Positions 1-64,000 of a stretch of DNA of 64,000 nt are shown here, one piece after another. Source of the stretch: Epilithonimonas sp. JDS (GTDB lineage Bacteria > Bacteroidota > Bacteroidia > Flavobacteriales > Weeksellaceae); assembly GCF_021261315.1 (NCBI RefSeq), contig NZ_JAJSAX010000002.1:620001-684000 (forward strand). Direction: 5' to 3'. The notes under the pieces are model-generated. The model had not been told where the DNA came from and searched no databases. It worked only from the letters and a program-made list of their open reading frames with translations. Each line of letters starts with the position of its first letter. Within the stretch, counting starts at the first letter, position 1. The position numbers and the translations under genes are program-made.

Positions 1-98
1 CGCTTAACAATAAACCTGATAAAGCGAGTCAGGACTTCGTATTCTACCAAGTTAATTTTGGAATCGGATACGTTTTTAATAGAAAATTAAAGAACTAA
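1..98 (+). CDS. 3' end of an outer-membrane protein-like gene (partial)
   Basis: An open frame enters from the left edge (frame 3) and ends at TAA 96-98. The visible C-terminus alternates hydrophobic and polar residues (FYQVNFGIGYVFNRK), like the last strands of a beta-barrel outer-membrane protein. Only about 31 codons are visible, so the family cannot be named. It lies 96 bp upstream of nuoG. Confidence 0.4.
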   Translation, partial: LNNKPDKASQDFVFYQVNFGIGYVFNRKLKN

Positions 99-194
99 AA
101 TACACATCAAGTTATATTTTAAATATAAATAGAATTGACAAAAGATCTAGGACAAAGATTTAATCTAAAATCCGAAAATCTAAAACCTTGAAAT

Positions 195-1223
195 ATGAGC
201 GAAGAAGTCAAAAAATTTAAAGTTACCATAGACGGACAAACGACTGAAGTTTTGCCTGGCACTTCCATTTTGGAAGCTGCAAGACAAATCGGAGGAAAAT
301 CTGTACCGCCAGCTATGTGCTATTATAGCAAACTGGAAACCAGCGGAGGCCGATGCAGAACGTGTTTGGTAGAAGTTTCCAAAGGTTCCGAAGCAGACCC
401 GAGACCAATGCCTAAATTGGTTGCAAGCTGTAGAACTGGAGTGATGGACGGAATGGAAGTGAAAAACCTTAGTTCTGAAAAAGCACAAGAAGGTAGAAAA
501 GCGGTGACCGAATTCCTTTTGGTCAATCACCCTTTGGATTGCCCAGTTTGTGATCAGGCGGGAGAATGTCATCTTCAGGATCTTGGCTACGAGCACGGAA
601 ACCTTGAGACCAGAACTGAGTTCGAAAGAAATACCTATGATGCAGATGACATTGGTCCAAACATCAAACTGAATATGAACCGTTGCATCCTTTGCGCAAG
701 ATGCGTATTGGCTGCGAATCAATTGACAGAGAAAAGAGAGCACGGAATCCTTTACAGAGGAGACCACGCAGAGATCTCTACAATGTTGAACAAAGCTTTG
801 GACAACGATTTCATCGGAAACGTGATCGATGTTTGTCCGGTTGGAGCTTTGACAGACAGAACGGCGAGATTCACTAGCAGAGTTTGGTTCACAAAACCTT
901 ACAACGCAACTTGTTCTTGTACAAAGTGTAGCGGAAAAGCAGTCGTTTGGATGAAAGGTGATGAAGTGGTGAGAGTAACGGCTAGAAAAGACCAATACGG
1001 AGAAGTTGAAGAATGGATCTGTGACGAGTGTCGTTTCCACAAAAAAGATACTGCACTTTGGAACATCGAAGGACCAAGACATATCGACAGACATTCTGTG
1101 ATCTCACTTAATCATTATGAGAAAAAAACAGACAGCTACAATGTTTTAGAAAATTTTGAAGCCAAAGAAATTGGTGTTTCAGACGAAAAAGAAATTGAAA
1201 AATTAGATAATGAGACGATTTGA
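195..1223 (+). CDS. nuoG: NADH-quinone oxidoreductase subunit G, short flavobacterial form
   Basis: Peripheral-arm subunit of complex I that carries iron-sulfur clusters passing electrons from NADH/FMN toward quinone. An N-terminal 2Fe-2S ferredoxin domain has Cys42, Cys54, Cys57 and Cys79. The His-Cys cluster motif is His112, Cys116, Cys119, Cys125. A 4Fe-4S site is Cys164, Cys167, Cys170 plus Cys214. A last cysteine group (240, 242, 245, 276, 279) resembles the N-terminal cluster of molybdopterin oxidoreductases. At 342 residues it lacks the large C-terminal molybdopterin-like domain of the 700-900 residue proteobacterial subunit; short forms occur in Bacteroidota. First gene of the visible nuo run. 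Confidence 0.93.
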   Translation: MSEEVKKFKVTIDGQTTEVLPGTSILEAARQIGGKSVPPAMCYYSKLETSGGRCRTCLVEVSKGSEADPRPMPKLVASCRTGVMDGMEVKNLSSEKAQEGRKAVTEFLLVNHPLDCPVCDQAGECHLQDLGYEHGNLETRTEFERNTYDADDIGPNIKLNMNRCILCARCVLAANQLTEKREHGILYRGDHAEISTMLNKALDNDFIGNVIDVCPVGALTDRTARFTSRVWFTKPYNATCSCTKCSGKAVVWMKGDEVVRVTARKDQYGEVEEWICDECRFHKKDTALWNIEGPRHIDRHSVISLNHYEKKTDSYNVLENFEAKEIGVSDEKEIEKLDNETI

Positions 1224-1264
1224 TTTTGAGAATTTCTCAAGAATCAAAACTCAAATAAATTGAT

Positions 1265-2329
1265 ATGGAATTACTGACTTTTAAAATCATATTGGTACTT
1301 GCCCTATTCCTTCTGGCGCTTACGATCGCAGCCTACTCTACTTGGGCAGAAAGAAAAGTGGCCGCTATTATGCAGGACAGGATCGGACCAAACAGATCGG
1401 GACCTTTCGGATTGTTGCAACCGTTGGCAGATGGTGGTAAATTTTTCTTCAAAGAGGATTTTACGCCACAACACGCTGAGAAATTCCTTTTTATATTAGG
1501 ACCTTCTTTGGTGATGTTTATTTCATTGATCACTGGTGCAGTGATTCCTTGGGGTAAAACATTAAATTTTGGAGGCGTTTCTTATGATCTTCAAGTTGCA
1601 AATATCGATGTGGGCGTTTTGTTCATCATCGGAATGGCTTCCATCGGTGTTTACGGAATCATGATCGGAGGTTGGGCTTCGAATAACAAATATTCATTGC
1701 TTGGCGCCATCAGAGCTTCTTCTCAAATGATCTCTTACGAGTTGGCAATGGGATTGGCGCTTCTTTCTATCATTATGATGACAGGAAGTTTGGACCTAAA
1801 AATGATCTCTGAAACTCAAGCTACTGGAAAAATTTGGGGATTCATTCCTGCCATTTCCGGTATCAACTGGAATATTCTTTATCAACCATTGGCATTCTTA
1901 ATATTTTTTGTTGCAGCTTTGGCGGAGACCAACCGTCACCCTTTCGATTTACCAGAATGTGAATCCGAATTGGTAACTGGTTATTCTACAGAGTATTCAT
2001 CAATGAAATTAGGATTGTATATGTTTGGGGAATATGTGAATATGTTCATTTCAAATGCATTCATCGTAGTTCTTTTCTTCGGAGGTTACAATTATCCTGG
2101 AATTGATTGGGTAACTCAGAACTGGGGAGAAAATGCAGCAGGAATTTTAAGTATTGTGGCTTTCCTAACAAAAACAATCGTGGGAATATTGATCTTTATG
2201 TGGATCAGATGGACACTTCCAAGATTTAGATATGACCAATTGATGCACCTTGGATGGAAAACTTTGATTCCATTGGCTTTGGTAAATCTAATGGTAACAG
2301 GTGCTGTGATTTTGGCATTTGGAAATTAA
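1265..2329 (+). CDS. nuoH: NADH-quinone oxidoreductase subunit H
   Basis: Membrane subunit of complex I that forms part of the quinone chamber and links the peripheral arm to the proton-pumping arm. The 354 residues form about eight hydrophobic helices. Family signatures are visible: WAERKVAAIMQDRIGPN near the N-terminus, ADGGKFFFKEDFTP, and the acidic loop ETNRHPFDLPECESELVTGY. Length is normal. It follows nuoG after 41 bp in the same operon. Confidence 0.96.
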   Translation: MELLTFKIILVLALFLLALTIAAYSTWAERKVAAIMQDRIGPNRSGPFGLLQPLADGGKFFFKEDFTPQHAEKFLFILGPSLVMFISLITGAVIPWGKTLNFGGVSYDLQVANIDVGVLFIIGMASIGVYGIMIGGWASNNKYSLLGAIRASSQMISYELAMGLALLSIIMMTGSLDLKMISETQATGKIWGFIPAISGINWNILYQPLAFLIFFVAALAETNRHPFDLPECESELVTGYSTEYSSMKLGLYMFGEYVNMFISNAFIVVLFFGGYNYPGIDWVTQNWGENAAGILSIVAFLTKTIVGILIFMWIRWTLPRFRYDQLMHLGWKTLIPLALVNLMVTGAVILAFGN

Positions 2330-2348
2330 TTTTGTTAAGAACTATCGC

Positions 2349-2906
2349 ATGAATAAAATATTAACAATACTTTTCATTACAATATCTATATTTGGTTTTT
2401 CTCAGAAGCATGTGGATGCGGTAATTATAAAAAGTAATAACGATACAATCAACTCTAGAATGAAAGTATCAACAAATATTTTTTATAAAAACTTGATAGA
2501 TGAGAAGAGCTTTTATAGAGTTTTGAACTTGCTTGATGACAATGACAAAAAAAAGGAAAAAATAAAAGCTACCGATGTCAAAAGTCTACAATTTACTGAC
2601 TTTGAAGGAAAGCAAAGAGTCTATATAAATTCTGGAAAAACATTAGGACAATTAATGTTTGAAGGAAAAAAAACGAAATGGGTCAGAGATATTTTGGTCA
2701 ATGCTAATGATGGCTCAGTGTCTTATTCAGATTATTTGGTCGATACAAATGGAAAAGAATATACATTTAATGGACTATTTATAAGTCCTAAAAAAAGGTT
2801 GATTGAGGCTACTAAATCAAAACCCGAATTAGTTGATATAATTAACAATACAGAAAGATTTTCTGACGAAAATGTTCTAAATATTCTTCAAAAATATGAT
2901 GAATAA
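2349..2906 (+). CDS. secreted protein of unknown function inside the nuo operon
   Basis: I do not recognise a family. The start at 2349 gives a classic flavobacterial signal peptide (lysine, about 12 hydrophobic residues, then GFSQK); an earlier in-frame start at 2319 would overlap nuoH and spoil it. The mature part (about 165 residues) is rich in lysine, aspartate and asparagine, with no membrane segment or cysteine pattern. Poly-A runs make it more AT-rich than its neighbours. It starts 19 bp after nuoH and ends 120 bp before nuoI, so it should be transcribed with complex I genes, though a periplasmic protein has no known role there. It may be a recent insertion. Confidence 0.75.
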   Translation: MNKILTILFITISIFGFSQKHVDAVIIKSNNDTINSRMKVSTNIFYKNLIDEKSFYRVLNLLDDNDKKKEKIKATDVKSLQFTDFEGKQRVYINSGKTLGQLMFEGKKTKWVRDILVNANDGSVSYSDYLVDTNGKEYTFNGLFISPKKRLIEATKSKPELVDIINNTERFSDENVLNILQKYDE

Positions 2907-3026
2907 TAAAAGACACATTAAGTTGCAAATTTTACTCATTGTACAAAAATAGAATTAATAATAATAAAAGATATAAGACAAGAACGGTCGAAGATCTAAT
3001 GTCTAACATCTAACATCTATAATTAA

Positions 3027-3584
3027 ATGAAACTTACTAACAGATCAAAAGTTGTTTCGAATAAAGAAATGACCTTTTCTGAGAAGATCTACCTTCCGGC
3101 GATTTTCAAGGGAATGGGAATCACTTTTAAACACGCTGTGAGAACCGTTGTAAAACGCGCTCCAAACGTATATTCGTATCCTGAGGTTCAAAAACCGAGA
3201 GCAGAAATCTGGAGAGGCCAGCACGTTTTGAAAAGAGACGAGGAAGGCAGAGAAAGATGTACGGCTTGTGGACTTTGTGCCGTGGCTTGTCCTGCAGAAG
3301 CGATCACAATGACAGCCGGCGAGAGAACCAAGGAAGAAAAACACCTTTACAGAGAAGAGAAATATGCTGAGATCTACGAGATCAATATGTTAAGATGCAT
3401 CTTCTGCGGTATGTGTGAAGAGGCTTGTCCTAAATCTGCAATCTACTTAACTGACAGATTGGTGGATGTGGAACAAAACAGAAATTCTTTTATCTACGGA
3501 AAAGATAAACTGGTTGAGAAAATTAATGCAAGGGTTGACATCACAGAAAGACAGTCTGAGAAACAAAAAAATGCAGTAAAATAA
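3027..3584 (+). CDS. nuoI: NADH-quinone oxidoreductase subunit I
   Basis: TYKY-type subunit of complex I that carries two 4Fe-4S clusters handing electrons to the last cluster before quinone. Two ferredoxin motifs are complete: Cys78, Cys81, Cys84, Cys88 and Cys124, Cys127, Cys130, Cys134, each ending in Cys-Pro. The 185-residue length is normal. Its stop overlaps the start of nuoJ by one base (TAATG), indicating translational coupling. Confidence 0.96.
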   Translation: MKLTNRSKVVSNKEMTFSEKIYLPAIFKGMGITFKHAVRTVVKRAPNVYSYPEVQKPRAEIWRGQHVLKRDEEGRERCTACGLCAVACPAEAITMTAGERTKEEKHLYREEKYAEIYEINMLRCIFCGMCEEACPKSAIYLTDRLVDVEQNRNSFIYGKDKLVEKINARVDITERQSEKQKNAVK

Positions 3585-4081
3585 TGGATCAGATTTTATT
3601 TTTTATCGTAGCGTTTCTAGCCATCGCAAGTGCAGTTTACTTTGTATTTGCAAAAAATCCAATGTACGCAATTCTTTCACTTATTGTGACGATGTTCTCC
3701 ATCGCGGGAATGTACATTCTTCTTAATGCTCAGTTTTTAGGTATCGTTCAGATTATCGTTTACACAGGAGCCATTATGGTTTTATTTCTTTATATCTTAA
3801 TGATGTTGAACCTTAATAAAGAGGACGAAAGTAAAAAAGACAACCTTCCGAAATTCATCGGAATTTTCTCAGTTTGTATTTTGTTTGTTGGGATGTTGGG
3901 TGCTTACAAAGGACTTAGCGGAAAAACAGTAGCAGAAGGCAGCATCGATTATTCTGTCGGATTGACGAAAAATCTGGGAAGATTATTGTTTAACGAATAT
4001 GTATTGCCATTTGAACTGGCTTCTATCCTGATTTTAGCAGGGATCGTAGGTGCTGTTCTAATCGGTAAAAAAGATTTATAA
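3584..4081 (+). CDS. nuoJ: NADH-quinone oxidoreductase subunit J
   Basis: Small membrane subunit of complex I. The 165 residues contain five hydrophobic helices, including the conserved third-helix region with Y-x-G-A-x-M-V-L-F (IVYTGAIMVLFLYILMM), which is diagnostic for NuoJ/ND6. The start overlaps nuoI by one base and nuoK follows after 4 bp. Confidence 0.95.
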   Translation: MDQILFFIVAFLAIASAVYFVFAKNPMYAILSLIVTMFSIAGMYILLNAQFLGIVQIIVYTGAIMVLFLYILMMLNLNKEDESKKDNLPKFIGIFSVCILFVGMLGAYKGLSGKTVAEGSIDYSVGLTKNLGRLLFNEYVLPFELASILILAGIVGAVLIGKKDL

Positions 4082-4085
4082 GATT

Positions 4086-4418
4086 ATGGGAGGAGACGTA
4101 AATACATTTATACAGCAAGTGCCTTTGGAATATTTCATTATTCTGTGCACACTTCTGTTTTGTCTTGGTGTTTTGGGAGTTTTGCTTCGTAAAAATGCCA
4201 TCGTGATATTAGGATGTGTAGAATTGATGCTTAATTCCGTAAATCTTTTACTGGCAGCATTTTCAGCTTACAGTGGCGATGGCAACGGTCAGCTTTTGGT
4301 ATTCTTCATAATGGTGGTTGCCGCAGCGGAAGTAGCTGTAGGATTGGCAATCATCGCAATGATGTACAGAAATACCAAATCTGTGGACGTGAGTATTTTT
4401 AATAAATTAAGAGGATAA
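4086..4418 (+). CDS. nuoK: NADH-quinone oxidoreductase subunit K
   Basis: Three-helix antiporter-like subunit of complex I (ND4L). The 110 residues show the family signature GCVELMLNSVNLLLAAF, with the membrane glutamate needed for proton transfer, followed by a second acidic helix (AAAEVAVGLAI). Encoded 4 bp after nuoJ and 8 bp before nuoL. Confidence 0.95.
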   Translation: MGGDVNTFIQQVPLEYFIILCTLLFCLGVLGVLLRKNAIVILGCVELMLNSVNLLLAAFSAYSGDGNGQLLVFFIMVVAAAEVAVGLAIIAMMYRNTKSVDVSIFNKLRG

Positions 4419-4426
4419 TAAAAGGA

Positions 4427-6340
4427 ATGGAAAATTTAGTTTACGCGATTATACTTTTACCTTTAGTTGGATTCATCATCAACGGACTTTTCGGGAAGAA
4501 TCTTCCTAAAATAGTGGTTGGTAGTCTGGCAACATTGGTAGTTTTCGCTTCGTTTGTTATCACGACAAGTATATTTTTTAGTTTTAATGATGACAGCGCG
4601 CCTGTTGTCATCAAAGCTTTCGAATGGTTTAGAGTGAATGGAATTCAGGTTAACTTCGGATTTCAGATTGATCAGTTATCATTAATGATGGTAATGATCA
4701 TCACAGGTATTGGTTCATTGATTCACCTCTACTCGATTGGTTACATGAGCCACGACAAAGGATTTTACAAATTCTTCACCTACCTTAATCTCTTCATTTT
4801 CTCGATGTTGCTTTTGGTTTTAGGAAGCAATTATCTGATCTTGTTCATCGGTTGGGAAGGTGTTGGACTTTGTTCTTATTTATTAATCGGATTCTGGTAC
4901 ACGAACGAAGAATATGGAAAAGCAGCAAGAAAAGCTTTCATTATGAACCGTATTGGTGACCTTGGATTGTTGATCGGAATTTTCGCAATTGCAGCACACG
5001 TTAACGCTATCGATTATCTTTCTGTAGCTCAAAACGCATCAAGCTTTGAATTGGACGGAACACCGATCATCTTTATCACAGCTTGTTTATTCATCGGAGC
5101 AACAGGTAAATCTGCTCAGGTTCCGTTATACACTTGGTTGCCGGATGCAATGGCTGGACCGACACCGGTTTCTGCTTTGATCCACGCAGCAACAATGGTT
5201 ACGGCTGGTGTCTATTTGGTTGTACGATCTAATTTCTTATTTGTCCTTGCACCAACAGTTCAGGACGGCATTTTATTAATTGGATTCCTGACTGCAGCAT
5301 TGGCAGGTTTCTACGCACTTCGTCAAAACGATATCAAAAAAGTATTGGCATATTCTACAGTTTCTCAACTTGGATTTATGTTCATCGCTTTAGGTTTGGG
5401 CGCTTATTCCACAGCAATGTTCCACGTAATGACGCACGCTTTCTTCAAAGCTTTGTTATTCTTGGGAGCAGGTTCTGTGATCCACGCAATGAGCAACGAG
5501 CAGGATATGCGTTTTATGGGCGGACTGAAAAAATACATTCCAATTACTCATATTACTTTCCTGATCGGAACTTTGGCAATCTCAGGATTCCCACTATTAT
5601 CAGGGATGATTTCAAAAGACGAAATTTTGGTAGCAGCTTACGCTAAAAATCCAATCTATTGGGTAATGTTATTCGTTTTAGCAGCTATCACAGCAACTTA
5701 TATGTTCAGATTGTACTATTTGACTTTCCACGGCGAGTTCAGAGGGACAGAAGATCAAAAGCACCACTTGCACGAGAGTCCTGCAAATATGACTTTGCCA
5801 TTAATTGTTTTGGCTGTCCTTTCAGTAGTTGGAGGTTTTATCAATCTTCCTCACTTCATTGGTCACGGAAATTATGCTAAATTAATGGAATGGCTAAAAC
5901 CTGTCTTAACGGAAGAAAGTTTCAAACAGATGGAAAATACACTTTCCGGCGTAAGTTTCAATACAGAAATGATTCTTCTTGGAGCAACAATATTAATGTT
6001 CTTTACCGTTTGGTTCTTTGTTAAAAACACTTACGTTAAAAAACAAAAAAGAGCACTTCCGGAAGATCAATATACAGGATGGGAAAAACTATCAGCTAAG
6101 AAATTATTCGTTGATGAAATCTACAACGCCTGCATCGTAAGACCTTTCGAGGAAGCTGGTAAAGCAGCAGCGATGTTTGACAAAGCAGTTCTGGATCCTA
6201 TCGTGAATTTCATAGGACTTGGAGCAGCAGATTCTGGAAGAGCAGCAAAACGCCTTCAGAACGGAAATGTAGAAAACTATGTGCTGATTATGTCGTTGGC
6301 TGTAGGTATCGTATTAATTGTTAACTTTTTATTGAAATAA
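4427..6340 (+). CDS. nuoL: NADH-quinone oxidoreductase subunit L
   Basis: Largest antiporter-like proton-pumping subunit of complex I (ND5). It has 637 residues and multiple helices, with the family signatures LFIGWEGVGLCSYLLIGFW and LPDAMAGPTPVSALIHAATM near the centre, carrying the conserved Lys/His proton-path residues. The C-terminal third contains the predicted long lateral helix and a last membrane anchor. Length is normal. Confidence 0.96.
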   Translation: MENLVYAIILLPLVGFIINGLFGKNLPKIVVGSLATLVVFASFVITTSIFFSFNDDSAPVVIKAFEWFRVNGIQVNFGFQIDQLSLMMVMIITGIGSLIHLYSIGYMSHDKGFYKFFTYLNLFIFSMLLLVLGSNYLILFIGWEGVGLCSYLLIGFWYTNEEYGKAARKAFIMNRIGDLGLLIGIFAIAAHVNAIDYLSVAQNASSFELDGTPIIFITACLFIGATGKSAQVPLYTWLPDAMAGPTPVSALIHAATMVTAGVYLVVRSNFLFVLAPTVQDGILLIGFLTAALAGFYALRQNDIKKVLAYSTVSQLGFMFIALGLGAYSTAMFHVMTHAFFKALLFLGAGSVIHAMSNEQDMRFMGGLKKYIPITHITFLIGTLAISGFPLLSGMISKDEILVAAYAKNPIYWVMLFVLAAITATYMFRLYYLTFHGEFRGTEDQKHHLHESPANMTLPLIVLAVLSVVGGFINLPHFIGHGNYAKLMEWLKPVLTEESFKQMENTLSGVSFNTEMILLGATILMFFTVWFFVKNTYVKKQKRALPEDQYTGWEKLSAKKLFVDEIYNACIVRPFEEAGKAAAMFDKAVLDPIVNFIGLGAADSGRAAKRLQNGNVENYVLIMSLAVGIVLIVNFLLK

Positions 6341-6347
6341 ATAGATA

Positions 6348-7841
6348 ATGTCTTATTTACTATTAACATTATTACTGTTACCTCTTGTAGGTTCGGGTTT
6401 ACTCTTTTTCTGGAAAAATGCTTCCAGCAAATATATCGCATTGGCTTTTGCCCTTGCACAGATGTTTTTAGCATTTTACATGTTGGGAAGTTTCGATTTC
6501 AATCCAACTGTTGATGCGCCATTGCAATACGAGATCACTTATCCCTGGTCAAGCTATATCAAAAGTAGTTTGAATTTTGGGATCGATGGAATGAGTATGC
6601 TGATGGTTTTATTGACGAACATCTTGGTTCCATTAATCGTTTTGTCTTCTTATAACGAAGCGAAAGGCTATCCAAATTCTTTTTATGCTTTAATTCTATT
6701 AATGCAATTCGGATTGTTGGGTGTTTTCACTTCTTTGGACGGATTACTTTTCTACATCTTCTGGGAAGTTACTTTGATTCCAATCTGGTTAATTGCCGGA
6801 ATCTGGGGACAAGAAGATAAAAGAGTCAAATTCACAACAAAATTCTTTGTTTATACATTCGTAGGATCGTTGTTTATGTTGATAGGTTTGATCTATGTTT
6901 ACAACCACGCGGCGTCTTTCGCTTTGACAGATCTTTACAATGCTGACCTTAATATCAATGAACAAAATGTAATATTCTGGTTTATCTTCTTCGCATTTGC
7001 AGTGAAGTTGCCAGTTTTCCCTTTCCATACTTGGCAGCCTGACACATATACCTACTCTCCTACTCAGGGATCGATGTTGTTGTCTGGAATTATGCTGAAG
7101 ATGGCAGTTTACGGTGTTTTAAGATATTTGTTACCAATCACTCCACTAGCAATCGGCGGAATTTCGGGAGAAATCGTAATCATCCTTTCAGTAATCGGAA
7201 TTATCTACGGTGCATTGATCGCAATGATCTCCACAGACAGCAAACGATTGATTGCTTTCTCATCTCTTTCCCACGTTGGATTGATTGTCGCAGGTATTTT
7301 TGCCTCAGCAGTTGTGACAATGAGATCAGGTTTGACTTTCGAAGGCGGACAAGGTGCCATGATTCAGAGTTTTGCTCACGGAATCAACGTTGTAGGATTG
7401 TTCTATTGTGCAGATATTCTTTATAAAAGATTCAAAACAAGAGATATCAGAAAAATGGGAGGTTTGGCGAAAGTCGCTCCAAAGTTTGCGATCTTGTTTA
7501 TGATCATCTTACTTGGTGCAACCGGAGTTCCATTAACAAACGGATTCATCGGAGAATTTATCTTGTTAAAATCAGTTTACACTTACAATCACATAATGGC
7601 TGTAATGGCTGGATTGACAATCATTCTTTGTGCCGCTTATATGTTGAGATTCTACGGAAAAGCAATGTTTGGAAAAGGTGACGATTCAGTTTTGGCAACT
7701 ACGAAAGATGTAAGCAATGTAGAATTCACAGTTTTGGCAAGTTTATCAGTGTTCGTCATTGTTTTGGGGGTTTATCCTCAACCGGTTATAGAAATGGTGA
7801 CAAGCTCAGTGAGTTTCATCTATTCATCAATGATCAATTAA
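6348..7841 (+). CDS. nuoM: NADH-quinone oxidoreductase subunit M
   Basis: Antiporter-like proton-pumping subunit of complex I (ND4). The 497 residues form about fourteen helices. FWEVTLIPIWLIAGIWG contains the conserved glutamate, and PVFPFHTWQPDTYTYSPTQG with the following GIMLKM segment is the NuoM signature. Begins 7 bp after nuoL. Confidence 0.96.
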   Translation: MSYLLLTLLLLPLVGSGLLFFWKNASSKYIALAFALAQMFLAFYMLGSFDFNPTVDAPLQYEITYPWSSYIKSSLNFGIDGMSMLMVLLTNILVPLIVLSSYNEAKGYPNSFYALILLMQFGLLGVFTSLDGLLFYIFWEVTLIPIWLIAGIWGQEDKRVKFTTKFFVYTFVGSLFMLIGLIYVYNHAASFALTDLYNADLNINEQNVIFWFIFFAFAVKLPVFPFHTWQPDTYTYSPTQGSMLLSGIMLKMAVYGVLRYLLPITPLAIGGISGEIVIILSVIGIIYGALIAMISTDSKRLIAFSSLSHVGLIVAGIFASAVVTMRSGLTFEGGQGAMIQSFAHGINVVGLFYCADILYKRFKTRDIRKMGGLAKVAPKFAILFMIILLGATGVPLTNGFIGEFILLKSVYTYNHIMAVMAGLTIILCAAYMLRFYGKAMFGKGDDSVLATTKDVSNVEFTVLASLSVFVIVLGVYPQPVIEMVTSSVSFIYSSMIN

Positions 7842-7931
7842 TAATATCTTCTTTGAGGTATTAATTTAAATTAATAATAAAATTCAAAACGGACATCGGC
7901 TTTCCGAGTTCCGGCGAAACAAATAAAAGAA

Positions 7932-9314
7932 ATGAGTGTTTTAATAATTTTATTCCTTACGGCTGTTCTTGTATTATTCTCGGGTGTTTTCGAGAAAGGC
8001 AAATACGCAAGATATATCGGAATTGCAGGATTGATCGTTGGTTTATATGTCAGTTTCCTTCCAGAATGCGAGTTTTTCGACCAGTACAAATCGATGTACG
8101 AATACGGAAACAATGCCGCTTTGTTCACAAAAATTTCAGTGGTTGTCACTATGCTGTTGTTCTTTTTGGGCGGATTTGCATTCAGCAATCACAGAAGTCA
8201 TCAGTCAGAATTATATGCTTTGATGTTGTTCGCTCTTTGTGGCGGCGTCGTATTATTCGGTTTCCAAAACCTCGTAACCTTATTCTTAGGAATCGAAATC
8301 TTATCAATTCCATTGTACGTAATGGCTGGAGCAGATAAAACAGACCTTAGATCAACAGAAGCTTCTATGAAATATTTCCTTTTGGGAGCATTTGCAACAG
8401 GTTTCTTACTATTCGGAGTTGCTTTGGTTTACGGAAGCGCAGGAAGTTTTGACCTTTACACGATTCACGATTTTGCCATCAACAATCCAAAGAATTTAAT
8501 GCTGATCATGGGAGCTATTTTAATGCTTTGTGCATTGGCTTTCAAAGTTTCATTGGCACCTTTCCATATGTGGAGTCCGGATGTTTATCAAGGTTCGCCT
8601 TCTTTGATCACCGCTTTCATGGCGTCAGTGGTTAAGATCTCAGGATTCTTCGCATTATTTAAATTAATGACAATTGCATTTAACGGCATTGCCGGAGATT
8701 GGATTAACGTTTTAGGTGTTTTCATCATCTTGACTTTGTTACTTGCCAACGTGATGGGATTGGTTCAGACCAATGCGAAAAGAATGCTCGCCTACTCTTC
8801 CGTTTCCCACGCAGGTTACATCGCTTTGATATTCTTCGGAATCAATAATTTCTCTACATACATTTTAGGATATTATTTGTTCGCTTATTCATTAGCAACA
8901 GTTGGTGTTTTCATCAGTTTACTTTGGGTAGAGAAAATCAAAAAAGAAACGTCATTCGCGGCATTCAACGGACTTGGAAAGAGAGAGCCTGTTTTGGCAG
9001 TCGTTTCCACAGTTTCTATGCTATCAATGGCAGGGATTCCTTTAACCGCTGGTTTTATCGGGAAATTAGGAATTTTCAACCAGGCAATTGGCGGACATTA
9101 CGAGTTCCTGATTCTGATTGCAGTTCTGGGATCTGCATTAAGTATTGCTTATTATTTACGATTAATCATTGCGATGTTCTTCTACAAAGAAGATCATTTC
9201 AACACAAAAGAAAGAGCAACGATTACATACAATATTGTTTCTGTAGTCATCTTTTTGGCTTTGGTTTCAATGGGAATTGTGCCTGATTTGTTTGCAAAAA
9301 TATTCGGATTGTAA
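7932..9314 (+). CDS. nuoN: NADH-quinone oxidoreductase subunit N
   Basis: Antiporter-like proton-pumping subunit of complex I (ND2). The 460 residues are strongly hydrophobic, with the signature SLAPFHMWSPDVYQGSP and the downstream YSSVSHAGY motif. It starts 90 bp after nuoM, longer than other gaps in the operon. It is the last nuo gene and is followed 25 bp later by a strong hairpin with a T run. Confidence 0.96.
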   Translation: MSVLIILFLTAVLVLFSGVFEKGKYARYIGIAGLIVGLYVSFLPECEFFDQYKSMYEYGNNAALFTKISVVVTMLLFFLGGFAFSNHRSHQSELYALMLFALCGGVVLFGFQNLVTLFLGIEILSIPLYVMAGADKTDLRSTEASMKYFLLGAFATGFLLFGVALVYGSAGSFDLYTIHDFAINNPKNLMLIMGAILMLCALAFKVSLAPFHMWSPDVYQGSPSLITAFMASVVKISGFFALFKLMTIAFNGIAGDWINVLGVFIILTLLLANVMGLVQTNAKRMLAYSSVSHAGYIALIFFGINNFSTYILGYYLFAYSLATVGVFISLLWVEKIKKETSFAAFNGLGKREPVLAVVSTVSMLSMAGIPLTAGFIGKLGIFNQAIGGHYEFLILIAVLGSALSIAYYLRLIIAMFFYKEDHFNTKERATITYNIVSVVIFLALVSMGIVPDLFAKIFGL

Positions 9315-9338
9315 ATTTCAATTCCAAAAACAAAATAC

Positions 9339-9369
9339 AAACCTGATTCTATTCGAGTCAGGTTTTTTT
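9339..9369 (+). terminator. rho-independent terminator of the nuo operon
   Basis: AAACCTGA pairs with TCAGGTTT (8 bp) around an 11-base loop, followed by a T run. It lies directly after nuoN. Confidence 0.85.
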
Positions 9370-9499
9370 GTGAATTAACCTTTTTAAAAACCATTTTTTT
9401 GAAACCCCTTATCAAAAAAAACAATATGGCCCACGATGAAGACACAATTAAATTGAAAATAAGTTTCGAAAAAAATAGGATATCAAAAGGCGTATGTTT

Positions 9500-9585
9500 T
9501 CTACAGGTCGCTCCTGCGGAGCTTTAATTCTGTAATAGGATTTTTTCTACTAACAGTTCGCAGCTCTGCTGCTTTGTTTAATAAA
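9500..9585. repeat. two tandem small-hairpin repeat units
   Basis: Two similar units of about 55 bp, each starting TTTTCTAC and each carrying a 5-bp stem with a 3-base loop: GCTCC-TGC-GGAGC (9510-9522) and GCAGC-TCT-GCTGC (9560-9572). The stems differ in sequence but both still pair. They resemble short palindromic intergenic repeats common in flavobacterial genomes (recollection, not checked). The rest of the 392-bp gap between nuoN and the hydrolase holds the nuo terminator and AT-rich DNA without a visible gene. Confidence 0.55.
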
Positions 9586-9706
9586 TTTATGTCCTGAAAA
9601 TATCAGGTATTTTTCTCCAAATAAATAACATCAATCTTTAAAAAACTTCGAAACTATTTCCGATTATCATCTTCATACTCTATCTTTATTCAAAATATTT
9701 AATTCA

Positions 9707-11560
9707 ATGAAAAGATTCGTTCTGTTTTTATTTATTCTGGCTTTCAATTTCGGATTTTCACAAACTGCTTCCGTCGAAGAAAACTACACTAAAAAAGAAG
9801 TTTATATTCCGATGCGTGACGGAACAAAACTGTTCACTATCATTTACACCCCAAAAGATATTTCGAAAAGCAACAAATATCCGGTGATTATGAACCGAAC
9901 CTGCTACGGCATTTCCCCTTACGGAGAAACCAATTTCAGAAAAAAACTGAGTCCTAATAAATTCATTGAGAAAGAAAAATACATCTTCGTATTCCAGGAT
10001 GTTCGCGGCAGATATATGAGCGAAGGCACTTTCACAAATATGACACCACAAGTGGATCATAAAACCAAAAAAGATGTGGACGAAAGTACAGATACTTACG
10101 ACACCGTAGACTGGCTGGTAAAAAATATCCAGAACAACAACGGAAAAGTTGGTCAGTACGGAACTTCATACCCTGGATTTTATACCGCAGTTGGAACTTT
10201 AGCCAATCATCCGGCTTTGGTGGCTTCTTCTCCACAAGCGCCAATCTCTGACTTTTGGTATGACGATTTCCATCACAATGGCGTATTTCTGATGGGTTAC
10301 TTTAAAACTTTCCCGGTTTTTGGTGTTAATAAAACGAAACCTGAAAAAGAATCCTGGTTTGCAGACAAAATGATCAAGCCAACTTCTGAGGACGGCTATC
10401 TTTTCTATAAAAATATGGGTACACTAAAAGATGGCGTTGACAAATATTACAAAGATAATTTCTTTATGCAGGAAATCATGGATCATCCAAACTACGATAA
10501 ATACTGGCAAAAGAGAAATCTCCTTCCCCATCTTAAAAACATCAACCACGCTGTGATGACTGTTGGCGGCTGGTTCGATTCTGAAGATTTGCGAGGACCT
10601 TTGGAAATCTACAAAACCATAGAAAAGTCTAGCCCGAAAGCGAAAAACACCATTGTGATGGGACCATTTTATCACGGTGGCTGGAATTACGACTCTGGCA
10701 AACATTATCATAATGACATCTATTTTGGGGACAGCATTGCGACTTATTATCAGAAAAATATAGAGCAGCCTTTCTTCCATCATTATTTAAAAGAAGATTC
10801 CAAAACGGCAGCAAAACTTCCCGAAGCTTATATGTTTGACACCGGAAAAAAAGAATGGAAACAGTTTGAAAACTGGCCGCCCAAACAATCAGCAAAACAG
10901 AGCTTCCATTTGAACAGTTCAGGAATTCTTTCTGCAACAGGCGAAAATCCGAAAACCTTTGCATCTTATGTTTCTGATCCCAACAAACCGGTTTTGAGCA
11001 GCGAGAATTACAAGGATATGAATGGCTTCACGCCGAAAAATTATATGAGCGAAGACCAGCGTTTTGCAGGCTACAGATCGGATGTCCTAAGTTACACAAC
11101 CGAAGTTTTGGAAAATGATGTGACATTAGCCGGAGAAATTTTAACCAAACTAAAAGTTACAACTTCGTCCACTGACGCTGATTTTATTGTAAAATTAATT
11201 GACGTCTATCCTGCCGATGAAAAGTCCAACGCTGATAAACCAAATGTTGTCTACGCCAATTACCACCAAATGGTGAGAAGTGAAATAATGCCAGCAAGAT
11301 TTCGCAACAGTTTTGAAAAACCAGAAGCACTGATTCCGAACAAAGGCGCAAGCGTAGATGTAAAATTGCAGGACGTTTTCCACACGTTCAAAAAAGGACA
11401 CAAAATACAGATTCAGGTTCAGAGCACTTGGTTTCCGCTGATGGCAATCAATCCTCAGAAGTTTCTGGAAAATCCGTACAAGGCAACAAAGGATGATTAC
11501 GAAAAAGCTGAAATCAAAGTTTCCAGCGGAAGCACAATCGAATTTGATGTCTTGAAATAA
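9707..11560 (+). CDS. CocE/NonD family secreted hydrolase (X-Pro dipeptidyl-peptidase-like)
   Basis: Predicted exported alpha/beta hydrolase acting on an ester or amide (cocaine esterase, acyl-peptide or cephalosporin acylase type); the substrate is unknown. A signal peptide (residues 1-19, ending GFSQT) precedes the peptidase S15 fold. The nucleophile is Ser154 in GTSYPG, the active-site region follows with SPQAPISDFW, and GPFYHGGW probably contains the catalytic histidine. The last 170 residues form the C-terminal jelly-roll of this family (PepX_C). The 617-residue length is normal. Monocistronic, with its own terminator. Confidence 0.9.
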   Translation: MKRFVLFLFILAFNFGFSQTASVEENYTKKEVYIPMRDGTKLFTIIYTPKDISKSNKYPVIMNRTCYGISPYGETNFRKKLSPNKFIEKEKYIFVFQDVRGRYMSEGTFTNMTPQVDHKTKKDVDESTDTYDTVDWLVKNIQNNNGKVGQYGTSYPGFYTAVGTLANHPALVASSPQAPISDFWYDDFHHNGVFLMGYFKTFPVFGVNKTKPEKESWFADKMIKPTSEDGYLFYKNMGTLKDGVDKYYKDNFFMQEIMDHPNYDKYWQKRNLLPHLKNINHAVMTVGGWFDSEDLRGPLEIYKTIEKSSPKAKNTIVMGPFYHGGWNYDSGKHYHNDIYFGDSIATYYQKNIEQPFFHHYLKEDSKTAAKLPEAYMFDTGKKEWKQFENWPPKQSAKQSFHLNSSGILSATGENPKTFASYVSDPNKPVLSSENYKDMNGFTPKNYMSEDQRFAGYRSDVLSYTTEVLENDVTLAGEILTKLKVTTSSTDADFIVKLIDVYPADEKSNADKPNVVYANYHQMVRSEIMPARFRNSFEKPEALIPNKGASVDVKLQDVFHTFKKGHKIQIQVQSTWFPLMAINPQKFLENPYKATKDDYEKAEIKVSSGSTIEFDVLK

Positions 11561-11612
11561 AAAAGAAAAGCACAAATTTAAAGAGCCTTGTCAAGGTTCT
11601 AAATTATAAATT

Positions 11613-11643
11613 AAAAAGCACAGACCTAAGTTTGTGCTTTTTG
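11613..11643. terminator. bidirectional terminator between convergent genes
   Basis: AAAAAGCACA pairs with TGTGCTTTTT around GACCTAAGTT, with A/T runs on both sides. It can end both the plus-strand hydrolase gene and the minus-strand LLM oxidoreductase gene. Confidence 0.8.
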
Positions 11644-11668
11644 TTTGTTATAAGTTTTCTCGAAATTA

Positions 11669-12661
11669 TTATAATGATTTAATAACATCAGCGGCAATTC
11701 CGTAAGATTTCTGCTTAGCTTCGAAGTCGTAAATATTTCCTGAAACAATGATCTCATTTGGTCTGTAATCCTTCACAAACTTTGAAAGTTTTTCCTTCAG
11801 CACTTCCCTGTCTCCTACGAAAGTTTTCGCGGCCATTCTATTTAGATGAAGTGAAACGTCGTCGGACATATTCGCCAAATCTGTCTCGTCTGGCGGTAAA
11901 AGCGGCTGTCTTTGATCCGTCAAAATATTAACAAAAGCCTGGAAATGTGAAGTTGATAAATAATGAGCCTCATCTACCGAATCTGCACCGATAATATTGA
12001 TACAAACCATTACATACGGCTCATCCAAAAACTCGGAAGGCTGAAAATGTTCTCTGTAAATTTCCAAAGCCACTTCTAACTGCGACGGTGCAAAATGTGC
12101 TGCAAACGCATAAGGCATTCCTAATTTGGCAGCCAAAAAAGCCGAATCAGTCGAACTTCCCAAAATATAAAGCGGAACATCTGCACCTTCTCCGGGAATT
12201 GCTCTCACTTTGGATTCAGAATTTGAATCGGACATATACTTTTGAAGTTCCTTGATATGGAATTCAAAATTATAATTGGGAGTGAAGTTATTGCCTCTCA
12301 GAGCACTAGCTGTAAGTCCGTCAGTTCCCGGCGCTCTGCCAAGACCAAGATCTATTCTTCCGGGATACAATCCGTCCAAAGTTCCCAACTGCTCAGCAAC
12401 CGACAATGTCGAATGATTTGGTAACATAATGCCGCCGGAACCAACTCTCAGGGTTTCCGTCTGACCCGCAACGTGTCCAATTAAAATGGAGGTTGCAGCA
12501 CTGGCAACATTAGGAAAATTATGGTGTTCAGAAAACCAATATCTCGTGAAACCGAGCTTCTCAGCGTGTTGCGCGGATTTTACTGATTTTTGAAATGTTT
12601 TATTGATATCGTCGCCTTTGACAATTGTCGCAAGGTCCAGAATTGAATATTTGATTGACAT
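11669..12661 (-). CDS. LLM class flavin-dependent oxidoreductase
   Basis: Predicted FMN-dependent monooxygenase of the bacterial luciferase-like superfamily, YhbW-like subgroup; the substrate is unknown. The 330-residue TIM barrel has the family motifs RYWFSEHHNFP near residue 40, RVGSGGIMLPNHS near residue 75 and GRIDLGLGRAPGTD near residue 105. It is alone on its strand, upstream of and divergent from the aquaporin gene. Confidence 0.9.
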   Translation of the reverse strand: MSIKYSILDLATIVKGDDINKTFQKSVKSAQHAEKLGFTRYWFSEHHNFPNVASAATSILIGHVAGQTETLRVGSGGIMLPNHSTLSVAEQLGTLDGLYPGRIDLGLGRAPGTDGLTASALRGNNFTPNYNFEFHIKELQKYMSDSNSESKVRAIPGEGADVPLYILGSSTDSAFLAAKLGMPYAFAAHFAPSQLEVALEIYREHFQPSEFLDEPYVMVCINIIGADSVDEAHYLSTSHFQAFVNILTDQRQPLLPPDETDLANMSDDVSLHLNRMAAKTFVGDREVLKEKLSKFVKDYRPNEIIVSGNIYDFEAKQKSYGIAADVIKSL

Positions 12662-12787
12662 ATTTTAAGATTTATACAAGTGTTTAATTCAAAAAGCAAA
12701 CCACTGATGAACACGCAAAAAAGTCAGAAATTTTGTCACGATTTAAGATATTAATCACAATCTTTTACAATCAATAGAAATAATTAT

Positions 12788-12795
12788 TACATTTG
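12788..12795 (+). promoter_or_regulatory. Bacteroidota -7 box upstream of aqpZ
   Basis: TACATTTG matches the Bacteroidota consensus TAnnTTTG and ends 29 bp before the aquaporin start codon. Confidence 0.6.
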
Positions 12796-12824
12796 TTGCA
12801 ATAAACTATAAAAAAACATTACAA

Positions 12825-13538
12825 ATGGTATCTACAACATCAAAATTTGTTGCCGAAATGATCGGCACTATGGTTCTCGTATTAATGGGCTGCGGAAGTG
12901 CAGTCATTGCCGGCGCTGACGGCACTACTGGCGTTGGACTTCTTGGAATTTCTTTTGCTTTCGGATTGAGTGTGGTGGCAATGGCTTATGCGATTGGTCA
13001 CATTTCCGGCTGTCATATCAATCCTGCGATTTCCATTGCAATGGTTGCTGCAGGACGAATGAAACTTACTGAAGCGGCTTATTACATCGTGGCTCAGATC
13101 GTCGGTGCAATTGTCGGTGCCGGAATTCTCTACGTCATTTTCACAAATCATCCAGGTGCGGAATTAGGACCTTGGGCGTTAGGCTCTAATGGTTGGGGAA
13201 CTGGTTATCTCGATCAATACAACACTTTGGCGGCTTTTGTTGCTGAGTTTGTTTTCACATTTATCTTTTTACTGGTCATTCTTGGATCAACTTCTACTAA
13301 GAATATTCACGGTGGTTTTGCTGGTTTGGCGATTGGATTGTCATTGGTTTTGATTCATATTGTCGGAATCAAAATCACAGGTGTTTCTGTAAATCCGGCA
13401 AGAAGCATTGGCCCTGCGATTTTTGCTCAAGGTGAAGCGCTTTCTCAGATTTGGCTTTTCGTTGCTGCTCCCATTTTAGGTGGCGTTTTTGCAGCGTTTG
13501 TCTATAATCTTTTGATCGAGAAGAAAGAAATAGCTTAA
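12825..13538 (+). CDS. aqpZ: aquaporin Z-type water channel (MIP family)
   Basis: Inner-membrane water channel. The 237 residues form six helices plus two half-helices with the twin pore motifs: Asn-Pro-Ala in GCHINPAISIA, and VNPARSIGPA near residue 190, where the arginine of the selectivity filter follows NPA. The short NPA loops favour water over glycerol (AqpZ rather than GlpF); that assignment is inference. Confidence 0.93.
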   Translation: MVSTTSKFVAEMIGTMVLVLMGCGSAVIAGADGTTGVGLLGISFAFGLSVVAMAYAIGHISGCHINPAISIAMVAAGRMKLTEAAYYIVAQIVGAIVGAGILYVIFTNHPGAELGPWALGSNGWGTGYLDQYNTLAAFVAEFVFTFIFLLVILGSTSTKNIHGGFAGLAIGLSLVLIHIVGIKITGVSVNPARSIGPAIFAQGEALSQIWLFVAAPILGGVFAAFVYNLLIEKKEIA

Positions 13539-13561
13539 TTTCAATTTCAGTATAAAATTAA

Positions 13562-13592
13562 AAATCCTGTCAATACTATTGGCAGGATTTAT
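13562..13592. terminator. bidirectional terminator after aqpZ
   Basis: AAATCCTG pairs with CAGGATTT, with a partly paired inner region (TCAAT/ATTGG), followed by T-rich DNA. It serves aqpZ and overlaps the 3' end of the convergent minus-strand gene. Confidence 0.75.
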
Positions 13593-14137
13593 TTTTTGTT
13601 TTTGGCTTCGAAGAAATTTTTAAAGATTAATTCTTCCTTCTTTCCCTTTAATTCAAACTTTTTGAAAAGCAGACTTCTGGCAAGGTTTCTCATAAAATGA
13701 TCTTTGTCGCAGAGTTTCCAGTAAGAATCCTGATGAATTGTTTTCGGTTCTCGGATTTTATAGAAAGTGGTTTCCCAGTTGTCCTCGTCGTGATAAAATT
13801 CTATAATGCCACAATGTTCAGGAATTGTCTGATGATCGATCATTCCCATTGGTAAAAGAAAACTGAATGAATTACAGATATAATCGCCGCAGCCAATTTT
13901 GTCGTGTTTCAGGAACTTTTCTCCGGTTTTCTGATTGGTATATTTCTTTCTGAAATCGTTTTTGAAATCTGATTTTGATAATTTAATTTCAATTTCGTGG
14001 CTGAAACCTTCATTATTGATCGACAAAATATCTGCTTCCCAATCCGAATGAAAAAAATTGGTCAGAACAATTTCCTTATCAAAATCACAATTGGTATTGA
14101 TAAAGCTATGAACAAGTTCTTCTATTTTAAGCATCAT
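13589..14137 (-). CDS. PD-(D/E)XK nuclease-like protein (hypothetical)
   Basis: I do not recognise a named family. Residues 22-52 show the spacing of a PD-(D/E)XK nuclease core: Glu22, Asp36 in WEADIL, then EIEIK with Glu50-x-Lys52, in beta-strand-like surroundings, as in MmcB and Vsr-type proteins. Sizes fit (182 residues). There is no methyltransferase or specificity gene nearby, so it is not an evident restriction system. It ends at the aqpZ terminator and lies 10 bp after the upstream peptidase gene's stop region on the same strand. Function as a nuclease is inference. Confidence 0.6.
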   Translation of the reverse strand: MMLKIEELVHSFINTNCDFDKEIVLTNFFHSDWEADILSINNEGFSHEIEIKLSKSDFKNDFRKKYTNQKTGEKFLKHDKIGCGDYICNSFSFLLPMGMIDHQTIPEHCGIIEFYHDEDNWETTFYKIREPKTIHQDSYWKLCDKDHFMRNLARSLLFKKFELKGKKEELIFKNFFEAKNKK

Positions 14138-14146
14138 TAATTTGAT

Positions 14147-14845
14147 TTAATATCTGCGTACTGTCACGTGATAACAGCTTTGTTGTTTTTCTTTAATGTA
14201 AAAAATATGCCCTAGATTTTTATAATACAAAAGTACTTTTTCCAATTCTTTTTCGAGCTTTGTATTGACTTTCAAAACGTGATCAAAACGAACATAAGAG
14301 ATATCGAATGCCGCTCCATAGTTATGTGAACTGATTCCTAAAGCCGCATTGGAATTGACTTTCCGTAATCTGCATTGATCCTCTAAAGTTCTGGTAACAG
14401 AGGAAACGACAAAGAAACTTTTGGTGTCCGTTGCAAATTTCGCAGCCATATTTTCCAGAGTGGTTCTTGCTTTTTTAACTAAATATGGTCGGCTGTATTC
14501 CAAAGCCTGAAGACGGTAACCGCGTGATTTCTTTTTGACTTTTACAAATTTTCCTTTTGAAATGTATTTATCAACTGATTTTGCATTTTCCAAAATATCG
14601 ACTCCAAAATTCTGAGCGGCTAACAAATGCGGTTTGTACAATGTGGTAGGTTCTACCTTCAGAACTTCTTTCAAATCGTAGCATTTTTGAGATTTGAAGA
14701 GCGAAAAACTTAGTAGAAAAATAATTGAAAGACAAAACTTACTGATGGTTGGCAAACTTCGATAAACATACAAATCCCGCAGCCCGACTTGAGGCGGATC
14801 CCGATGTAAAATCGGGAGGGAGTGGAAGGCGGATAAAGCTGCCAT
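14147..14845 (-). CDS. DUF5715-type LAS peptidase-like exported protein; start uncertain
   Basis: Probable periplasmic zinc peptidase of the LAS/M15-like group (D-Ala-D-Ala carboxypeptidase fold). The C-terminal domain has SSHNYGAAFDISY, an HxxGxAxD zinc motif, and a later YHVTV supplying the third ligand. A hydrophobic segment (FCLSIIFLLSFSLFKSQ) looks like a signal peptide. The only ATG clear of the upstream gene (14845) would translate straight through an interspersed repeat. TTG codons at 14773 or 14755 put the signal peptide at the N-terminus and are more likely. A longer frame back to 15112 overlaps the acyltransferase gene and is rejected. Confidence 0.75.
   Translation of the reverse strand: MAALSAFHSLPILHRDPPQVGLRDLYVYRSLPTISKFCLSIIFLLSFSLFKSQKCYDLKEVLKVEPTTLYKPHLLAAQNFGVDILENAKSVDKYISKGKFVKVKKKSRGYRLQALEYSRPYLVKKARTTLENMAAKFATDTKSFFVVSSVTRTLEDQCRLRKVNSNAALGISSHNYGAAFDISYVRFDHVLKVNTKLEKELEKVLLYYKNLGHIFYIKEKQQSCYHVTVRRY
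14779..14843 (+). repeat. structured interspersed element, copy A
   Basis: Core element running from GCAGCCCGACTTGAG to GGAAGGCGGATAAAGCTGCC. Three nested helices are visible: GCAGC/GCTGC outside, CCGACTT/AAGGCGG in the middle with one A-G mismatch, and TCCCGAT/ATCGGGA inside around GTAAA. It sits between two minus-strand genes, overlaps the longest frame of the peptidase gene, and reads in the same direction as copies B, C and D. Confidence 0.75.
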
Positions 14846-14879
14846 ATTTTTAATTCTACTTAATTTTAAATTATAATTT

Positions 14880-15872
14880 TTAAGAAACCAAAAGACTGCA
14901 GCCACGAATATCTGAATGATCGATTCTTCCCAAAACCTGAAAAGCTCCATCTTCGATTCGCCCCAAATCCTGCGCTGCAATGAATGAGCAGGAATGCTTA
15001 TTTGCAAGATCAATGATATTAATTGCGCCAGTTCTTCCTTCTTCAACGTAAGAAAACGGGTCTTCCGTATTTCTGATGAGAACTTGCATCCAGTTTGGAC
15101 TTTTATAAACATTTTCGCCCAATGAATACGCCTGAGAAAGTAACTCTGTCATAGAATATTCTGAATAAATCTTATCCGTTTTGAAGCCTTGTTTGAAGAT
15201 TTTCAGCAGCTCATCTTTTGTCATTTCTTCTTTTCTGCCTTTCATTCCGCCTGTTTCGATAACTGTTAAATTCTGAGATTGAGAGATTGAAAGATTCTGA
15301 GATTCTATTGTATCAAGAAAATCCAATAAGGCAAAAGAAACACCAAAAAGGATTACTTTTTTTTCGGTCAAAGTTTGGAGTAGATCAAATAATTCCTGAT
15401 GGTTGTAAAGGAAATATCCGTTTTCTGGTTTTCCCGATTTTTTCATCAGAAAATCGACCATATAAATTAACGACGAATGTGTATTTTCGGAATAGTTCGG
15501 GAGCAAGCCGAGAAAAATATAATCTTCCGGTTTTCCGATAAATTGCTCAAAACTTTTATAAATGCTTTCTTCGTAAAGAGAAAAATCGGCGATGTAGTGT
15601 TTGGAACGGTTGATCTGAGTAGTTCCGGAACTTTGGAAATAATGCTCAGCTTCAGAATTTTTGTCTAAAACCAAATGATTTTTGAACATTTCTATTGGTA
15701 GGAAAGGAATGTCATTAACTTCATTTATTTCTGACGGATTAATTTTGAGATAATCAACAAATTTTCTGTAAACTTCCACATTCTCATATTGATAACGAAA
15801 AGTTTCCAAACAAGCGGTCTGAAAATCGGATTCGTTTTTTATGTCAAAAATATTCTGCTTCATTTTTTTCAA
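14880..15872 (-). CDS. LuxE/PaaK-family acyltransferase (acyl-protein synthetase-like)
   Basis: Predicted adenylate-forming enzyme that activates or transfers an acyl group; the acyl donor and acceptor are unknown. The 330 residues fit the LuxE family. YFQSSGTTQINRSKHY near residue 85 is the nucleotide-binding loop, and YSEYSMTELLSQAY near residue 240 is the second AMP-binding signature. No other lux genes are near. Downstream neighbour is the exported peptidase; upstream, 16 bp away, is lpxH on the same strand. Confidence 0.85.
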   Translation of the reverse strand: MKKMKQNIFDIKNESDFQTACLETFRYQYENVEVYRKFVDYLKINPSEINEVNDIPFLPIEMFKNHLVLDKNSEAEHYFQSSGTTQINRSKHYIADFSLYEESIYKSFEQFIGKPEDYIFLGLLPNYSENTHSSLIYMVDFLMKKSGKPENGYFLYNHQELFDLLQTLTEKKVILFGVSFALLDFLDTIESQNLSISQSQNLTVIETGGMKGRKEEMTKDELLKIFKQGFKTDKIYSEYSMTELLSQAYSLGENVYKSPNWMQVLIRNTEDPFSYVEEGRTGAINIIDLANKHSCSFIAAQDLGRIEDGAFQVLGRIDHSDIRGCSLLVS

Positions 15873-15887
15873 ATCTAATTTTGAAAT

Positions 15888-16652
15888 TTATCCCTCAAAA
15901 GTTTTCACCTCAAACGAATTTCCATCGTAAACACCATAAGTGAAATAGACGATCCAATCGCCAAGGTTGATATATTTTGCACCTTTTTCCAAATCAAAGA
16001 TCAAAGGAAGATGACGGTGACCAAAAACGAAATAACTGATATCTTCCGTTTTCAGTTTTTCTTTGGAATACTGTATTAAAAACTCTTTGTCTTCGCCAAG
16101 AAATTCTTTGTCTTCATCTCCGGAGATCAGTTTATTTTTCTGAGACATATAGTTTGCAATGCTCATCGCAATATCCGGATGCAGCCAACGGAAAGCCCAT
16201 TGAGCCAAAGGATTTGTAAAAACTTTCTTCATCCTCTTATAGCCTTTGTCGCCAGGACCCAGTCCGTCGCCGTGTGCCAGAAGAAATTTTTTATCATTAA
16301 TTTCGTAATATCTTTTCTCAAAATAAACAGGAATTCCCAGTTCTTCTTCGAAATAATTTTTCATCCACAAATCGTGATTTCCAACGAAAAAATAAATCTC
16401 TATTCCGGAGTCTTTTAGTTCTGCAATCTTTCCTAAAACACGGATATAACCTTTGGGAACAACATATTTCCACTCGTGCCAGAAATCGAAAAGATCGCCC
16501 ATCAGGAAAAGAATCTGCGCATCTTTTTTGATGAGATCGAGCCAGCGGATGAATTTCTCCTCGCGGATTCTGCTTTGCTTAAGATCTGGAACACCGAAAT
16601 GCTGATCGGAAGCAAAATATATTTTTTTATCTGGATTAAGATTGATCTTCAT
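15888..16652 (-). CDS. lpxH: UDP-2,3-diacylglucosamine diphosphatase
   Basis: Calcineurin-like metallophosphatase; removes UMP from UDP-2,3-diacylglucosamine to give lipid X in lipid A synthesis. Metal ligands are visible: Asp16 and His18 in SDQHFG, Asp53 in MGDLFDFW, Asn92 and His93 in GNHDLW, a later LAHGDG, and FGHRHLP near the C-terminus. The 254-residue length is normal for the Bacteroidota enzyme. Confidence 0.9.
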   Translation of the reverse strand: MKINLNPDKKIYFASDQHFGVPDLKQSRIREEKFIRWLDLIKKDAQILFLMGDLFDFWHEWKYVVPKGYIRVLGKIAELKDSGIEIYFFVGNHDLWMKNYFEEELGIPVYFEKRYYEINDKKFLLAHGDGLGPGDKGYKRMKKVFTNPLAQWAFRWLHPDIAMSIANYMSQKNKLISGDEDKEFLGEDKEFLIQYSKEKLKTEDISYFVFGHRHLPLIFDLEKGAKYINLGDWIVYFTYGVYDGNSFEVKTFEG

Positions 16653-16666
16653 AAATTGATTTTCAA

Positions 16667-16867
16667 TTAATCAAAATGATTGCGTTCATCGTTCTGATCT
16701 CTCCTGCTGTAGATCCACATTCCAATTCCTAAACCAATAACGGCTGCGGAAGCGGTCATTAAAGCTCGTGATAATTTATCCGGTGCATCATTTCCAATGT
16801 AATTCATTAGAAAGATGATTACGAATGTGATGACACCGATTAGTAGATATTTGATTTTCGTATTCAT
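16667..16867 (-). CDS. small two-helix membrane protein (hypothetical)
   Basis: 66 residues with two hydrophobic segments (about 7-23 and 36-52) and a charged C-terminal tail (SRRDQNDERNHFD). No family recognised. It lies between an outer-membrane protein gene (2 bp away) and lpxH (14 bp), so it is probably in the same transcript. Confidence 0.6.
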   Translation of the reverse strand: MNTKIKYLLIGVITFVIIFLMNYIGNDAPDKLSRALMTASAAVIGLGIGMWIYSRRDQNDERNHFD

Positions 16868-16869
16868 TA

Positions 16870-17487
16870 TTACAATTTATAAGAAATCATCACACCACCT
16901 TTGAAAGGAATGATCTCGCCGCTTTTATCCCAGTTTTCTACTCTGTCATATCTGTTTTCCTGAGTTTCAGGAAGATATTCTACATAACCTTTGTAAAAAC
17001 CTTGTTGATTACCAACTCCCAAAAATACATCCATATTCCATCGGTTTCCAATCTGAAACTGGTAGCCTGCAGTTGCACCGATCATATAGGAAAATCCTTT
17101 TTGGTAGAGTTGATTCATTCGGTAAGGCGTTACTTCTCCTTCTTTAGTGACATAAATATCATTTTTCCAATAATTCCATTTTTGAATATTGAAAACACCG
17201 AAACCTACACTTGCTCCCACATAAAAATGTTTGAAAGCCTCATCAAAATAATATCTTCCCTCCACAGTTCCGATCCCAAATAAAGCCTGATGCCCGCCAA
17301 AAGACTTCCAAGGTGAAAAGAAAATATCAGCCTGTCCCGTGATATGCTCTGTAAAACCGTGTTCAACACCGACATTTAGCATACCTATTGGCAGAAACAA
17401 AGCGTTGGCTTTGATGTAGGTTTCGTTTTTTTGTGAAAAGCTAAAGATGGATAGACAGACTAATGTGATTGCTAATACTTTCTTCAT
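16870..17487 (-). CDS. outer-membrane beta-barrel protein (hypothetical)
   Basis: A signal peptide (residues 1-19, ending FSFSQK) precedes about 185 residues of alternating glycine/aromatic strands (VGVEHGFTEHITGQADIFF, YVGASVGFGVF, YMIGATAGYQFQIG), typical of a small outer-membrane barrel. The exact role is unknown. It follows the thioredoxin gene by 2 bp on the same strand. Confidence 0.7.
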   Translation of the reverse strand: MKKVLAITLVCLSIFSFSQKNETYIKANALFLPIGMLNVGVEHGFTEHITGQADIFFSPWKSFGGHQALFGIGTVEGRYYFDEAFKHFYVGASVGFGVFNIQKWNYWKNDIYVTKEGEVTPYRMNQLYQKGFSYMIGATAGYQFQIGNRWNMDVFLGVGNQQGFYKGYVEYLPETQENRYDRVENWDKSGEIIPFKGGVMISYKL

Positions 17488-17489
17488 TG

Positions 17490-18659
17490 TTACTTCTTAT
17501 TCAGGATTTTGTTCATTTTTGTGGCGTCTTTGCTTTCTTCTTTGGCGAAGTTGGCTGCCATTCCTGCGAACATTTTTGCTTCGTCTTTTTTTCCTAATTT
17601 ATCGTACAAAGTTGCCAAGATACTTGTGGAATCATAATTCTCTGAAGACATCACGACTTTTTCTGCCCATCTTGCAGCGCTTTGCAACGATGTTTTTGTG
17701 GAGACTTTGTCTGCGAAAACACTTGCTGCCGCGAGTAATTCTGAATTGTTGAACTCGTCCGGATTCTTGTAATATTCCAAAGCGGTTTTTTCGTAAGCCG
17801 GAAAATTTTCGTGAGAAATGTAGTAATTCAATTTATAGATGTTCAGGCTTTTGGCAAGGTCTTCTTTTGGAAGCAAACCTTCGCCTTCTTTCAAAACTTT
17901 TGCATCGTCGATGGTTTTTGTTTTGTCATCGGTTGCAGAAGTTACGAGTTTCATTAATTTCAAATAATTATCGAACTGCGTGTAATTTTTCTCGGTTAAT
18001 AATTCTACGATCGCTGACTTGTTCTGTTGGAAAACTTTGTAGTTGGCATCATCTACGGACTGAGTGAAATTCAAAAGAGCATTGATTTCTTCGCCTGTGA
18101 AAGTCTTGTCTTTTTTGTTGGCAAAATATTTTTCTGAAGCTTGCTTGGCTATGATTGGGTCTTTGCTGGCATAAAGGCTGATGAAATTCAATAGTGCTGG
18201 CTGGTCCAATTTTCCTTTCTGAAATTCGTCTTTCAGATTGGTATTGACCAATTCAGGCTTGTTGTTTTTCTTTCCTAAAGCCAGGAATTCTTCGGTTTTA
18301 AGATAGCCTAATTCTTTGCCAACGATTTCGCCTTCTCCATTCAGGAAAAGCAAAGTCGGGTAACTTCTGATGCCATATTTTGCAGCAAGAGCAACGCCTT
18401 CGCCTTTTTCCATATCAAAATGGGCGTTGATGAAATTTTTGTTGTAATAATCTGCTACCTTTGCATCGGTAAAAACGTTGCGCTCCATCAATTTACAAGG
18501 TCCACACCAAGCCGCATAAGCATCGAGAAAGATGAGTTTCTTTTCGGTTTTGGCTTTGGCAAGTAGAGTGGTAAAATCGGAATCTTCGAACTTGATGTTT
18601 TGCTGTGAAAACCCAAGCTGAATGGCGAATATTAAAAAGAAAAATGATATTTTTTGCAT
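17490..18659 (-). CDS. exported thioredoxin-domain protein
   Basis: Predicted periplasmic thiol-disulfide protein. A signal peptide (residues 1-18, ending GFSQQ) is followed by a thioredoxin domain (about 20-145) with the redox motif Cys52-Gly-Pro-Cys55 in AAWCGPCK and a cis-proline region SYPTLLF. The C-terminal half (150-389) is helical and lysine-rich, possibly a tetratricopeptide-like repeat region. Could be a reductant for envelope or cytochrome maturation; the partner is unknown. First gene of a minus-strand run continuing through the OMP and small membrane protein. Confidence 0.85.
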   Translation of the reverse strand: MQKISFFFLIFAIQLGFSQQNIKFEDSDFTTLLAKAKTEKKLIFLDAYAAWCGPCKLMERNVFTDAKVADYYNKNFINAHFDMEKGEGVALAAKYGIRSYPTLLFLNGEGEIVGKELGYLKTEEFLALGKKNNKPELVNTNLKDEFQKGKLDQPALLNFISLYASKDPIIAKQASEKYFANKKDKTFTGEEINALLNFTQSVDDANYKVFQQNKSAIVELLTEKNYTQFDNYLKLMKLVTSATDDKTKTIDDAKVLKEGEGLLPKEDLAKSLNIYKLNYYISHENFPAYEKTALEYYKNPDEFNNSELLAAASVFADKVSTKTSLQSAARWAEKVVMSSENYDSTSILATLYDKLGKKDEAKMFAGMAANFAKEESKDATKMNKILNKK

Positions 18660-18743
18660 TCTGAGAATAAATCGAATTATCTTGCGAAGATAACCAATTC
18701 TGTAAGAATGGACAGAGTTTGAAATCCTAAAGTTTTAATTTTT

Positions 18744-18751
18744 TAACTTTG
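18744..18751 (+). promoter_or_regulatory. possible -7 box in the 18.7-19.1 kb gap
   Basis: TAACTTTG followed by C matches TAnnTTTG. It faces DUF3822 but lies over 300 bp upstream with two repeat elements between, so its target is uncertain. Confidence 0.35.
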
Positions 18752-18830
18752 CAAATCGCGGAGGAGACTTTGAGAGAATAGACTGATAGAAAATAGACTT
18801 TCAACTATTTGTTTTAAATTAAACATATCG

Positions 18831-18909
18831 TTTGTAATTCCGTAGGAATCTTAACAATTTAGATTGACTACGTCGAACCACTTCGTTTGGTTTCCTATAG
18901 AATGACAAA
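18831..18909. repeat. GTCATTCC-type inverted repeat, copy 1
   Basis: Arms TTTGTAATTCCGTAGGAAT (left) and TTTCCTATAGAATGACAAA (right) are imperfect inverted repeats around about 40 bp. The same arm sequence occurs at 25502-25551. It lies just upstream of structured element copy B in a gap with no gene. Confidence 0.6.
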
Positions 18910-18940
18910 ATTGGATTATATATTTGAATGTTTCAACTTT

Positions 18941-19051
18941 GCGAAGCGCAGCCCGACTTGAACGGAAATCCTTTTTTGCGTGCACTCGAGTTCTTTTTAG
19001 AGACAAACCGTGAGCAAAAAATAGCGGGAGTGGAAGGCGGAAAAGCTGCCC
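18941..19051 (+). repeat. structured interspersed element, copy B
   Basis: Starts GCGAAGCGCAGCCCGACTTG and ends AAAAGCTGCC. Helices: GCAGC/GCTGC, CCGACTT/AAGGCGG, and an inner TTTTTTGC/GCAAAAAA stem enclosing a longer variable loop than in copies A and C. With the inverted repeat at 18831 it fills most of the 420-bp gap before the DUF3822 gene. Confidence 0.75.
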
Positions 19052-19079
19052 AAAAAATTAATTTTATTGACTTTAAAAT

Positions 19080-19796
19080 ATGAGGAAATTATCCTTGCTT
19101 TTTACGAAAGATGGCTTGCAATGGCAGATTTCTAAATCCAAAAAGGTTTTGGAAGAGAAGATTTTCCTGAAGGATGAGGAAACGCCAGCCAATCTGGTGA
19201 CGGAAAAATTGGATGAAGTTTTGGCTTCGGAAAAGTTTTCTGAAATCTCCGTGGTCTCGGCTGTCAACCATTTTTCTGTGGTGGAAGAAGGTTTTGAACA
19301 GCACGATTTGGGCTATAATTTGATTTCCTACAATGCCGATGTGAAGAGAGATTCTGAGGAATTGATGTTGTCTGTGAACAAGAAATTCGGCGTTCAATTT
19401 TACTACAGTTTTCCGAAAGATTTTTATCGGAAAATCAAACAATTGGAAGTTCCAACTAATTTTAATTTTTCCGGTGAAAAGTTTCTTAATTCTCTGAATG
19501 TGAAAAACCGAAAAGAAATCCACGTGAATCTTTATCATCAGCAGGCGGAATTTTTTGCCATTGAGAATAAAAAAGTGGTGCTTTACAATAATCTGGATGC
19601 GACTTCGGAGGTAGATTTTCTTTATTTCATAATGTTTACCTTGAGTAAAATAGATTTTGGAATTACGGAAACTTACTTCTACATCTACGGAGAAACCACA
19701 GAAAATGAGACTTTCATCTCGGAAATGCAGAAATTTGTGCCGAATTTGAAAATCGTTTTCGATAATTTGCACAAGAAGAACTTCGTTTTGAATTAA
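19080..19796 (+). CDS. DUF3822 family protein
   Basis: 238-residue protein of unknown function found in Bacteroidota, commonly beside rsmD as here (next gene, same strand). It shows alternating strands and helices like an actin/ASKHA-type fold, but no catalytic motif that I can defend. No signal peptide or membrane segment, so cytoplasmic. The start follows structured element copy B by 28 bp. Confidence 0.8.
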   Translation: MRKLSLLFTKDGLQWQISKSKKVLEEKIFLKDEETPANLVTEKLDEVLASEKFSEISVVSAVNHFSVVEEGFEQHDLGYNLISYNADVKRDSEELMLSVNKKFGVQFYYSFPKDFYRKIKQLEVPTNFNFSGEKFLNSLNVKNRKEIHVNLYHQQAEFFAIENKKVVLYNNLDATSEVDFLYFIMFTLSKIDFGITETYFYIYGETTENETFISEMQKFVPNLKIVFDNLHKKNFVLN

Positions 19797-19817
19797 GACA
19801 TTTTATCTTTTTAAATC

Positions 19818-19884
19818 TCTCGCAGATAATGCAAATTTTGCAGATTTAATGAAAAAATCTGTTGAATCTGTGAAATCAGCGAGA
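19818..19884. repeat. imperfect inverted repeat (CGCAGATT type)
   Basis: Left arm begins TCTCGCAGATAATGCAAATT and the right arm ends GAAATCAGCGAGA, the two arms being imperfectly complementary over about 30 bp. It lies between DUF3822 and rsmD. Similar elements are frequent between flavobacterial genes (recollection, unchecked). Confidence 0.5.
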
Positions 19885-19936
19885 AAATAATTTCAACTCT
19901 AAGAAGTTAGAGAATATCATTTATCAACTATCAATT

Positions 19937-20503
19937 ATGTATCGAATCATATCCGGAAAATGGAAAGCGAAGAAAATTTCGGCTCCAAAAAACTTCGAAG
20001 TAAGACCAACCACAGACTTTGCAAAGGAAGCGCTGTTCAGCATTTTGGAGCATCGTTTTGACTTGGAATTCTGCTCCGTTTTGGACCTTTTTGCGGGAAT
20101 TGGTTCCATCACTTTGGAATTTGCTTCCAGAGATTGCCAAGACATCACATCCATCGAATTGAACCCAAAACACGCTGGATTCATCAATTCAACTGCACAG
20201 GAATTGGGAATGGGATTGCAGGTGAATACGCAACGTTTTGACGTTTTCGACTGGCTGAAAAGAAAGAAAAATCACGAGAAAAAATACGATATTATTTTCG
20301 CTGATGCGCCTTTCGAAACGGACGAAAAAAAATACAATGAACTGATTGATTTGGTCTTGTCTAATGAGCTATTGAAACCAAACGGACTCTTCATTTTGGA
20401 ACATCAAAGCAGACAAAAATATCCGCATCCGAACTTGAAAGACAGCAGAAAATATGGGAATATCAACTTCTCTTTCTTCGAGGCTCAACCAGTTTCTGAA
20501 TAA
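19937..20503 (+). CDS. rsmD: 16S rRNA (guanine(966)-N(2))-methyltransferase
   Basis: Methylates G966 of 16S rRNA in the assembled small subunit, using S-adenosylmethionine. The N-terminus MYRIISGKWK and the VRPTTDFAKEALFSIL segment are RsmD signatures. The SAM loop is VLDLFAGIGSITLEFASR with the acidic strand SIELN. The catalytic motif reads DAPF where most relatives have DPPF/NPPY. Length (188 residues) is normal. Confidence 0.9.
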   Translation: MYRIISGKWKAKKISAPKNFEVRPTTDFAKEALFSILEHRFDLEFCSVLDLFAGIGSITLEFASRDCQDITSIELNPKHAGFINSTAQELGMGLQVNTQRFDVFDWLKRKKNHEKKYDIIFADAPFETDEKKYNELIDLVLSNELLKPNGLFILEHQSRQKYPHPNLKDSRKYGNINFSFFEAQPVSE

Positions 20504-20517
20504 AATTTGAAGTGAAT

Positions 20518-20964
20518 ATGAGGAATTTCAATATCAAATTTTTAAGCTTAATGATTTTATTTTTCAGCTTAAAAATCTCTGCGCAGAATTCTTACATCAA
20601 CCAACACAAACCGCTTGCGACGGAGCTTTCCAAGGAATTTGGGATTCCGTCGGCCATCATTCTTTCCATCGCTTATGTGGAAACTGGCGGTGGAAACAGC
20701 AAACACGCCCAGACTTTGAACAATCATTTTGGAATGGTCGGGAAAAATACGGTGAACGGTTCCAAATTCAAAAGTTTTGAGAGTTCAAAGGAATCTTTCC
20801 GTGCGTTTTGCGAGATGATTTCCCGAAAAAAATACTATCAAAAAATGAAAGGAAATCTGGATTATTCCGAATGGCTGAATGCGATTGCTTCTGCTGGATA
20901 CGCTGGAAAACCGACAGAATGGAAGCAAAAAATCAATACAGTGATTAGGAAGTTCGGACTTTAA
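20518..20964 (+). CDS. exported glucosaminidase-domain protein
   Basis: Predicted peptidoglycan hydrolase of the Flagellar FlgJ/GH73-like N-acetylglucosaminidase family. A signal peptide (to about residue 22, ending ISAQN) is followed by the domain with SIAYVETGGGNSKHAQTLNN, whose glutamate is the likely catalytic acid, and NHFGMVGK. I chose ATG 20518 over the GTG two codons earlier. Only 148 residues: a bare catalytic domain without a cell-wall-binding repeat. Starts 14 bp after rsmD. Confidence 0.8.
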   Translation: MRNFNIKFLSLMILFFSLKISAQNSYINQHKPLATELSKEFGIPSAIILSIAYVETGGGNSKHAQTLNNHFGMVGKNTVNGSKFKSFESSKESFRAFCEMISRKKYYQKMKGNLDYSEWLNAIASAGYAGKPTEWKQKINTVIRKFGL

Positions 20965-20974
20965 AAATAATTTC

Positions 20975-20982
20975 TAACTTTG
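20975..20982 (+). promoter_or_regulatory. -7 box of the ABC-F gene
   Basis: TAACTTTG followed by C fits TAnnTTTG. It predicts a leader of about 95 nt before the ATG at 21087. Confidence 0.55.
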
Positions 20983-21032
20983 CACCAATAATTATTCTCA
21001 AGATTAAAATGTAAAATTTAATTTCTTTTCAG

Positions 21033-21066
21033 ACAATCTTTCGCAGGCAAACTTGTCTGCTATTGT
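21033..21066 (+). promoter_or_regulatory. hairpin in the ABC-F leader
   Basis: GCAGGCAA (21043-21050) pairs with TTGTCTGC (21053-21060), with one G-T pair and a tight loop, and ACAAT/ATTGT extends the helix outside. A start-stop pair ATGTAA lies upstream at 21009-21014. This could be an attenuator for the downstream gene. Confidence 0.45.
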
Positions 21067-21086
21067 TCAATTTTAAAAAAGAAATT

Positions 21087-22673
21087 ATGTTAATCTTACA
21101 GGATTTATCCTATCAACATCCCAACAAAGATGTTCTTTTTTCGAACATCAATCTCACACTTCATTCGCAGGAAAAATTAGTTTTAATCGGAAATAACGGT
21201 TCCGGAAAATCGACTTTGCTCAAAATAATTGCTGGACAATTACAACCAAAAACTGGATTCGTAAAATCGGATTCCAATGTCTATTACGTACCTCAAATCT
21301 TCGGTCAATTCAATGATTTGAGTATCTCGGAAGCTTTGGGAATCGATAAAAAATTAAAGGCTTTAAAGGAAATTTTAAACGGTTTTGTCACCGAAGAAAA
21401 TATGGTAATCCTAAATGACGATTGGACCATCGAAGACAGAATTAAAGAAGCTTTTGAATATTGGAATCTTCCCGATTTTGATTTAAATCTGAAATTGGAA
21501 AACCTGAGTGGCGGGCAAAAAACCAAACTATTTCTCGTAGGAATGATGATTCATCAGCCAGATTTGATTTTGATGGATGAACCGACGAATCATCTGGATT
21601 TTACGAACAGAAAATTACTTTATGATTTCATCCAATCAACTTCAAAAAGTCTGCTGATTGTGAGCCACGACAGAGTTTTGCTCAATCTTTTGGACAAAAC
21701 TTGTGAACTTGCGAAAAATGGAATTTCGGTTTATGGCGGGAATTATGATTTCTATTCTGAAAAGAAAAAAATCGAAATAAACGCACTCGAGCAAAACATT
21801 CAAAATCGGGAAAAGGAACTGAAAAAAGCCAAAGAAAAAGAGCGCGAAACGATTGAAAGACAAAACAAACTGGACGCTCGCGGAAAAGGCAAACAAGAAA
21901 AATCCGGTGTTTCCAGAATTATGATGAACACGTTACGGAACAAAGCTGAAAACAGCACTTCAAAGTTGAAATCGATTCATCAAGATAAAATCGAAAACAT
22001 CAGAGAAAACCTTCACGACCTCAAAGGAGACCTTTCTGGAATTGATAAAATGAAAATTAATTTTGATAATTCTCATCTTCACAAAGGAAAAATTCTGGCG
22101 AAAGCTGAGCAAATTAATTTCTCATATAACCAAGAAAATCTTTGGAAAAACAATCTTGATTTTCAAATTATTAGCGGAGAAAGAATTGCAATAAAAGGTG
22201 ATAATGGTTCTGGAAAAACGACTTTGATAAAGATGATTTTGGGCGAAATCAATACAACTTCTGGTAATCTTTATTTAGCCGAAAAGAAAACTGTTTACAT
22301 CGACCAGGAATATTCTTTGATTGAAAATGAACTTTTGGTGGAGGAGCAAGCGCAGAGATTTAACTTAAGAAACCTTGAAGAACACGAGGTCAAAACAATT
22401 TTAGCCCGTTTTCTTTTTTTCAAAAATGATTGGGACAAAAAGTGTGAATTCCTAAGTGGTGGCGAAAAACTGAAGCTTCTACTCTGCTGTCTTTCCATTC
22501 AAAATCTTTCTCCGGATATGATAATTTTGGATGAGCCGACGAACAATCTGGACATACAAAATATTGAGATTCTGACATCAGCAATCAATGATTATCAGGG
22601 AACTTTGATTGTAGCTTCTCACGATAATCAGTTTTTGGAAGACATTAATATTGATAAAATTATCAGCCTATAA
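21087..22673 (+). CDS. ABC-F type ATP-binding protein
   Basis: Soluble twin-ATPase of the ABC-F family, which acts on ribosomes as a translation factor or antibiotic-protection protein. Two ABC domains: the first has Walker A GNNGSGKST, signature LSGGQKTK and Walker B LILMDEPTNHLDF; the second has GDNGSGKTT, LSGGEKLK and IILDEPTNNLDI. The charged linker between them (about 225-310) is the P-site domain. No membrane segments. I chose ATG 21087 because an upstream TTG gives no homologous sequence. Whether it is housekeeping or resistance-type is undecided. Confidence 0.9.
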   Translation: MLILQDLSYQHPNKDVLFSNINLTLHSQEKLVLIGNNGSGKSTLLKIIAGQLQPKTGFVKSDSNVYYVPQIFGQFNDLSISEALGIDKKLKALKEILNGFVTEENMVILNDDWTIEDRIKEAFEYWNLPDFDLNLKLENLSGGQKTKLFLVGMMIHQPDLILMDEPTNHLDFTNRKLLYDFIQSTSKSLLIVSHDRVLLNLLDKTCELAKNGISVYGGNYDFYSEKKKIEINALEQNIQNREKELKKAKEKERETIERQNKLDARGKGKQEKSGVSRIMMNTLRNKAENSTSKLKSIHQDKIENIRENLHDLKGDLSGIDKMKINFDNSHLHKGKILAKAEQINFSYNQENLWKNNLDFQIISGERIAIKGDNGSGKTTLIKMILGEINTTSGNLYLAEKKTVYIDQEYSLIENELLVEEQAQRFNLRNLEEHEVKTILARFLFFKNDWDKKCEFLSGGEKLKLLLCCLSIQNLSPDMIILDEPTNNLDIQNIEILTSAINDYQGTLIVASHDNQFLEDINIDKIISL

Positions 22674-22678
22674 AAAAT

Positions 22679-22704
22679 GCCTCGAGTAATTTCGAGGCGT
22701 TTTT
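22679..22704 (+). terminator. terminator of the ABC-F gene
   Basis: GCCTCGA pairs with TCGAGGC around GTAATT, followed by GTTTTTA. Confidence 0.85.
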
Positions 22705-22705
22705 A

Positions 22706-22993
22706 CTAAACTAATTTTGCAAGATAAATTTCCGCAGGTCCTTCTAATAATTCAGGCGCTTTTTCTACGAATTCTTTGATGTAAGATTGTTGGTTGTGCG
22801 CATCCAACCCTTCTTGGCTTTTCCAAATCTCGTGAAAGATGAAAACCGTTTCGTCTTCCAAACCTTGCTTTAATTCGTACTTTTCGCAGGCTTCCTCTTT
22901 TTTCGTATTCAAAACCATATTATCCAAAATCAATTTTAGTTCCTTAATTTTATCTGTTTTCGACTTTAAAATCGCTGTTAAATAGATTGACAT
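22706..22993 (-). CDS. antibiotic biosynthesis monooxygenase-fold protein (putative quinol monooxygenase)
   Basis: 95-residue single ABM domain of the dimeric ferredoxin-like fold, YgiN type. Visible family features are the N-terminal strand SIYLTAILKSK, FIFHEIWKSQEGLDAHNQQ, and the hydrophobic C-terminus. Encoded 16 bp downstream of the MdaB-like gene on the same strand. That pair (quinone reductase plus quinol monooxygenase) matches E. coli MdaB/YgiN and suggests quinone redox cycling or detoxification (inference). Confidence 0.85.
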   Translation of the reverse strand: MSIYLTAILKSKTDKIKELKLILDNMVLNTKKEEACEKYELKQGLEDETVFIFHEIWKSQEGLDAHNQQSYIKEFVEKAPELLEGPAEIYLAKLV

Positions 22994-23009
22994 ATTTGAT
23001 TATATTTAA

Positions 23010-23630
23010 TTAATTCAACACTTTTAGATTTACAGTTTCCAAAGTTTTTTTGAGATAATTTTTGTACTCGATTTCGTAATTATCAATACGTTCCTGAGTG
23101 GCCGATTTTTCCATATCGTGGAAATGGAAACTTCCCAAATGTTTCATTCCTGTGAACGCATTCATCCTGTGAAAACCGAATAAAACGCCTTCGTCTACCG
23201 AATGTTGGTTGAAAAATTCGCCTTCCAAAGTGAAAGCCGTTTCCGGTGCATTCCAGCTTGTGGTGACGAAATAATGTTTGCCGTGCATCAAACCGCCAGT
23301 TCCGTAATTGATGGCGGGATTCACTCTGGAACGGCCGTCACTTTTGTAAATGCCGTTGTTGTGACCAGCCGTGAAAACTTCGTCGATATAAAATTTCAAA
23401 CGATTGGGAACCTGAAACCACCAAACTGGAAAATGGTAAACCACGACATCAGCCCATTTAAAATTTTCTGCTTCCTGAACTGCATCAAATTCATCGTTGA
23501 CATTTGTGATTCTGATTTCGAAATTCTCAGTTTCAAGAACCTCTTTAGTCCAGTTGGTAATGGTTTTGTTGAAGCTTCCGCCAGAGTGCGCGAAGGTTTG
23601 TCCGCCGTTGATTACAAATATATTTTTCAT
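23010..23630 (-). CDS. mdaB: MdaB-like NAD(P)H:quinone oxidoreductase
   Basis: FAD-dependent flavodoxin-fold enzyme that reduces quinones by two electrons. The N-terminus MKNIFVINGGQTFAHSGG and PVWWFQVPNRLKFYIDEVF are MdaB-type signatures, and GGLMHGKHYFVTTSWNAP follows. Length (206 residues) is normal. Transcribed divergently from a LysR regulator across a 101-bp gap, the usual layout for a regulated quinone-response gene. Confidence 0.85.
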   Translation of the reverse strand: MKNIFVINGGQTFAHSGGSFNKTITNWTKEVLETENFEIRITNVNDEFDAVQEAENFKWADVVVYHFPVWWFQVPNRLKFYIDEVFTAGHNNGIYKSDGRSRVNPAINYGTGGLMHGKHYFVTTSWNAPETAFTLEGEFFNQHSVDEGVLFGFHRMNAFTGMKHLGSFHFHDMEKSATQERIDNYEIEYKNYLKKTLETVNLKVLN

Positions 23631-23639
23631 TAATTGATT

Positions 23640-23700
23640 ATTTAAATTATTGACACTGCAAATTTCCGATAGAAAAATGAATTATAAAAATAATTTAAAT
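23640..23700. promoter_or_regulatory. 12-bp inverted repeat in the mdaB/LysR divergent promoter
   Basis: ATTTAAATTATT (23640-23651) and AATAATTTAAAT (23689-23700) are perfect inverted repeats. The right arm ends 2 bp before the -7 box of the LysR gene. They could be operator half-sites. AT-richness raises the chance of coincidence. Confidence 0.4.
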
Positions 23701-23702
23701 CA

Positions 23703-23710
23703 TACATTTG
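23703..23710 (+). promoter_or_regulatory. -7 box of the LysR gene
   Basis: TACATTTG followed by C, ending 21 bp before the chosen ATG at 23732. Confidence 0.6.
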
Positions 23711-23731
23711 CATTATAATTATGATGATAAA

Positions 23732-24628
23732 ATGATAAATCTAGAATGGCTCAGAACTTTTAAGAGTGTTTACGAAACCCAATCTTTTACGAAAGCGGCG
23801 AAGGAATTGTACATTTCACAGCCCGGCGTAAGTCTCCACATTGGTTCGTTGGAAGCTTATGTTGGATATACGTTGTTCGAAAGAATTTCTAAAAAACTGA
23901 TTCCGACTGAGAAAGCAAAAATCCTTTACAACTTCACGCTGGAACCACTTTTGAAACTCGAAACCGCAGAACAAACTTTCCATAAAACGACAAAAACGGA
24001 ACGTTCAACGGTGAGCATTGGAATGTGTTTTGAGACTTTTCAATTCACGTTGGAGAAGCACATTCCTAACTTTGATTTTAACGTGATTATTCGTTTTGGT
24101 TTATATGAACAGATGTTTTCGGATTTGGACAATGGCTTGTTGGATTTGATAATTACGCCACGAAAAGCCAATTTGAAAAACTTGAAATTCGATTCATTTT
24201 CCAAAGAAAAAATTGTTTTGATTAATGGAACTGGAACAGATACTTCAGAATTCAAAAATCTGCTTAAGAAAAATAAAATCGAAGAAGCAGAAGCTTGGTT
24301 GAAACAGCAAATCTGGTACAGCACCGCGGCGGATATGGAACACTTGAATAATTTTTGGAAAGCCAATTTCAATCGTCATCCCGACTTCAAACCAAATTAC
24401 ATCGTTCCAAATATTTGCTCGATTGTCCGTTGTTTAAGTGGTAATTCCGGATTCTCAATCGTCCCGGATTTCCTCTGTAAAAAAGAGATTGCCAGTGGCG
24501 GAATCGAAATTGCCTGGGAAGGAAATAATAAAATTGAGAACACCCTTTATTTTGGTGAACGTGTGAAAAATAATGTTCAAAACGAGATTGATAGAATCAA
24601 AGAGATATTCCGTAATGAGAATTTCTAA
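23732..24628 (+). CDS. LysR family transcriptional regulator
   Basis: N-terminal winged helix-turn-helix (about residues 1-62: LEWLRTFKSVYETQSFTKAA, ISQPGVSLHI, YTLFER), then a linker helix and a two-lobe effector domain to residue 298. I use ATG 23732, since LysR proteins start right at this helix; the upstream TTG adds eight poor residues. Divergent from mdaB and the ABM gene, its likely targets (inference). Its last codons overlap the end of murI on the opposite strand by 4 bp. Confidence 0.9.
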   Translation: MINLEWLRTFKSVYETQSFTKAAKELYISQPGVSLHIGSLEAYVGYTLFERISKKLIPTEKAKILYNFTLEPLLKLETAEQTFHKTTKTERSTVSIGMCFETFQFTLEKHIPNFDFNVIIRFGLYEQMFSDLDNGLLDLIITPRKANLKNLKFDSFSKEKIVLINGTGTDTSEFKNLLKKNKIEEAEAWLKQQIWYSTAADMEHLNNFWKANFNRHPDFKPNYIVPNICSIVRCLSGNSGFSIVPDFLCKKEIASGGIEIAWEGNNKIENTLYFGERVKNNVQNEIDRIKEIFRNENF

Positions 24629-25455
24629 AGAACAATATGCTCCAAATCAATTGATTTTCCGAAGAATTTCTTTGAGATTTTTTCGAAATTCTTGGTAATA
24701 TCGGATAAGAAAAATTGATACGTTGGCTTGTGATTTTCCTCGTTAAGAAGGTTGTGTTTATCCAAAATCATCTTCAATTGGTTGGCTACGATATTTGGAG
24801 AATCGATGACGCGGACACGGTTTCCATAATATTGTTTGATTTCGTCTATCAAAAGTGGATAATGCGTACAGCCGAGAATCAAAGTTTCAATATTTTTTAA
24901 TTTACTATTACTCAAATAATTATAAATAATCGAATGTGTAATTGGATGATTTTTAAAACCTTCTTCAATCGCAGGAACGAGAAGTGGCGTTGCCAACTCA
25001 TCAACCTTAATGAACTTGTTATGTTTACGGATTGATTTTTTGTAAAGTCCAGAATTGACCGTTGCTTTGGTCGCAATGACGCCAACGTTGTTGTGAATCT
25101 CGTACGACACTTTTTCCGCCACAGGATTAATCACATCAATCACGGGAACCTTCTCCTCCACCAAATCCTGAACTTCCTTCAAAGCATTTGCCGTCGCAGA
25201 ATTACAGGCAATGACGATGGCTTTGCAGTTTTTCTCCAATAAGAACTGTGTGATTTTGGTTGAATATCCGACAATCGCTTCACGGGATTTTTCGCCGTAA
25301 GGAAGATGTTTTGTGTCGCCAAAATAAATCAAATCTTCGTTTGGCAACAGTCGTTTAATTTCCTTTGCAACCGTCAAACCACCAACGCCGGAATCAAAAA
25401 TTCCGATTGGCTGATTGGCTGAAAGATGAGTGTAGTCGGCTTTTTTCTTTTTCAA
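24625..25455 (-). CDS. murI: glutamate racemase
   Basis: Converts L-glutamate to D-glutamate for peptidoglycan. Signatures: GIFDSGVGGLTVA near residue 20, catalytic Cys84 in VIACNSATAN, and catalytic Cys196 in LGCTHYP. FGDTKHLPYGEKS follows the first motif. Length (276 residues) is normal. Convergent with the LysR gene. Confidence 0.95.
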   Translation of the reverse strand: MKKKKADYTHLSANQPIGIFDSGVGGLTVAKEIKRLLPNEDLIYFGDTKHLPYGEKSREAIVGYSTKITQFLLEKNCKAIVIACNSATANALKEVQDLVEEKVPVIDVINPVAEKVSYEIHNNVGVIATKATVNSGLYKKSIRKHNKFIKVDELATPLLVPAIEEGFKNHPITHSIIYNYLSNSKLKNIETLILGCTHYPLLIDEIKQYYGNRVRVIDSPNIVANQLKMILDKHNLLNEENHKPTYQFFLSDITKNFEKISKKFFGKSIDLEHIVL

Positions 25456-25501
25456 TTTTTGGAAAAATTATATCGCAAAAATAAGGATTTTATTAGAAGT
25501 T

Positions 25502-25551
25502 TTTGTCATTTTAAAAGAATCTCAAGGTTTAGATTCCTGCGGAATGACAAA
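25502..25551. repeat. GTCATTCC-type inverted repeat, copy 2
   Basis: Left arm TTTGTCATT...GAATCT and right arm AGATTC...AATGACAAA pair with a short internal mismatch. It shares its arms with the copy at 18831. It lies in the 121-bp gap between murI and hemW. Confidence 0.6.
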
Positions 25552-25576
25552 ATGATGTTTTGACTTGAAAGTAAAT

Positions 25577-26701
25577 TTAAACAATAAACAAATCGCTCGC
25601 AATTCCGTCTGCTAAAAACCAGTGTTTTTCTGGAATTAAAAGATGATTATTTTCGATTTTCAGAATTCCGGATTCTAGTTTTGGATTGATTCCTTTGTGA
25701 AGATAATCGATTATTTCCGAGGAAAAATTTTGATTGATTTTGTTCAAATCCACGCCCCAGATTGTCCTTAAACCAATCATCATCATCTCGTTGAAACGGT
25801 CTTTTTCTGAGAGGATTTCGGTTTCTTTTGGGATGATATTTTGATTGATATTCTTGATATAAAGTGGATTGTTGGCTATATTCCAGCTTCTTTCGAGATT
25901 GCCGTTGTAAGAATGTGCGGACGGACCAATTCCTAAGTAAGGCTCAGATTTCCAGTACGCTGAATTGTGTTTGGAATGAAAACCTGGCTTTCCGAAATTC
26001 GAAATTTCGTAGTGGTCAAATGCATTATCTTTCAGAAAATTAGACATATAATAGAAGTCCTGATTTTGTTCGGATTCCTCGGGCGAACTGACTTTTCCAT
26101 TTTCAATCCATTTTTCCAAAGCTGTTTTTGGTTCGACTGTCAAAGCGTAAGATGAAACGTGTGGAACTTGCAACTCGATGGTTTTGTTGAGATTGTCTTT
26201 CCAGATTTCGAAGTTTGAAGTTGGCGAACCGTAAATCAAATCGATGCTGATGTTTTCTAATCCGAAATCCTGAGCTCGTTTGATTGAACTTTCTGCTTCG
26301 GAAGCGTTGTGTGCGCGATTCATCAGCTTCAGATCTTCATCGAAAAAACTTTGTGTTCCGATGGACAAACGATTAATTTCTGTTTGGGACAATTCTCTTA
26401 GGAAATTTTTATTGAGGTCGTCTGGATTGGATTCCAAAGTGATTTCAATATTCTCATCAAAACTGAAAAATTTTTGAAATTCGTCAATCAGAGATTTTAT
26501 TTCATCAACACTGAGGACTGAAGGCGTTCCTCCACCGAAATAAAGCGATTTGATGGTTTTATTTTCGAGCTCGTGATGTCTTAATCCAATTTCTTTTTTG
26601 ATGGCCAAAACCATCTCATCTTTCAAGCTGAAAGAAGTCGAAAAATGAAAATTGCAATAGCTGCATTTTTGTTTGCAGAAAGGAATGTGAAGATATATCA
26701 T
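25577..26701 (-). CDS. hemW: radical SAM heme chaperone HemW
   Basis: Radical SAM protein of the HemN/HemW family. The cluster motif is Cys9, Cys13, Cys16 (HIPFCKQKCSYCNFHF), without the extra cysteine of true HemN, which favours the heme-chaperone HemW over coproporphyrinogen oxidase. YFGGGTPSVL and LESNPDDLN are the next family motifs, and the C-terminal HemW domain is present. 374 residues, normal. Confidence 0.9.
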   Translation of the reverse strand: MIYLHIPFCKQKCSYCNFHFSTSFSLKDEMVLAIKKEIGLRHHELENKTIKSLYFGGGTPSVLSVDEIKSLIDEFQKFFSFDENIEITLESNPDDLNKNFLRELSQTEINRLSIGTQSFFDEDLKLMNRAHNASEAESSIKRAQDFGLENISIDLIYGSPTSNFEIWKDNLNKTIELQVPHVSSYALTVEPKTALEKWIENGKVSSPEESEQNQDFYYMSNFLKDNAFDHYEISNFGKPGFHSKHNSAYWKSEPYLGIGPSAHSYNGNLERSWNIANNPLYIKNINQNIIPKETEILSEKDRFNEMMMIGLRTIWGVDLNKINQNFSSEIIDYLHKGINPKLESGILKIENNHLLIPEKHWFLADGIASDLFIV

Positions 26702-26702
26702 T

Positions 26703-26727
26703 AAAAAAGCCCTGAAAATTCAGAGCT
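26703..26727 (-). terminator. terminator after the PorP/SprF gene
   Basis: On the minus strand AGCTCTGAA pairs with TTCAGGGCT (one G-T pair), followed by TTTTTT. It ends just before the hemW start. Confidence 0.75.
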
Positions 26728-26750
26728 CAAATTTATTTAAATTATATTAA

Positions 26751-27719
26751 TTATCTGTAACGGTAACCTCTTGTGTTGATGAAATTATCAATACTAAATC
26801 CTAATGACAACATAAAACTGTTTCCGAAATTCTCCGTCAATTCTGACACACCAAAGTTGTAAACAGCGCCAAACGTAATGGGTCCAACTTTCCCTTTGAT
26901 GACAGGTGACATCCCAAGATTCTGGCTTCCAACGGCGCTTTTTGCGCTTCGGAAACTGATTCCGGCAGAGATATTATTCTTTTCTCCAAAAGCGGTTGCC
27001 ATCAAATTATAATCAAATATTCTTGAAGAATTGGTATTTAGATTCATCATCAATGACGGCGTCAGAAATATGCCATCTGTAAAATGCCAGTCGTAACCTG
27101 CATTCAGATAAAACTTAGTCGGAGAAGGTTCTATGCCGTTTTCAATTGGCAAAGTATTGCTGATGGGAATGTCCACAACAGAAATGCCTGCAAAAAATCT
27201 TTTATATTTGAAAGCCGTTCCCAGATTGACATAAGCGAGAAAAATATCGTTTGTATTTTCTCCTAAAACCTGATCGCCTTCCTGAGCCGGGTGAACCTGC
27301 CCGTAATCAATATTCATGTTATATAGATTGGTTCCAAGACCAAATGAAAACTGATCCTGACGGTCTTCCTCATCACTCAAAGGAATAAAATAAGAAGCAC
27401 CCAACATCACTCCATTGGAAGAGATGGGACCATTTTGATCTCTGAAAAATGAAACACCTGCGCCCACTCTATCGAAGACGTTGGCATGCAAACCAACTGA
27501 CTGCACATTGGGAGACTCCGACAATTGTGAAAACTGTTTTTGATAATTGAGATTGAGAACCACATCATCGGTCTTTCCCAACAATGCCGGATTGAACAGA
27601 AAATCGCCGTCAACAAGATATTGCTGATAGAAAGGTAATGTTTCCTGAGCTTTTGCCTCAACACAAAAACCTGCAATGAACAGTAAAAAAAATTTATAGA
27701 AAATGTAATTTTTCTTCAC
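26751..27719 (-). CDS. PorP/SprF family type IX secretion/gliding outer-membrane protein
   Basis: Outer-membrane barrel of the PorP/SprF family, partners of type IX-secreted adhesins in Bacteroidota. The GTG at 27719 places a proper signal peptide (KKNYIFYKFFLLFIAGF... ending KAQE) at the N-terminus; the longer frame to 27893 overlaps rluD with unrelated sequence. The mature start QETLPFYQQYLVDGDFLFNPALLG, cut here after 20 of its residues as QQYLVDGDFLFNPALLG, is the family hallmark. 322 residues. No SprB-like partner is in the window. Confidence 0.88.
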   Translation of the reverse strand: MKKNYIFYKFFLLFIAGFCVEAKAQETLPFYQQYLVDGDFLFNPALLGKTDDVVLNLNYQKQFSQLSESPNVQSVGLHANVFDRVGAGVSFFRDQNGPISSNGVMLGASYFIPLSDEEDRQDQFSFGLGTNLYNMNIDYGQVHPAQEGDQVLGENTNDIFLAYVNLGTAFKYKRFFAGISVVDIPISNTLPIENGIEPSPTKFYLNAGYDWHFTDGIFLTPSLMMNLNTNSSRIFDYNLMATAFGEKNNISAGISFRSAKSAVGSQNLGMSPVIKGKVGPITFGAVYNFGVSELTENFGNSFMLSLGFSIDNFINTRGYRYR

Positions 27720-27723
27720 AATA

Positions 27724-27731
27724 CAAATGTA
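27724..27731 (-). promoter_or_regulatory. -7 box abutting the PorP/SprF start
   Basis: On the minus strand TACATTTG lies only 4 bp before the GTG start, so a transcript from it would be leaderless or nearly so. Confidence 0.4.
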
Positions 27732-27738
27732 TAAAACT

Positions 27739-28806
27739 CTAGTTATTATCCAAATATTTTCTCCAACGTTCTGATGCTTCCTGCATATCTTTCGGCATTG
27801 GACTTTCGAAATACATTTCTTTCTTGGTTGTCGGGTGGATAAAACCGAGTGTATGAGCGTGCAGAGCGTGTCTTGGCAAAATTTCGAAAACATTGTTTAC
27901 AAATTGCTTGTATTTTGGCAAGTTGACACCTCTCATTATGATATTACCTTCATATCGCGCATCATTGAACAACGTGTGACCGATATGTTTCAAATGCGCT
28001 CTGATCTGGTGTGTTCTACCTGTTTCCAATTTGCACTCGATCCAGGTCATATATCGGAAACGTTCGAGGACTTTGTAATGCGTTACGGCGTGTTTTCCGT
28101 GGCTTCCGTCTTCGTAAGTGTACATCTGCATCCGGTTTTTCGGATGTCTGCCGATGTGTCCTGTTACAGTTCCTGTGTCTTCTTTTACATTGCCCCAAAC
28201 AAACGCCCAATAAAGACGTTTTGTTGTCCGATCAAAAAATTGTTTTGCCAGAAAACTAAGCGCATACTCGGTTTTGGCAATAACGAGTAATCCTGAAGTG
28301 TCTTTGTCAATCCTGTGAACCAATCCTACTCTATCCAGATCGGAATTGTAATTTGGATCTTTTGAAAAATGAAAAGCTAATGCGTTTACCAAAGTCTTAT
28401 CCCAGTTTCCAAATCCCGGATGAACAACCATTCCAGGATCTTTATCAATCACAACTAGATCACTATCTTCATAAACAATATTAATAGGAATATCCTGAGG
28501 AATAATGGTATTCTCTCTGGGTGGATGTGCCAGCAGAACACTGATCTCATCGCCCGGTTTTACCCTGTAATTCTGTTTTACAGGATTTCCGTTGACAATC
28601 ACGTTGCCTGCTTTACATGTTTGAGAAATTTTGTTTCGGGAAGAATTCTGACGGAAAATCAATAAGAATTTATCGATTCTCAGCGGTTCCTGTTTTTTAT
28701 CAACGGTAATATTGACGTGTTCATACAAGCCACTGTTTTCTTCATCAGCGGAATGATCGTCATTGGTTAACTCATCTTCCAGGAAATCTTCGGTCTCGTC
28801 TAGCAT
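27739..28806 (-). CDS. rluD: RluA/RluD family 23S rRNA pseudouridine synthase
   Basis: Converts uridine to pseudouridine in large-subunit rRNA. An acidic N-terminal extension (1-30) precedes an S4 RNA-binding domain (about 35-95), then the catalytic domain with VGLVHRIDKDTSGLLVIAKT, whose aspartate in HRIDKDTSG is the nucleophile, and GRTHQIRAHLKHIG. 355 residues. RluD rather than RluA/C is suggested by the S4 domain. PASTA gene lies upstream and PorP downstream. Confidence 0.9.
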   Translation of the reverse strand: MLDETEDFLEDELTNDDHSADEENSGLYEHVNITVDKKQEPLRIDKFLLIFRQNSSRNKISQTCKAGNVIVNGNPVKQNYRVKPGDEISVLLAHPPRENTIIPQDIPINIVYEDSDLVVIDKDPGMVVHPGFGNWDKTLVNALAFHFSKDPNYNSDLDRVGLVHRIDKDTSGLLVIAKTEYALSFLAKQFFDRTTKRLYWAFVWGNVKEDTGTVTGHIGRHPKNRMQMYTYEDGSHGKHAVTHYKVLERFRYMTWIECKLETGRTHQIRAHLKHIGHTLFNDARYEGNIIMRGVNLPKYKQFVNNVFEILPRHALHAHTLGFIHPTTKKEMYFESPMPKDMQEASERWRKYLDNN

Positions 28807-28818
28807 ATTTTTAGTCTA

Positions 28819-28848
28819 AAAAGGCTTCAACTGATGTCGAAGCCTTTT
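28819..28848 (-). terminator. terminator after the PASTA gene
   Basis: AAAAGGCTTC pairs with GAAGCCTTTT around a 10-base loop; the minus-strand copy ends in CCTTTTTAG. It lies in the 49-bp gap before rluD. Confidence 0.7.
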
Positions 28849-28855
28849 GTTTTAT

Positions 28856-29905
28856 TTATTCAATGACCACCTTTTTCGGCTTTGGCTTATCTACAGGTTT
28901 TGTAGATTGTGGCGTTGTATTTTGTTTCACTGCAGGACTGGCTGTCGCAGCAGGTTGTGTGCTTGTTGTTTTTGGTTTTGTCGTTGGCTGCGCAGTTCCG
29001 GAAGTTGAAGACGTTGTAGAAACTGGAGGTTTTATAACGGCAGGTCTTTGCTCAATCGTTGGTGGCGGAACTTCATTGTATTGGATAGGTGCTAAAGTTG
29101 TATCAATTTTCGGGCGGTACATATCATCCAGCTGCTGTATTTTACTCTGTAACTCTGCCGGTGTTTTCTTACTCGCCCAGAGATCAATCTGCATTCCCTG
29201 ATCCCGCAGTGAACCAAATCCCGGATCCTGATAATAAACAATATCCGACTCATCTTTTCCGCCATCTTCGTGATCTACGATTCCGACTTCAAATAGAGCT
29301 TGCGCAATTATTTTCCGGGCTTCCTGAACGCTTCTACCAACAACATTAGGAATAGAAACATTTCTCAAAGGACCAGATCCAATGACTAAATCCACGCTTG
29401 AAAACTTCGGCAACAAAGTTCCCGGCTTGATGCTCGTTCCGTTATAAACAATTCTAAGCACCGCATCACGCTGAATACTAGGCTCGAAAAGTGTATCCCC
29501 AACTTTTAATCCAACTAAAGTTAATTGATTAAAAGCCAAACCTTTATATCTGTCGATAATGTCTGGAACAGCTACTTTTGCCCAAGTTCTTGGATTTACT
29601 TTCAAAACAATAGACCTTCCACTTTTCACGCTTGATCCCGGCGATGGAAAAACTGCCAAAACCTGAAACGGACGGAATTTCGGATCATATTTAAAACTAT
29701 CAACCTCATATTCCAAACCGGAATCATCCAGAATTTTGATAGCGTCGTGCACTTTCATATTCATCACATTCGGCACAGGAACTTCATCCCCGTGATTGGT
29801 ATGAAACTCCAACCAACGGAATGTAAGCCAAACCAAACCGGCGAAAAACGCCATTGCCAATACGATATTAAGTAATACTTTCCAGTGGAAAAGCGATTTG
29901 AACAT
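28856..29905 (-). CDS. PASTA-domain membrane protein without a kinase domain
   Basis: N-terminal membrane helix (about residues 12-30), then three PASTA repeats (about 38-108, 110-182 and 184-250), each starting with a VP-x-V-x segment (VPVPNVMNM, VAVPDIIDR, VSIPNVVGRS). A low-complexity tail rich in Pro, Thr, Ser and Lys (255-349) follows. PASTA domains bind peptidoglycan fragments or beta-lactams. The serine/threonine kinase found with PASTA in Gram-positives is absent. Likely periplasmic and linked to cell-wall synthesis. Confidence 0.88.
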   Translation of the reverse strand: MFKSLFHWKVLLNIVLAMAFFAGLVWLTFRWLEFHTNHGDEVPVPNVMNMKVHDAIKILDDSGLEYEVDSFKYDPKFRPFQVLAVFPSPGSSVKSGRSIVLKVNPRTWAKVAVPDIIDRYKGLAFNQLTLVGLKVGDTLFEPSIQRDAVLRIVYNGTSIKPGTLLPKFSSVDLVIGSGPLRNVSIPNVVGRSVQEARKIIAQALFEVGIVDHEDGGKDESDIVYYQDPGFGSLRDQGMQIDLWASKKTPAELQSKIQQLDDMYRPKIDTTLAPIQYNEVPPPTIEQRPAVIKPPVSTTSSTSGTAQPTTKPKTTSTQPAATASPAVKQNTTPQSTKPVDKPKPKKVVIE

Positions 29906-30020
29906 AATTATTCTTTTTCAGAAACGTAACGCAAATATAGATAATTAAATTGTATTACTCTTTTCTATCCATCCGAAAAACCTGTTAAAAAAGAAAATGG
30001 GCGGTTTGGTTTAAAAATCT

Positions 30021-30028
30021 TATTTTTG
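30021..30028 (+). promoter_or_regulatory. -7 box of the hpt-adk-obg cluster
   Basis: TATTTTTG followed by C fits TAnnTTTG and lies 15 bp before the hpt ATG. Confidence 0.55.
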
Positions 30029-30043
30029 CACTTTGAAATACAT

Positions 30044-30598
30044 ATGGAGTCTATACAAGTTCACGACAAAAGTTTCGTTCCTTACCTGAAACACGATGAA
30101 ATTCAGGCAATTATTAAAGATCTAGCAGAAAAAGTTTACGAAGATTACAAAGATGAAACCCCAATTTTCATTGGTGTTCTGAATGGTGTGATTATGTTTT
30201 TCTCAGATTTTTTAAAATATTATCCCGGTAAATGCGAAATTGCCTTTTTGCAAGTAAGTTCTTATTCCGGAACGCAATCTACTGGTATTGTTTATAAGAA
30301 AATGGAGCTTACAAAAGATGTTGTGGACCGTCATATTATCTTAATGGAAGATATTGTGGATACAGGAAACACGCTTGAAAATCTATTTGAATATTTTAAA
30401 AATACGCAGCGTCCAAAATCTTTGAAAGTAGCTTCTCTTCTTTTGAAGCCTGATGTTTTCAAGAAAGATTTCATTGTAGATTATGTGGCTAAAGAAATTC
30501 CAAACAAATTTGTACTAGGTTACGGATTGGATTATGATGAATTAGGAAGAAACCTGCCGGATTTGTATCAATTGGAAGAAGGCAGAATCAACCATTAA
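30044..30598 (+). CDS. hpt: hypoxanthine phosphoribosyltransferase
   Basis: Purine salvage: joins hypoxanthine or guanine to PRPP. The PRPP-binding motif is IILMEDIVDTGNTLENL near residue 100, and the base-binding region KFVLGYGLDYDELGRNLPD lies at the C-terminus. I chose ATG 30044, six codons inside the longest frame, because it fits the family and the promoter. 184 residues. Followed by adk after 36 bp. Confidence 0.93.
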   Translation: MESIQVHDKSFVPYLKHDEIQAIIKDLAEKVYEDYKDETPIFIGVLNGVIMFFSDFLKYYPGKCEIAFLQVSSYSGTQSTGIVYKKMELTKDVVDRHIILMEDIVDTGNTLENLFEYFKNTQRPKSLKVASLLLKPDVFKKDFIVDYVAKEIPNKFVLGYGLDYDELGRNLPDLYQLEEGRINH

Positions 30599-30634
30599 AA
30601 CAGAAAGAAATAAATCTAAATAAATTAAAGTAAT

Positions 30635-31213
30635 ATGATCAACATTGTTCTCTTTGGCCCTCCAGGAAGTGGAAAAGGAACCCAGGCTCAGCATTTGATT
30701 GAGAAGTTTAATCTGAAACAAATCTCTACAGGTGATCTTTTTCGTTTTAATATGAAAAATGATACAGAGCTCGGAAAATTAGCAAAATCATACATCGATA
30801 AAGGACAATTGGTTCCCGATCAAGTCACAATTGATATGTTAATTGATGAATTGAGAAAACCGACAGAAACCAATGGATTTATTTTTGATGGATTTCCCAG
30901 AACAGCGACTCAAACGGAAGCTTTGGAAACCATCGTGAAAGAAGAATTAAATTCTGAAATCAGTATTTGTCTTTCATTAATAGTAGATGACGAAGTGCTT
31001 GTAGAAAGACTTCTGAAAAGAGGAGAAACCAGCGGGAGAACAGATGATTCTAATGAGGAGATCATCCGAAACAGAATCACAGAATATTATACAAAAACTG
31101 CAGAAGTTGCAGAATTATACAAAAAACAAGGCAAATATGCAGAAGTAATCGGCGTTGGCGACATCTCCGAAATTTCTGAAAAACTTTTTGCTGAAGTAGA
31201 AAAAATTAAATAA
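30635..31213 (+). CDS. adk: adenylate kinase, short (lidless) form
   Basis: Converts AMP plus ATP to two ADP. P-loop [12 protein letters not shown] at residues 7-18, AMP-binding STGDLFR and DGFPRTATQ. The LID region is replaced by a short loop ([15 protein letters not shown]), so it is the 192-residue short variant without zinc cysteines. Sits between hpt and obg. Confidence 0.95.
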
Positions 31214-31217
31214 AGCC

Positions 31218-31272
31218 GGAAGATGGAAGTCTGAAGCGGGAAGTTTATTCCATCTTCGGACTTCCATCTTCC
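31218..31272 (+). promoter_or_regulatory. long inverted repeat in the adk-obg gap
   Basis: Arms of 19 bp (31218-31236 and 31254-31272), GGAAGATGGAAGTCTGAAG against its complement, with one G-T pair and a 17-base loop. There is no T run after it, so it is not a standard terminator. A processing site or interspersed repeat is possible. Confidence 0.6.
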
Positions 31273-31287
31273 ATTAATAAAAATATT

Positions 31288-32271
31288 ATGTCAAATTTCG
31301 TAGATTACGTAAAAATCCACTGTAAAAGCGGTCACGGCGGTGCTGGATCGGCTCACCTTCGTAGAGAAAAATATATTCCTAAAGGTGGTCCCGATGGTGG
31401 CGACGGCGGTCGTGGTGGTCACGTGATTATGAGAGGAAATGCTCACGAATGGACACTTTTACCATTGAGATACACGCGACACATCAAAGCAAAACGTGGT
31501 CATAACGGTCAAAAAAATCAATTGACTGGTGCTTACGGTGAGGACGTTTACATCGATGTGCCAATGGGAACGATTGCCAGAAATGAAGAAGGCGAAATCG
31601 TTGGGGAAATCCTGGAAGACGGGCAAGAAATCATATTGATGGAAGGTGGAAAGGGCGGAAAAGGAAATGAGCATTTCAAATCCTCGACCAACCAAACCCC
31701 AAGATTTGCACAACCCGGAATGGACGGACAGGAAGGTTTCGTAACTTTTGAATTGAAACTTCTCGCAGACGTTGGCTTAGTCGGATTCCCAAATGCAGGA
31801 AAATCCACACTTCTTTCATCAGTTTCTGCGGCCAGACCAAAGATCGCGGATTATGCTTTTACGACTTTGAAACCCAATCTTGGAATCGTGGAATGGAGAA
31901 ATTACAAATCTTTTGTAATGGCAGATATTCCCGGAATCATCGAAGGCGCAGCGGAAGGAAAAGGTCTTGGCCACAGATTCCTAAGACACATCGAAAGAAA
32001 CTCAATTTTATTATTTTTAATTCCGGCTGATTCTGAAGATCATTTTCAGGAATTTAAAATCCTTGAAAACGAACTTAAGGAATACAATCCTGAACTTTTG
32101 GACAAAGATTTCCTTTTGTCCGTTTCGAAAGCTGATCTTTTGGATGATGAATTGAAGAGAGAGATCGCTGCAGAATTCCCGGAAAACAGACAACCATTAT
32201 TCTTCTCCGGCGTGACAGGTGAAGGACTTCAGGAACTTAAAGATGCGATCTGGAAGAAATTGCACGGATAA
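31288..32271 (+). CDS. obg: GTPase Obg
   Basis: Essential ribosome-associated GTPase. The N-terminal glycine-rich Obg fold (1-158: [28 protein letters not shown]) precedes the G domain with G1 [10 protein letters not shown]3 [10 protein letters not shown]4 SKAD and G5 SGVTGEG. 327 residues; the C-terminal OCT domain is absent, as is common in Bacteroidota. Confidence 0.95.
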
Positions 32272-32296
32272 TATTTAAAGTAAAAAAACTAAAACG

Positions 32297-32920
32297 ATGA
32301 GAAAATTCTACACATTTGTATGTTTGTCATTATTCACACTTTCATTTTCACAAACACATTTTGGGGTAAAGGCTGGTTACAATTTATCCAGTATGAATTG
32401 GAAGCTAGATGGTTATGATGATATGAAATTTGATTCCAAATCATACTTTTATGTTGGTGGATTTGCAGAGCATAAAATCAATGAAAAATTTGCTGTTCAA
32501 GCAGAATTACTTTATACACAACTCGGCGGAAAAATGAAGGAAGAAATCACCGCCTTTGTTGGAAATCAAGTTATAACAGCCGGAATTGCAACTTATAAAT
32601 TCAAATATCCTCAACTGCAAATTCCTATTTCAGCGAAGTATTATTTTGTTAATAATTTCAATATCCTTGGCGGTTTTAATTTTGCTTTCAATCTTAATCC
32701 TACCGTTGACTCAGATTTTGTAAATACCAGCCCCACTGGTGGAAAAATTGAGAATGCAAAAACACTGAATGTGTCTCCGTTTCTTGGTGCAGAATATTTT
32801 CTTAATCAAAATTTTTCTGTAGATGCGAGGTATAATTTTGGATTGTTTAATTCCAACAATTCGGGTTTTGACAATAGAATAAGTTTTCTTCAAATTGGAC
32901 TTGGATACCATTTTAAATAG
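32297..32920 (+). CDS. porin-family outer-membrane beta-barrel protein
   Basis: Signal peptide (1-19, ending LSFSQT), then an eight-strand-type barrel: HFGVKAGYNLSSMNW, YFYVGGFAEHKINEKFAVQ, AKYYFVNNFNILGGFNF and the C-terminal FLQIGLGYHFK. 207 residues. Resembles the PorT/outer-membrane barrel family; the function is unknown. 25 bp after obg. Confidence 0.8.
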   Translation: MRKFYTFVCLSLFTLSFSQTHFGVKAGYNLSSMNWKLDGYDDMKFDSKSYFYVGGFAEHKINEKFAVQAELLYTQLGGKMKEEITAFVGNQVITAGIATYKFKYPQLQIPISAKYYFVNNFNILGGFNFAFNLNPTVDSDFVNTSPTGGKIENAKTLNVSPFLGAEYFLNQNFSVDARYNFGLFNSNNSGFDNRISFLQIGLGYHFK

Positions 32921-32962
32921 TTTTTAGGTACAATTATTGAGACCTCAGTTAAAAAAATTATT

Positions 32963-33448
32963 ATGAAATATCTATTTAGTTTTCTGTTAATGCTAGGCGT
33001 AATGTCCTGCACCACGTCTCAAGTGTCAAAATATTCTGCCATAGAATATGAGGTTGGTCCTTGTTTCGGATTCTGCCCAACCTACAAGATCACCATCGAT
33101 TCTAACCGAAATGCAATTCTTGAAGCAGAACATTTCAACTTTAGCGAAGGCGGATCCAAAGATGATCTTAATAAACCAAGAGAGGGAACTTTCAAAGCCA
33201 CCTTAAGTCCTGAAGACTATAAAAAATTGGTAGAAGCGACAGATGCGGCCAATATCGAAACTTTAGATGAAAGTTACATCGATAAAAGAATTATGGACGC
33301 TTCGAAAGTGAATCTGAGAGTAACTTTTTCCGACGGAACCAAAAAGGACATCGCAATGTCGGCTGGTGAAAAACCGCAAAAACTAACGGATTTAGCCACA
33401 TTAATTGATGGAATTAAAAAAAATCAGAAGTGGGAGAAAGTTAAATAA
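32963..33448 (+). CDS. DUF6438 family lipoprotein
   Basis: Lipoprotein signal peptide with likely lipidated Cys16 (LGVMSCTT). The mature part begins with the DUF6438 hallmark EVGPCFGFCPTYKITID, containing two cysteines four residues apart. 161 residues. Function unknown. It is followed by the promoter of the helicase gene. Confidence 0.8.
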   Translation: MKYLFSFLLMLGVMSCTTSQVSKYSAIEYEVGPCFGFCPTYKITIDSNRNAILEAEHFNFSEGGSKDDLNKPREGTFKATLSPEDYKKLVEATDAANIETLDESYIDKRIMDASKVNLRVTFSDGTKKDIAMSAGEKPQKLTDLATLIDGIKKNQKWEKVK

Positions 33449-33478
33449 GACTTAATCTCGACTTTATTTTAAATAAGT

Positions 33479-33486
33479 TACCTTTG
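33479..33486 (+). promoter_or_regulatory. -7 box of the RhlE-type helicase gene
   Basis: TACCTTTG followed by C; the predicted transcript starts about 7 nt on and has a leader of about 60 nt before the TTG start. Confidence 0.6.
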
Positions 33487-33495
33487 CAACATATT

Positions 33496-33524
33496 AATTC
33501 CTCCTAATATACGGAGGAATTTTT
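33496..33524 (+). promoter_or_regulatory. terminator-like hairpin in the helicase leader
   Basis: AATTCCTCC (33496-33504) pairs perfectly with GGAGGAATT (33513-33521), followed by TTTT. It lies between the promoter and the start codon, so it may attenuate transcription, and its GGAGG would be hidden in the stem. Confidence 0.55.
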
Positions 33525-33552
33525 ACTTTATTAAATTAAAAAAATATTCCAT

Positions 33553-34800
<1,248 letters not shown>

Positions 34801-34804
34801 AAAG

Positions 34805-34834
34805 AAAACCGGAAGCAATTTCCGGTTTTTTTTT
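34805..34834. terminator. terminator after the rhlE gene
   Basis: AAAACCGGAA pairs with TTCCGGTTTT around GCAA, followed by a long T run. It can also act for the convergent minus-strand gene. Confidence 0.85.
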
Positions 34835-34851
34835 GTTTTAAGTGGAATAAA

Positions 34852-35124
34852 TTAGGCTGGTTTCTTTTTCACTAAATTGATGATCGAGATTACCGTAATT
34901 GCGCCACCCAAACCTAGTAAAAAAAGCGCCATCGAATTACCACCGACCTCACTCCTATTGTTGGCAGAGATTTGTCGTGCAGCTTCTTCTGCGCTGGTTG
35001 CGGTTGTCGCAATTTCAATATTTTTTTGATTGACCGCATCACCATCAACTTGAAAGTAAAGATATCCGCCAATGACCAAAGCAATAATACCTATGATCAG
35101 TAAAATTTGAGGTTTGTTTTTCAT
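34852..35124 (-). CDS. small two-helix membrane protein, possibly DUF3185 family
   Basis: 90 residues: hydrophobic helix 7-24 (ILLIIGIIALVIGGYLYF), a polar Ala/Ser/Thr-rich middle (TATSAEEAARQISANN), and a second helix 64-83 ending in KKKPA. The layout matches DUF3185-type proteins, but that is recollection. 22 bp downstream of tatD on the same strand. Confidence 0.65.
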   Translation of the reverse strand: MKNKPQILLIIGIIALVIGGYLYFQVDGDAVNQKNIEIATTATSAEEAARQISANNRSEVGGNSMALFLLGLGGAITVISIINLVKKKPA

Positions 35125-35146
35125 ATTTAGACTATTAGATTTATTA

Positions 35147-35917
35147 TTAGTCTAAAGTACTAAAAATTTTATTGGCATTTTCAGTCGTGATTCTATCAAT
35201 CTCGGCAAAGTCTTTTCCGTAAATATCAACCAACTTTCCGGCGACCAACTCTACGTAAGAACTTTCGTTGCGTTTTCCTCGGAAAGGAACTGGTGCCAAA
35301 TAAGGTGAATCTGTTTCCAGAACGATTTTGTCTAGTGGAATTTGATTTAAGAATTGATCGATCTTTCCATTTTTAAATGTCACCACGCCTCCGATTCCTA
35401 AAACAAATTGAAGGTCGATCGCCTGTTTCGCCTGTTCCAGATTTCCTGAAAAACAATGAAAGATCCCGCGTAATTTCGGATGTTTCTTTCGCTCCAAAAC
35501 TTCAAAGGTCTCATCAAAACTTTCTCTGGAATGGATCACGATGGGAATATCTTTTTCAATCGCCCAATCGATCTGCTGCCCGAAAGCTTTGACCTGAATA
35601 TCCAAAGTCGATTTGTCCCAATACAGATCAATTCCGATTTCTCCAATCGCAACAAAATCTCTTTGATTCAAATAATTATGAACCAATTGCAACTCGTTTT
35701 CCCAAGAATCTGGCTGCACGGAGCAAGGATGCAATCCCATCATCGAAAAAATTTTGCCCGGATATTCGGTTTCGAGAAGGAGCATTTTCTGATGCGTTTC
35801 AGAGTCAATTGCCGGAAGGAAGAATTTCTCCACGCCTTTGTCCAAAGCCCGCTGGATCATCTCTGTGCGGTCTTCATCGAACTGGTCGGAGTATAAGTGG
35901 GTGTGTGTGTCTATCAT
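35147..35917 (-). CDS. tatD: TatD family metal-dependent hydrolase
   Basis: TIM-barrel metal-dependent DNase/hydrolase. Metal ligands: MIDTHTHLYSDQF at the N-terminus, GEIGIDLYWD, VIHSRES, FHCFSGN and LETDSPYLAP. I use the ATG at 35917, since relatives start at IDTHTH; the longer start at 35950 adds unrelated residues. 256 residues. Confidence 0.92.
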   Translation of the reverse strand: MIDTHTHLYSDQFDEDRTEMIQRALDKGVEKFFLPAIDSETHQKMLLLETEYPGKIFSMMGLHPCSVQPDSWENELQLVHNYLNQRDFVAIGEIGIDLYWDKSTLDIQVKAFGQQIDWAIEKDIPIVIHSRESFDETFEVLERKKHPKLRGIFHCFSGNLEQAKQAIDLQFVLGIGGVVTFKNGKIDQFLNQIPLDKIVLETDSPYLAPVPFRGKRNESSYVELVAGKLVDIYGKDFAEIDRITTENANKIFSTLD

Positions 35918-35953
35918 AATTGGTTGCGATTCGCAGTCAGCAAATATCAATTT

Positions 35954-36148
35954 TTATTTTTCAGGCTGTTGTGTTTTTCTTTTTAACATAAGGAATAAGC
36001 AAACTATAAATGTTATAAGATAAAGAAAACCTAAAGCTGGTTTTTTAAAATTAAGAGTTTGGAAATCAAATTCCCGTACTAATGCTAACCCAATTGGAAA
36101 TGCAAGTAATGCGAAACTTATATTAAAGCCAATTTTAGATTTCATCAA
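35954..36148 (-). CDS. small membrane protein (hypothetical)
   Basis: 64 residues with two hydrophobic helices (about 8-24 and 39-57) and a basic tail (KRKTQQPEK). No family recognised. It lies alone between tatD and the GSCFA gene; AT-rich. Confidence 0.5.
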   Translation of the reverse strand: MMKSKIGFNISFALLAFPIGLALVREFDFQTLNFKKPALGFLYLITFIVCLFLMLKRKTQQPEK

Positions 36149-36182
36149 TTATTATTATTTTATTATTTATTATGTAAGTTTT

Positions 36183-37136
36183 TTAACCAAATATTTTGTG
36201 TTTTACTTTCTTCTGCTGATCAAGGATCTTTTGATTGATCTTCTCCAAGAATTCCTGATATTTTGGATTCTTCTCATCCGCTGTTTTATGATTGAGAGCC
36301 GCTAGAATTTTATTGTTTTCATTAATGAAAACCTTGGTTTCATCTGCGAAATAAGCATTTCCAAATTTTTCCCAAATGTATTGAACAGCCTGAGAATTCG
36401 GGTGGATCATATCTTCCTTGTAAAATCTGTAATCACGGAGATCATCCATCATCAATTCGTAAACCGGAAGATAATGGCAATTTTCTTTTCCAGAAATCGA
36501 TTCGTGGATGGCCGTTATCAATTTTGATTTGCTTAATTGATTTTCTACAATACCATCTTTTGTGTGACGAACTGGCGAAACGGTGAACAGGATCTGCACA
36601 TCATTTTTACAAATATCTTTCAGAGTATCAATAGTTTGATTGATGGATTCTGTTAATTCCTGATTGGATAAAAATCGTTTCTCGAAAAATTTCTGTGGAA
36701 TTTTGTGACAGTTGGCAACCAACTTTTTCTTTGGAAGAAATTCATAAATGTAAGATGTTCCAAATGTGATAATTACAAAACTGGTATTCTGCAAAAACTG
36801 ATTCGCTTCTTCAATATTTTTGTTGATCTGCTCCAACGATTGTTTCGCAAACCGCGAATCGAAAGATGAATGATGATCGAGACTGATGTAACTTTCATTA
36901 GCCAATATCAAATCACTTTCCTGATATTCCTTCGCATCATAGATCTGCTGAATCGCATTATTGATAGAATACGGATTGAAAATTGTCCCAAATGGATTAT
37001 TCAAAGACTGAATCTGACCTTCAGAAAATTTCTCGTGCATCTCCGTCGCAAAACACGATCCTATGGAAAAGATGCAATCATCTGTCCCTATTTTTCTCTC
37101 ACTTGCATTAATATCTACTTCTGTTCTGAATTTCAT
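36183..37136 (-). CDS. GSCFA domain protein
   Basis: The N-terminal signature is in DCIFSIGSCFATEMHEKF, which names the family; FGTSYIYEF and FTVSPVRHTKDGI follow. The fold is SGNH hydrolase-like: Ser in GSCFA could be the nucleophile and the late DMIHPNSQA motif supplies Asp and His. The substrate is unknown. No signal peptide. 317 residues. Confidence 0.88.
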   Translation of the reverse strand: MKFRTEVDINASERKIGTDDCIFSIGSCFATEMHEKFSEGQIQSLNNPFGTIFNPYSINNAIQQIYDAKEYQESDLILANESYISLDHHSSFDSRFAKQSLEQINKNIEEANQFLQNTSFVIITFGTSYIYEFLPKKKLVANCHKIPQKFFEKRFLSNQELTESINQTIDTLKDICKNDVQILFTVSPVRHTKDGIVENQLSKSKLITAIHESISGKENCHYLPVYELMMDDLRDYRFYKEDMIHPNSQAVQYIWEKFGNAYFADETKVFINENNKILAALNHKTADEKNPKYQEFLEKINQKILDQQKKVKHKIFG

Positions 37137-37221
37137 TATTTTAAATGTAACAATTTATCAATGTAGGAATCTACCAATCTCTAAAATCATTGTTAAATTG
37201 GTAAATGGATACATTGTTATA

Positions 37222-38193
37222 TTAAGATTCTCTTCTCAAAAGATAATTTGCCAGTTCTCGGAAAGGCAATTTCTTTTCGTTTGGAAGATTGATTTGATCA
37301 AGATAAGATTGACCAATTTCGTTGTGTTTTTGGATTAGTCTTAGAACTTTGTCATCCACCTTTGTTCTTCGGAAGATCTTCTCGACGCTGTAAACTTTGT
37401 CGACATTGTCAGTTTTTTTGGAATACCAATAATTCAGTTCAGATAATTCCTCTGGATTGGCGTGCTCCAGAGCCAAAAGGTAAAGAATGGTTTTCTTATT
37501 CTCATAAATATCACCAGCGTGCTTCTTCCCAAATTGTTCCTGATTTCCGAAAACATCCAGATAATCATCCATAATTTGGAAAGCGATCCCGATGTGTTTC
37601 CCGAAGTTGTACATCGCTTCTGCATCTTCTTCTGACGCTCCAGCGATCAACGAACCAATCTGGAAAGATGAGGCACTCAGAACACCTGTTTTGAAAGTGA
37701 TCATTTGGATGTAATCGTCATAGGAAACATTCGACATATTCTCAAAATTGATGTCAAACTGCTGACCTTCGCAGAGAACAGCGCCAGTTTCAGAAAATAT
37801 TTTGATACATTTTTTGAATAATTCCGGTTCCAGATCTTCGAAAAACTGATAAGCTTTGATCAAAAGTGCATCTCCGGAAAGAATCCCAACATTGATACCG
37901 TGCAATGTGTGAATTGTTGGTTTATTTCTCCTCAATGGCGCTTCATCCATAATATCATCGTGGATCAAGGTAAAATTGTGGAAAAACTCGATGGCCAAAG
38001 ACGGTTTCAGAGCTTTTTCCAAATCGCCTTGGAAAAGATCACAGGCCATAAGCAACATGATCGGACGTAGCCTCTTCCCACCGTGAGAAATGATGTAATT
38101 CATCGGGTGGTACAACTCGTCTGGTTTGTTGGTAAACGTATGTTTTTCGATAGCGTCTGCTACAATTTTCTGATACTGATCTAGGAATTCCAT
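37222..38193 (-). CDS. polyprenyl synthetase (isoprenyl diphosphate synthase)
   Basis: Trans-isoprenyl diphosphate synthase making precursors for quinones or carotenoids. The first aspartate-rich motif is Asp79-Asp80-x-x-Asp83 (LIHDDIMDEAPLRR), the second DDYLDVFG near residue 212; GGKRLRPIM lies near residue 39. The short first motif (DDxxD) with Phe residues upstream suits a geranylgeranyl or medium-chain product; that is inference. 323 residues. Confidence 0.9.
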   Translation of the reverse strand: MEFLDQYQKIVADAIEKHTFTNKPDELYHPMNYIISHGGKRLRPIMLLMACDLFQGDLEKALKPSLAIEFFHNFTLIHDDIMDEAPLRRNKPTIHTLHGINVGILSGDALLIKAYQFFEDLEPELFKKCIKIFSETGAVLCEGQQFDINFENMSNVSYDDYIQMITFKTGVLSASSFQIGSLIAGASEEDAEAMYNFGKHIGIAFQIMDDYLDVFGNQEQFGKKHAGDIYENKKTILYLLALEHANPEELSELNYWYSKKTDNVDKVYSVEKIFRRTKVDDKVLRLIQKHNEIGQSYLDQINLPNEKKLPFRELANYLLRRES

Positions 38194-38274
38194 TTAAAAA
38201 CTTGTTTGAGGCAAAAATACGTTTTTTACAATTGTTCTACCAAGATTTTGATTCTAGTTTATTAGATTTAATCA

Positions 38275-38300
38275 TAAAAAAGCTTCCCAAATTGAGAAGC
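38275..38300 (-). terminator. terminator after the serine hydrolase gene
   Basis: On the minus strand GCTTC...GAAGC hairpin followed by TTTTTATGA, 84 bp after the stop codon. The same core is used downstream of the phosphate transporter (41679). Confidence 0.6.
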
Positions 38301-38384
38301 CTGACGATAAAAAATATCAAACTTTAACTAAGAAATCGTATTAATCATAATTAGAAAGAAATGAATTAACAATCATTAAAGAAT

Positions 38385-39722
38385 TTACTGTAACTTCTTA
38401 CATTTTATCTTCATTTTTCCCTGTTCCAAAACAAGATTTTTAACTTGGTTATTTTCTATGGTGAAAATCAATTTACCTTTTGCACTTCGCAGATAGAAAG
38501 TATTTGCATCCAGTCTTTCGAGCAAACCACGCTCTCCAATCTTTCCATCTTGAAGCTCACTCATAAATAAATGATTATTTTCTGCTTCCGTGATTTCAAA
38601 CTCACCGACCGTAATTAATCCGGCCAATCTAGCCGAGTATTTTCCTGTAAAAATAGAGACTTTGGGTTCTTCGATTTCTGAATGATAAAAAACTGGATAG
38701 GTATATTTTTTATCATAATATTTGGAAAGGATGCCAACTACAACATCATTAAGATTTCCTCTTGAACCATTAGTCAGGATTGATAAGTACAGATCTTCTG
38801 CCGGAAAGTAGAACACGGCACTTTTGAATTCATCGATTCTGCCTGTATGTCCCCAACCTGTTTTTTCATAAAATGGTGCTTTGAACAAACCGTGACCTAT
38901 GGATTGATTTTTCAGAGTCTGCATCGTAGAAAGGGATTTCGCTGAGAGTAGATTGCCGTGAAACAAATGTTCGAATAATTTATTCAAATCACTTGTAGTA
39001 GAAATAATTGCACCTGCAGAAAAAGGGAGACTTGGATTGGAACTCACATCTTCCGACCAATCTTTTCCATTAAACAGATAAGATTTCACATTGCTAATAT
39101 CCTGCTGATTTTCTGCTACGAAAGTATGTGGTAAATTTATCTTATCCACAATCCTTTCCTTCACATTCTGAGCATAACTTTTACCGGTTAAATCTTCGAT
39201 AAAATAACCAAGCAAAATATAATTTGAGTTGCTGTAAATGCAATCTTTGTTTGGTTTGAAATCCGACTTTCCATCGTTGATAATATCTAAAATCTGTCTT
39301 TTGGAAAATGTTTGATTCCGTGTTGAATAATAATTTTTCCAGGCTGTAAAATTGTAAATCCCGCTGGTGTGAGATAGTAGATTTTCTATGCTGATATCTT
39401 TCGAATTTTTAATTTCAGGATAGAATTTGCTCAGTTTCGTATCAAGTGTCAACTTGTCTTCTTCTATCAACTGAAAAATAACGATAGCCGTAAAAACTTT
39501 TGTGATGGAACCAATTCTATATTCTCCATTATTGGGTTCGAGAGGATTAGAATTATAAGAATAAATGATGTCATTCCCTTTTTTCAGTTCGATGTTCCCG
39601 AGAAAGGAATTTTCTTTCGTCAGATAATCCATCAGACTGTCAACGGATTTTTTGTAATCGGAGTTTTGCGGGAAAGCGAAAACAAACAGATTCAAGAAGA
39701 TTAAGAAGCAGAGTTTTTTCAT
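38385..39722 (-). CDS. exported serine hydrolase, class C beta-lactamase fold
   Basis: Penicillin-binding-protein-like hydrolase, substrate unknown. Signal peptide (1-20, ending FAFPQN). Catalytic SxxK is Ser72-Ile-Thr-Lys75 in GSITKVF, and YxN is Tyr163-Ser-Asn165. The third motif lies in GWGHTGRIDEF (HTG). The C-terminal 100 residues form a separate beta domain. 445 residues, full length. Confidence 0.88.
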   Translation of the reverse strand: MKKLCFLIFLNLFVFAFPQNSDYKKSVDSLMDYLTKENSFLGNIELKKGNDIIYSYNSNPLEPNNGEYRIGSITKVFTAIVIFQLIEEDKLTLDTKLSKFYPEIKNSKDISIENLLSHTSGIYNFTAWKNYYSTRNQTFSKRQILDIINDGKSDFKPNKDCIYSNSNYILLGYFIEDLTGKSYAQNVKERIVDKINLPHTFVAENQQDISNVKSYLFNGKDWSEDVSSNPSLPFSAGAIISTTSDLNKLFEHLFHGNLLSAKSLSTMQTLKNQSIGHGLFKAPFYEKTGWGHTGRIDEFKSAVFYFPAEDLYLSILTNGSRGNLNDVVVGILSKYYDKKYTYPVFYHSEIEEPKVSIFTGKYSARLAGLITVGEFEITEAENNHLFMSELQDGKIGERGLLERLDANTFYLRSAKGKLIFTIENNQVKNLVLEQGKMKIKCKKLQ

Positions 39723-39905
39723 AGCATAATTTTATATTAATACAAATTAAGCCACATCCAGTCTGTGATTTTTGTTTTTTTTGACCAACGTCATCAAAGC
39801 TTAGACAAACATTCCAAATTTTGTTTGTCAATGGAAAATACGTGTTCGTGTAAAAAACAAGATCAAAGTATTGAAAATATTTAACTTTACGTTTTATTCA
39901 ATTAA

Positions 39906-40955
39906 ATGAAATCATTAAGAGGAAATCAAATCATTCGATTATTGCTAAATATTGCATTTACAGGCTTTATACTCTTTGCAGCAGTTGGTAATAATCAGAA
40001 AAATCTTCCTTTAGTCTATATTTTCATTTACAACCTTCTGCTATTTGTTCCCGCTTGGATCAATAATTTTTGGTTTCTTCCGAAACTTCGAGATCATAAG
40101 AAAATTATAAATTATTTAATTTCATTAATAGGTCTTCTCGTTATTGAGACTATTGTTCTCGGTAATTATTTGCAATGGCTTTATCAGCAGTTCAACACCA
40201 AGGAATTGGTGGATTTTACACCGCTGGCAGCTACTTCTTCCGCTCCCGAATCATTAAAGGAATATCAGTATTATTTTGATGCATTTCCGGCGATTATTAT
40301 TTTAATAATTCTGATGGCTATCGGATATTCTGTACAGGAATTTTTATCAAGAATCAAAAGAGAGAAACAAATCCGCACACAACAGACCATCGCAGAGCTT
40401 AGTTTGTTAAAATCACAAATCAGTCCGCACTTCCTTTTCAACGTTTTGAATAGTCTGTATGCATTAGCACTTAAAAAGTCTGAAGAAACGCCCGATGTGA
40501 TTCTGAAATTATCTGATATCCTCAGATATTCGTTATACGAAACAAAGGAAACGGAAATTTCAGTTATTGATGAAATTCACATTCTCAATACCTACATCGA
40601 TATTGAAAGGCTGAGGATGCCACAAAATGCAATCATCTCATTTCATTATGAAGACGTAAAAGATTCGGTTAAAATTGCGCCAATGCTTTTGTTACCTTTG
40701 ATTGAAAACGCATTCAAACACGGAACTGATTCTACAATTGGTAATTCTTACATCAAAGCGTCATTGAGTTGTAGTGATAAAATCCTTACATTTAATTGTG
40801 AAAACAGCTTTAAAAAAACTTCAAAGAAAGATGTCGGCGGAATTGGGATTGAAAATATCCGGAAACGGCTGCAATTGATTTATCCTGCAAAACATCGATT
40901 TGAAATTGAAGAAAACATAGATTTATTTAAGGTAACTCTTGAAATTAAATTTTAA
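39906..40955 (+). CDS. LytS/YehU-type sensor histidine kinase
   Basis: Membrane sensor of the His_kinase (PF06580) family. Four hydrophobic helices (about 9-27, 36-56, 68-88, 128-146), a short coiled linker (148-168), then the phospho-acceptor His175 in KSQISPHFLFNVLNSLYALA and the ATP-binding domain with LIENAFKHG and GGIGIENIRKRL. Coupled to the LytTR regulator 3 bp downstream. Confidence 0.93.
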   Translation: MKSLRGNQIIRLLLNIAFTGFILFAAVGNNQKNLPLVYIFIYNLLLFVPAWINNFWFLPKLRDHKKIINYLISLIGLLVIETIVLGNYLQWLYQQFNTKELVDFTPLAATSSAPESLKEYQYYFDAFPAIIILIILMAIGYSVQEFLSRIKREKQIRTQQTIAELSLLKSQISPHFLFNVLNSLYALALKKSEETPDVILKLSDILRYSLYETKETEISVIDEIHILNTYIDIERLRMPQNAIISFHYEDVKDSVKIAPMLLLPLIENAFKHGTDSTIGNSYIKASLSCSDKILTFNCENSFKKTSKKDVGGIGIENIRKRLQLIYPAKHRFEIEENIDLFKVTLEIKF

Positions 40956-40958
40956 AAA

Positions 40959-41678
40959 ATGAAAAAAATAAGATGTTTAGTAGTTGATGACGAGAAGCTG
41001 GCTCAGGAAGTTTTGATTCATCATATTTCAAAGTTTGAGATCTTAAAATTGGAAGGTGTTTGCAGCAACGTTTTCGAATTAATTTCATTTTTGAATAAAG
41101 ATAAAAACATCGATTTAATCTTCCTTGATATCAAAATGCCTGAAATCAATGGAACAGACTTCGTTGAAATGTTTAACAATCCGCCTGCGATCATCTATAC
41201 CACGGCTTATAACCAATACGCTCTCAATGCTTTTGATCAAAGTGCAATAGACTATTTACTAAAGCCTATTTCGCTGGACAGATTTTCTAAAAGCGTGCAA
41301 AAAGCAACTCAATATCTAAGACCAAAACAAGATTCTGTCTCAACAACCATTGAAAATCTGAATGAAAGTTTTTATGTAAAAAGTGACAAACGGCTGGTAA
41401 AAATAGATCCTGCAGAAATGATTTATATTGAAGGAATGCGCAACTACATTTGTTTATATACTGAAACCGGTAAAATTATAGTCCACGGAACACTGGCTGG
41501 AATTGAAGAAAACTTAAAGCATCTAAATTACATTTGCAGAGTGCATAAATCGTTCTTTATCAACGTCAATAAAATCAATTATCTTGAGCAGCACGTTATT
41601 CTATTGACTAATAAAAAATCTATTCCCATTGGTTTAAGCTACCGAGAGCAAGTCTACGAAAAATTGAAAATAATGTAA
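40959..41678 (+). CDS. LytTR-type response regulator
   Basis: Receiver domain (1-120) with phospho-acceptor Asp57 in LIFLDIKMPEING, acidic Asp10/Asp11 and Lys in DYLLKPIS, joined to a C-terminal LytTR DNA-binding domain (about 135-239: KIDPAEMIYIEGMRNYICLY, RVHKSFFIN). Partner of the upstream kinase; target genes are not evident. Confidence 0.93.
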   Translation: MKKIRCLVVDDEKLAQEVLIHHISKFEILKLEGVCSNVFELISFLNKDKNIDLIFLDIKMPEINGTDFVEMFNNPPAIIYTTAYNQYALNAFDQSAIDYLLKPISLDRFSKSVQKATQYLRPKQDSVSTTIENLNESFYVKSDKRLVKIDPAEMIYIEGMRNYICLYTETGKIIVHGTLAGIEENLKHLNYICRVHKSFFINVNKINYLEQHVILLTNKKSIPIGLSYREQVYEKLKIM

Positions 41679-41708
41679 CAAAAAAAAGCTTCCCAAAACT
41701 GAGAAGCT
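41679..41708 (-). terminator. terminator after the phosphate transporter gene
   Basis: On the minus strand AGCTTC...GAAGCT followed by TTTTTTTT. It lies between convergent genes; the T run is only on the minus side. Confidence 0.75.
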
Positions 41709-41733
41709 GTATGTTATGAATTTAATTTTAATA

Positions 41734-42876
41734 TTAAAAAATTAAGACTACAAGAAGATAAGTAATTCCTGCAACGATGGCGCTGATCGGAATCGTAAGA
41801 ATCCAGGCCCAAAGTAAACTAACTGTAATTCCCCATCTTACAGCCGAAACTCTCTTAGTCAATCCAACGCCGATGATTGCTCCTGTAACAGTGTGCGTCG
41901 TAGAAACAGGGATTCTCAATTGTTCTGTGATGAAAAGCGTGATAGCACCTGCTGTTTCTGCCGCTACTCCTTCCAATGGCGTTACTTTCGTAATTCTGGT
42001 TCCCATCGTCTTAATAATCTTCCACCCACCACTCATCGTACCCAAAGCGATTGCTAAGAATGACACAACCGGAACCCAAAGGTAATGCTCTGCAAAAAAG
42101 TTGAACCTTTCTGCTTCCGGAATATTTAAGTACAACGGATCTTTCATCATATTCACGTGGAAATAGATCATCGCTGCTCCAATGATTCCCATTACTTTCT
42201 GAGCATCATTGGTCCCGTGTCCAAGACTAAATAATGCTGAAGAAACCAACTGCAGTTTTTTGAAAACACGTTCCGCTTTGTGTGGATTGGCTCTTTTGCA
42301 GATATTAACAATAATCAATGTGATTAAAATTGAAATCGCCATACCGATAAGCGGCGCCATAAAGATGAATAGGAAAATCGGAATCACCACTTTGTACTTC
42401 ACCACATTCTGCGTAAAAAGCTGCACAAATGCCTGATAGGCTTTTTCGAAGAAAGAATATTCAGGATGTGTGATGGCGATTAAATGATAGTCAGAAATCA
42501 AAGCGTGCATCAGTGCTGCTCCGATGAATCCACCGATCAAAGTATGCGATGATGAGGACGGAATCCCGAACCACCAGGTTAATAAATTCCACGCAATCGC
42601 TGCGATAAGTCCTGCAAAAATAACCTCCAGCGTGATGAAGTTTTCATCCACCGTTTTGGCAATCGTGTTACCAATTTTGAATTCGCCTACAACGTAAGCG
42701 GCTATGAAAAACGCAGCAAAGTTCCAGAATGCTGCCCAAAGAACAGCTTGAAAAGGCGTCAGTACTTTTGTAGAAACAATGGTTGCAATCGAGTTTGCTG
42801 CATCGTGAAAACCATTGATATAATCAAATATTAACGCAAGCGCGATAATGATAATTAGTAGAATTGGAAATTCCAT
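41734..42876 (-). CDS. pitA: PiT-family inorganic phosphate transporter
   Basis: Low-affinity phosphate/metal-phosphate permease. The PiT signatures are present in both halves: GFHDAANSIATIVST near residue 22 and LGHGTNDAQKVMGII near residue 215. About ten helices, 380 residues. Encoded 24 bp after the DUF47 gene on the same strand. Confidence 0.93.
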   Translation of the reverse strand: MEFPILLIIIIALALIFDYINGFHDAANSIATIVSTKVLTPFQAVLWAAFWNFAAFFIAAYVVGEFKIGNTIAKTVDENFITLEVIFAGLIAAIAWNLLTWWFGIPSSSSHTLIGGFIGAALMHALISDYHLIAITHPEYSFFEKAYQAFVQLFTQNVVKYKVVIPIFLFIFMAPLIGMAISILITLIIVNICKRANPHKAERVFKKLQLVSSALFSLGHGTNDAQKVMGIIGAAMIYFHVNMMKDPLYLNIPEAERFNFFAEHYLWVPVVSFLAIALGTMSGGWKIIKTMGTRITKVTPLEGVAAETAGAITLFITEQLRIPVSTTHTVTGAIIGVGLTKRVSAVRWGITVSLLWAWILTIPISAIVAGITYLLVVLIF

Positions 42877-42900
42877 TCGTTTATTTTTAGATACTGCTTT

Positions 42901-43539
42901 TTATGCGTATTTGATAACTATGCTTTCCATTGTGTTGGCAACATCTTCTGCTTTGTCCGTTACGATCTCAAGATAGTCCAGAATCGATTTTTGTTTGATG
43001 ATCAAAAGTGCATCATTGGTTTCGAACAACTTCACGATTGCCTGGCTCAAGACATCATCAGCAATATTCTCGTAAGAATTGATTTTGATACAAGATTCTC
43101 TTACCTCGTCCGGATTTTTGAAATCTTTCAGGTTTTCCAAAGCTTTCTTGATCTCGATACAACATTTGTGAATCAATAATGAAAACTCCGTGTAAACTTT
43201 GTTCTCAGGACTTTTGTAAAGATAAATATATTTTGCAGAAGCGTAGATGTAATCTGCAATATCATCCAAACCAGACGCAAGATAGTTGATATCTTCCCTG
43301 TCAAACGGTGTGATGAAGTTTTCGCCCAATTGTACGAAGATCTCGTGTGTAAGATCATCCAATTTGTGTTCGTAATCACTCATTTGATTCAACAACGTTT
43401 CGTCATTGATATCAAACTCCAGAAGACCATCGTGAAATGTTTTTGACATCTCTACTAAGTTATCTGCTACACGAAGAAACAGATCAAAAAAGATTTTATC
43501 TTTCGGCTGAAATGCTCTGAAAATATTACCTATTCCCAT
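42901..43539 (-). CDS. DUF47/PhoU-like protein, partner of the PiT transporter
   Basis: 212-residue all-helical PhoU-like protein. Repeated acidic helices (YEHKLDDLTHEIFVQL, YENIADDVLSQAIVKLFE) carry the E-x-x-x-D metal-binding pattern. This pair, DUF47 followed by PiT, is a conserved operon, and the protein likely modulates the transporter (family knowledge). Confidence 0.9.
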   Translation of the reverse strand: MGIGNIFRAFQPKDKIFFDLFLRVADNLVEMSKTFHDGLLEFDINDETLLNQMSDYEHKLDDLTHEIFVQLGENFITPFDREDINYLASGLDDIADYIYASAKYIYLYKSPENKVYTEFSLLIHKCCIEIKKALENLKDFKNPDEVRESCIKINSYENIADDVLSQAIVKLFETNDALLIIKQKSILDYLEIVTDKAEDVANTMESIVIKYA

Positions 43540-43626
43540 TATTTTGCTTTAATTTCTGCAAATATGAAACAAAAAAACCTTAACGAAAAACTTTTATATT
43601 AATTTTTCATTAAGATTAAAACACAC

Positions 43627-43652
43627 AAAAACCTGCTGATTAGCAGGTTTTT
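43627..43652. terminator. terminator after the second DEAD-box gene
   Basis: AAAAACCTGCT pairs with AGCAGGTTTTT around GATT (11-bp stem), with the minus-strand T run downstream of the helicase gene. Confidence 0.85.
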
Positions 43653-43688
43653 ACGTAAAATATTTTATTTTATTTTCGGGTTTTGTTC

Positions 43689-45416
43689 TTATTGGGCAAC
43701 TTCTGCTCTCATTTCTTTTCCCCGAAACTTCATACTAGTTAATCCATCCATCACTTCATTCTTGTATGACTTTTCAATTTCAAAGAAACTGAATTTGTCC
43801 AAGATTTCGATTTCACCGATATCGGCTCTTTTTTTGGATTTGGAAGTCGCTTTGTTGATGATCTCCAGCATATCAACTTTCTTCAATTGGTCTCTTTTTC
43901 CAAGGTTGAAGAAGAATCTTACCATATCTTCGTTGTTGCGTCTAGGCTTACGGTCTCTGCCTCCATCTCTGGATCCACCGCGATCACGATCGCCGCCTCT
44001 GTCTCGGAAAGAACCTCCATCTCTGGATCCTCTGCTATCTCTGTCTCTTCCGTCTCTGTCTCTTCTTCCTGGCTTATCGTCTCTGCTGTTACCGAATTTC
44101 TGATCTGCAAGATCATTGCTATTCTGATAGTAAAGCGCCATTTCCTTCAATTGGAATTGCAATAATTGGCTAACCAACTGCTCTTTTGTAAAAGCTGAAA
44201 GATCTGGAATTAAGCTTTCGTCAAAATCAATAACGTCAACATGTTCTGTCAATAATTTTTCGAAAACACCGCCAACCTGAGCTTTGATAATTTCTTTTCC
44301 GGTAGGGATTTTTTTCTCAACGATTTCGATCTTGGTTTCAGCCTTGATCTGCTTCATTTTTCTGCTTTCCTCTGGTTTTGCCAAAGTCATCGAGATTCCG
44401 TTTTTACCTGCACGTCCTGTTCTTCCACTTCTGTGAACGAAAACTTCTGGATCATCTGGTAAAGAGAAATGGATCACGTGCGTCAAAGAATCAACATCCA
44501 ATCCTCTGGCTGCAACATCTGTCGCTACCAAGATATCGATGTTTTTCAGTCTGAATTTTTTCATCACTGTATCTCTTTGAGCCTGAGAAAGATCACCATG
44601 AAGTGCATCTGCCGCGTAACCATTCTGCATCAAGAAGTCTGCAACCTCCTGAGTTTCCATTCTTGTTCTACAGAAAATAATGGAATATTGGTTTGGATTT
44701 GCGTCAATCAGTCTCTTAAGAGCTTCTTTCTTCTGTCTGTAACCAACTACATAAAATTCGTGCGTGATGTTTTTCTTCACTTCATTGACAGATCCGATAG
44801 TAATTCTATGAGGATTTGTCAAATAATTTTTAGAAATACGTTCCACTTCTTTGCTCATTGTAGCAGAGAAAAGGAAAGTTTGTTTTGTATCCGGCGTTTC
44901 TCTTAGTATGGTTTCCAAATCATCTTTGAAACCCATAGAAAGCATTTCGTCAGCTTCGTCTAACACTACCCATTGAGCTTCAGAAAAGTCCAATGCTTTT
45001 CTGTTGATCATGTCGATCACACGTCCCGGAGTTCCCACGATGATCTGTGGTTTGTCTCTAAGAGATTTGATCTGATCCATAATACTGCTACCACCATAGA
45101 CTGCAGTAGTCTTGATGTCTCTAAGGTATTTAGTGTAATTCTTGATGTCTTTGGTAATCTGGAGGCAAAGTTCTCTAGTAGGGCAAAGCACCAATAATTG
45201 GATTTTACGACTCTTGTCGTCTATCATATCCAAAATCGGAAGCGAAAACGCTGCTGTTTTACCTGTTCCTGTTGCCGCAAGTGCGATAAGATCGCGAGTA
45301 TCTGTAGAGATAAAAGGAATAGTCTGTTTTTGGATTTCTGTCGGCTCTACGAAGCCGAGGTCGCCAATCGCCTGAAGAACTTCAGCGCTAAGATTGGATT
45401 CCGTAAATAAATTCAT
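43689..45416 (-). CDS. deaD: DEAD-box RNA helicase, DeaD/CsdA-like with RNA-binding tail
   Basis: ATP-dependent RNA helicase. Core motifs: Q region PTEIQKQTIP, I ATGTGKT, Ia PTRELCLQ, II VLDEADEMLSMGF, III SAT, VI HRSGRTGRAG. Residues about 450-495 are an Arg/Asp/Gly/Ser low-complexity tract (repeated RDR/RDGG), followed by a DbpA-type RNA-binding domain (about 500-570: MVRFFFNLGKRDQL, GEIEILDKFSFFEI). 575 residues. A -7 box at 45443 and a leader of about 20-30 nt are upstream. Confidence 0.93.
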   Translation of the reverse strand: MNLFTESNLSAEVLQAIGDLGFVEPTEIQKQTIPFISTDTRDLIALAATGTGKTAAFSLPILDMIDDKSRKIQLLVLCPTRELCLQITKDIKNYTKYLRDIKTTAVYGGSSIMDQIKSLRDKPQIIVGTPGRVIDMINRKALDFSEAQWVVLDEADEMLSMGFKDDLETILRETPDTKQTFLFSATMSKEVERISKNYLTNPHRITIGSVNEVKKNITHEFYVVGYRQKKEALKRLIDANPNQYSIIFCRTRMETQEVADFLMQNGYAADALHGDLSQAQRDTVMKKFRLKNIDILVATDVAARGLDVDSLTHVIHFSLPDDPEVFVHRSGRTGRAGKNGISMTLAKPEESRKMKQIKAETKIEIVEKKIPTGKEIIKAQVGGVFEKLLTEHVDVIDFDESLIPDLSAFTKEQLVSQLLQFQLKEMALYYQNSNDLADQKFGNSRDDKPGRRDRDGRDRDSRGSRDGGSFRDRGGDRDRGGSRDGGRDRKPRRNNEDMVRFFFNLGKRDQLKKVDMLEIINKATSKSKKRADIGEIEILDKFSFFEIEKSYKNEVMDGLTSMKFRGKEMRAEVAQ

Positions 45417-45442
45417 TTAAAAAGATCGTCTAATAATTGGTG

Positions 45443-45450
45443 CAAAGGTA
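45443..45450 (-). promoter_or_regulatory. -7 box of the DeaD-like gene
   Basis: Minus strand TACCTTTG followed by C, the same box as upstream of the rhlE gene. Confidence 0.55.
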
Positions 45451-45592
45451 CACTTTTTATTTTTGATAACAAAACGACTTCTTTTTTAACAATTCCTTAT
45501 TACGGAAAATTAATATTGAGATTGCAGAATATCAGGTCAAAATGATTGTGATCTGAAACCCAAATTTTTACTAATAAATATTTTAAATCGAC

Positions 45593-45730
45593 TGTCAGTC
45601 TGAGGCTCTCGAAGACCATAAAAATTCAAAATCCACGGGATTTTTCAATATAAAGTAAGCAAACATTATCTTTCAAAATAGGAAAGCTTCGCTTGAGTTT
45701 TTATATGTCTTCGAGAGCCTCAGACTGACA
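45593..45730. repeat. MITE-like element with 23-bp perfect terminal inverted repeats
   Basis: TGTCAGTCTGAGGCTCTCGA begins the left arm (45593-45615); the right arm (45708-45730) is its exact complement, and pairing continues inward with one slip for about 10 bp more. The 92-bp interior has no frame. No convincing target-site duplication is visible. The other parts of the 335-bp gap between deaD and sdaA hold only the deaD promoter and AT-rich DNA. Confidence 0.7.
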
Positions 45731-45751
45731 ATTTTAATCACTCCTTATCAA

Positions 45752-47170
45752 TTAACATTCCGCCACATTCACCGCCACAGCCAAACCGCCTTCGGAAGTT
45801 TCTTTATATTTAGAATTCATATCCAAGGCCGTCTCCCACATTGACTTGATAACACTGTCCAAAGAGACTTTCGCTTTCGAAGGATCGCCATCTAACGCCA
45901 AAGATGCTGCTGTGATTGCCTTCATCGCACCCATAGAATTTCGTTCGATACAAGGGATTTGAACAAGTCCGCCTATCGGGTCGCAAGTCAAACCAAGGTG
46001 ATGTTCCATAGCGATTTCTGCGGCCATCAAAACTTGAGCTGGAGTTCCACCGGAAATCTCAGTAAGTCCTGCTGCAGCCATTGCCGACGAAACGCCGACT
46101 TCTGCCTGACAACCGCCCATTGCTGCAGAAATAGTTGCATTTTTTTTGAATAAAGTTCCTATCTCACCTGCAACCAATAAGAATCTAATAATATCTTCCT
46201 CAGAATTAAATTCGGTGAAAACCTGCGAATACATCAAAACTGCAGGAATCACACCACTTGCGCCGTTTGTAGGTGCCGTGATAATCCTTCCGAACGAGGC
46301 ATTTTCTTCGTTAACAGCAAGTGCAAAACAAGAAACCCATTTGGTGACAGAACTAAAAGTTTTCTGGTCACTTTTCACCATTTCGAACCACTCGTTTTTG
46401 TTTTTGTAAATCTGGGTTCCTAGGAGTTTTTCATTCATTTCAGAAGCTCTTCTGGTAACATTTAAACCGCCTGGCAAAATTCCTTTTTTGTTGATGCTTT
46501 TGTAAACGCAATCTTTGATATTTTCCCAAATTTCCAATGCTTTCTGGCGCGTTTCTTCGTGCGTTCTCCAAGATTCTTCGTTTTGAAAAACCAGATCGGA
46601 AATTTTATTAAGGTTGAGTTTTTCTATATATTTCAGAATGTCGCTGCCGTGATGGCAAGGATAAAGCGTGCGGACACAACGGTCCTCCATCGAATTATCT
46701 TCCTTGGTTGCGACAAATCCGCCTCCAACGGAATAATAATCCTGACTGAAAACTTCGCCATTTTCGAAAACCACTTTGAAAATCATTCCGTTTGGATGAA
46801 AATCGAGAGATTTTTCTTTGTTAAGTATTAAATGATGACCATAAATAAATGGCAACCAAATCTCTCCACCAAGATTGATTTTTTGTTCTGATTTTATTTT
46901 ATCAATTTTTTCGTCAATCTTATTAGTGTCGATGGTTCTGAAATTTTCTCCGCTTAGGCCGAGCATTCCGGCAATATCGGTTCCGTGACCAACGCCGGTT
47001 TTTGCCAATGAACCAAAAAATTCTACAAAAACTTCTTTTACATCCTGTAAAGAATGAGTTCGTTTGACCAAATCCAGGAACATTTTTGCTGCGTTCCAAG
47101 GTCCCATTGTGTGGGAAGATGAAGGTCCGATTCCGATTTTTATAATATCAAAAACACTGATAGATTCCAT
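45752..47170 (-). CDS. sdaA: L-serine ammonia-lyase (serine dehydratase)
   Basis: Iron-sulfur L-serine deaminase giving pyruvate and ammonia. The N-terminal beta domain has IGIGPSSSHTMGPW; the catalytic alpha domain has APTNGASGVIPAV and the cluster cysteines in GGCQAEVGVSSAMAAAG, LTCDPIGGLVQIPC and IPCIERNSMGAMKA. 472 residues, single-chain form, full length. Confidence 0.95.
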   Translation of the reverse strand: MESISVFDIIKIGIGPSSSHTMGPWNAAKMFLDLVKRTHSLQDVKEVFVEFFGSLAKTGVGHGTDIAGMLGLSGENFRTIDTNKIDEKIDKIKSEQKINLGGEIWLPFIYGHHLILNKEKSLDFHPNGMIFKVVFENGEVFSQDYYSVGGGFVATKEDNSMEDRCVRTLYPCHHGSDILKYIEKLNLNKISDLVFQNEESWRTHEETRQKALEIWENIKDCVYKSINKKGILPGGLNVTRRASEMNEKLLGTQIYKNKNEWFEMVKSDQKTFSSVTKWVSCFALAVNEENASFGRIITAPTNGASGVIPAVLMYSQVFTEFNSEEDIIRFLLVAGEIGTLFKKNATISAAMGGCQAEVGVSSAMAAAGLTEISGGTPAQVLMAAEIAMEHHLGLTCDPIGGLVQIPCIERNSMGAMKAITAASLALDGDPSKAKVSLDSVIKSMWETALDMNSKYKETSEGGLAVAVNVAEC

Positions 47171-47332
47171 TAAGCCAAATTGATTGCGGTAAAAGTAATT
47201 GATTTTTGAAGTCTATGCAATCTTTAAAATTAATCTAAGTTTAAAATTGTACTGGTGACAATTTTTTGAACGCAAAGTTTTGAAGGTTTTATTGATGGAA
47301 AAAATTGGATTCAATGACAAATCTTCAATTTT

Positions 47333-47405
47333 GCGAAGCGCGCCCCGACCTGAGTAGATCCTGATGTAAAATCGGGAGGGAAAGGAGGGCGGACAAAGGC
47401 GCCCA
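47333..47405 (+). repeat. structured interspersed element, copy C
   Basis: Starts GCGAAGCGCGCCCCGACCTG and ends GACAAAGGCGCCC. Compared with A/B/D the outer pair is GCGCC/GGCGC instead of GCAGC/GCTGC and the middle pair is CCGACCT/AGGGCGG instead of CCGACTT/AAGGCGG, so both helices are kept by paired changes. Inner TCCTGAT/ATCGGGA has a G-T pair. Lies between two minus-strand genes. Confidence 0.75.
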
Positions 47406-47421
47406 AAATAATGTCTTAAAT

Positions 47422-48063
47422 TTACACAAAAATGGTTTTCAAAATCTCGGAAACTTCTTTTGGTTTTGTGGCCGGGAAAAGGTGTGTTGCATTTTTGATG
47501 ACAAAATCCGGTTGGGAATTTTTGATGGGGAAAACAATATCTTTGTCCGCCAAAATCTGAATGACATCGGGAATTTTATCGAATTTCCAATGCGCCACTT
47601 TGTCCATAGACCATTTGAGGTAATAAGGATCTTTAACCCGGAAATACTGATTTAATCTCGGATTTTTCGGGTCGAATAATTTTCTGAAAAATGAATAAAA
47701 CAGAGTCGTGTTGCCATTGAAAACCCTCGTCGGAATGTATTTGATAGCGTTGGTTTTTTGACCAGCTTTTATTAGTCTTGACTTTTCTGCATCACAACGA
47801 ATGCTTCCCAGAATGACGATTTTTTTCGCTGGTTTCAGCTTGTGAATTTCCTGTACGATGATTCCGCCGAAAGAATAACCTAACAAATAAAATTCCTCGG
47901 AATCATCGATGGATTCTGACATTCTCAAAATATATTCGTAGAAATCTTCGTTGAGATTCGGAATCAGCCAGGGAATGTGAACCACTTCAATATTTTGATT
48001 GAAAGTGAGTTTTTCCAGGACTTTTTCGTCTGCGCCAAGACCGCTGATCGTGTAAAGTTTCAT
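47422..48063 (-). CDS. alpha/beta hydrolase
   Basis: 213-residue alpha/beta hydrolase of unknown substrate. The nucleophile elbow is Gly-Tyr-Ser64-Phe-Gly-Gly in LLGYSFGGIIVQEI; likely acid is Asp in ILADKDIVFP and the histidine is in KNATHLFPATKPKEV. No signal peptide. Ends 17 bp after element C. Confidence 0.85.
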   Translation of the reverse strand: MKLYTISGLGADEKVLEKLTFNQNIEVVHIPWLIPNLNEDFYEYILRMSESIDDSEEFYLLGYSFGGIIVQEIHKLKPAKKIVILGSIRCDAEKSRLIKAGQKTNAIKYIPTRVFNGNTTLFYSFFRKLFDPKNPRLNQYFRVKDPYYLKWSMDKVAHWKFDKIPDVIQILADKDIVFPIKNSQPDFVIKNATHLFPATKPKEVSEILKTIFV

Positions 48064-48076
48064 TATTCAAATTTAA

Positions 48077-48104
48077 TAACAAAAAAAGAGCAGAAAAAAT
48101 CTGC
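48077..48104 (-). terminator. terminator of the YceI gene
   Basis: On the minus strand GGGCAGA pairs with TCTGCTC (one G-T pair), followed by TTTTTTT. Confidence 0.7.
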
Positions 48105-48132
48105 CCTTCAAAATTATCTATTTTGGGTAAAA

Positions 48133-48699
48133 TTATTTTACGCTGATTTTCACTTTCATATCAACTTCGTCTTTTACCATTACATCTTGCATTGTAGATT
48201 TGTAAGCGACGTCAAATTTCTGTCTGTCGAAAGAGAATTTGTCAGACTCCAAAGTCACAACACCGTTTGCAGAAGTGATTTTTGCAGGGAAAGAAACTGG
48301 CGCCGTTTTACCTTTTACAGTCAGGTTTCCGTTTACCACAAAGTTGTAATCTTTGTTTGTGTTTTTCTTTACAGAAGTGATTTTGTAAGTCGCTGTTGGG
48401 AATTTTTCAACTTCGAAGAAATCACCGTTTTTCAAGTGACCGTTCAGTTTTCCTTGGTATTCGCCAGATAAATCTGTAGAAGTCAAACTTGTCATATCCA
48501 ATACGAAAGTTCCACCAACAACTGCTCCATTTTTAAGAACAAGGTTTCCGGATTTTACGTTTACAGTTCCATCGTGAGAAGATGCTTCTGTTTTAGCGAT
48601 TTTATAACCCCACCAGTGTACGTCTGAGCTTGTCAATTTTTTTGTCTGTCCGAAAGCTAGTCCGCTAACCAATACTGCAAGTAATGCTACTTTTTTCAT
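48133..48699 (-). CDS. YceI family periplasmic protein
   Basis: Lipocalin-like beta-barrel that binds long isoprenoid or polyprenyl chains in relatives. Signal peptide (1-17, ending LAFGQT). Mature: SDVHWWGYK, NLVLKNGAVVGGTFVLDM, FFEVEKFPTATYKITS, and VNGNLTVKGKTAPVSFP, the YceI pattern. 188 residues. Confidence 0.92.
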   Translation of the reverse strand: MKKVALLAVLVSGLAFGQTKKLTSSDVHWWGYKIAKTEASSHDGTVNVKSGNLVLKNGAVVGGTFVLDMTSLTSTDLSGEYQGKLNGHLKNGDFFEVEKFPTATYKITSVKKNTNKDYNFVVNGNLTVKGKTAPVSFPAKITSANGVVTLESDKFSFDRQKFDVAYKSTMQDVMVKDEVDMKVKISVK

Positions 48700-48781
48700 T
48701 ATTTTTTTAATTATTTAATGATGCAAATCTACTTAGAATCATTCAAAATAAATATTGATGTATGATAAGTTTTTAAAAAAT

Positions 48782-48812
48782 AAAGCCCTCATCCGAAAAT
48801 GAGGGCTTTTGA
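48782..48812. terminator. terminator after the OMP gene
   Basis: AAAGCCCTCAT pairs with ATGAGGGCTTT around CCGAAA (11 bp); T-rich on the minus side. Confidence 0.8.
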
Positions 48813-48835
48813 TTGTTTCATAGTTTATTAAATCC

Positions 48836-49420
48836 TTAGTTTCCTAAAGGAATGTTGTAACTGAATCCAACGCCGATAGCTCCGGCATTATATTTCTGAT
48901 CGCCAATTTGTCCTTTGTCTCCTGTAAATGTCTTGTTGTACTGAGCAAAGAAGTTCCAGTCTCGGTTGTGGTAACCAATTTCGGGTTTGATATAGAAACC
49001 ACCGTCCGGTCTTGCAACATCTGCATTTTCCGCAACTCTGTCGTCTCCAACAATGAAACCATAACCTAAGTCAGCTCCGAAGTAGAAGCCCATTTCTTGC
49101 GGGTAGATTCTGAAAAGTGCTGCTACTGGAATTACACCAAAGTCATTATTTTTCAAGTCTACATTCACACCATTGTGTGTTACATTTCTATCTTTTCCAA
49201 AATAATTGTTGTAACCGGTTGCGATACCAAGTCCGAAACCTGGTGTAATTAAATTCTGGTAAGACAAATCTACTCCAAGATTTGCAGCGGTGTTACCACC
49301 TGTAGAAACACCTCCGTTGAGACCTATTTTTAACATATTAGTCATATTTGCACTTTGTGCAGACAATAATCCTCCTGTCAAAATTCCAGCTCCCAGTATT
49401 AATTGTTTTAAAGACTTCAT
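48836..49420 (-). CDS. outer-membrane beta-barrel protein (hypothetical)
   Basis: Signal peptide (1-22, ending LLSAQS), then strand pattern typical of a small porin-like barrel: KIGLNGGVSTGGNTAANLGV, YFGADLGYGFIVGDD, FYIKPEIGYHNRDWNF and GVGFSYNIPLGN at the C-terminus. 194 residues. No specific function. Confidence 0.75.
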   Translation of the reverse strand: MKSLKQLILGAGILTGGLLSAQSANMTNMLKIGLNGGVSTGGNTAANLGVDLSYQNLITPGFGLGIATGYNNYFGKDRNVTHNGVNVDLKNNDFGVIPVAALFRIYPQEMGFYFGADLGYGFIVGDDRVAENADVARPDGGFYIKPEIGYHNRDWNFFAQYNKTFTGDKGQIGDQKYNAGAIGVGFSYNIPLGN

Positions 49421-49639
49421 ATTTTTAAATTTTAAATTTTACAAAGGTCTTACTTGTAAATACCGTGCCAAAACATATTAATTGTTTTACAAATCTAACT
49501 TTGGAAAAATCAATCATCTAATTTTCAATTCGTTAAAATCATAATTAAATATTAAAAATCATTCATCAACAGGTGTTTTTCATAATTTTTGCTTTAACTA
49601 AAGTCTCATTATCAAGTCCAACAAATAAATCAAGTTGCT

Positions 49640-51007
49640 ATGAATAATTTTCTGAAGAATAAACATTTGGCTTCCAGAGCGGGTTTTGGCGTTCATCACA
49701 ATGATATTGAGAAACTGAAGAGCAGCAATCAAAAGAAACTTTATGAGCAACTGAAGTCAACGTCCAACTATAAACCGATTGAAATTGAAGCTTACAAGAT
49801 TTCGTATCAACAGTATCAGGAAATGTCCAAAGCAACGGATAAGAAACAAGTCAATCTATATAATAAAAACCACAATGCAGCCATAGGAAAGGCTTGGCAG
49901 GATTTGATGATCAACAGTCCGAATCAGCTTCAGGAAAAAATGGCGCTTTTCTGGCACGGCCATTTTGCCACGAGGATTCAGCAATCTCTTTTTAATGTTG
50001 ATATCATTAATATTTTCAGGAAGAATGCCCTGGGAAGTTTTCGGGATTTGGTCTTCGAAGTTTCAAAATCGCCTGCAATGCTGAATTTCCTTAATAACCA
50101 ACAGAACGAAAAAGCCAAAGCCAACGAGAACTTTGCCCGGGAATTGATGGAACTTTTCACGCTTGGAAGAGGAAATCTTTACACGGAGCAAGATATCAAA
50201 GAATCTGCAAGAGCTTTCACAGGCTGGAGTTATGATGAGAATGGACAATTCCGGGAAAACCTAAAACAGCACGATTCTGGAGAAAAGGAATTTCTTGGAA
50301 AACGAGGAAACTTTACAGGAACCGATATCATTAATATGATTCTTGAAAAACAGGAATGCGCGGAATTCATCACCAGAAAAATTTATAAATACTTGGTCAA
50401 TGAAACGCCGGACGAGAAATTAATAAAATCCTTGAGCCAGAAATTCTATGAATCGGATTATCATATTTTGACTTTAATGGATGAAATTTTCCTTTCCAAT
50501 TGGTTTTATTCCGAGAGTAATATTGGCGCAAGAGTCAAATCCCCAATTGATTTAATTGTCGGAATCCGCAGAATAATGCCGATGGACACGAAGGATGGAA
50601 ACACGATTTACAACTTCGAAAGACTCCTCGGACAACAGCTTTTGCAACCACCAAACGTCGCAGGTTGGCCTTCCGGAACCGAATGGATTGACAGCTCTAC
50701 CCTATTATTAAGAATGAAAATTCCATCCGTAATGGCTGGCTACAAAACACTAGACGTAGAACCAAAACCGAATGACGACGTGAATATGGGAAGAGGCGAA
50801 AATAAAGTGGTCGTAAACAAAAACCAGAATAAAATCAGCATCCATTGGGAAAGCATCAATCATATTTTGGATGAAGACCTGTTCAATTTGCTCCTACCAA
50901 ATCCCACTGAGAAACTTAGAAATATGATTAATGATTTCAATACGGATAAGAGCAAACAGCATATGATGATTAGTATAATGTCGACGCCGGAATATCAACT
51001 TTGTTAA
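49640..51007 (+). CDS. DUF1800 domain protein
   Basis: 455 residues of unknown function. It carries the family's conserved elements: HLASRAGFGVHHNDIEKL at the N-terminus, MALFWHGHFATRIQQ, ENFARELMELFTLGRGNLYT (usually with glycine and tyrosine here), and QQLLQPPNVAGWPSG. No signal peptide visible at the start chosen. The next gene, DUF1501, starts 12 bp later; the two families are regularly paired. Confidence 0.85.
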   Translation: MNNFLKNKHLASRAGFGVHHNDIEKLKSSNQKKLYEQLKSTSNYKPIEIEAYKISYQQYQEMSKATDKKQVNLYNKNHNAAIGKAWQDLMINSPNQLQEKMALFWHGHFATRIQQSLFNVDIINIFRKNALGSFRDLVFEVSKSPAMLNFLNNQQNEKAKANENFARELMELFTLGRGNLYTEQDIKESARAFTGWSYDENGQFRENLKQHDSGEKEFLGKRGNFTGTDIINMILEKQECAEFITRKIYKYLVNETPDEKLIKSLSQKFYESDYHILTLMDEIFLSNWFYSESNIGARVKSPIDLIVGIRRIMPMDTKDGNTIYNFERLLGQQLLQPPNVAGWPSGTEWIDSSTLLLRMKIPSVMAGYKTLDVEPKPNDDVNMGRGENKVVVNKNQNKISIHWESINHILDEDLFNLLLPNPTEKLRNMINDFNTDKSKQHMMISIMSTPEYQLC

Positions 51008-51019
51008 AAATAAGCCGTT

Positions 51020-52216
51020 ATGATTATCAATAGAAAAACCTTTATCCGAACCAGCAGTCTTGCAGCCGCCTCGTTTCTTTTCCCGAATTTCCTGAGTGCA
51101 CTGACACTTCCGGAAGCCATTGAAATGAACGGAAAAACGCTCATCATTCTTCAACTTTCTGGTGGTAATGATGGACTGAACACGATTATTCCTGTCAAAA
51201 ATGATATCTATTACGGTTCAAGAAATCAAATCTCTATCAAGGAAGATGCAGCACTTTTGCTGACGGATGAAGCGGCCATCAATCCAAGTCTGAAATATTT
51301 CAAAAACCTCTACGATAATGGCGAATTGGCGGTGATGAGCAATGTTGGTTATCCGGAACCGAACAAATCGCATTTCCGAAGTATGGACATCTGGCAATCT
51401 GCAAGTGGCAGTAACGAATTTATTAATTCTGGTTGGCTTGGACGATATCTGGATGAGGCTTGCCACGACTGCACCAATCCGACGCAGGCGATTGAAGTTG
51501 ATGACCTTCTAAGTCTGGCAATGAAAGGCGAAAACAAAAAAGCAATCGCTCTGAAAGACCCGAAAAAACTTTTCGATAACAGTCAGGAGTCGCTTTATAA
51601 AAAACTGGCGGTGGACAATCACGACCACGACCACGATTTGGCAAGTTACCTTTACAATACGCTCGGAAATACGGTCAACAATTCAGAATATATATTCAAA
51701 GAAAGCAAAGCGAAACAAACGGACAAAGTTTATCCTGCGACACAAATCGGAAAGGACTTCAAAACAATTGCGTCATTGATTAAATCAGATATTAATACGC
51801 AAGTCTATTACCTTTCTGTTGGCAGTTTTGATACGCATACGAATCAGAATCAAAGGCAAAATCAGTTGTTTAAAACCATTGATGAAGCGGTGGAAGTTTT
51901 TGTGAAAGATATGAAGGAGAACGGGAAATTCAATGATGTGATGATTATGACCTTCTCAGAATTCGGGCGACGCGTGGCGCAAAATGCAAGTAACGGTACC
52001 GACCACGGAACGGCCAACCAAATGTTCTTCATCAGCGGCGGGCTCAAGAAAAAAGGACTTTTGAATCCACTTCCAGACTTAACCAAACTTAATGACGGTG
52101 ATTTGATTTATACCGAAGATTTCCGAAAAGTTTACGCCACAGTTCTGAAAAGATGGCTGAATACCAATGACCAGAAAATCCTTGGAAAGAATAATGGTTA
52201 CTACGATTTTATTTAA
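51020..52216 (+). CDS. DUF1501 domain protein, probably exported
   Basis: 398 residues, family of unknown function related to the alkaline phosphatase/sulfatase fold. The N-terminus (RKTFIRTSSLAAASFLFPNF) resembles a Tat signal peptide with one arginine plus lysine. QLSGGNDGLNTIIP, NKSHFRSMDIWQSA, GSFDTHTNQ and FSEFGRRVAQNASNGTDHGT are diagnostic motifs. Operon partner of DUF1800. Confidence 0.85.
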   Translation: MIINRKTFIRTSSLAAASFLFPNFLSALTLPEAIEMNGKTLIILQLSGGNDGLNTIIPVKNDIYYGSRNQISIKEDAALLLTDEAAINPSLKYFKNLYDNGELAVMSNVGYPEPNKSHFRSMDIWQSASGSNEFINSGWLGRYLDEACHDCTNPTQAIEVDDLLSLAMKGENKKAIALKDPKKLFDNSQESLYKKLAVDNHDHDHDLASYLYNTLGNTVNNSEYIFKESKAKQTDKVYPATQIGKDFKTIASLIKSDINTQVYYLSVGSFDTHTNQNQRQNQLFKTIDEAVEVFVKDMKENGKFNDVMIMTFSEFGRRVAQNASNGTDHGTANQMFFISGGLKKKGLLNPLPDLTKLNDGDLIYTEDFRKVYATVLKRWLNTNDQKILGKNNGYYDFI

Positions 52217-52242
52217 TATTTAAATTTAAAAAGCATCTTTAT

Positions 52243-52275
52243 AGTTTACATCAATCATAGATGTTGATGTAAACT
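52243..52275. promoter_or_regulatory. 12-bp inverted repeat upstream of ohr
   Basis: AGTTTACATCAA (52243-52254) and TTGATGTAAACT (52264-52275) pair perfectly with a 9-base loop. It may be the terminator of DUF1501 (weak T-rich tail) or a regulatory site for ohr. Confidence 0.5.
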
Positions 52276-52280
52276 TTATC

Positions 52281-52300
52281 TTATATTGTGCACAATATAA
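52281..52300. promoter_or_regulatory. candidate OhrR operator, 20-bp perfect palindrome
   Basis: TTATATTGTGCACAATATAA is a perfect palindrome ending 10 bp before the -7 box of ohr, so it overlaps the -33/spacer region where a repressor would block polymerase. The downstream gene pair is ohr and its MarR-type peroxide sensor. Confidence 0.7.
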
Positions 52301-52310
52301 TTTTACACCA

Positions 52311-52318
52311 TACATTTG
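52311..52318 (+). promoter_or_regulatory. -7 box of ohr
   Basis: TACATTTG, ending 32 bp before the ohr ATG and just downstream of the palindrome. Confidence 0.6.
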
Positions 52319-52350
52319 TCCCATCAAATAATAATTAAATCATCAACAAA

Positions 52351-52773
52351 ATGAAAACATTGTACAGCATTGGCGCTACAGCCACAGGAGGAAGAAACGG
52401 AAACGTGAAAAGTGAAAACGGAATTCTTGACCTAGAGGTTAGAATGCCAAAAGGATTAGGCGGCGCAAACGACGATTTTGCCAACCCAGAAATGCTTTTC
52501 GCAGCAGGATATTCAGCTTGTTTTGACAGCGCATTGAACTTGGTCATTAAACAAAGCAAAATAGAAACCGGCGAAACTACGGTTACAGCAAAAGTTGGAA
52601 TCGGACAAATTGAGAACGGCGGATTTGGTTTGGAGGCAGAATTGCATGCTAATATACCAGGAGTATCAATTGAGCAAGCTCAGGAGCTGATCGAAAAAGC
52701 ACATCAAATCTGTCCTTACTCTAATGCGACAAGAGGAAATATGGAAGTGAAACTGACCGTAAGCAACGACTAA
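52351..52773 (+). CDS. ohr: organic hydroperoxide resistance protein
   Basis: Thiol peroxidase that reduces organic hydroperoxides. Two catalytic cysteines are present: Cys57 in AAGYSACFDSAL and Cys121 in HQICPYSNATRGN, plus the family's Arg in the N-terminal GGRNG region. 140 residues, complete. Followed by an ohrR-type repressor gene. Confidence 0.95.
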   Translation: MKTLYSIGATATGGRNGNVKSENGILDLEVRMPKGLGGANDDFANPEMLFAAGYSACFDSALNLVIKQSKIETGETTVTAKVGIGQIENGGFGLEAELHANIPGVSIEQAQELIEKAHQICPYSNATRGNMEVKLTVSND

Positions 52774-52875
52774 ATTTTGCTTACTCCAACTCTTTCCCCG
52801 GCTCCGATAAAGATGACCAAGTAATAAATTCCGTCATCAGTGATTATTGCTAAAGTATTAACTAAAAAGCCCAAT

Positions 52876-53304
52876 ATGGAAGATCTACTAAAACTCGACA
52901 AGCAACTTTGCTTTTCTGTTTACGTGCTGCACCGAGAGATTATGCAGTGCTATCGGCCAATCCTGAAAGATATTGGGCTCACCTATCCGCAATACATTGC
53001 AATGATGACGCTTTGGGAAAAGGACGATTTGACCGTCAATCAAGTTGGAGAAATTTTGCAATTGGACAATGGAACTTTGACACCATTATTAAAACGTTTG
53101 GAATCCAAAGACTATCTGACCCGCAAACGAAGCAAAGAAGACGAGCGTGTGGTGAAAATCCACCTTACAGAAAAAGGCAGAAAGCTGAAGGAAAAAGCCA
53201 CTTGCATCCCAATCGAATTGGCAAAAGCAATGAATTTGAGTATGGAAGAAATGACGCAACTGAAAGCTTTATCCGATAAAGTCGTCAAACAAATCAATGA
53301 ATAA
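52876..53304 (+). CDS. ohrR: OhrR-type MarR family peroxide sensor
   Basis: MarR winged-helix repressor, 142 residues from the ATG at 52876, chosen because OhrR proteins start at this LxLDxQLCF segment. The peroxide-sensing Cys12 is in LDKQLCFSVY, and the wing/HTH region is VGEILQLDNGTLTPLLKRLE. 102 bp after ohr. Expected to repress ohr until the cysteine is oxidised by organic peroxide. Confidence 0.9.
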   Translation: MEDLLKLDKQLCFSVYVLHREIMQCYRPILKDIGLTYPQYIAMMTLWEKDDLTVNQVGEILQLDNGTLTPLLKRLESKDYLTRKRSKEDERVVKIHLTEKGRKLKEKATCIPIELAKAMNLSMEEMTQLKALSDKVVKQINE

Positions 53305-53305
53305 C

Positions 53306-53341
53306 AAAAAGCGCTATTTGAAAATCCGAATAGCGCTTTTT
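53306..53341. terminator. bidirectional terminator between ohrR and fabH
   Basis: AAAAAGCGCTATT pairs with AATAGCGCTTTTT (13-bp stem) around a 10-base loop. Confidence 0.9.
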
Positions 53342-53361
53342 TTATTTTTGATAGAACTGAA

Positions 53362-54384
53362 TTAATATTCAAAAAGGACACTTCCCCAAGTGAATCCACT
53401 TCCGAAAGCCGACATACAAACCAAATCGCCGCGTTTCATTCTGCCTTCCTGAATCGCTTCACTCAATGCAATTGGAATAGATGCAGCCGTTGTATTTCCA
53501 TATTTTTGAATATTCACAAAGACTTTTTCGTCTGGCAAATGCAACAATTGCTGAACGTATTGTGCAATTCTGATATTCGCCTGGTGTGGAATCAGTAAAT
53601 CCAAATCCTCAATTTTCTTACCTGCTTTTTCCAAAGCTTCCAAAATAGTTTCCGGAAATCTTGTCACAGCGTGTTTGAAAACAAAGTTTCCGTTCATAAC
53701 TGGATAAATATCTTCTGAAGTTACAGAGTCTGGATTCGTCAATAAAGTATCGCTCCAGCCCAATTTGGTCCCGGGGAATTTCACGGCCAGTTCTTCTGCA
53801 TATTTCCCTTCGGAGTGCATATTGACAGACAAGATTCCTTTTGCGTTAGCATCTTCACTGGCTGATAAAACCACTGCGCCAGCGCCATCTCCGAAGATGA
53901 CAGAAACACCACGGCCAGCATCAGAAAAATCCAGTCCGAAAGAATGAATCTCTGCACCGACTACCAAAACATTCTTGTACAATCCAGATTTGATGAAAGC
54001 ATCTGCAACGCTCATCGCATAGACGAAACCTGAACATTGATTTCTAACATCCAATGCGCCTATCGTTCCACAACCCAACAACTCCTGCAAAAGCACACCT
54101 GAACCTGGAAAATAATAATCCGGAGAAAGCGTTGCAAATACAATATAATCGATGTTCTGAGCGGTGAGGTTGGCGTTTTTCAGAGCGATTTCTGATGCTT
54201 TGAAACCGTAGAAAGAAGTCGTCTCTTCGGAATCGACGCGGTTCTTGCGGTGTCTTCTTTCTTTGATGCCTGTTCTCTCGGTGATCCACTCATCGTTGGT
54301 GGTCATCAGTTTGGAAAGGTCATCGTTGGTCACGATATTTTCAGGAACGTAATGGCCTACGCCTGAGATTACACTTTTGATCAT
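53362..54384 (-). CDS. fabH: 3-oxoacyl-ACP synthase III (KAS III)
   Basis: Condenses an acyl-CoA with malonyl-ACP to start fatty acid synthesis. Catalytic triad visible: Cys117 in RNQCSGF, His267 in LLIPHQANIR, Asn297 in YGNTTAAS. 340 residues. It stands alone and reads toward the convergent ohrR gene, not in a fatty-acid operon; a substrate other than acetyl-CoA is possible. Confidence 0.92.
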   Translation of the reverse strand: MIKSVISGVGHYVPENIVTNDDLSKLMTTNDEWITERTGIKERRHRKNRVDSEETTSFYGFKASEIALKNANLTAQNIDYIVFATLSPDYYFPGSGVLLQELLGCGTIGALDVRNQCSGFVYAMSVADAFIKSGLYKNVLVVGAEIHSFGLDFSDAGRGVSVIFGDGAGAVVLSASEDANAKGILSVNMHSEGKYAEELAVKFPGTKLGWSDTLLTNPDSVTSEDIYPVMNGNFVFKHAVTRFPETILEALEKAGKKIEDLDLLIPHQANIRIAQYVQQLLHLPDEKVFVNIQKYGNTTAASIPIALSEAIQEGRMKRGDLVCMSAFGSGFTWGSVLFEY

Positions 54385-54513
54385 TTTGTCATTTTAAAAG
54401 TACCTGCAAAAATAATTATTTTATTTGTTACATAGGTTTTTTTATTGGAAGTTAGAATTGAGACGTTAGATATCACACTGATTCACAAGCAAATAAATAA
54501 CACATAATGGATA

Positions 54514-54553
54514 GTTCTTTTGTCTTGACACAAAAGAACCAAAAAGTCAAGAC
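54514..54553. repeat. hairpin with loop-complementary tail
   Basis: GTTCTTTTGT (54514-54523) pairs perfectly with ACAAAAGAAC (54530-54539) around CTTGAC. GTCTTGAC (54522-54529) is complementary to GTCAAGAC (54546-54553), allowing a pseudoknot or an alternative helix. Together with element D it accounts for the structured part of the 522-bp fabH-corA gap; the first 95 bp show nothing. Confidence 0.55.
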
Positions 54554-54730
54554 GGGAAACTCAGCTAAAATTTTAAATAAATTCCTAAAAAATCCAAACT
54601 TGCTGCCAACGCATTTCCAGCATCAGCTTCAAACAGTGGATTTTTCTTAACGTAATTTCTTTAAAATTTCTTAACGCTTCCGTTTCCTATGTCGAAGCAG
54701 GTGAAAGCTTCAATGGATGACAAATGTTGA

Positions 54731-54851
54731 TTGTTGCGAAGCGCAGCCCGGCTTGAACGGAAATCCTTTTTTGCTTTGACTTAATGTTCTACTTAAACCG
54801 AAATGGTCTGCAAAAAAGATTGGGAGTGGAAGACGGATATAGCTGCCCAAA
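54731..54851 (+). repeat. structured interspersed element, copy D
   Basis: Starts GCGAAGCGCAGCCCGGCTTG and ends ATAGCTGCCC. Outer GCAGC/GCTGC, middle CCGGCTT/AAGACGG (the A-G mismatch of other copies is here G-A), inner TTTTTTGC/GCAAAAAA with a different loop from copy B. It lies upstream of corA on the plus strand. Confidence 0.75.
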
Positions 54852-54906
54852 TAAATTCAATAATCAATTTTCATCAACTAATTGTAATTTTATTTAGTTT
54901 TGCGGT

Positions 54907-55809
54907 ATGCCTATAGAACAGAAATACAAATCAAAGCACTGGGAATGGATCGATGTGACTGCGCCGATGGAGGAAGACCTGCAGTTTTTGCATCAGCGGT
55001 ATCACATCAATTATTTGCTTTTGGAGGACACCATAGACCCAAACCACCTTCCGAAATACGAAGAAGTAGGCGATGTGAAGTTCTTTCTGACCCGCGAATC
55101 TACAGATCTGGAGAAGCGCACGCTGAACACCATCAGTGACATCAGCAGCAAACTGGGCATTTTTCTGCTGCCAAACCTCATCATTACCACGCACAGAACG
55201 AAGAGTAAAAGCATCAATGAATTGTGTTCCGAGCTGGATAAGGAGGATATTGATACTGTGAAACGTGATGAATTGGCGTTGCGACTGGCATTGAAAATCA
55301 TGAAGAGTTTTGATGACGAAAGCAGCAACCTTCTGGAAATACTGGATGCGATGGAAAACGAAATCTTCCTGAAGAATACCAACGATTCTGTTCAGATCCG
55401 AAGGCTTTACAAAGTGAAACGCAAATCGGGTCTCAACACCAGAATCCTGAATATGTCCGGCGACTGGATCTCCAAGTTCAAAACGCTTGACTTGGAGGAT
55501 GTGCAGGTGATGGATCTTCTTGACAAACAGAAAGATGTAACAGCAGACTACGACCATCTGAATGCGCAGACTACCAACCTCATCTCGATGTTTTTGGCAA
55601 TGTCTGACCAGAAAGCCAATCAGGTGATGAAGCTTCTGGCGATCTATTCGGTTTACTTTTTACCGATCACATTTATTGCCGGAATCTACGGGATGAACTT
55701 CGACAATATGCCGGAACTGCATCACAAGAATGGTTATTTCTTTACTTTAGGTTTAATGTTTGTAATTGTGACTTTCACATTCATATATATGCGCAGAAAG
55801 CGTTGGTAG
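54907..55809 (+). CDS. corA: CorA-type magnesium/divalent cation transporter
   Basis: Inner-membrane channel for Mg2+ (or Co2+/Ni2+). A large N-terminal cytoplasmic alpha/beta domain precedes the long helix and two C-terminal membrane helices. The channel signature YGMNFDNMPE lies between the two helices (about residue 260). 300 residues, normal. The next gene starts 5 bp after its stop. Confidence 0.92.
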   Translation: MPIEQKYKSKHWEWIDVTAPMEEDLQFLHQRYHINYLLLEDTIDPNHLPKYEEVGDVKFFLTRESTDLEKRTLNTISDISSKLGIFLLPNLIITTHRTKSKSINELCSELDKEDIDTVKRDELALRLALKIMKSFDDESSNLLEILDAMENEIFLKNTNDSVQIRRLYKVKRKSGLNTRILNMSGDWISKFKTLDLEDVQVMDLLDKQKDVTADYDHLNAQTTNLISMFLAMSDQKANQVMKLLAIYSVYFLPITFIAGIYGMNFDNMPELHHKNGYFFTLGLMFVIVTFTFIYMRRKRW

Positions 55810-55814
55810 GCTCT

Positions 55815-56738
55815 ATGAATTCGGAATTGATGATGTTTTATAACGTCGAGAATCTCTTTCCGCCGGATGACAAATATGGTGAAATAAAAAGCTCAGGATT
55901 CCGCAACTGGGACGAGTACAAGTACCATCTTAAAATCCGAAAAATCAGCAATGTCTTCCGTTTTCTTGAGCAAGATTTTGGGCAATTGCCATCAATCATC
56001 GGTTTGGCTGAGATTGGTGCGAGATCGGTTTTGGAAGATTTGGTTAATGAAAATTCGCCTATTCAACCTTACGAAATCATATATAAACAATCGCAAGATT
56101 CCAGAGGATTGAGTGTTGCTTTGTTGTTTGATAAGGATAAATATACCTTGATTCGGTTTGATGCTTTGAAGTTTCAGATGGATGAAGATGTAGAATTTGA
56201 TACCAGAGATATTCTGCACGCCGAACTCTTATTTGAGGATAAAAAAATTCACGTTTTTGTCTGTCATCTGCCGTCCAAAAGAGAAAAAGATATTAAGAAA
56301 GCACAACGGAACTATATTCTGGAAAAGCTACACGAAACCATCAGGGATTTAGCAGGCAAGGGAGAGCCAATCATTTTAATGGGCGACTTCAACGAGAATC
56401 CAGATGCGGCGGAATTACAGAAGTTTCTTTTTGATCACAGTGGCAATAAGATGCTGAGCAACCCTTTTGAAGCTTTGTATCTCAACAATCAATTTTCCAC
56501 GTACCACGGTAAGAAGGGCGTTGGGTTTGATCAGATTTTATACACTGAGAATCTGCTTCTGGAACAATTACATTTCACAGCCATCACAGCAGAAATCTAT
56601 AACGCTCCACAATTGAGAAATAAGGAACTTAAAAACAACCACTATCCGCAGAGGACTTATTCCGGGTCAAGATATATGGGTGGGTGGAGTGATCACTTTC
56701 CGGTGGTGGTGAAGTTAAGAAAACATGATAACTCTTGA
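55815..56738 (+). CDS. endonuclease/exonuclease/phosphatase family protein
   Basis: DNase I-like fold metal-dependent hydrolase; target unknown. Motifs: FYNVENLFPPDD at the N-terminus (catalytic Asn, Glu), LAEIGARSVL, FVCHLPSKR, ILMGDFNENPDA, and the C-terminal WSDHFPVVVKL (catalytic Asp-His). I use ATG 55815 rather than the TTG inside corA. 307 residues. It ends 75 bp before the CRISPR array. Confidence 0.88.
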   Translation: MNSELMMFYNVENLFPPDDKYGEIKSSGFRNWDEYKYHLKIRKISNVFRFLEQDFGQLPSIIGLAEIGARSVLEDLVNENSPIQPYEIIYKQSQDSRGLSVALLFDKDKYTLIRFDALKFQMDEDVEFDTRDILHAELLFEDKKIHVFVCHLPSKREKDIKKAQRNYILEKLHETIRDLAGKGEPIILMGDFNENPDAAELQKFLFDHSGNKMLSNPFEALYLNNQFSTYHGKKGVGFDQILYTENLLLEQLHFTAITAEIYNAPQLRNKELKNNHYPQRTYSGSRYMGGWSDHFPVVVKLRKHDNS

Positions 56739-56744
56739 TTATAA

Positions 56745-56810
56745 AATACTTTTATTTTTAATTACCTTTCGCTACAATATAATATTTGAATTGTTTCATT
56801 TTCAGGTAGG
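56745..56810 (-). ncRNA. candidate tracrRNA (anti-repeat next to the array)
   Basis: Plus-strand TGAATTGTTTCATTTTCAGG (56787 onward) is a degenerate copy of the first half of the CRISPR repeat, ending about 3 bp before repeat 1, not one spacer length away. Read on the minus strand it would pair with the crRNA repeat over about 22 bp with one bulge and one mismatch. The downstream tail has only a weak AAAATA/TATTTT hairpin and no clear nexus, and I see no minus-strand promoter. The cas9-cas1-cas2-array-tracr order matches Campylobacter. A decayed repeat is the alternative. Confidence 0.4.
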
Positions 56811-56813
56811 AAA

Positions 56814-59709
56814 GTTGTGAATTGCTTTCATTTTTAAGTATCTTTGAGATACAACACAACAATTATCCATAGGTTATAAAGTAATCAAAAGTTGTGAATT
56901 GCTTTCATTTTTAAGTATCTTTGAGATACAACACAACAATTATCCATAGGTTATAAAGTAATCAAAAGTTGTGAATTGCTTTCATTTTTAAGTATCTTTG
57001 AGATACAACACAACGGAACGTCTACCGTTGCTCCTTGTGCATTCGTTGTGAATTGCTTTCATTTTTAAGTATCTTTGAGATACAACACAACTTCCTTCTT
57101 TGGCTATTTTGCGAGCAATCAGTTGTGAATTGCTTTCATTTTTAAGTATCTTTGAGATACAACACAACTTGGAATTTCATTGTGATGCAGCGGCTTCAGT
57201 TGTGAATTGCTTTCATTTTTAAGTATCTTTGAGATACAACACAACTTTTTACTTTGATTATATAAAGTCCTTAAAGTTGTGAATTGCTTTCATTTTTAAG
57301 TATCTTTGAGATACAACACAACATAATCAGAATGAGGGAGGCAATGGCATCAGTTGTGAATTGCTTTCATTTTTAAGTATCTTTGAGATACAACACAACA
57401 ACTTGTGTTTTCTTCCGTTTGAAATATCCGTTGTGAATTGCTTTCATTTTTAAGTATCTTTGAGATACAACACAACTTTTTATTATCAGTCGAAACACAA
57501 CCACTAGTTGTGAATTGCTTTCATTTTTAAGTATCTTTGAGATACAACACAACCAGACGCCCAATATTGTTCGTTTGCAGGGTGTTGTGAATTGCTTTCA
57601 TTTTTAAGTATCTTTGAGATACAACACAACAAATCAGTACCTTTTAAAATCGGCCTGTTTGTTGTGAATTGCTTTCATTTTTAAGTATCTTTGAGATACA
57701 ACACAACTTTTATTCAAGACAATAAGTATAACCGTGTGTTGTGAATTGCTTTCATTTTTAAGTATCTTTGAGATACAACACAACTGACCACTTTCTTTCT
57801 TCAACTATCCAGTCGTTGTGAATTGCTTTCATTTTTAAGTATCTTTGAGATACAACACAACCACTACTTATAGAGCAAAGATAAAAACCTTGTTGTGAAT
57901 TGCTTTCATTTTTAAGTATCTTTGAGATACAACACAACCTTGTTGCGTAAAACCAATTAAATAAGTGTGTTGTGAATTGCTTTCATTTTTAAGTATCTTT
58001 GAGATACAACACAACCATTACAAATTTTTATTCATAACAATAATTGTTGTGAATTGCTTTCATTTTTAAGTATCTTTGAGATACAACACAACCCTCGTCA
58101 AATTTCAGGAATTTCTTCTTTAGTTGTGAATTGCTTTCATTTTTAAGTATCTTTGAGATACAACACAACCCCGCTCGTTTCGGAGTGCAAGTCTGGAGTG
58201 TTGTGAATTGCTTTCATTTTTAAGTATCTTTGAGATACAACACAACGCAATACTACATGCTACTCACAAACATAGTGTTGTGAATTGCTTTCATTTTTAA
58301 GTATCTTTGAGATACAACACAACTATTCTAATGCCGTTACCTTTATTGAATCCGTTGTGAATTGCTTTCATTTTTAAGTATCTTTGAGATACAACACAAC
58401 TAAACTAATGTATTGCCTAACGCATCGTCAGTTGTGAATTGCTTTCATTTTTAAGTATCTTTGAGATACAACACAACTTCTTCTACGATGATGAATACAA
58501 TTTAGGTGTTGTGAATTGCTTTCATTTTTAAGTATCTTTGAGATACAACACAACTTCAAAACCGTCTACCATTTCCGTCTACGGGTTGTGAATTGCTTTC
58601 ATTTTTAAGTATCTTTGAGATACAACACAACCTCCGGAGATTATAAAATCACAACGGAATAGTTGTGAATTGCTTTCATTTTTAAGTATCTTTGAGATAC
58701 AACACAACGAAGTCATCAAAGATAAGCAAGCGCCAAAGGTTGTGAATTGCTTTCATTTTTAAGTATCTTTGAGATACAACACAACCCTTTTACATTAACA
58801 ATAATCTCGTAGATTGTTGTGAATTGCTTTCATTTTTAAGTATCTTTGAGATACAACACAACCGGCAAACCCTGGCGTGCCTTTCGTATGGGGTTGTGAA
58901 TTGCTTTCATTTTTAAGTATCTTTGAGATACAACACAACTGTTATCGGTGAACCAACTACAGTTGAATTGTTGTGAATTGCTTTCATTTTTAAGTATCTT
59001 TGAGATACAACACAACTAGGTTCGTTTTGTGATGAAAGTTCATCTTGTTGTGAATTGCTTTCATTTTTAAGTATCTTTGAGATACAACACAACTCGTTGT
59101 TTAATAGTATATCATACCATCCGGTTGTGAATTGCTTTCATTTTTAAGTATCTTTGAGATACAACACAACCCGAAAGTATCTTTAGTATCGATTTCGATA
59201 GTTGTGAATTGCTTTCATTTTTAAGTATCTTTGAGATACAACACAACTGAGTTAACGGATATGATAAATAGTAATAAGTTGTGAATTGCTTTCATTTTTA
59301 AGTATCTTTGAGATACAACACAACGAAATTGGATTGAGGAATCCAAACCATTTAGTTGTGAATTGCTTTCATTTTTAAGTATCTTTGAGATACAACACAA
59401 CGACAAACAGCGTATTATCGACGCTGAGACCGTTGTGAATTGCTTTCATTTTTAAGTATCTTTGAGATACAACACAACGAAGCCTTACAGGAGGCGGTGA
59501 GCAAACCCGTTGTGAATTGCTTTCATTTTTAAGTATCTTTGAGATACAACACAACGAAATCAAGAAAGACCCTATTTCAGCGATGGTTGTGAATTGCTTT
59601 CATTTTTAAGTATCTTTGAGATACAACACAACTTTCTGATTACGCAAAATACGCCTATGGTGGTTGTGAATTGCTTTCATTTTTAAGTATCTTTGAGATA
59701 CAACACAAC
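56814..59709 (+). CRISPR. type II-C CRISPR array, 38 repeats and 37 spacers
   Basis: The 47-bp repeat starts GTTGTGAATTGCTTTC and ends GAGATACAACACAAC; its period is 77 bp exactly from 56814 to the last repeat at 59663, so all spacers are 30 bp. The repeats look identical, with no degenerate end copy in phase. The first two spacers (56861 and 56938) are identical. The ends GTTGTG/CACAAC and an internal GTATCT-TTG-AGATAC are inverted repeats. TATCTTTG inside each repeat is a plus-strand -7 box. The plus orientation is inferred from this box and from the GTTG start shared with other type II repeats. Confidence 0.97.
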
Positions 59710-59713
59710 CTCA

Positions 59714-59748
59714 AAAAATAATCTACTGATTTTCAGTAGATTATTTTT
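59714..59748. terminator. strong hairpin terminator between array and cas2
   Basis: AAAAATAATCTACTG pairs perfectly with CAGTAGATTATTTTT (15 bp) around ATTTT. It begins 5 bp after the last repeat, ends 19 bp before the cas2 stop and has T runs in both directions, so it can end both the array transcript and the cas operon. Confidence 0.85.
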
Positions 59749-59766
59749 GATTTTAGGATTCAGAAT

Positions 59767-60108
<342 letters not shown>

Positions 60109-60156
60109 TTAAAATTCAAGATTCTCAATTCCAAATTTTGAATATAGAATTCGGAA

Positions 60157-61050
60157 TTATGTAAACTCAGGATAAGAAATCAATCGTTTTTCTCCTGTGT
60201 AGCATTTGTAAAGCGAAGTAGCAGTTGTTTTTACTGCCACCAACAATGGTCTTGTTTTACCGTCTATCAGCACATCTTTGGTTGCGATTTGCAGGATGTG
60301 TGATTTGAATTCTTTTGTCAGTTCCTCAATATTCGGATTCTTTGTCAACCAATCCATTACCAACAAATCTACAAATGGTCGATAAGGTTCCATCAAATCA
60401 TCGGCGAGACAATAGGGATTGTATTTGTTTTTATGAAAAATCCCCAGCACCGGAAGCAAACCTGTTTCTACAATCGACCTTGCTACGATGCTTCTGAGAA
60501 CAGCATATCCAAAGTTGAAGAACTGATTCGGTGAATCGCCGAAACGCTGTCTGAGAAAATCCAAACTGATGAGATACTTCCAGTAATGCTGAGCCGCAAT
60601 CCCTTCCATATTGGTAACATCGCCGCTTTTTACATTGCTTTGATAATCCAGCATTGGTTCAAAATAATTCCCTAACCTTCTCAGTACCTCTTTTTGATTT
60701 TCAATTTTACATTCGATGGTTTGTTTCCAGATTTGTTTTTTGAGAGGTTCGCTGGCTTCCAATTGGTCTTTCACCCGGTCAGAATGTTCGGTGTGTCCAT
60801 AAAGCGGAAGCATAATTCCGTGAGGTAAATGATGAGAATCGCAACTGACCACGACGACATTATTCCCCATCATTTTTTGAATCAGCTGATGGGAAATCGT
60901 AATCTGAAAATGGTCCAACATCAACAACCCCAAATCTTCCACCGGAACTTTACCTTTCATCTCATTGGAGGAAGGTTCCATAATGTACATTTGCTCGTCT
61001 TTGAGCTTGAGGTAGGCAGGATTGCCGATGTAGATGGAGCGGGTTATCAT
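60157..61050 (-). CDS. cas1: CRISPR-associated endonuclease Cas1, type II
   Basis: Catalytic subunit of the spacer integrase. 297 residues; active-site residues are Glu149 (NMEGIAAQHYW), His206 (LGIFHKNKYNP) and Glu221 (LADDLMEPYRP), at nearly the same positions as in Streptococcus type II Cas1. 48 bp upstream of cas2. No csn2 or cas4 follows, which with Cas9 defines subtype II-C. Confidence 0.96.
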   Translation of the reverse strand: MITRSIYIGNPAYLKLKDEQMYIMEPSSNEMKGKVPVEDLGLLMLDHFQITISHQLIQKMMGNNVVVVSCDSHHLPHGIMLPLYGHTEHSDRVKDQLEASEPLKKQIWKQTIECKIENQKEVLRRLGNYFEPMLDYQSNVKSGDVTNMEGIAAQHYWKYLISLDFLRQRFGDSPNQFFNFGYAVLRSIVARSIVETGLLPVLGIFHKNKYNPYCLADDLMEPYRPFVDLLVMDWLTKNPNIEELTKEFKSHILQIATKDVLIDGKTRPLLVAVKTTATSLYKCYTGEKRLISYPEFT

Positions 61051-61062
61051 AGCTACTTAGTT

Positions 61063-64000
61063 TTAATATTCTCCAATGTGAACTATTTTACCTAAGTGGT
61101 TTAGTCTTACTTTCAGAATATCTCTAATTCCATTTAAGCCTTCTCTTTTCCAAGTAATACCCTTCAATAGTAAATTATCCTCAACAGTAGTTTCTAAATG
61201 ATGTCTGAAAAAATAATCTTTAATTGTAAACTTCTGCACCCTAAACATATTCTTAGAAATCAAACTCAAGTTCTTTTCATCTAACAAATCAATTTCCTTT
61301 GGATTAAAATCGTCTGAAGGAAAAAGAAACATTTCATTTTGTTTCATAGTAAAAAGAAACTTCCATCCTAAACCTTGATTATAATCTCTATCAATAATCG
61401 AAAGTCCTTGATTCACTCTTTCAACTGCTTCATAAAAACTTACAACCCGCTCTTGCAAATTACCCGCTTCATCTTCGTAAATAGCTACGTGATGATTGTT
61501 TCCAGTACTTACAAAATCCACAGGTATTTTTTTACCATTTTCATCTAGAATTTCTTTTCCAAGATGGTCTTTTTTGTAATGCAAAGTTTCTGCATTATTG
61601 ATTCCCGTTATCGTTACTGTTTTAATGGCAATTCCTTTTGATGCATTCAACCAAATCGGATTCTTTTCTAAATCAGAAAAAGCTTCTTTGGCATTTCCAT
61701 TAAATGCATCCAAACGTGCTTTTAAATTTTCCTTTACACCTTTATCAATAATTTTATCAAGATTTTTGTAATCTTTAAAGTTTTCCGGATTTACTGCTTT
61801 TCTTATGGTGTAACCGACCTCATACCAAGCCAGGATTACACTTTCAGGAACTTGGTCTGTTTTTTCTTTATCCAGATAAATTGGACTTTTAGCTAAAACA
61901 TTTTTGCCTGTAAATGCTTTTTTAGCATCTCCACTAGATTCTTTCAATCTTTCCAATAAAGCATTTCTGAATTTTTCATTCTGAACTTTATAAACGGTCT
62001 CCAAGTCGAATTTTCCTGATACTTTTTCTTCTTTAGTTTTAAGGAATTTTGCACTGCCATAGATGGTTTCTTTGTGAAGTTGCCCTCGTGGTGTTAATAC
62101 AACTTTTGAAACTAATCCACCATTTGTTTTGGTTTTATTAATGTTCTTGGTAACAACTTTATTTTTAGCTTTATGAGAAATTAACACTTCCTCTAAATGC
62201 TTTTTTGCATCAATTCTGAAGTTATGAATTGGCTCTATAAACCTTCTCTGTTTTGAACCATTTTTCTTTTCAAATACTTTAGTAATAAGATTTTCAATGT
62301 TTGAAATTACCTTATGCTGTTTGTGATTCTCGTCTTTTCTTGCATTCAGATAATTCAAATACTGAATATGATTATGTGTAGTAAAAGCCACGGTGAGAGC
62401 GTCCATAGCGTGATGACGATGGTCATTTCTTTTGGTCCAGTCGATGATTCTTTGCTTCTCTTCTCCTTTAGAATTAATAACCGTTTCCGCTAAACCTAAT
62501 TTTCTGTATTTTTCCAAATTAAGTTCCTTCATTGTATTCACAAGATTCCAATCTTCACGGAGCTTATCGGTAATCCTTCCTGTCGTAGGAACTACAGAAT
62601 TTGTAATTCCAAAAAGAATTTCTTTTGCCTTTTTAGCGATATACTGTGTATTTCGCAAATCCCTTTCTATAAACCCATCTCCTATTTCAATTCCTTTTTT
62701 CTGAAGTTTTTCATATTTAGCCTTTGTAATTCCTCCCTTGTCATAGAGTTCTTTGATGAGATTGAGGAATTTATCTAATCTTTCCTTTCCTTCAATTTCC
62801 AAATAATCAAAAGCTGTAAAATTTCCTTTTTTCAGATTTGCACCTCTCGGAACTAAAACTTTATTAGAAAAACTATCATCAAAGAATCTTGATTGCGGAA
62901 TAATATGGTCGATATCATATTTATCCGTAAAAAGCTCATCTCTCTTGATTTGTACATCAGTGTATAAATCTTTAAACAGATTTTTTTCCAATTCCAAATA
63001 CAATTTATATCGAATAAGGTCATTTCTGGAAGGGAATTTTATTCCAAATTCTCTTTGTAAGACTTCTGCATATTTCTGATGCTGTATTGTCGCTTTACTA
63101 ATTTCAGAAGTCATATTGGCGCGCTCCTCAGCATTATTTTTCAGTTCTCTTGCAAGCTCAATTCTTATTTCGTCTGGTCTTCCGTATTCTTTAGATACTT
63201 CATTGACTAAATTTATCATTTGATTCAGAATTTTTTCGACCACAGGGTTTCTTAGAGAATTTTTAGGAAGAATTTCTAATTGCTCTTTCAAAACTCTATT
63301 CACGAGTTGTTCTTTAGTCAATGAATTTTTTGAATGATTATATCCTGCTAGATGACTAGCATCACTATATTTATGTTCTTTAACGTATGGATATATCCTT
63401 CGCATCGCCTTAGAACTCAAGCTTCCATAATCTTGAGGAAAACCAATTTCCGCCAATACCTTTGAATGTTCTTTTTTAAAGCCAAATTTTTTCTCTAAAA
63501 GCTCATATAGTTTTTCGTTTCCAGAAGGAGAATCATCACCTTCGTAAGAATACAACAGATGCCAAAGCTGATAGGAACTTTGCTTCTCAAAATCAGTTCC
63601 ATCCAATTCTGGATTGAACTCTAATATGGATGTATTAATTCCTAACTCAGATAGTTTTTCTTTGACAAATAGTTTTATGATTTCAGCAGAAGAGTGAATT
63701 TTAGATACTTTAATTTCATCCTCAATAGTCAGTTTAAACTCTTTCGGATACTCTATTCCTTCGTTGGCAATAATTTTCAGAAAAGCAGTGTATAGATTCT
63801 CATTCGTATTGTTACCTTCAATATCTTTGAAATTATTTTTCCATTCTTTACCGGAATAACCCATAATATCTAAAACTTCCTTTGCAGAAAGTCTTCCTTT
63901 GATATTAACTTCATCAAAAATTGATTGTTTAAACTCCAAATCAACTGGAAAAACCTCTTTGGATTCTAAGTTTTGAAACTGCAAATTATTCAGAACCTGC
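61063..64000 (-). CDS. cas9: type II-C Cas9 nuclease, 5' end cut by the window
   Basis: RNA-guided DNA endonuclease. The frame stays open through the right edge (the apparent start at 63984 is TTG inside the frame), so the N-terminal RuvC-I, the arginine bridge helix and part of the recognition lobe are missing. Visible: RuvC-II IRIELARELKNN (Glu codon about 63158), HNH YDIDHIIPQSRFFDDSFSNK (catalytic His codon 62905-62907), RuvC-III RHHAMDALTVAF (about 62401-62415), then a long C-terminal PAM-interacting region. At least 978 residues are in the window; flavobacterial relatives have about 1,400. 12 bp before cas1. Confidence 0.96.
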   Translation of the reverse strand, partial: QVLNNLQFQNLESKEVFPVDLEFKQSIFDEVNIKGRLSAKEVLDIMGYSGKEWKNNFKDIEGNNTNENLYTAFLKIIANEGIEYPKEFKLTIEDEIKVSKIHSSAEIIKLFVKEKLSELGINTSILEFNPELDGTDFEKQSSYQLWHLLYSYEGDDSPSGNEKLYELLEKKFGFKKEHSKVLAEIGFPQDYGSLSSKAMRRIYPYVKEHKYSDASHLAGYNHSKNSLTKEQLVNRVLKEQLEILPKNSLRNPVVEKILNQMINLVNEVSKEYGRPDEIRIELARELKNNAEERANMTSEISKATIQHQKYAEVLQREFGIKFPSRNDLIRYKLYLELEKNLFKDLYTDVQIKRDELFTDKYDIDHIIPQSRFFDDSFSNKVLVPRGANLKKGNFTAFDYLEIEGKERLDKFLNLIKELYDKGGITKAKYEKLQKKGIEIGDGFIERDLRNTQYIAKKAKEILFGITNSVVPTTGRITDKLREDWNLVNTMKELNLEKYRKLGLAETVINSKGEEKQRIIDWTKRNDHRHHAMDALTVAFTTHNHIQYLNYLNARKDENHKQHKVISNIENLITKVFEKKNGSKQRRFIEPIHNFRIDAKKHLEEVLISHKAKNKVVTKNINKTKTNGGLVSKVVLTPRGQLHKETIYGSAKFLKTKEEKVSGKFDLETVYKVQNEKFRNALLERLKESSGDAKKAFTGKNVLAKSPIYLDKEKTDQVPESVILAWYEVGYTIRKAVNPENFKDYKNLDKIIDKGVKENLKARLDAFNGNAKEAFSDLEKNPIWLNASKGIAIKTVTITGINNAETLHYKKDHLGKEILDENGKKIPVDFVSTGNNHHVAIYEDEAGNLQERVVSFYEAVERVNQGLSIIDRDYNQGLGWKFLFTMKQNEMFLFPSDDFNPKEIDLLDEKNLSLISKNMFRVQKFTIKDYFFRHHLETTVEDNLLLKGITWKREGLNGIRDILKVRLNHLGKIVHIGEY

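Follow-up and report, generated by a model that had tools for sequence, protein, structure and literature searches.

Are the guide RNAs of Bacteroidota type II-C CRISPR arrays started inside the array, from a promoter borne by each repeat? The question is raised by a 64,000-nt stretch of Epilithonimonas sp. JDS (hereafter the window), in which the CRISPR repeat contains TAnnTTTG, the -7 promoter consensus of Bacteroidota. Repeat-encoded promoters in the II-C arrays of Neisseria meningitidis and Campylobacter jejuni were reportedly described in 2013, by Zhang and by Dugar. Passages of PMC5006608 and PMC12080349 likewise cite them for these two species. The answer for Bacteroidota that seems quite probable, judging from sequence comparisons, is that each repeat contains a promoter recognised by the main sigma factor of the phylum, and that guides would start inside repeats.

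The locus and its reading direction

The window locus is a type II-C CRISPR-Cas9 system of Bacteroidota (Table 1). The genes cas9, cas1 and cas2 stand together with a Cas1 of type II (TIGR01865, TIGR03639 and TIGR01573), and the assignment to II-C follows from the scanned neighbouring genes, since neither csn2 (II-A) nor cas4 (II-B) was present among the eight ORFs scanned, five ahead of the array in the window and three beyond cas9 (scan matches: Exo_endo_phos, CorA, ACP_syn_III, OsmC, MarR, DUF6266, GIY-YIG and Tex). Completed in the whole genome, the cas9 open frame codes for 1397 aa, and when two repeats with their spacers were searched against the whole genome, the window array was the sole match. 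Its 37 spacers comprise 36 distinct ones: spacers 1 and 2 (56861-56890 and 56938-56967), the two oldest and cas2-distal, are identical, the whole repeat-spacer unit having been duplicated.

Table 1. Features of the window locus and predicted transcript starts (window positions, except for the tracrRNA gene)
Feature	Position	Strand	Remarks
CRISPR array	56814..59709	+	38 letter-identical 47-nt repeats, 37 spacers each 30 nt; inferred crRNA strand
Candidate -33 TTG, repeat positions 2-4	56815..56817	+	21 nt before box; identical place in every repeat
-7 box TATCTTTG, repeat 1	56839..56846	+	one per repeat (38/38), at 77-bp intervals
Predicted first transcript start	56851	+	repeat position 38; ten nt ahead of spacer 1
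Predicted last transcript start	59700	+	repeat position 38; box at -12 to -5 geometry
Terminator-like hairpin	59711..59750	+	between last repeat and cas2; z -7.12
cas2	59767..60108	-	TIGR01573, PF09827; convergent with array
cas1, type II	60157..61050	-	TIGR03639, 289.4 bits (cut-off 120)
cas9	61063..64000	-	TIGR01865; frame runs past window end
tracrRNA gene	~1843-1930 of L010		beyond window end, upstream of cas9; antirepeat GAAAGCAATTCACAA

The antirepeat GAAAGCAATTCACAA forms a 15-letter match to repeat positions 2-16, outside of which the box falls, and is followed by a hairpin-like stretch and a T-run. Because it pairs with the repeat of the plus strand, crRNA is placed on that strand, running toward cas2. 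Among sampled loci, repeats were oriented according to their likeness to GTTGTGATTTGCTTTC, and the result was then compared with the cas1 side at all 122 loci with arrays; the array lay beyond cas2, with its crRNA strand facing the cas genes, in every one (122/122). Since in Riemerella new spacers are inserted between cas2 and the array (passages of PMC6008519), and crRNA runs toward cas2, transcription would proceed from old to new spacers.

The hairpin between the array and cas2 is strong and nearly symmetric, with A- and T-runs (0/200 shuffles fold as well), and is therefore silent on direction; it could stop transcription from both sides, inside the acquisition leader. Of 122 loci, 67 have a terminator-like hairpin where the array ends toward cas2 (shuffle 15.2); upstream of the array such hairpins show no excess (15/106, shuffle 14.6).

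The box in the window repeat

As the original prediction had it, the exact box TATCTTTG stands in each repeat, at positions 26-33 in 38/38 copies, so that every repeat shows the promoter consensus on its crRNA strand; no TAnnTT occurs on the other strand of the window repeat. On the plus strand between 56701 and 56860, the box of repeat 1 is the sole exact TAnnTTTG. How unusual is such a match? In the 60.9 kb of the window outside the array, exact TAnnTTTG occurs 81 times over the two strands, and about 0.027 would be expected by chance in 40 positions of one strand at this background. As the 38 copies are non-independent, one match is mildly unusual and weak evidence alone; comparison is therefore needed, and the argument draws its strength from conservation across other genomes.

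Two further features had been claimed. The TTGs said to lie 15 or 22 bp upstream are present, at repeat positions 9-11 and 2-4 with 14 and 21 nt between TTG and TA, respectively, and their support as a -33 element is weak. The TTG-looped palindrome (GTATCT-TTG-AGATAC) exists in the window repeat and is not generally conserved: as a key feature it was tried and dropped, since the best perfect arm across 118 repeats exceeds shuffles modestly, the mean fold z is -0.82 and its place varies. The window repeat alone folds little better than its shuffles (z -0.84).

Conservation in other Bacteroidota

Three sets of loci were compared. The first comprised 60 type II Cas1 loci (394 Bacteroidota genomes, 59 of them matching, giving 59 stretches plus the window), the second 80 loci from the family of the window (162/320 genomes with a match), hand-picked for spread over genera among the listed places, and the third 80 named loci. 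Arrays were found at 56 first-set, 66 family-set and 63 named loci; loci where the finder returned no array (4/60 in the first set and 14/80 in the family set) were excluded, and 4/187 loci with truncated or oddly bounded repeats were omitted from the count of long and short repeats. Long repeats are those of 44-50 nt (118 distinct). L134 and L152 were scored as short and are probably long ones trimmed by the finder, given their spacers of 41 and 44 nt.

Do other flavobacterial and Bacteroidota II-C repeats keep the box? TAnnTT occurs at positions 21-34 in 110 of the 118 distinct long repeats (missing in 8), and exact TAnnTTTG in 47/118; at positions 22-34, TAnnTT is missing in 13/24 short repeats. 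The combination TTG-N17-22-TAnnTT is present on the crRNA strand in 65 of the 74 distinct long repeats of the first two sets and on the other strand in 11/74 (shuffle mean 5.4). When the repeats were thinned to 15 dissimilar ones, 10 of them had TAnnTT between 22 and 28, against a mean of 1.6 and a maximum of 7 in 2000 shuffles, and when thinned to 5, 3 did (shuffle mean 0.5, maximum 3). When XYnnZW patterns were ranked de novo in the thinned repeats, TAnnTT came third of 256 at one threshold, below TCnnTG (which overlaps TATCTTTG) and CTnnGG, and at the harsher threshold (5 repeats) it was not in the best eight.

L232 and L281 (a genome titled Eubacteriales and one of its phylum) have Bacteroidota-type long repeats with TATCTTTG, which points to mis-binned or transferred sequences.

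Control sequences

Is TAnnTTTG simply what A+T-rich repeats of this phylum contain, and does it mark known kinds of promoter? None of 37 distinct repeats beside I-B-/I-C-type Cas1 from the same phylum carried it on either strand, against 0.7 expected from shuffles; this control is lenient, about two fifths of these repeats being G+C-rich (arrays in 49/60 loci). Type VI-B arrays, which could have served to control for a motif of Cas1-Cas2, were set aside as too few (Cas13b in 2/375 genomes, one array).

The positive control came from tracrRNA genes, where exact TAnnTTTG occurs in 103/135 distinct upstream regions (shuffle mean 6.9, maximum 16). In these 103 boxes the gap between TTG and TA was 19 in 16 counts, 20 in 12 and also 6 in 16, while a gap of 21 was found three times and one of 14 twice. 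Of the two candidate -33 elements of the window repeat, the one nearer to the 19-20 peak of the tracrRNA genes is the TTG at 2-4, with its gap of 21, and not that at 9-11 (gap 14). The -33 element is uncertain; whatever it does, the TTG at 2-4 is invariant in almost every repeat. The putative tracrRNA box of the window locus (TACATTTG) lies 5 nt before the antirepeat and 17 nt after a TTG, and this tracrRNA may begin directly with its pairing part. At 23/125 loci the repeat has TTCG and the tracrRNA TTTG; repeat boxes are often weaker than tracrRNA boxes, which may reflect the dozens of promoters in a row.

Alternative explanations

A chance match in an A+T-rich repeat, retained by common descent, would draw on the relatedness of the sampled loci and on the fairly frequent occurrence of TAnnTT by chance (shuffle mean 36/74 long repeats); it is nevertheless very improbable in view of the position, the strand, the sharp end of conservation, the thinning test and the column changes on the Cas1 tree. 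One MAFFT alignment of all long repeats seemingly shifted the box in some rows, and its per-column counts were discarded; ungapped 47-nt repeats from the window's family were used instead (42 near the window, 29 distinct). In these, T26, A27, C29, T30, T31 and G33 underwent zero changes on the Cas1 tree and T28 three, while ten flanking columns (18-20, 23, 25, 34 and 38-41) changed 9-16 times each. The same columns bear on another alternative, also unlikely, in which the TATCTTnGnGAT block is non-transcriptional (a Cas1-Cas2 insertion site, an RNA hairpin or a Cas9 contact) and the promoter match a by-product. T32, inside the consensus, changed 14 times, whereas T22, G35 and A36, outside it, are unchanged, as are several end letters; G35 and A36, directly after the box, are invariant in 42/42 window-like repeats and lie outside any promoter consensus. 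The invariance of T22, C29, G35 and A36 means that some other constraint exists, and together with the changes of T32 it is evidence against a pure promoter reading within the window's clade, where short stems also lie over the box. Outside the family, the columns read otherwise. The box is found there in 52/60 distinct long repeats, and, with the TA and TT columns fixed by the line-up of rows so that only other columns are informative, TAnnTT is followed by T in 41/52 and then by G or A in 50/52, box position 4 is not kept (C in 26/52), and the nine columns following the box hold 0.02-0.20 bits, conservation ending at its last letter. The hairpin version would further have to accommodate best stems of modest excess and variable location, and the insertion-site version the VI-B array L348 (n=1), which shares GTTGTG/ACAAC ends with the II-C repeat L042 of the same genome and lacks TAnnTTTG (it has TAnnTT further upstream), whereas L042 carries TATCTTTG.

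Alternatively, guides could come from a single long precursor that starts at an outside promoter and is processed solely by RNase III together with tracrRNA, with the box in the repeat inert or minor. This is the standard course in type II-A. For Riemerella anatipestifer, passages of PMC5006608 predict promoters in the cas2-side leader. The window has TAnnTT near-matches before the array (56747-56763), and a TTG placed 17-22 nt before TAnnTTTG is slightly frequent ahead of the oldest repeat (4/104 loci against 1.3), with 1/121 against 0.5 in the cas2-side leader. TAnnTTTG alone, however, is not clearly enriched in either flank: the 150 nt before the oldest repeat contain it at 14/104 loci (shuffle mean 11.0), and the cas2-side leader has it at 2/121 in the orientation that points into the array (shuffle 6.8), and a promoter in that leader would drive the strand that fails to pair with tracrRNA. 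We consider such a precursor quite unlikely, and promoters within the repeats the better explanation.

How repeat-borne promoters might work

What we infer about box usage, a -33 element, the point of initiation and RNA processing runs as follows. The -7 box would be TATCTTTG at 26-33, with the TTG at 2-4 perhaps as the -33 element (TTG/TTTG in Bacteroidota promoters; for johnsoniae, passages of PMC7366714). Initiation by RNA polymerase would be expected near repeat position 38, with transcription heading toward cas2, because the F. psychrophilum promoter box spans -12 to -5 (passages of PMC9723704); this replaces the start at about 7 nt before the spacer given by the original prediction with one at about 10 nt. 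Each transcript would open with ACAACACAAC (some ten repeat letters), followed by the full 30-nt spacer and the next repeat, whose letters 2-16 would pair with tracrRNA. No stop signal was seen inside the repeat-spacer unit; transcripts would thus continue to the hairpin before cas2, and their 3' ends must be cut. Individual transcription of crRNAs, as originally proposed, is accordingly possible for their 5' ends and not for the whole molecule.

The position of the box in other repeats suggests a further, more tentative model. In long repeats it is mostly at 23-28. Among short Bacteroidota repeats, 6/25 distinct ones have TAnnTT at 31, and seven more distinct ones from the first two sets have GAnnTT there, four of them of the Flavobacterium-like GTTGTGGTTTGATTAAAG class. 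Outside Bacteroidota, nine II-C arrays with 36-nt repeats (Pigmentibacter, Ilyobacter, Azospirillum, Tistrella, Limnohabitans, Subdoligranulum and three from the phylum of a MAG titled Eubacteriales) carry TAnnnT exactly at positions 31-36 of the repeat, read on the strand that faces the cas genes (9/9), and none of the nine contains TAnnTTTG. They remain from a sample of 17 loci after removal of two from Bacteroidota, three without arrays, two II-A-like ones (of other polarity) and L281, for its Bacteroidota-type repeat. It is conceivable, though on balance doubtful, that two registers of the -7 box (starting at 23-28, mostly 24 or 26, or at 31-32) set the start of each guide. The registers would be 5-7 nt apart, with the box 18-23 nt behind the TTG at 2-4 or 19-20 nt behind that at 9-11; these two TTGs lie 7 nt apart, and either box place gives a gap of about 18-23. 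In the long-repeat register the start would fall within the repeat and the whole 30-nt spacer would be kept, and in the short-repeat register it would fall about 6 nt inside the spacer, leaving 24 nt. A guide part of 24 nt is known from Neisseria. The box letters would vary with the sigma factor that the host phylum has, and with many co-directed promoters the newest spacers, beside cas2, would be transcribed most. The 13 changes of state on the tree are few, and with the weak TTG evidence they make the two-register model suggestive.

Relation to known systems and implications

Repeat promoters in II-C systems being already known, the novelty seems to lie in a -7 box shared across the phylum and in the two registers of that box. 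The window array resembles those of Neisseria and Campylobacter in its type (II-C), in having a promoter element per repeat, and in putative starts inside the array directed toward its spacer-gaining end; it differs in that the element is the Bacteroidota TAnnTTTG from position 26 of a 47-nt repeat, so that the start falls inside the repeat.

Closer relatives share the phylum. For the II-C arrays of F. columnare and F. psychrophilum, a repeat promoter has been proposed from a TTG in passages of PMC8092290 and PMC10309648, which name the TTG alone in the repeat and TAnnTTTG for cas9; phylum, direction and the proposal itself agree with the present reading. Eight RNA-seq reads of F. columnare run within the array toward the leader (passages of PMC8092290). 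Repeats of both species presumably belong to the 36-nt class, with GATATT at 31-36 in their relatives sampled here; for F. psychrophilum the short class is suggested by a TTG reported 35 bp before each spacer. If so, the in vitro preference of F. psychrophilum Fp2Cas9 for 24-26-nt spacers, with which it cuts best (passages of PMC12609912), would be what the short register predicts.

The CRISPR1 locus of R. anatipestifer is likewise II-C, with spacer entry between cas2 and the array, and its repeats are reported to be 47 bp (passages of PMC5006608 and PMC6008519). Passages of PMC5006608 describe these repeats as lacking promoters, yet the 46-nt repeat of Riemerella CCUG25054 (L200) has TATCTTTG at position 25. 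In the passages of the literature searched, TAnnTTTG is not named inside CRISPR repeats. The -7 promoter reading of the original prediction gains comparative evidence, and on the RNA side no crRNA starts are mapped for Bacteroidota in the passages seen of PMC5006608, PMC6008519, PMC8092290 and PMC12080349.

If the promoter reading is true, per-repeat promoters would be widespread in Bacteroidota II-C arrays, in the phylum's own promoter letters. The reading direction of such arrays would be settled and the leader-promoter picture in Riemerella revised, the Cas9s of Bacteroidota would receive guides with testable 5' ends, and the transfer of II-C arrays between phyla may need repeats to be rewritten.

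Apart from the array, an intergenic inverted repeat (TTCTTTTGT...ACAAAAGAA) at 54515-54538 of the window could be a small dispersed element.
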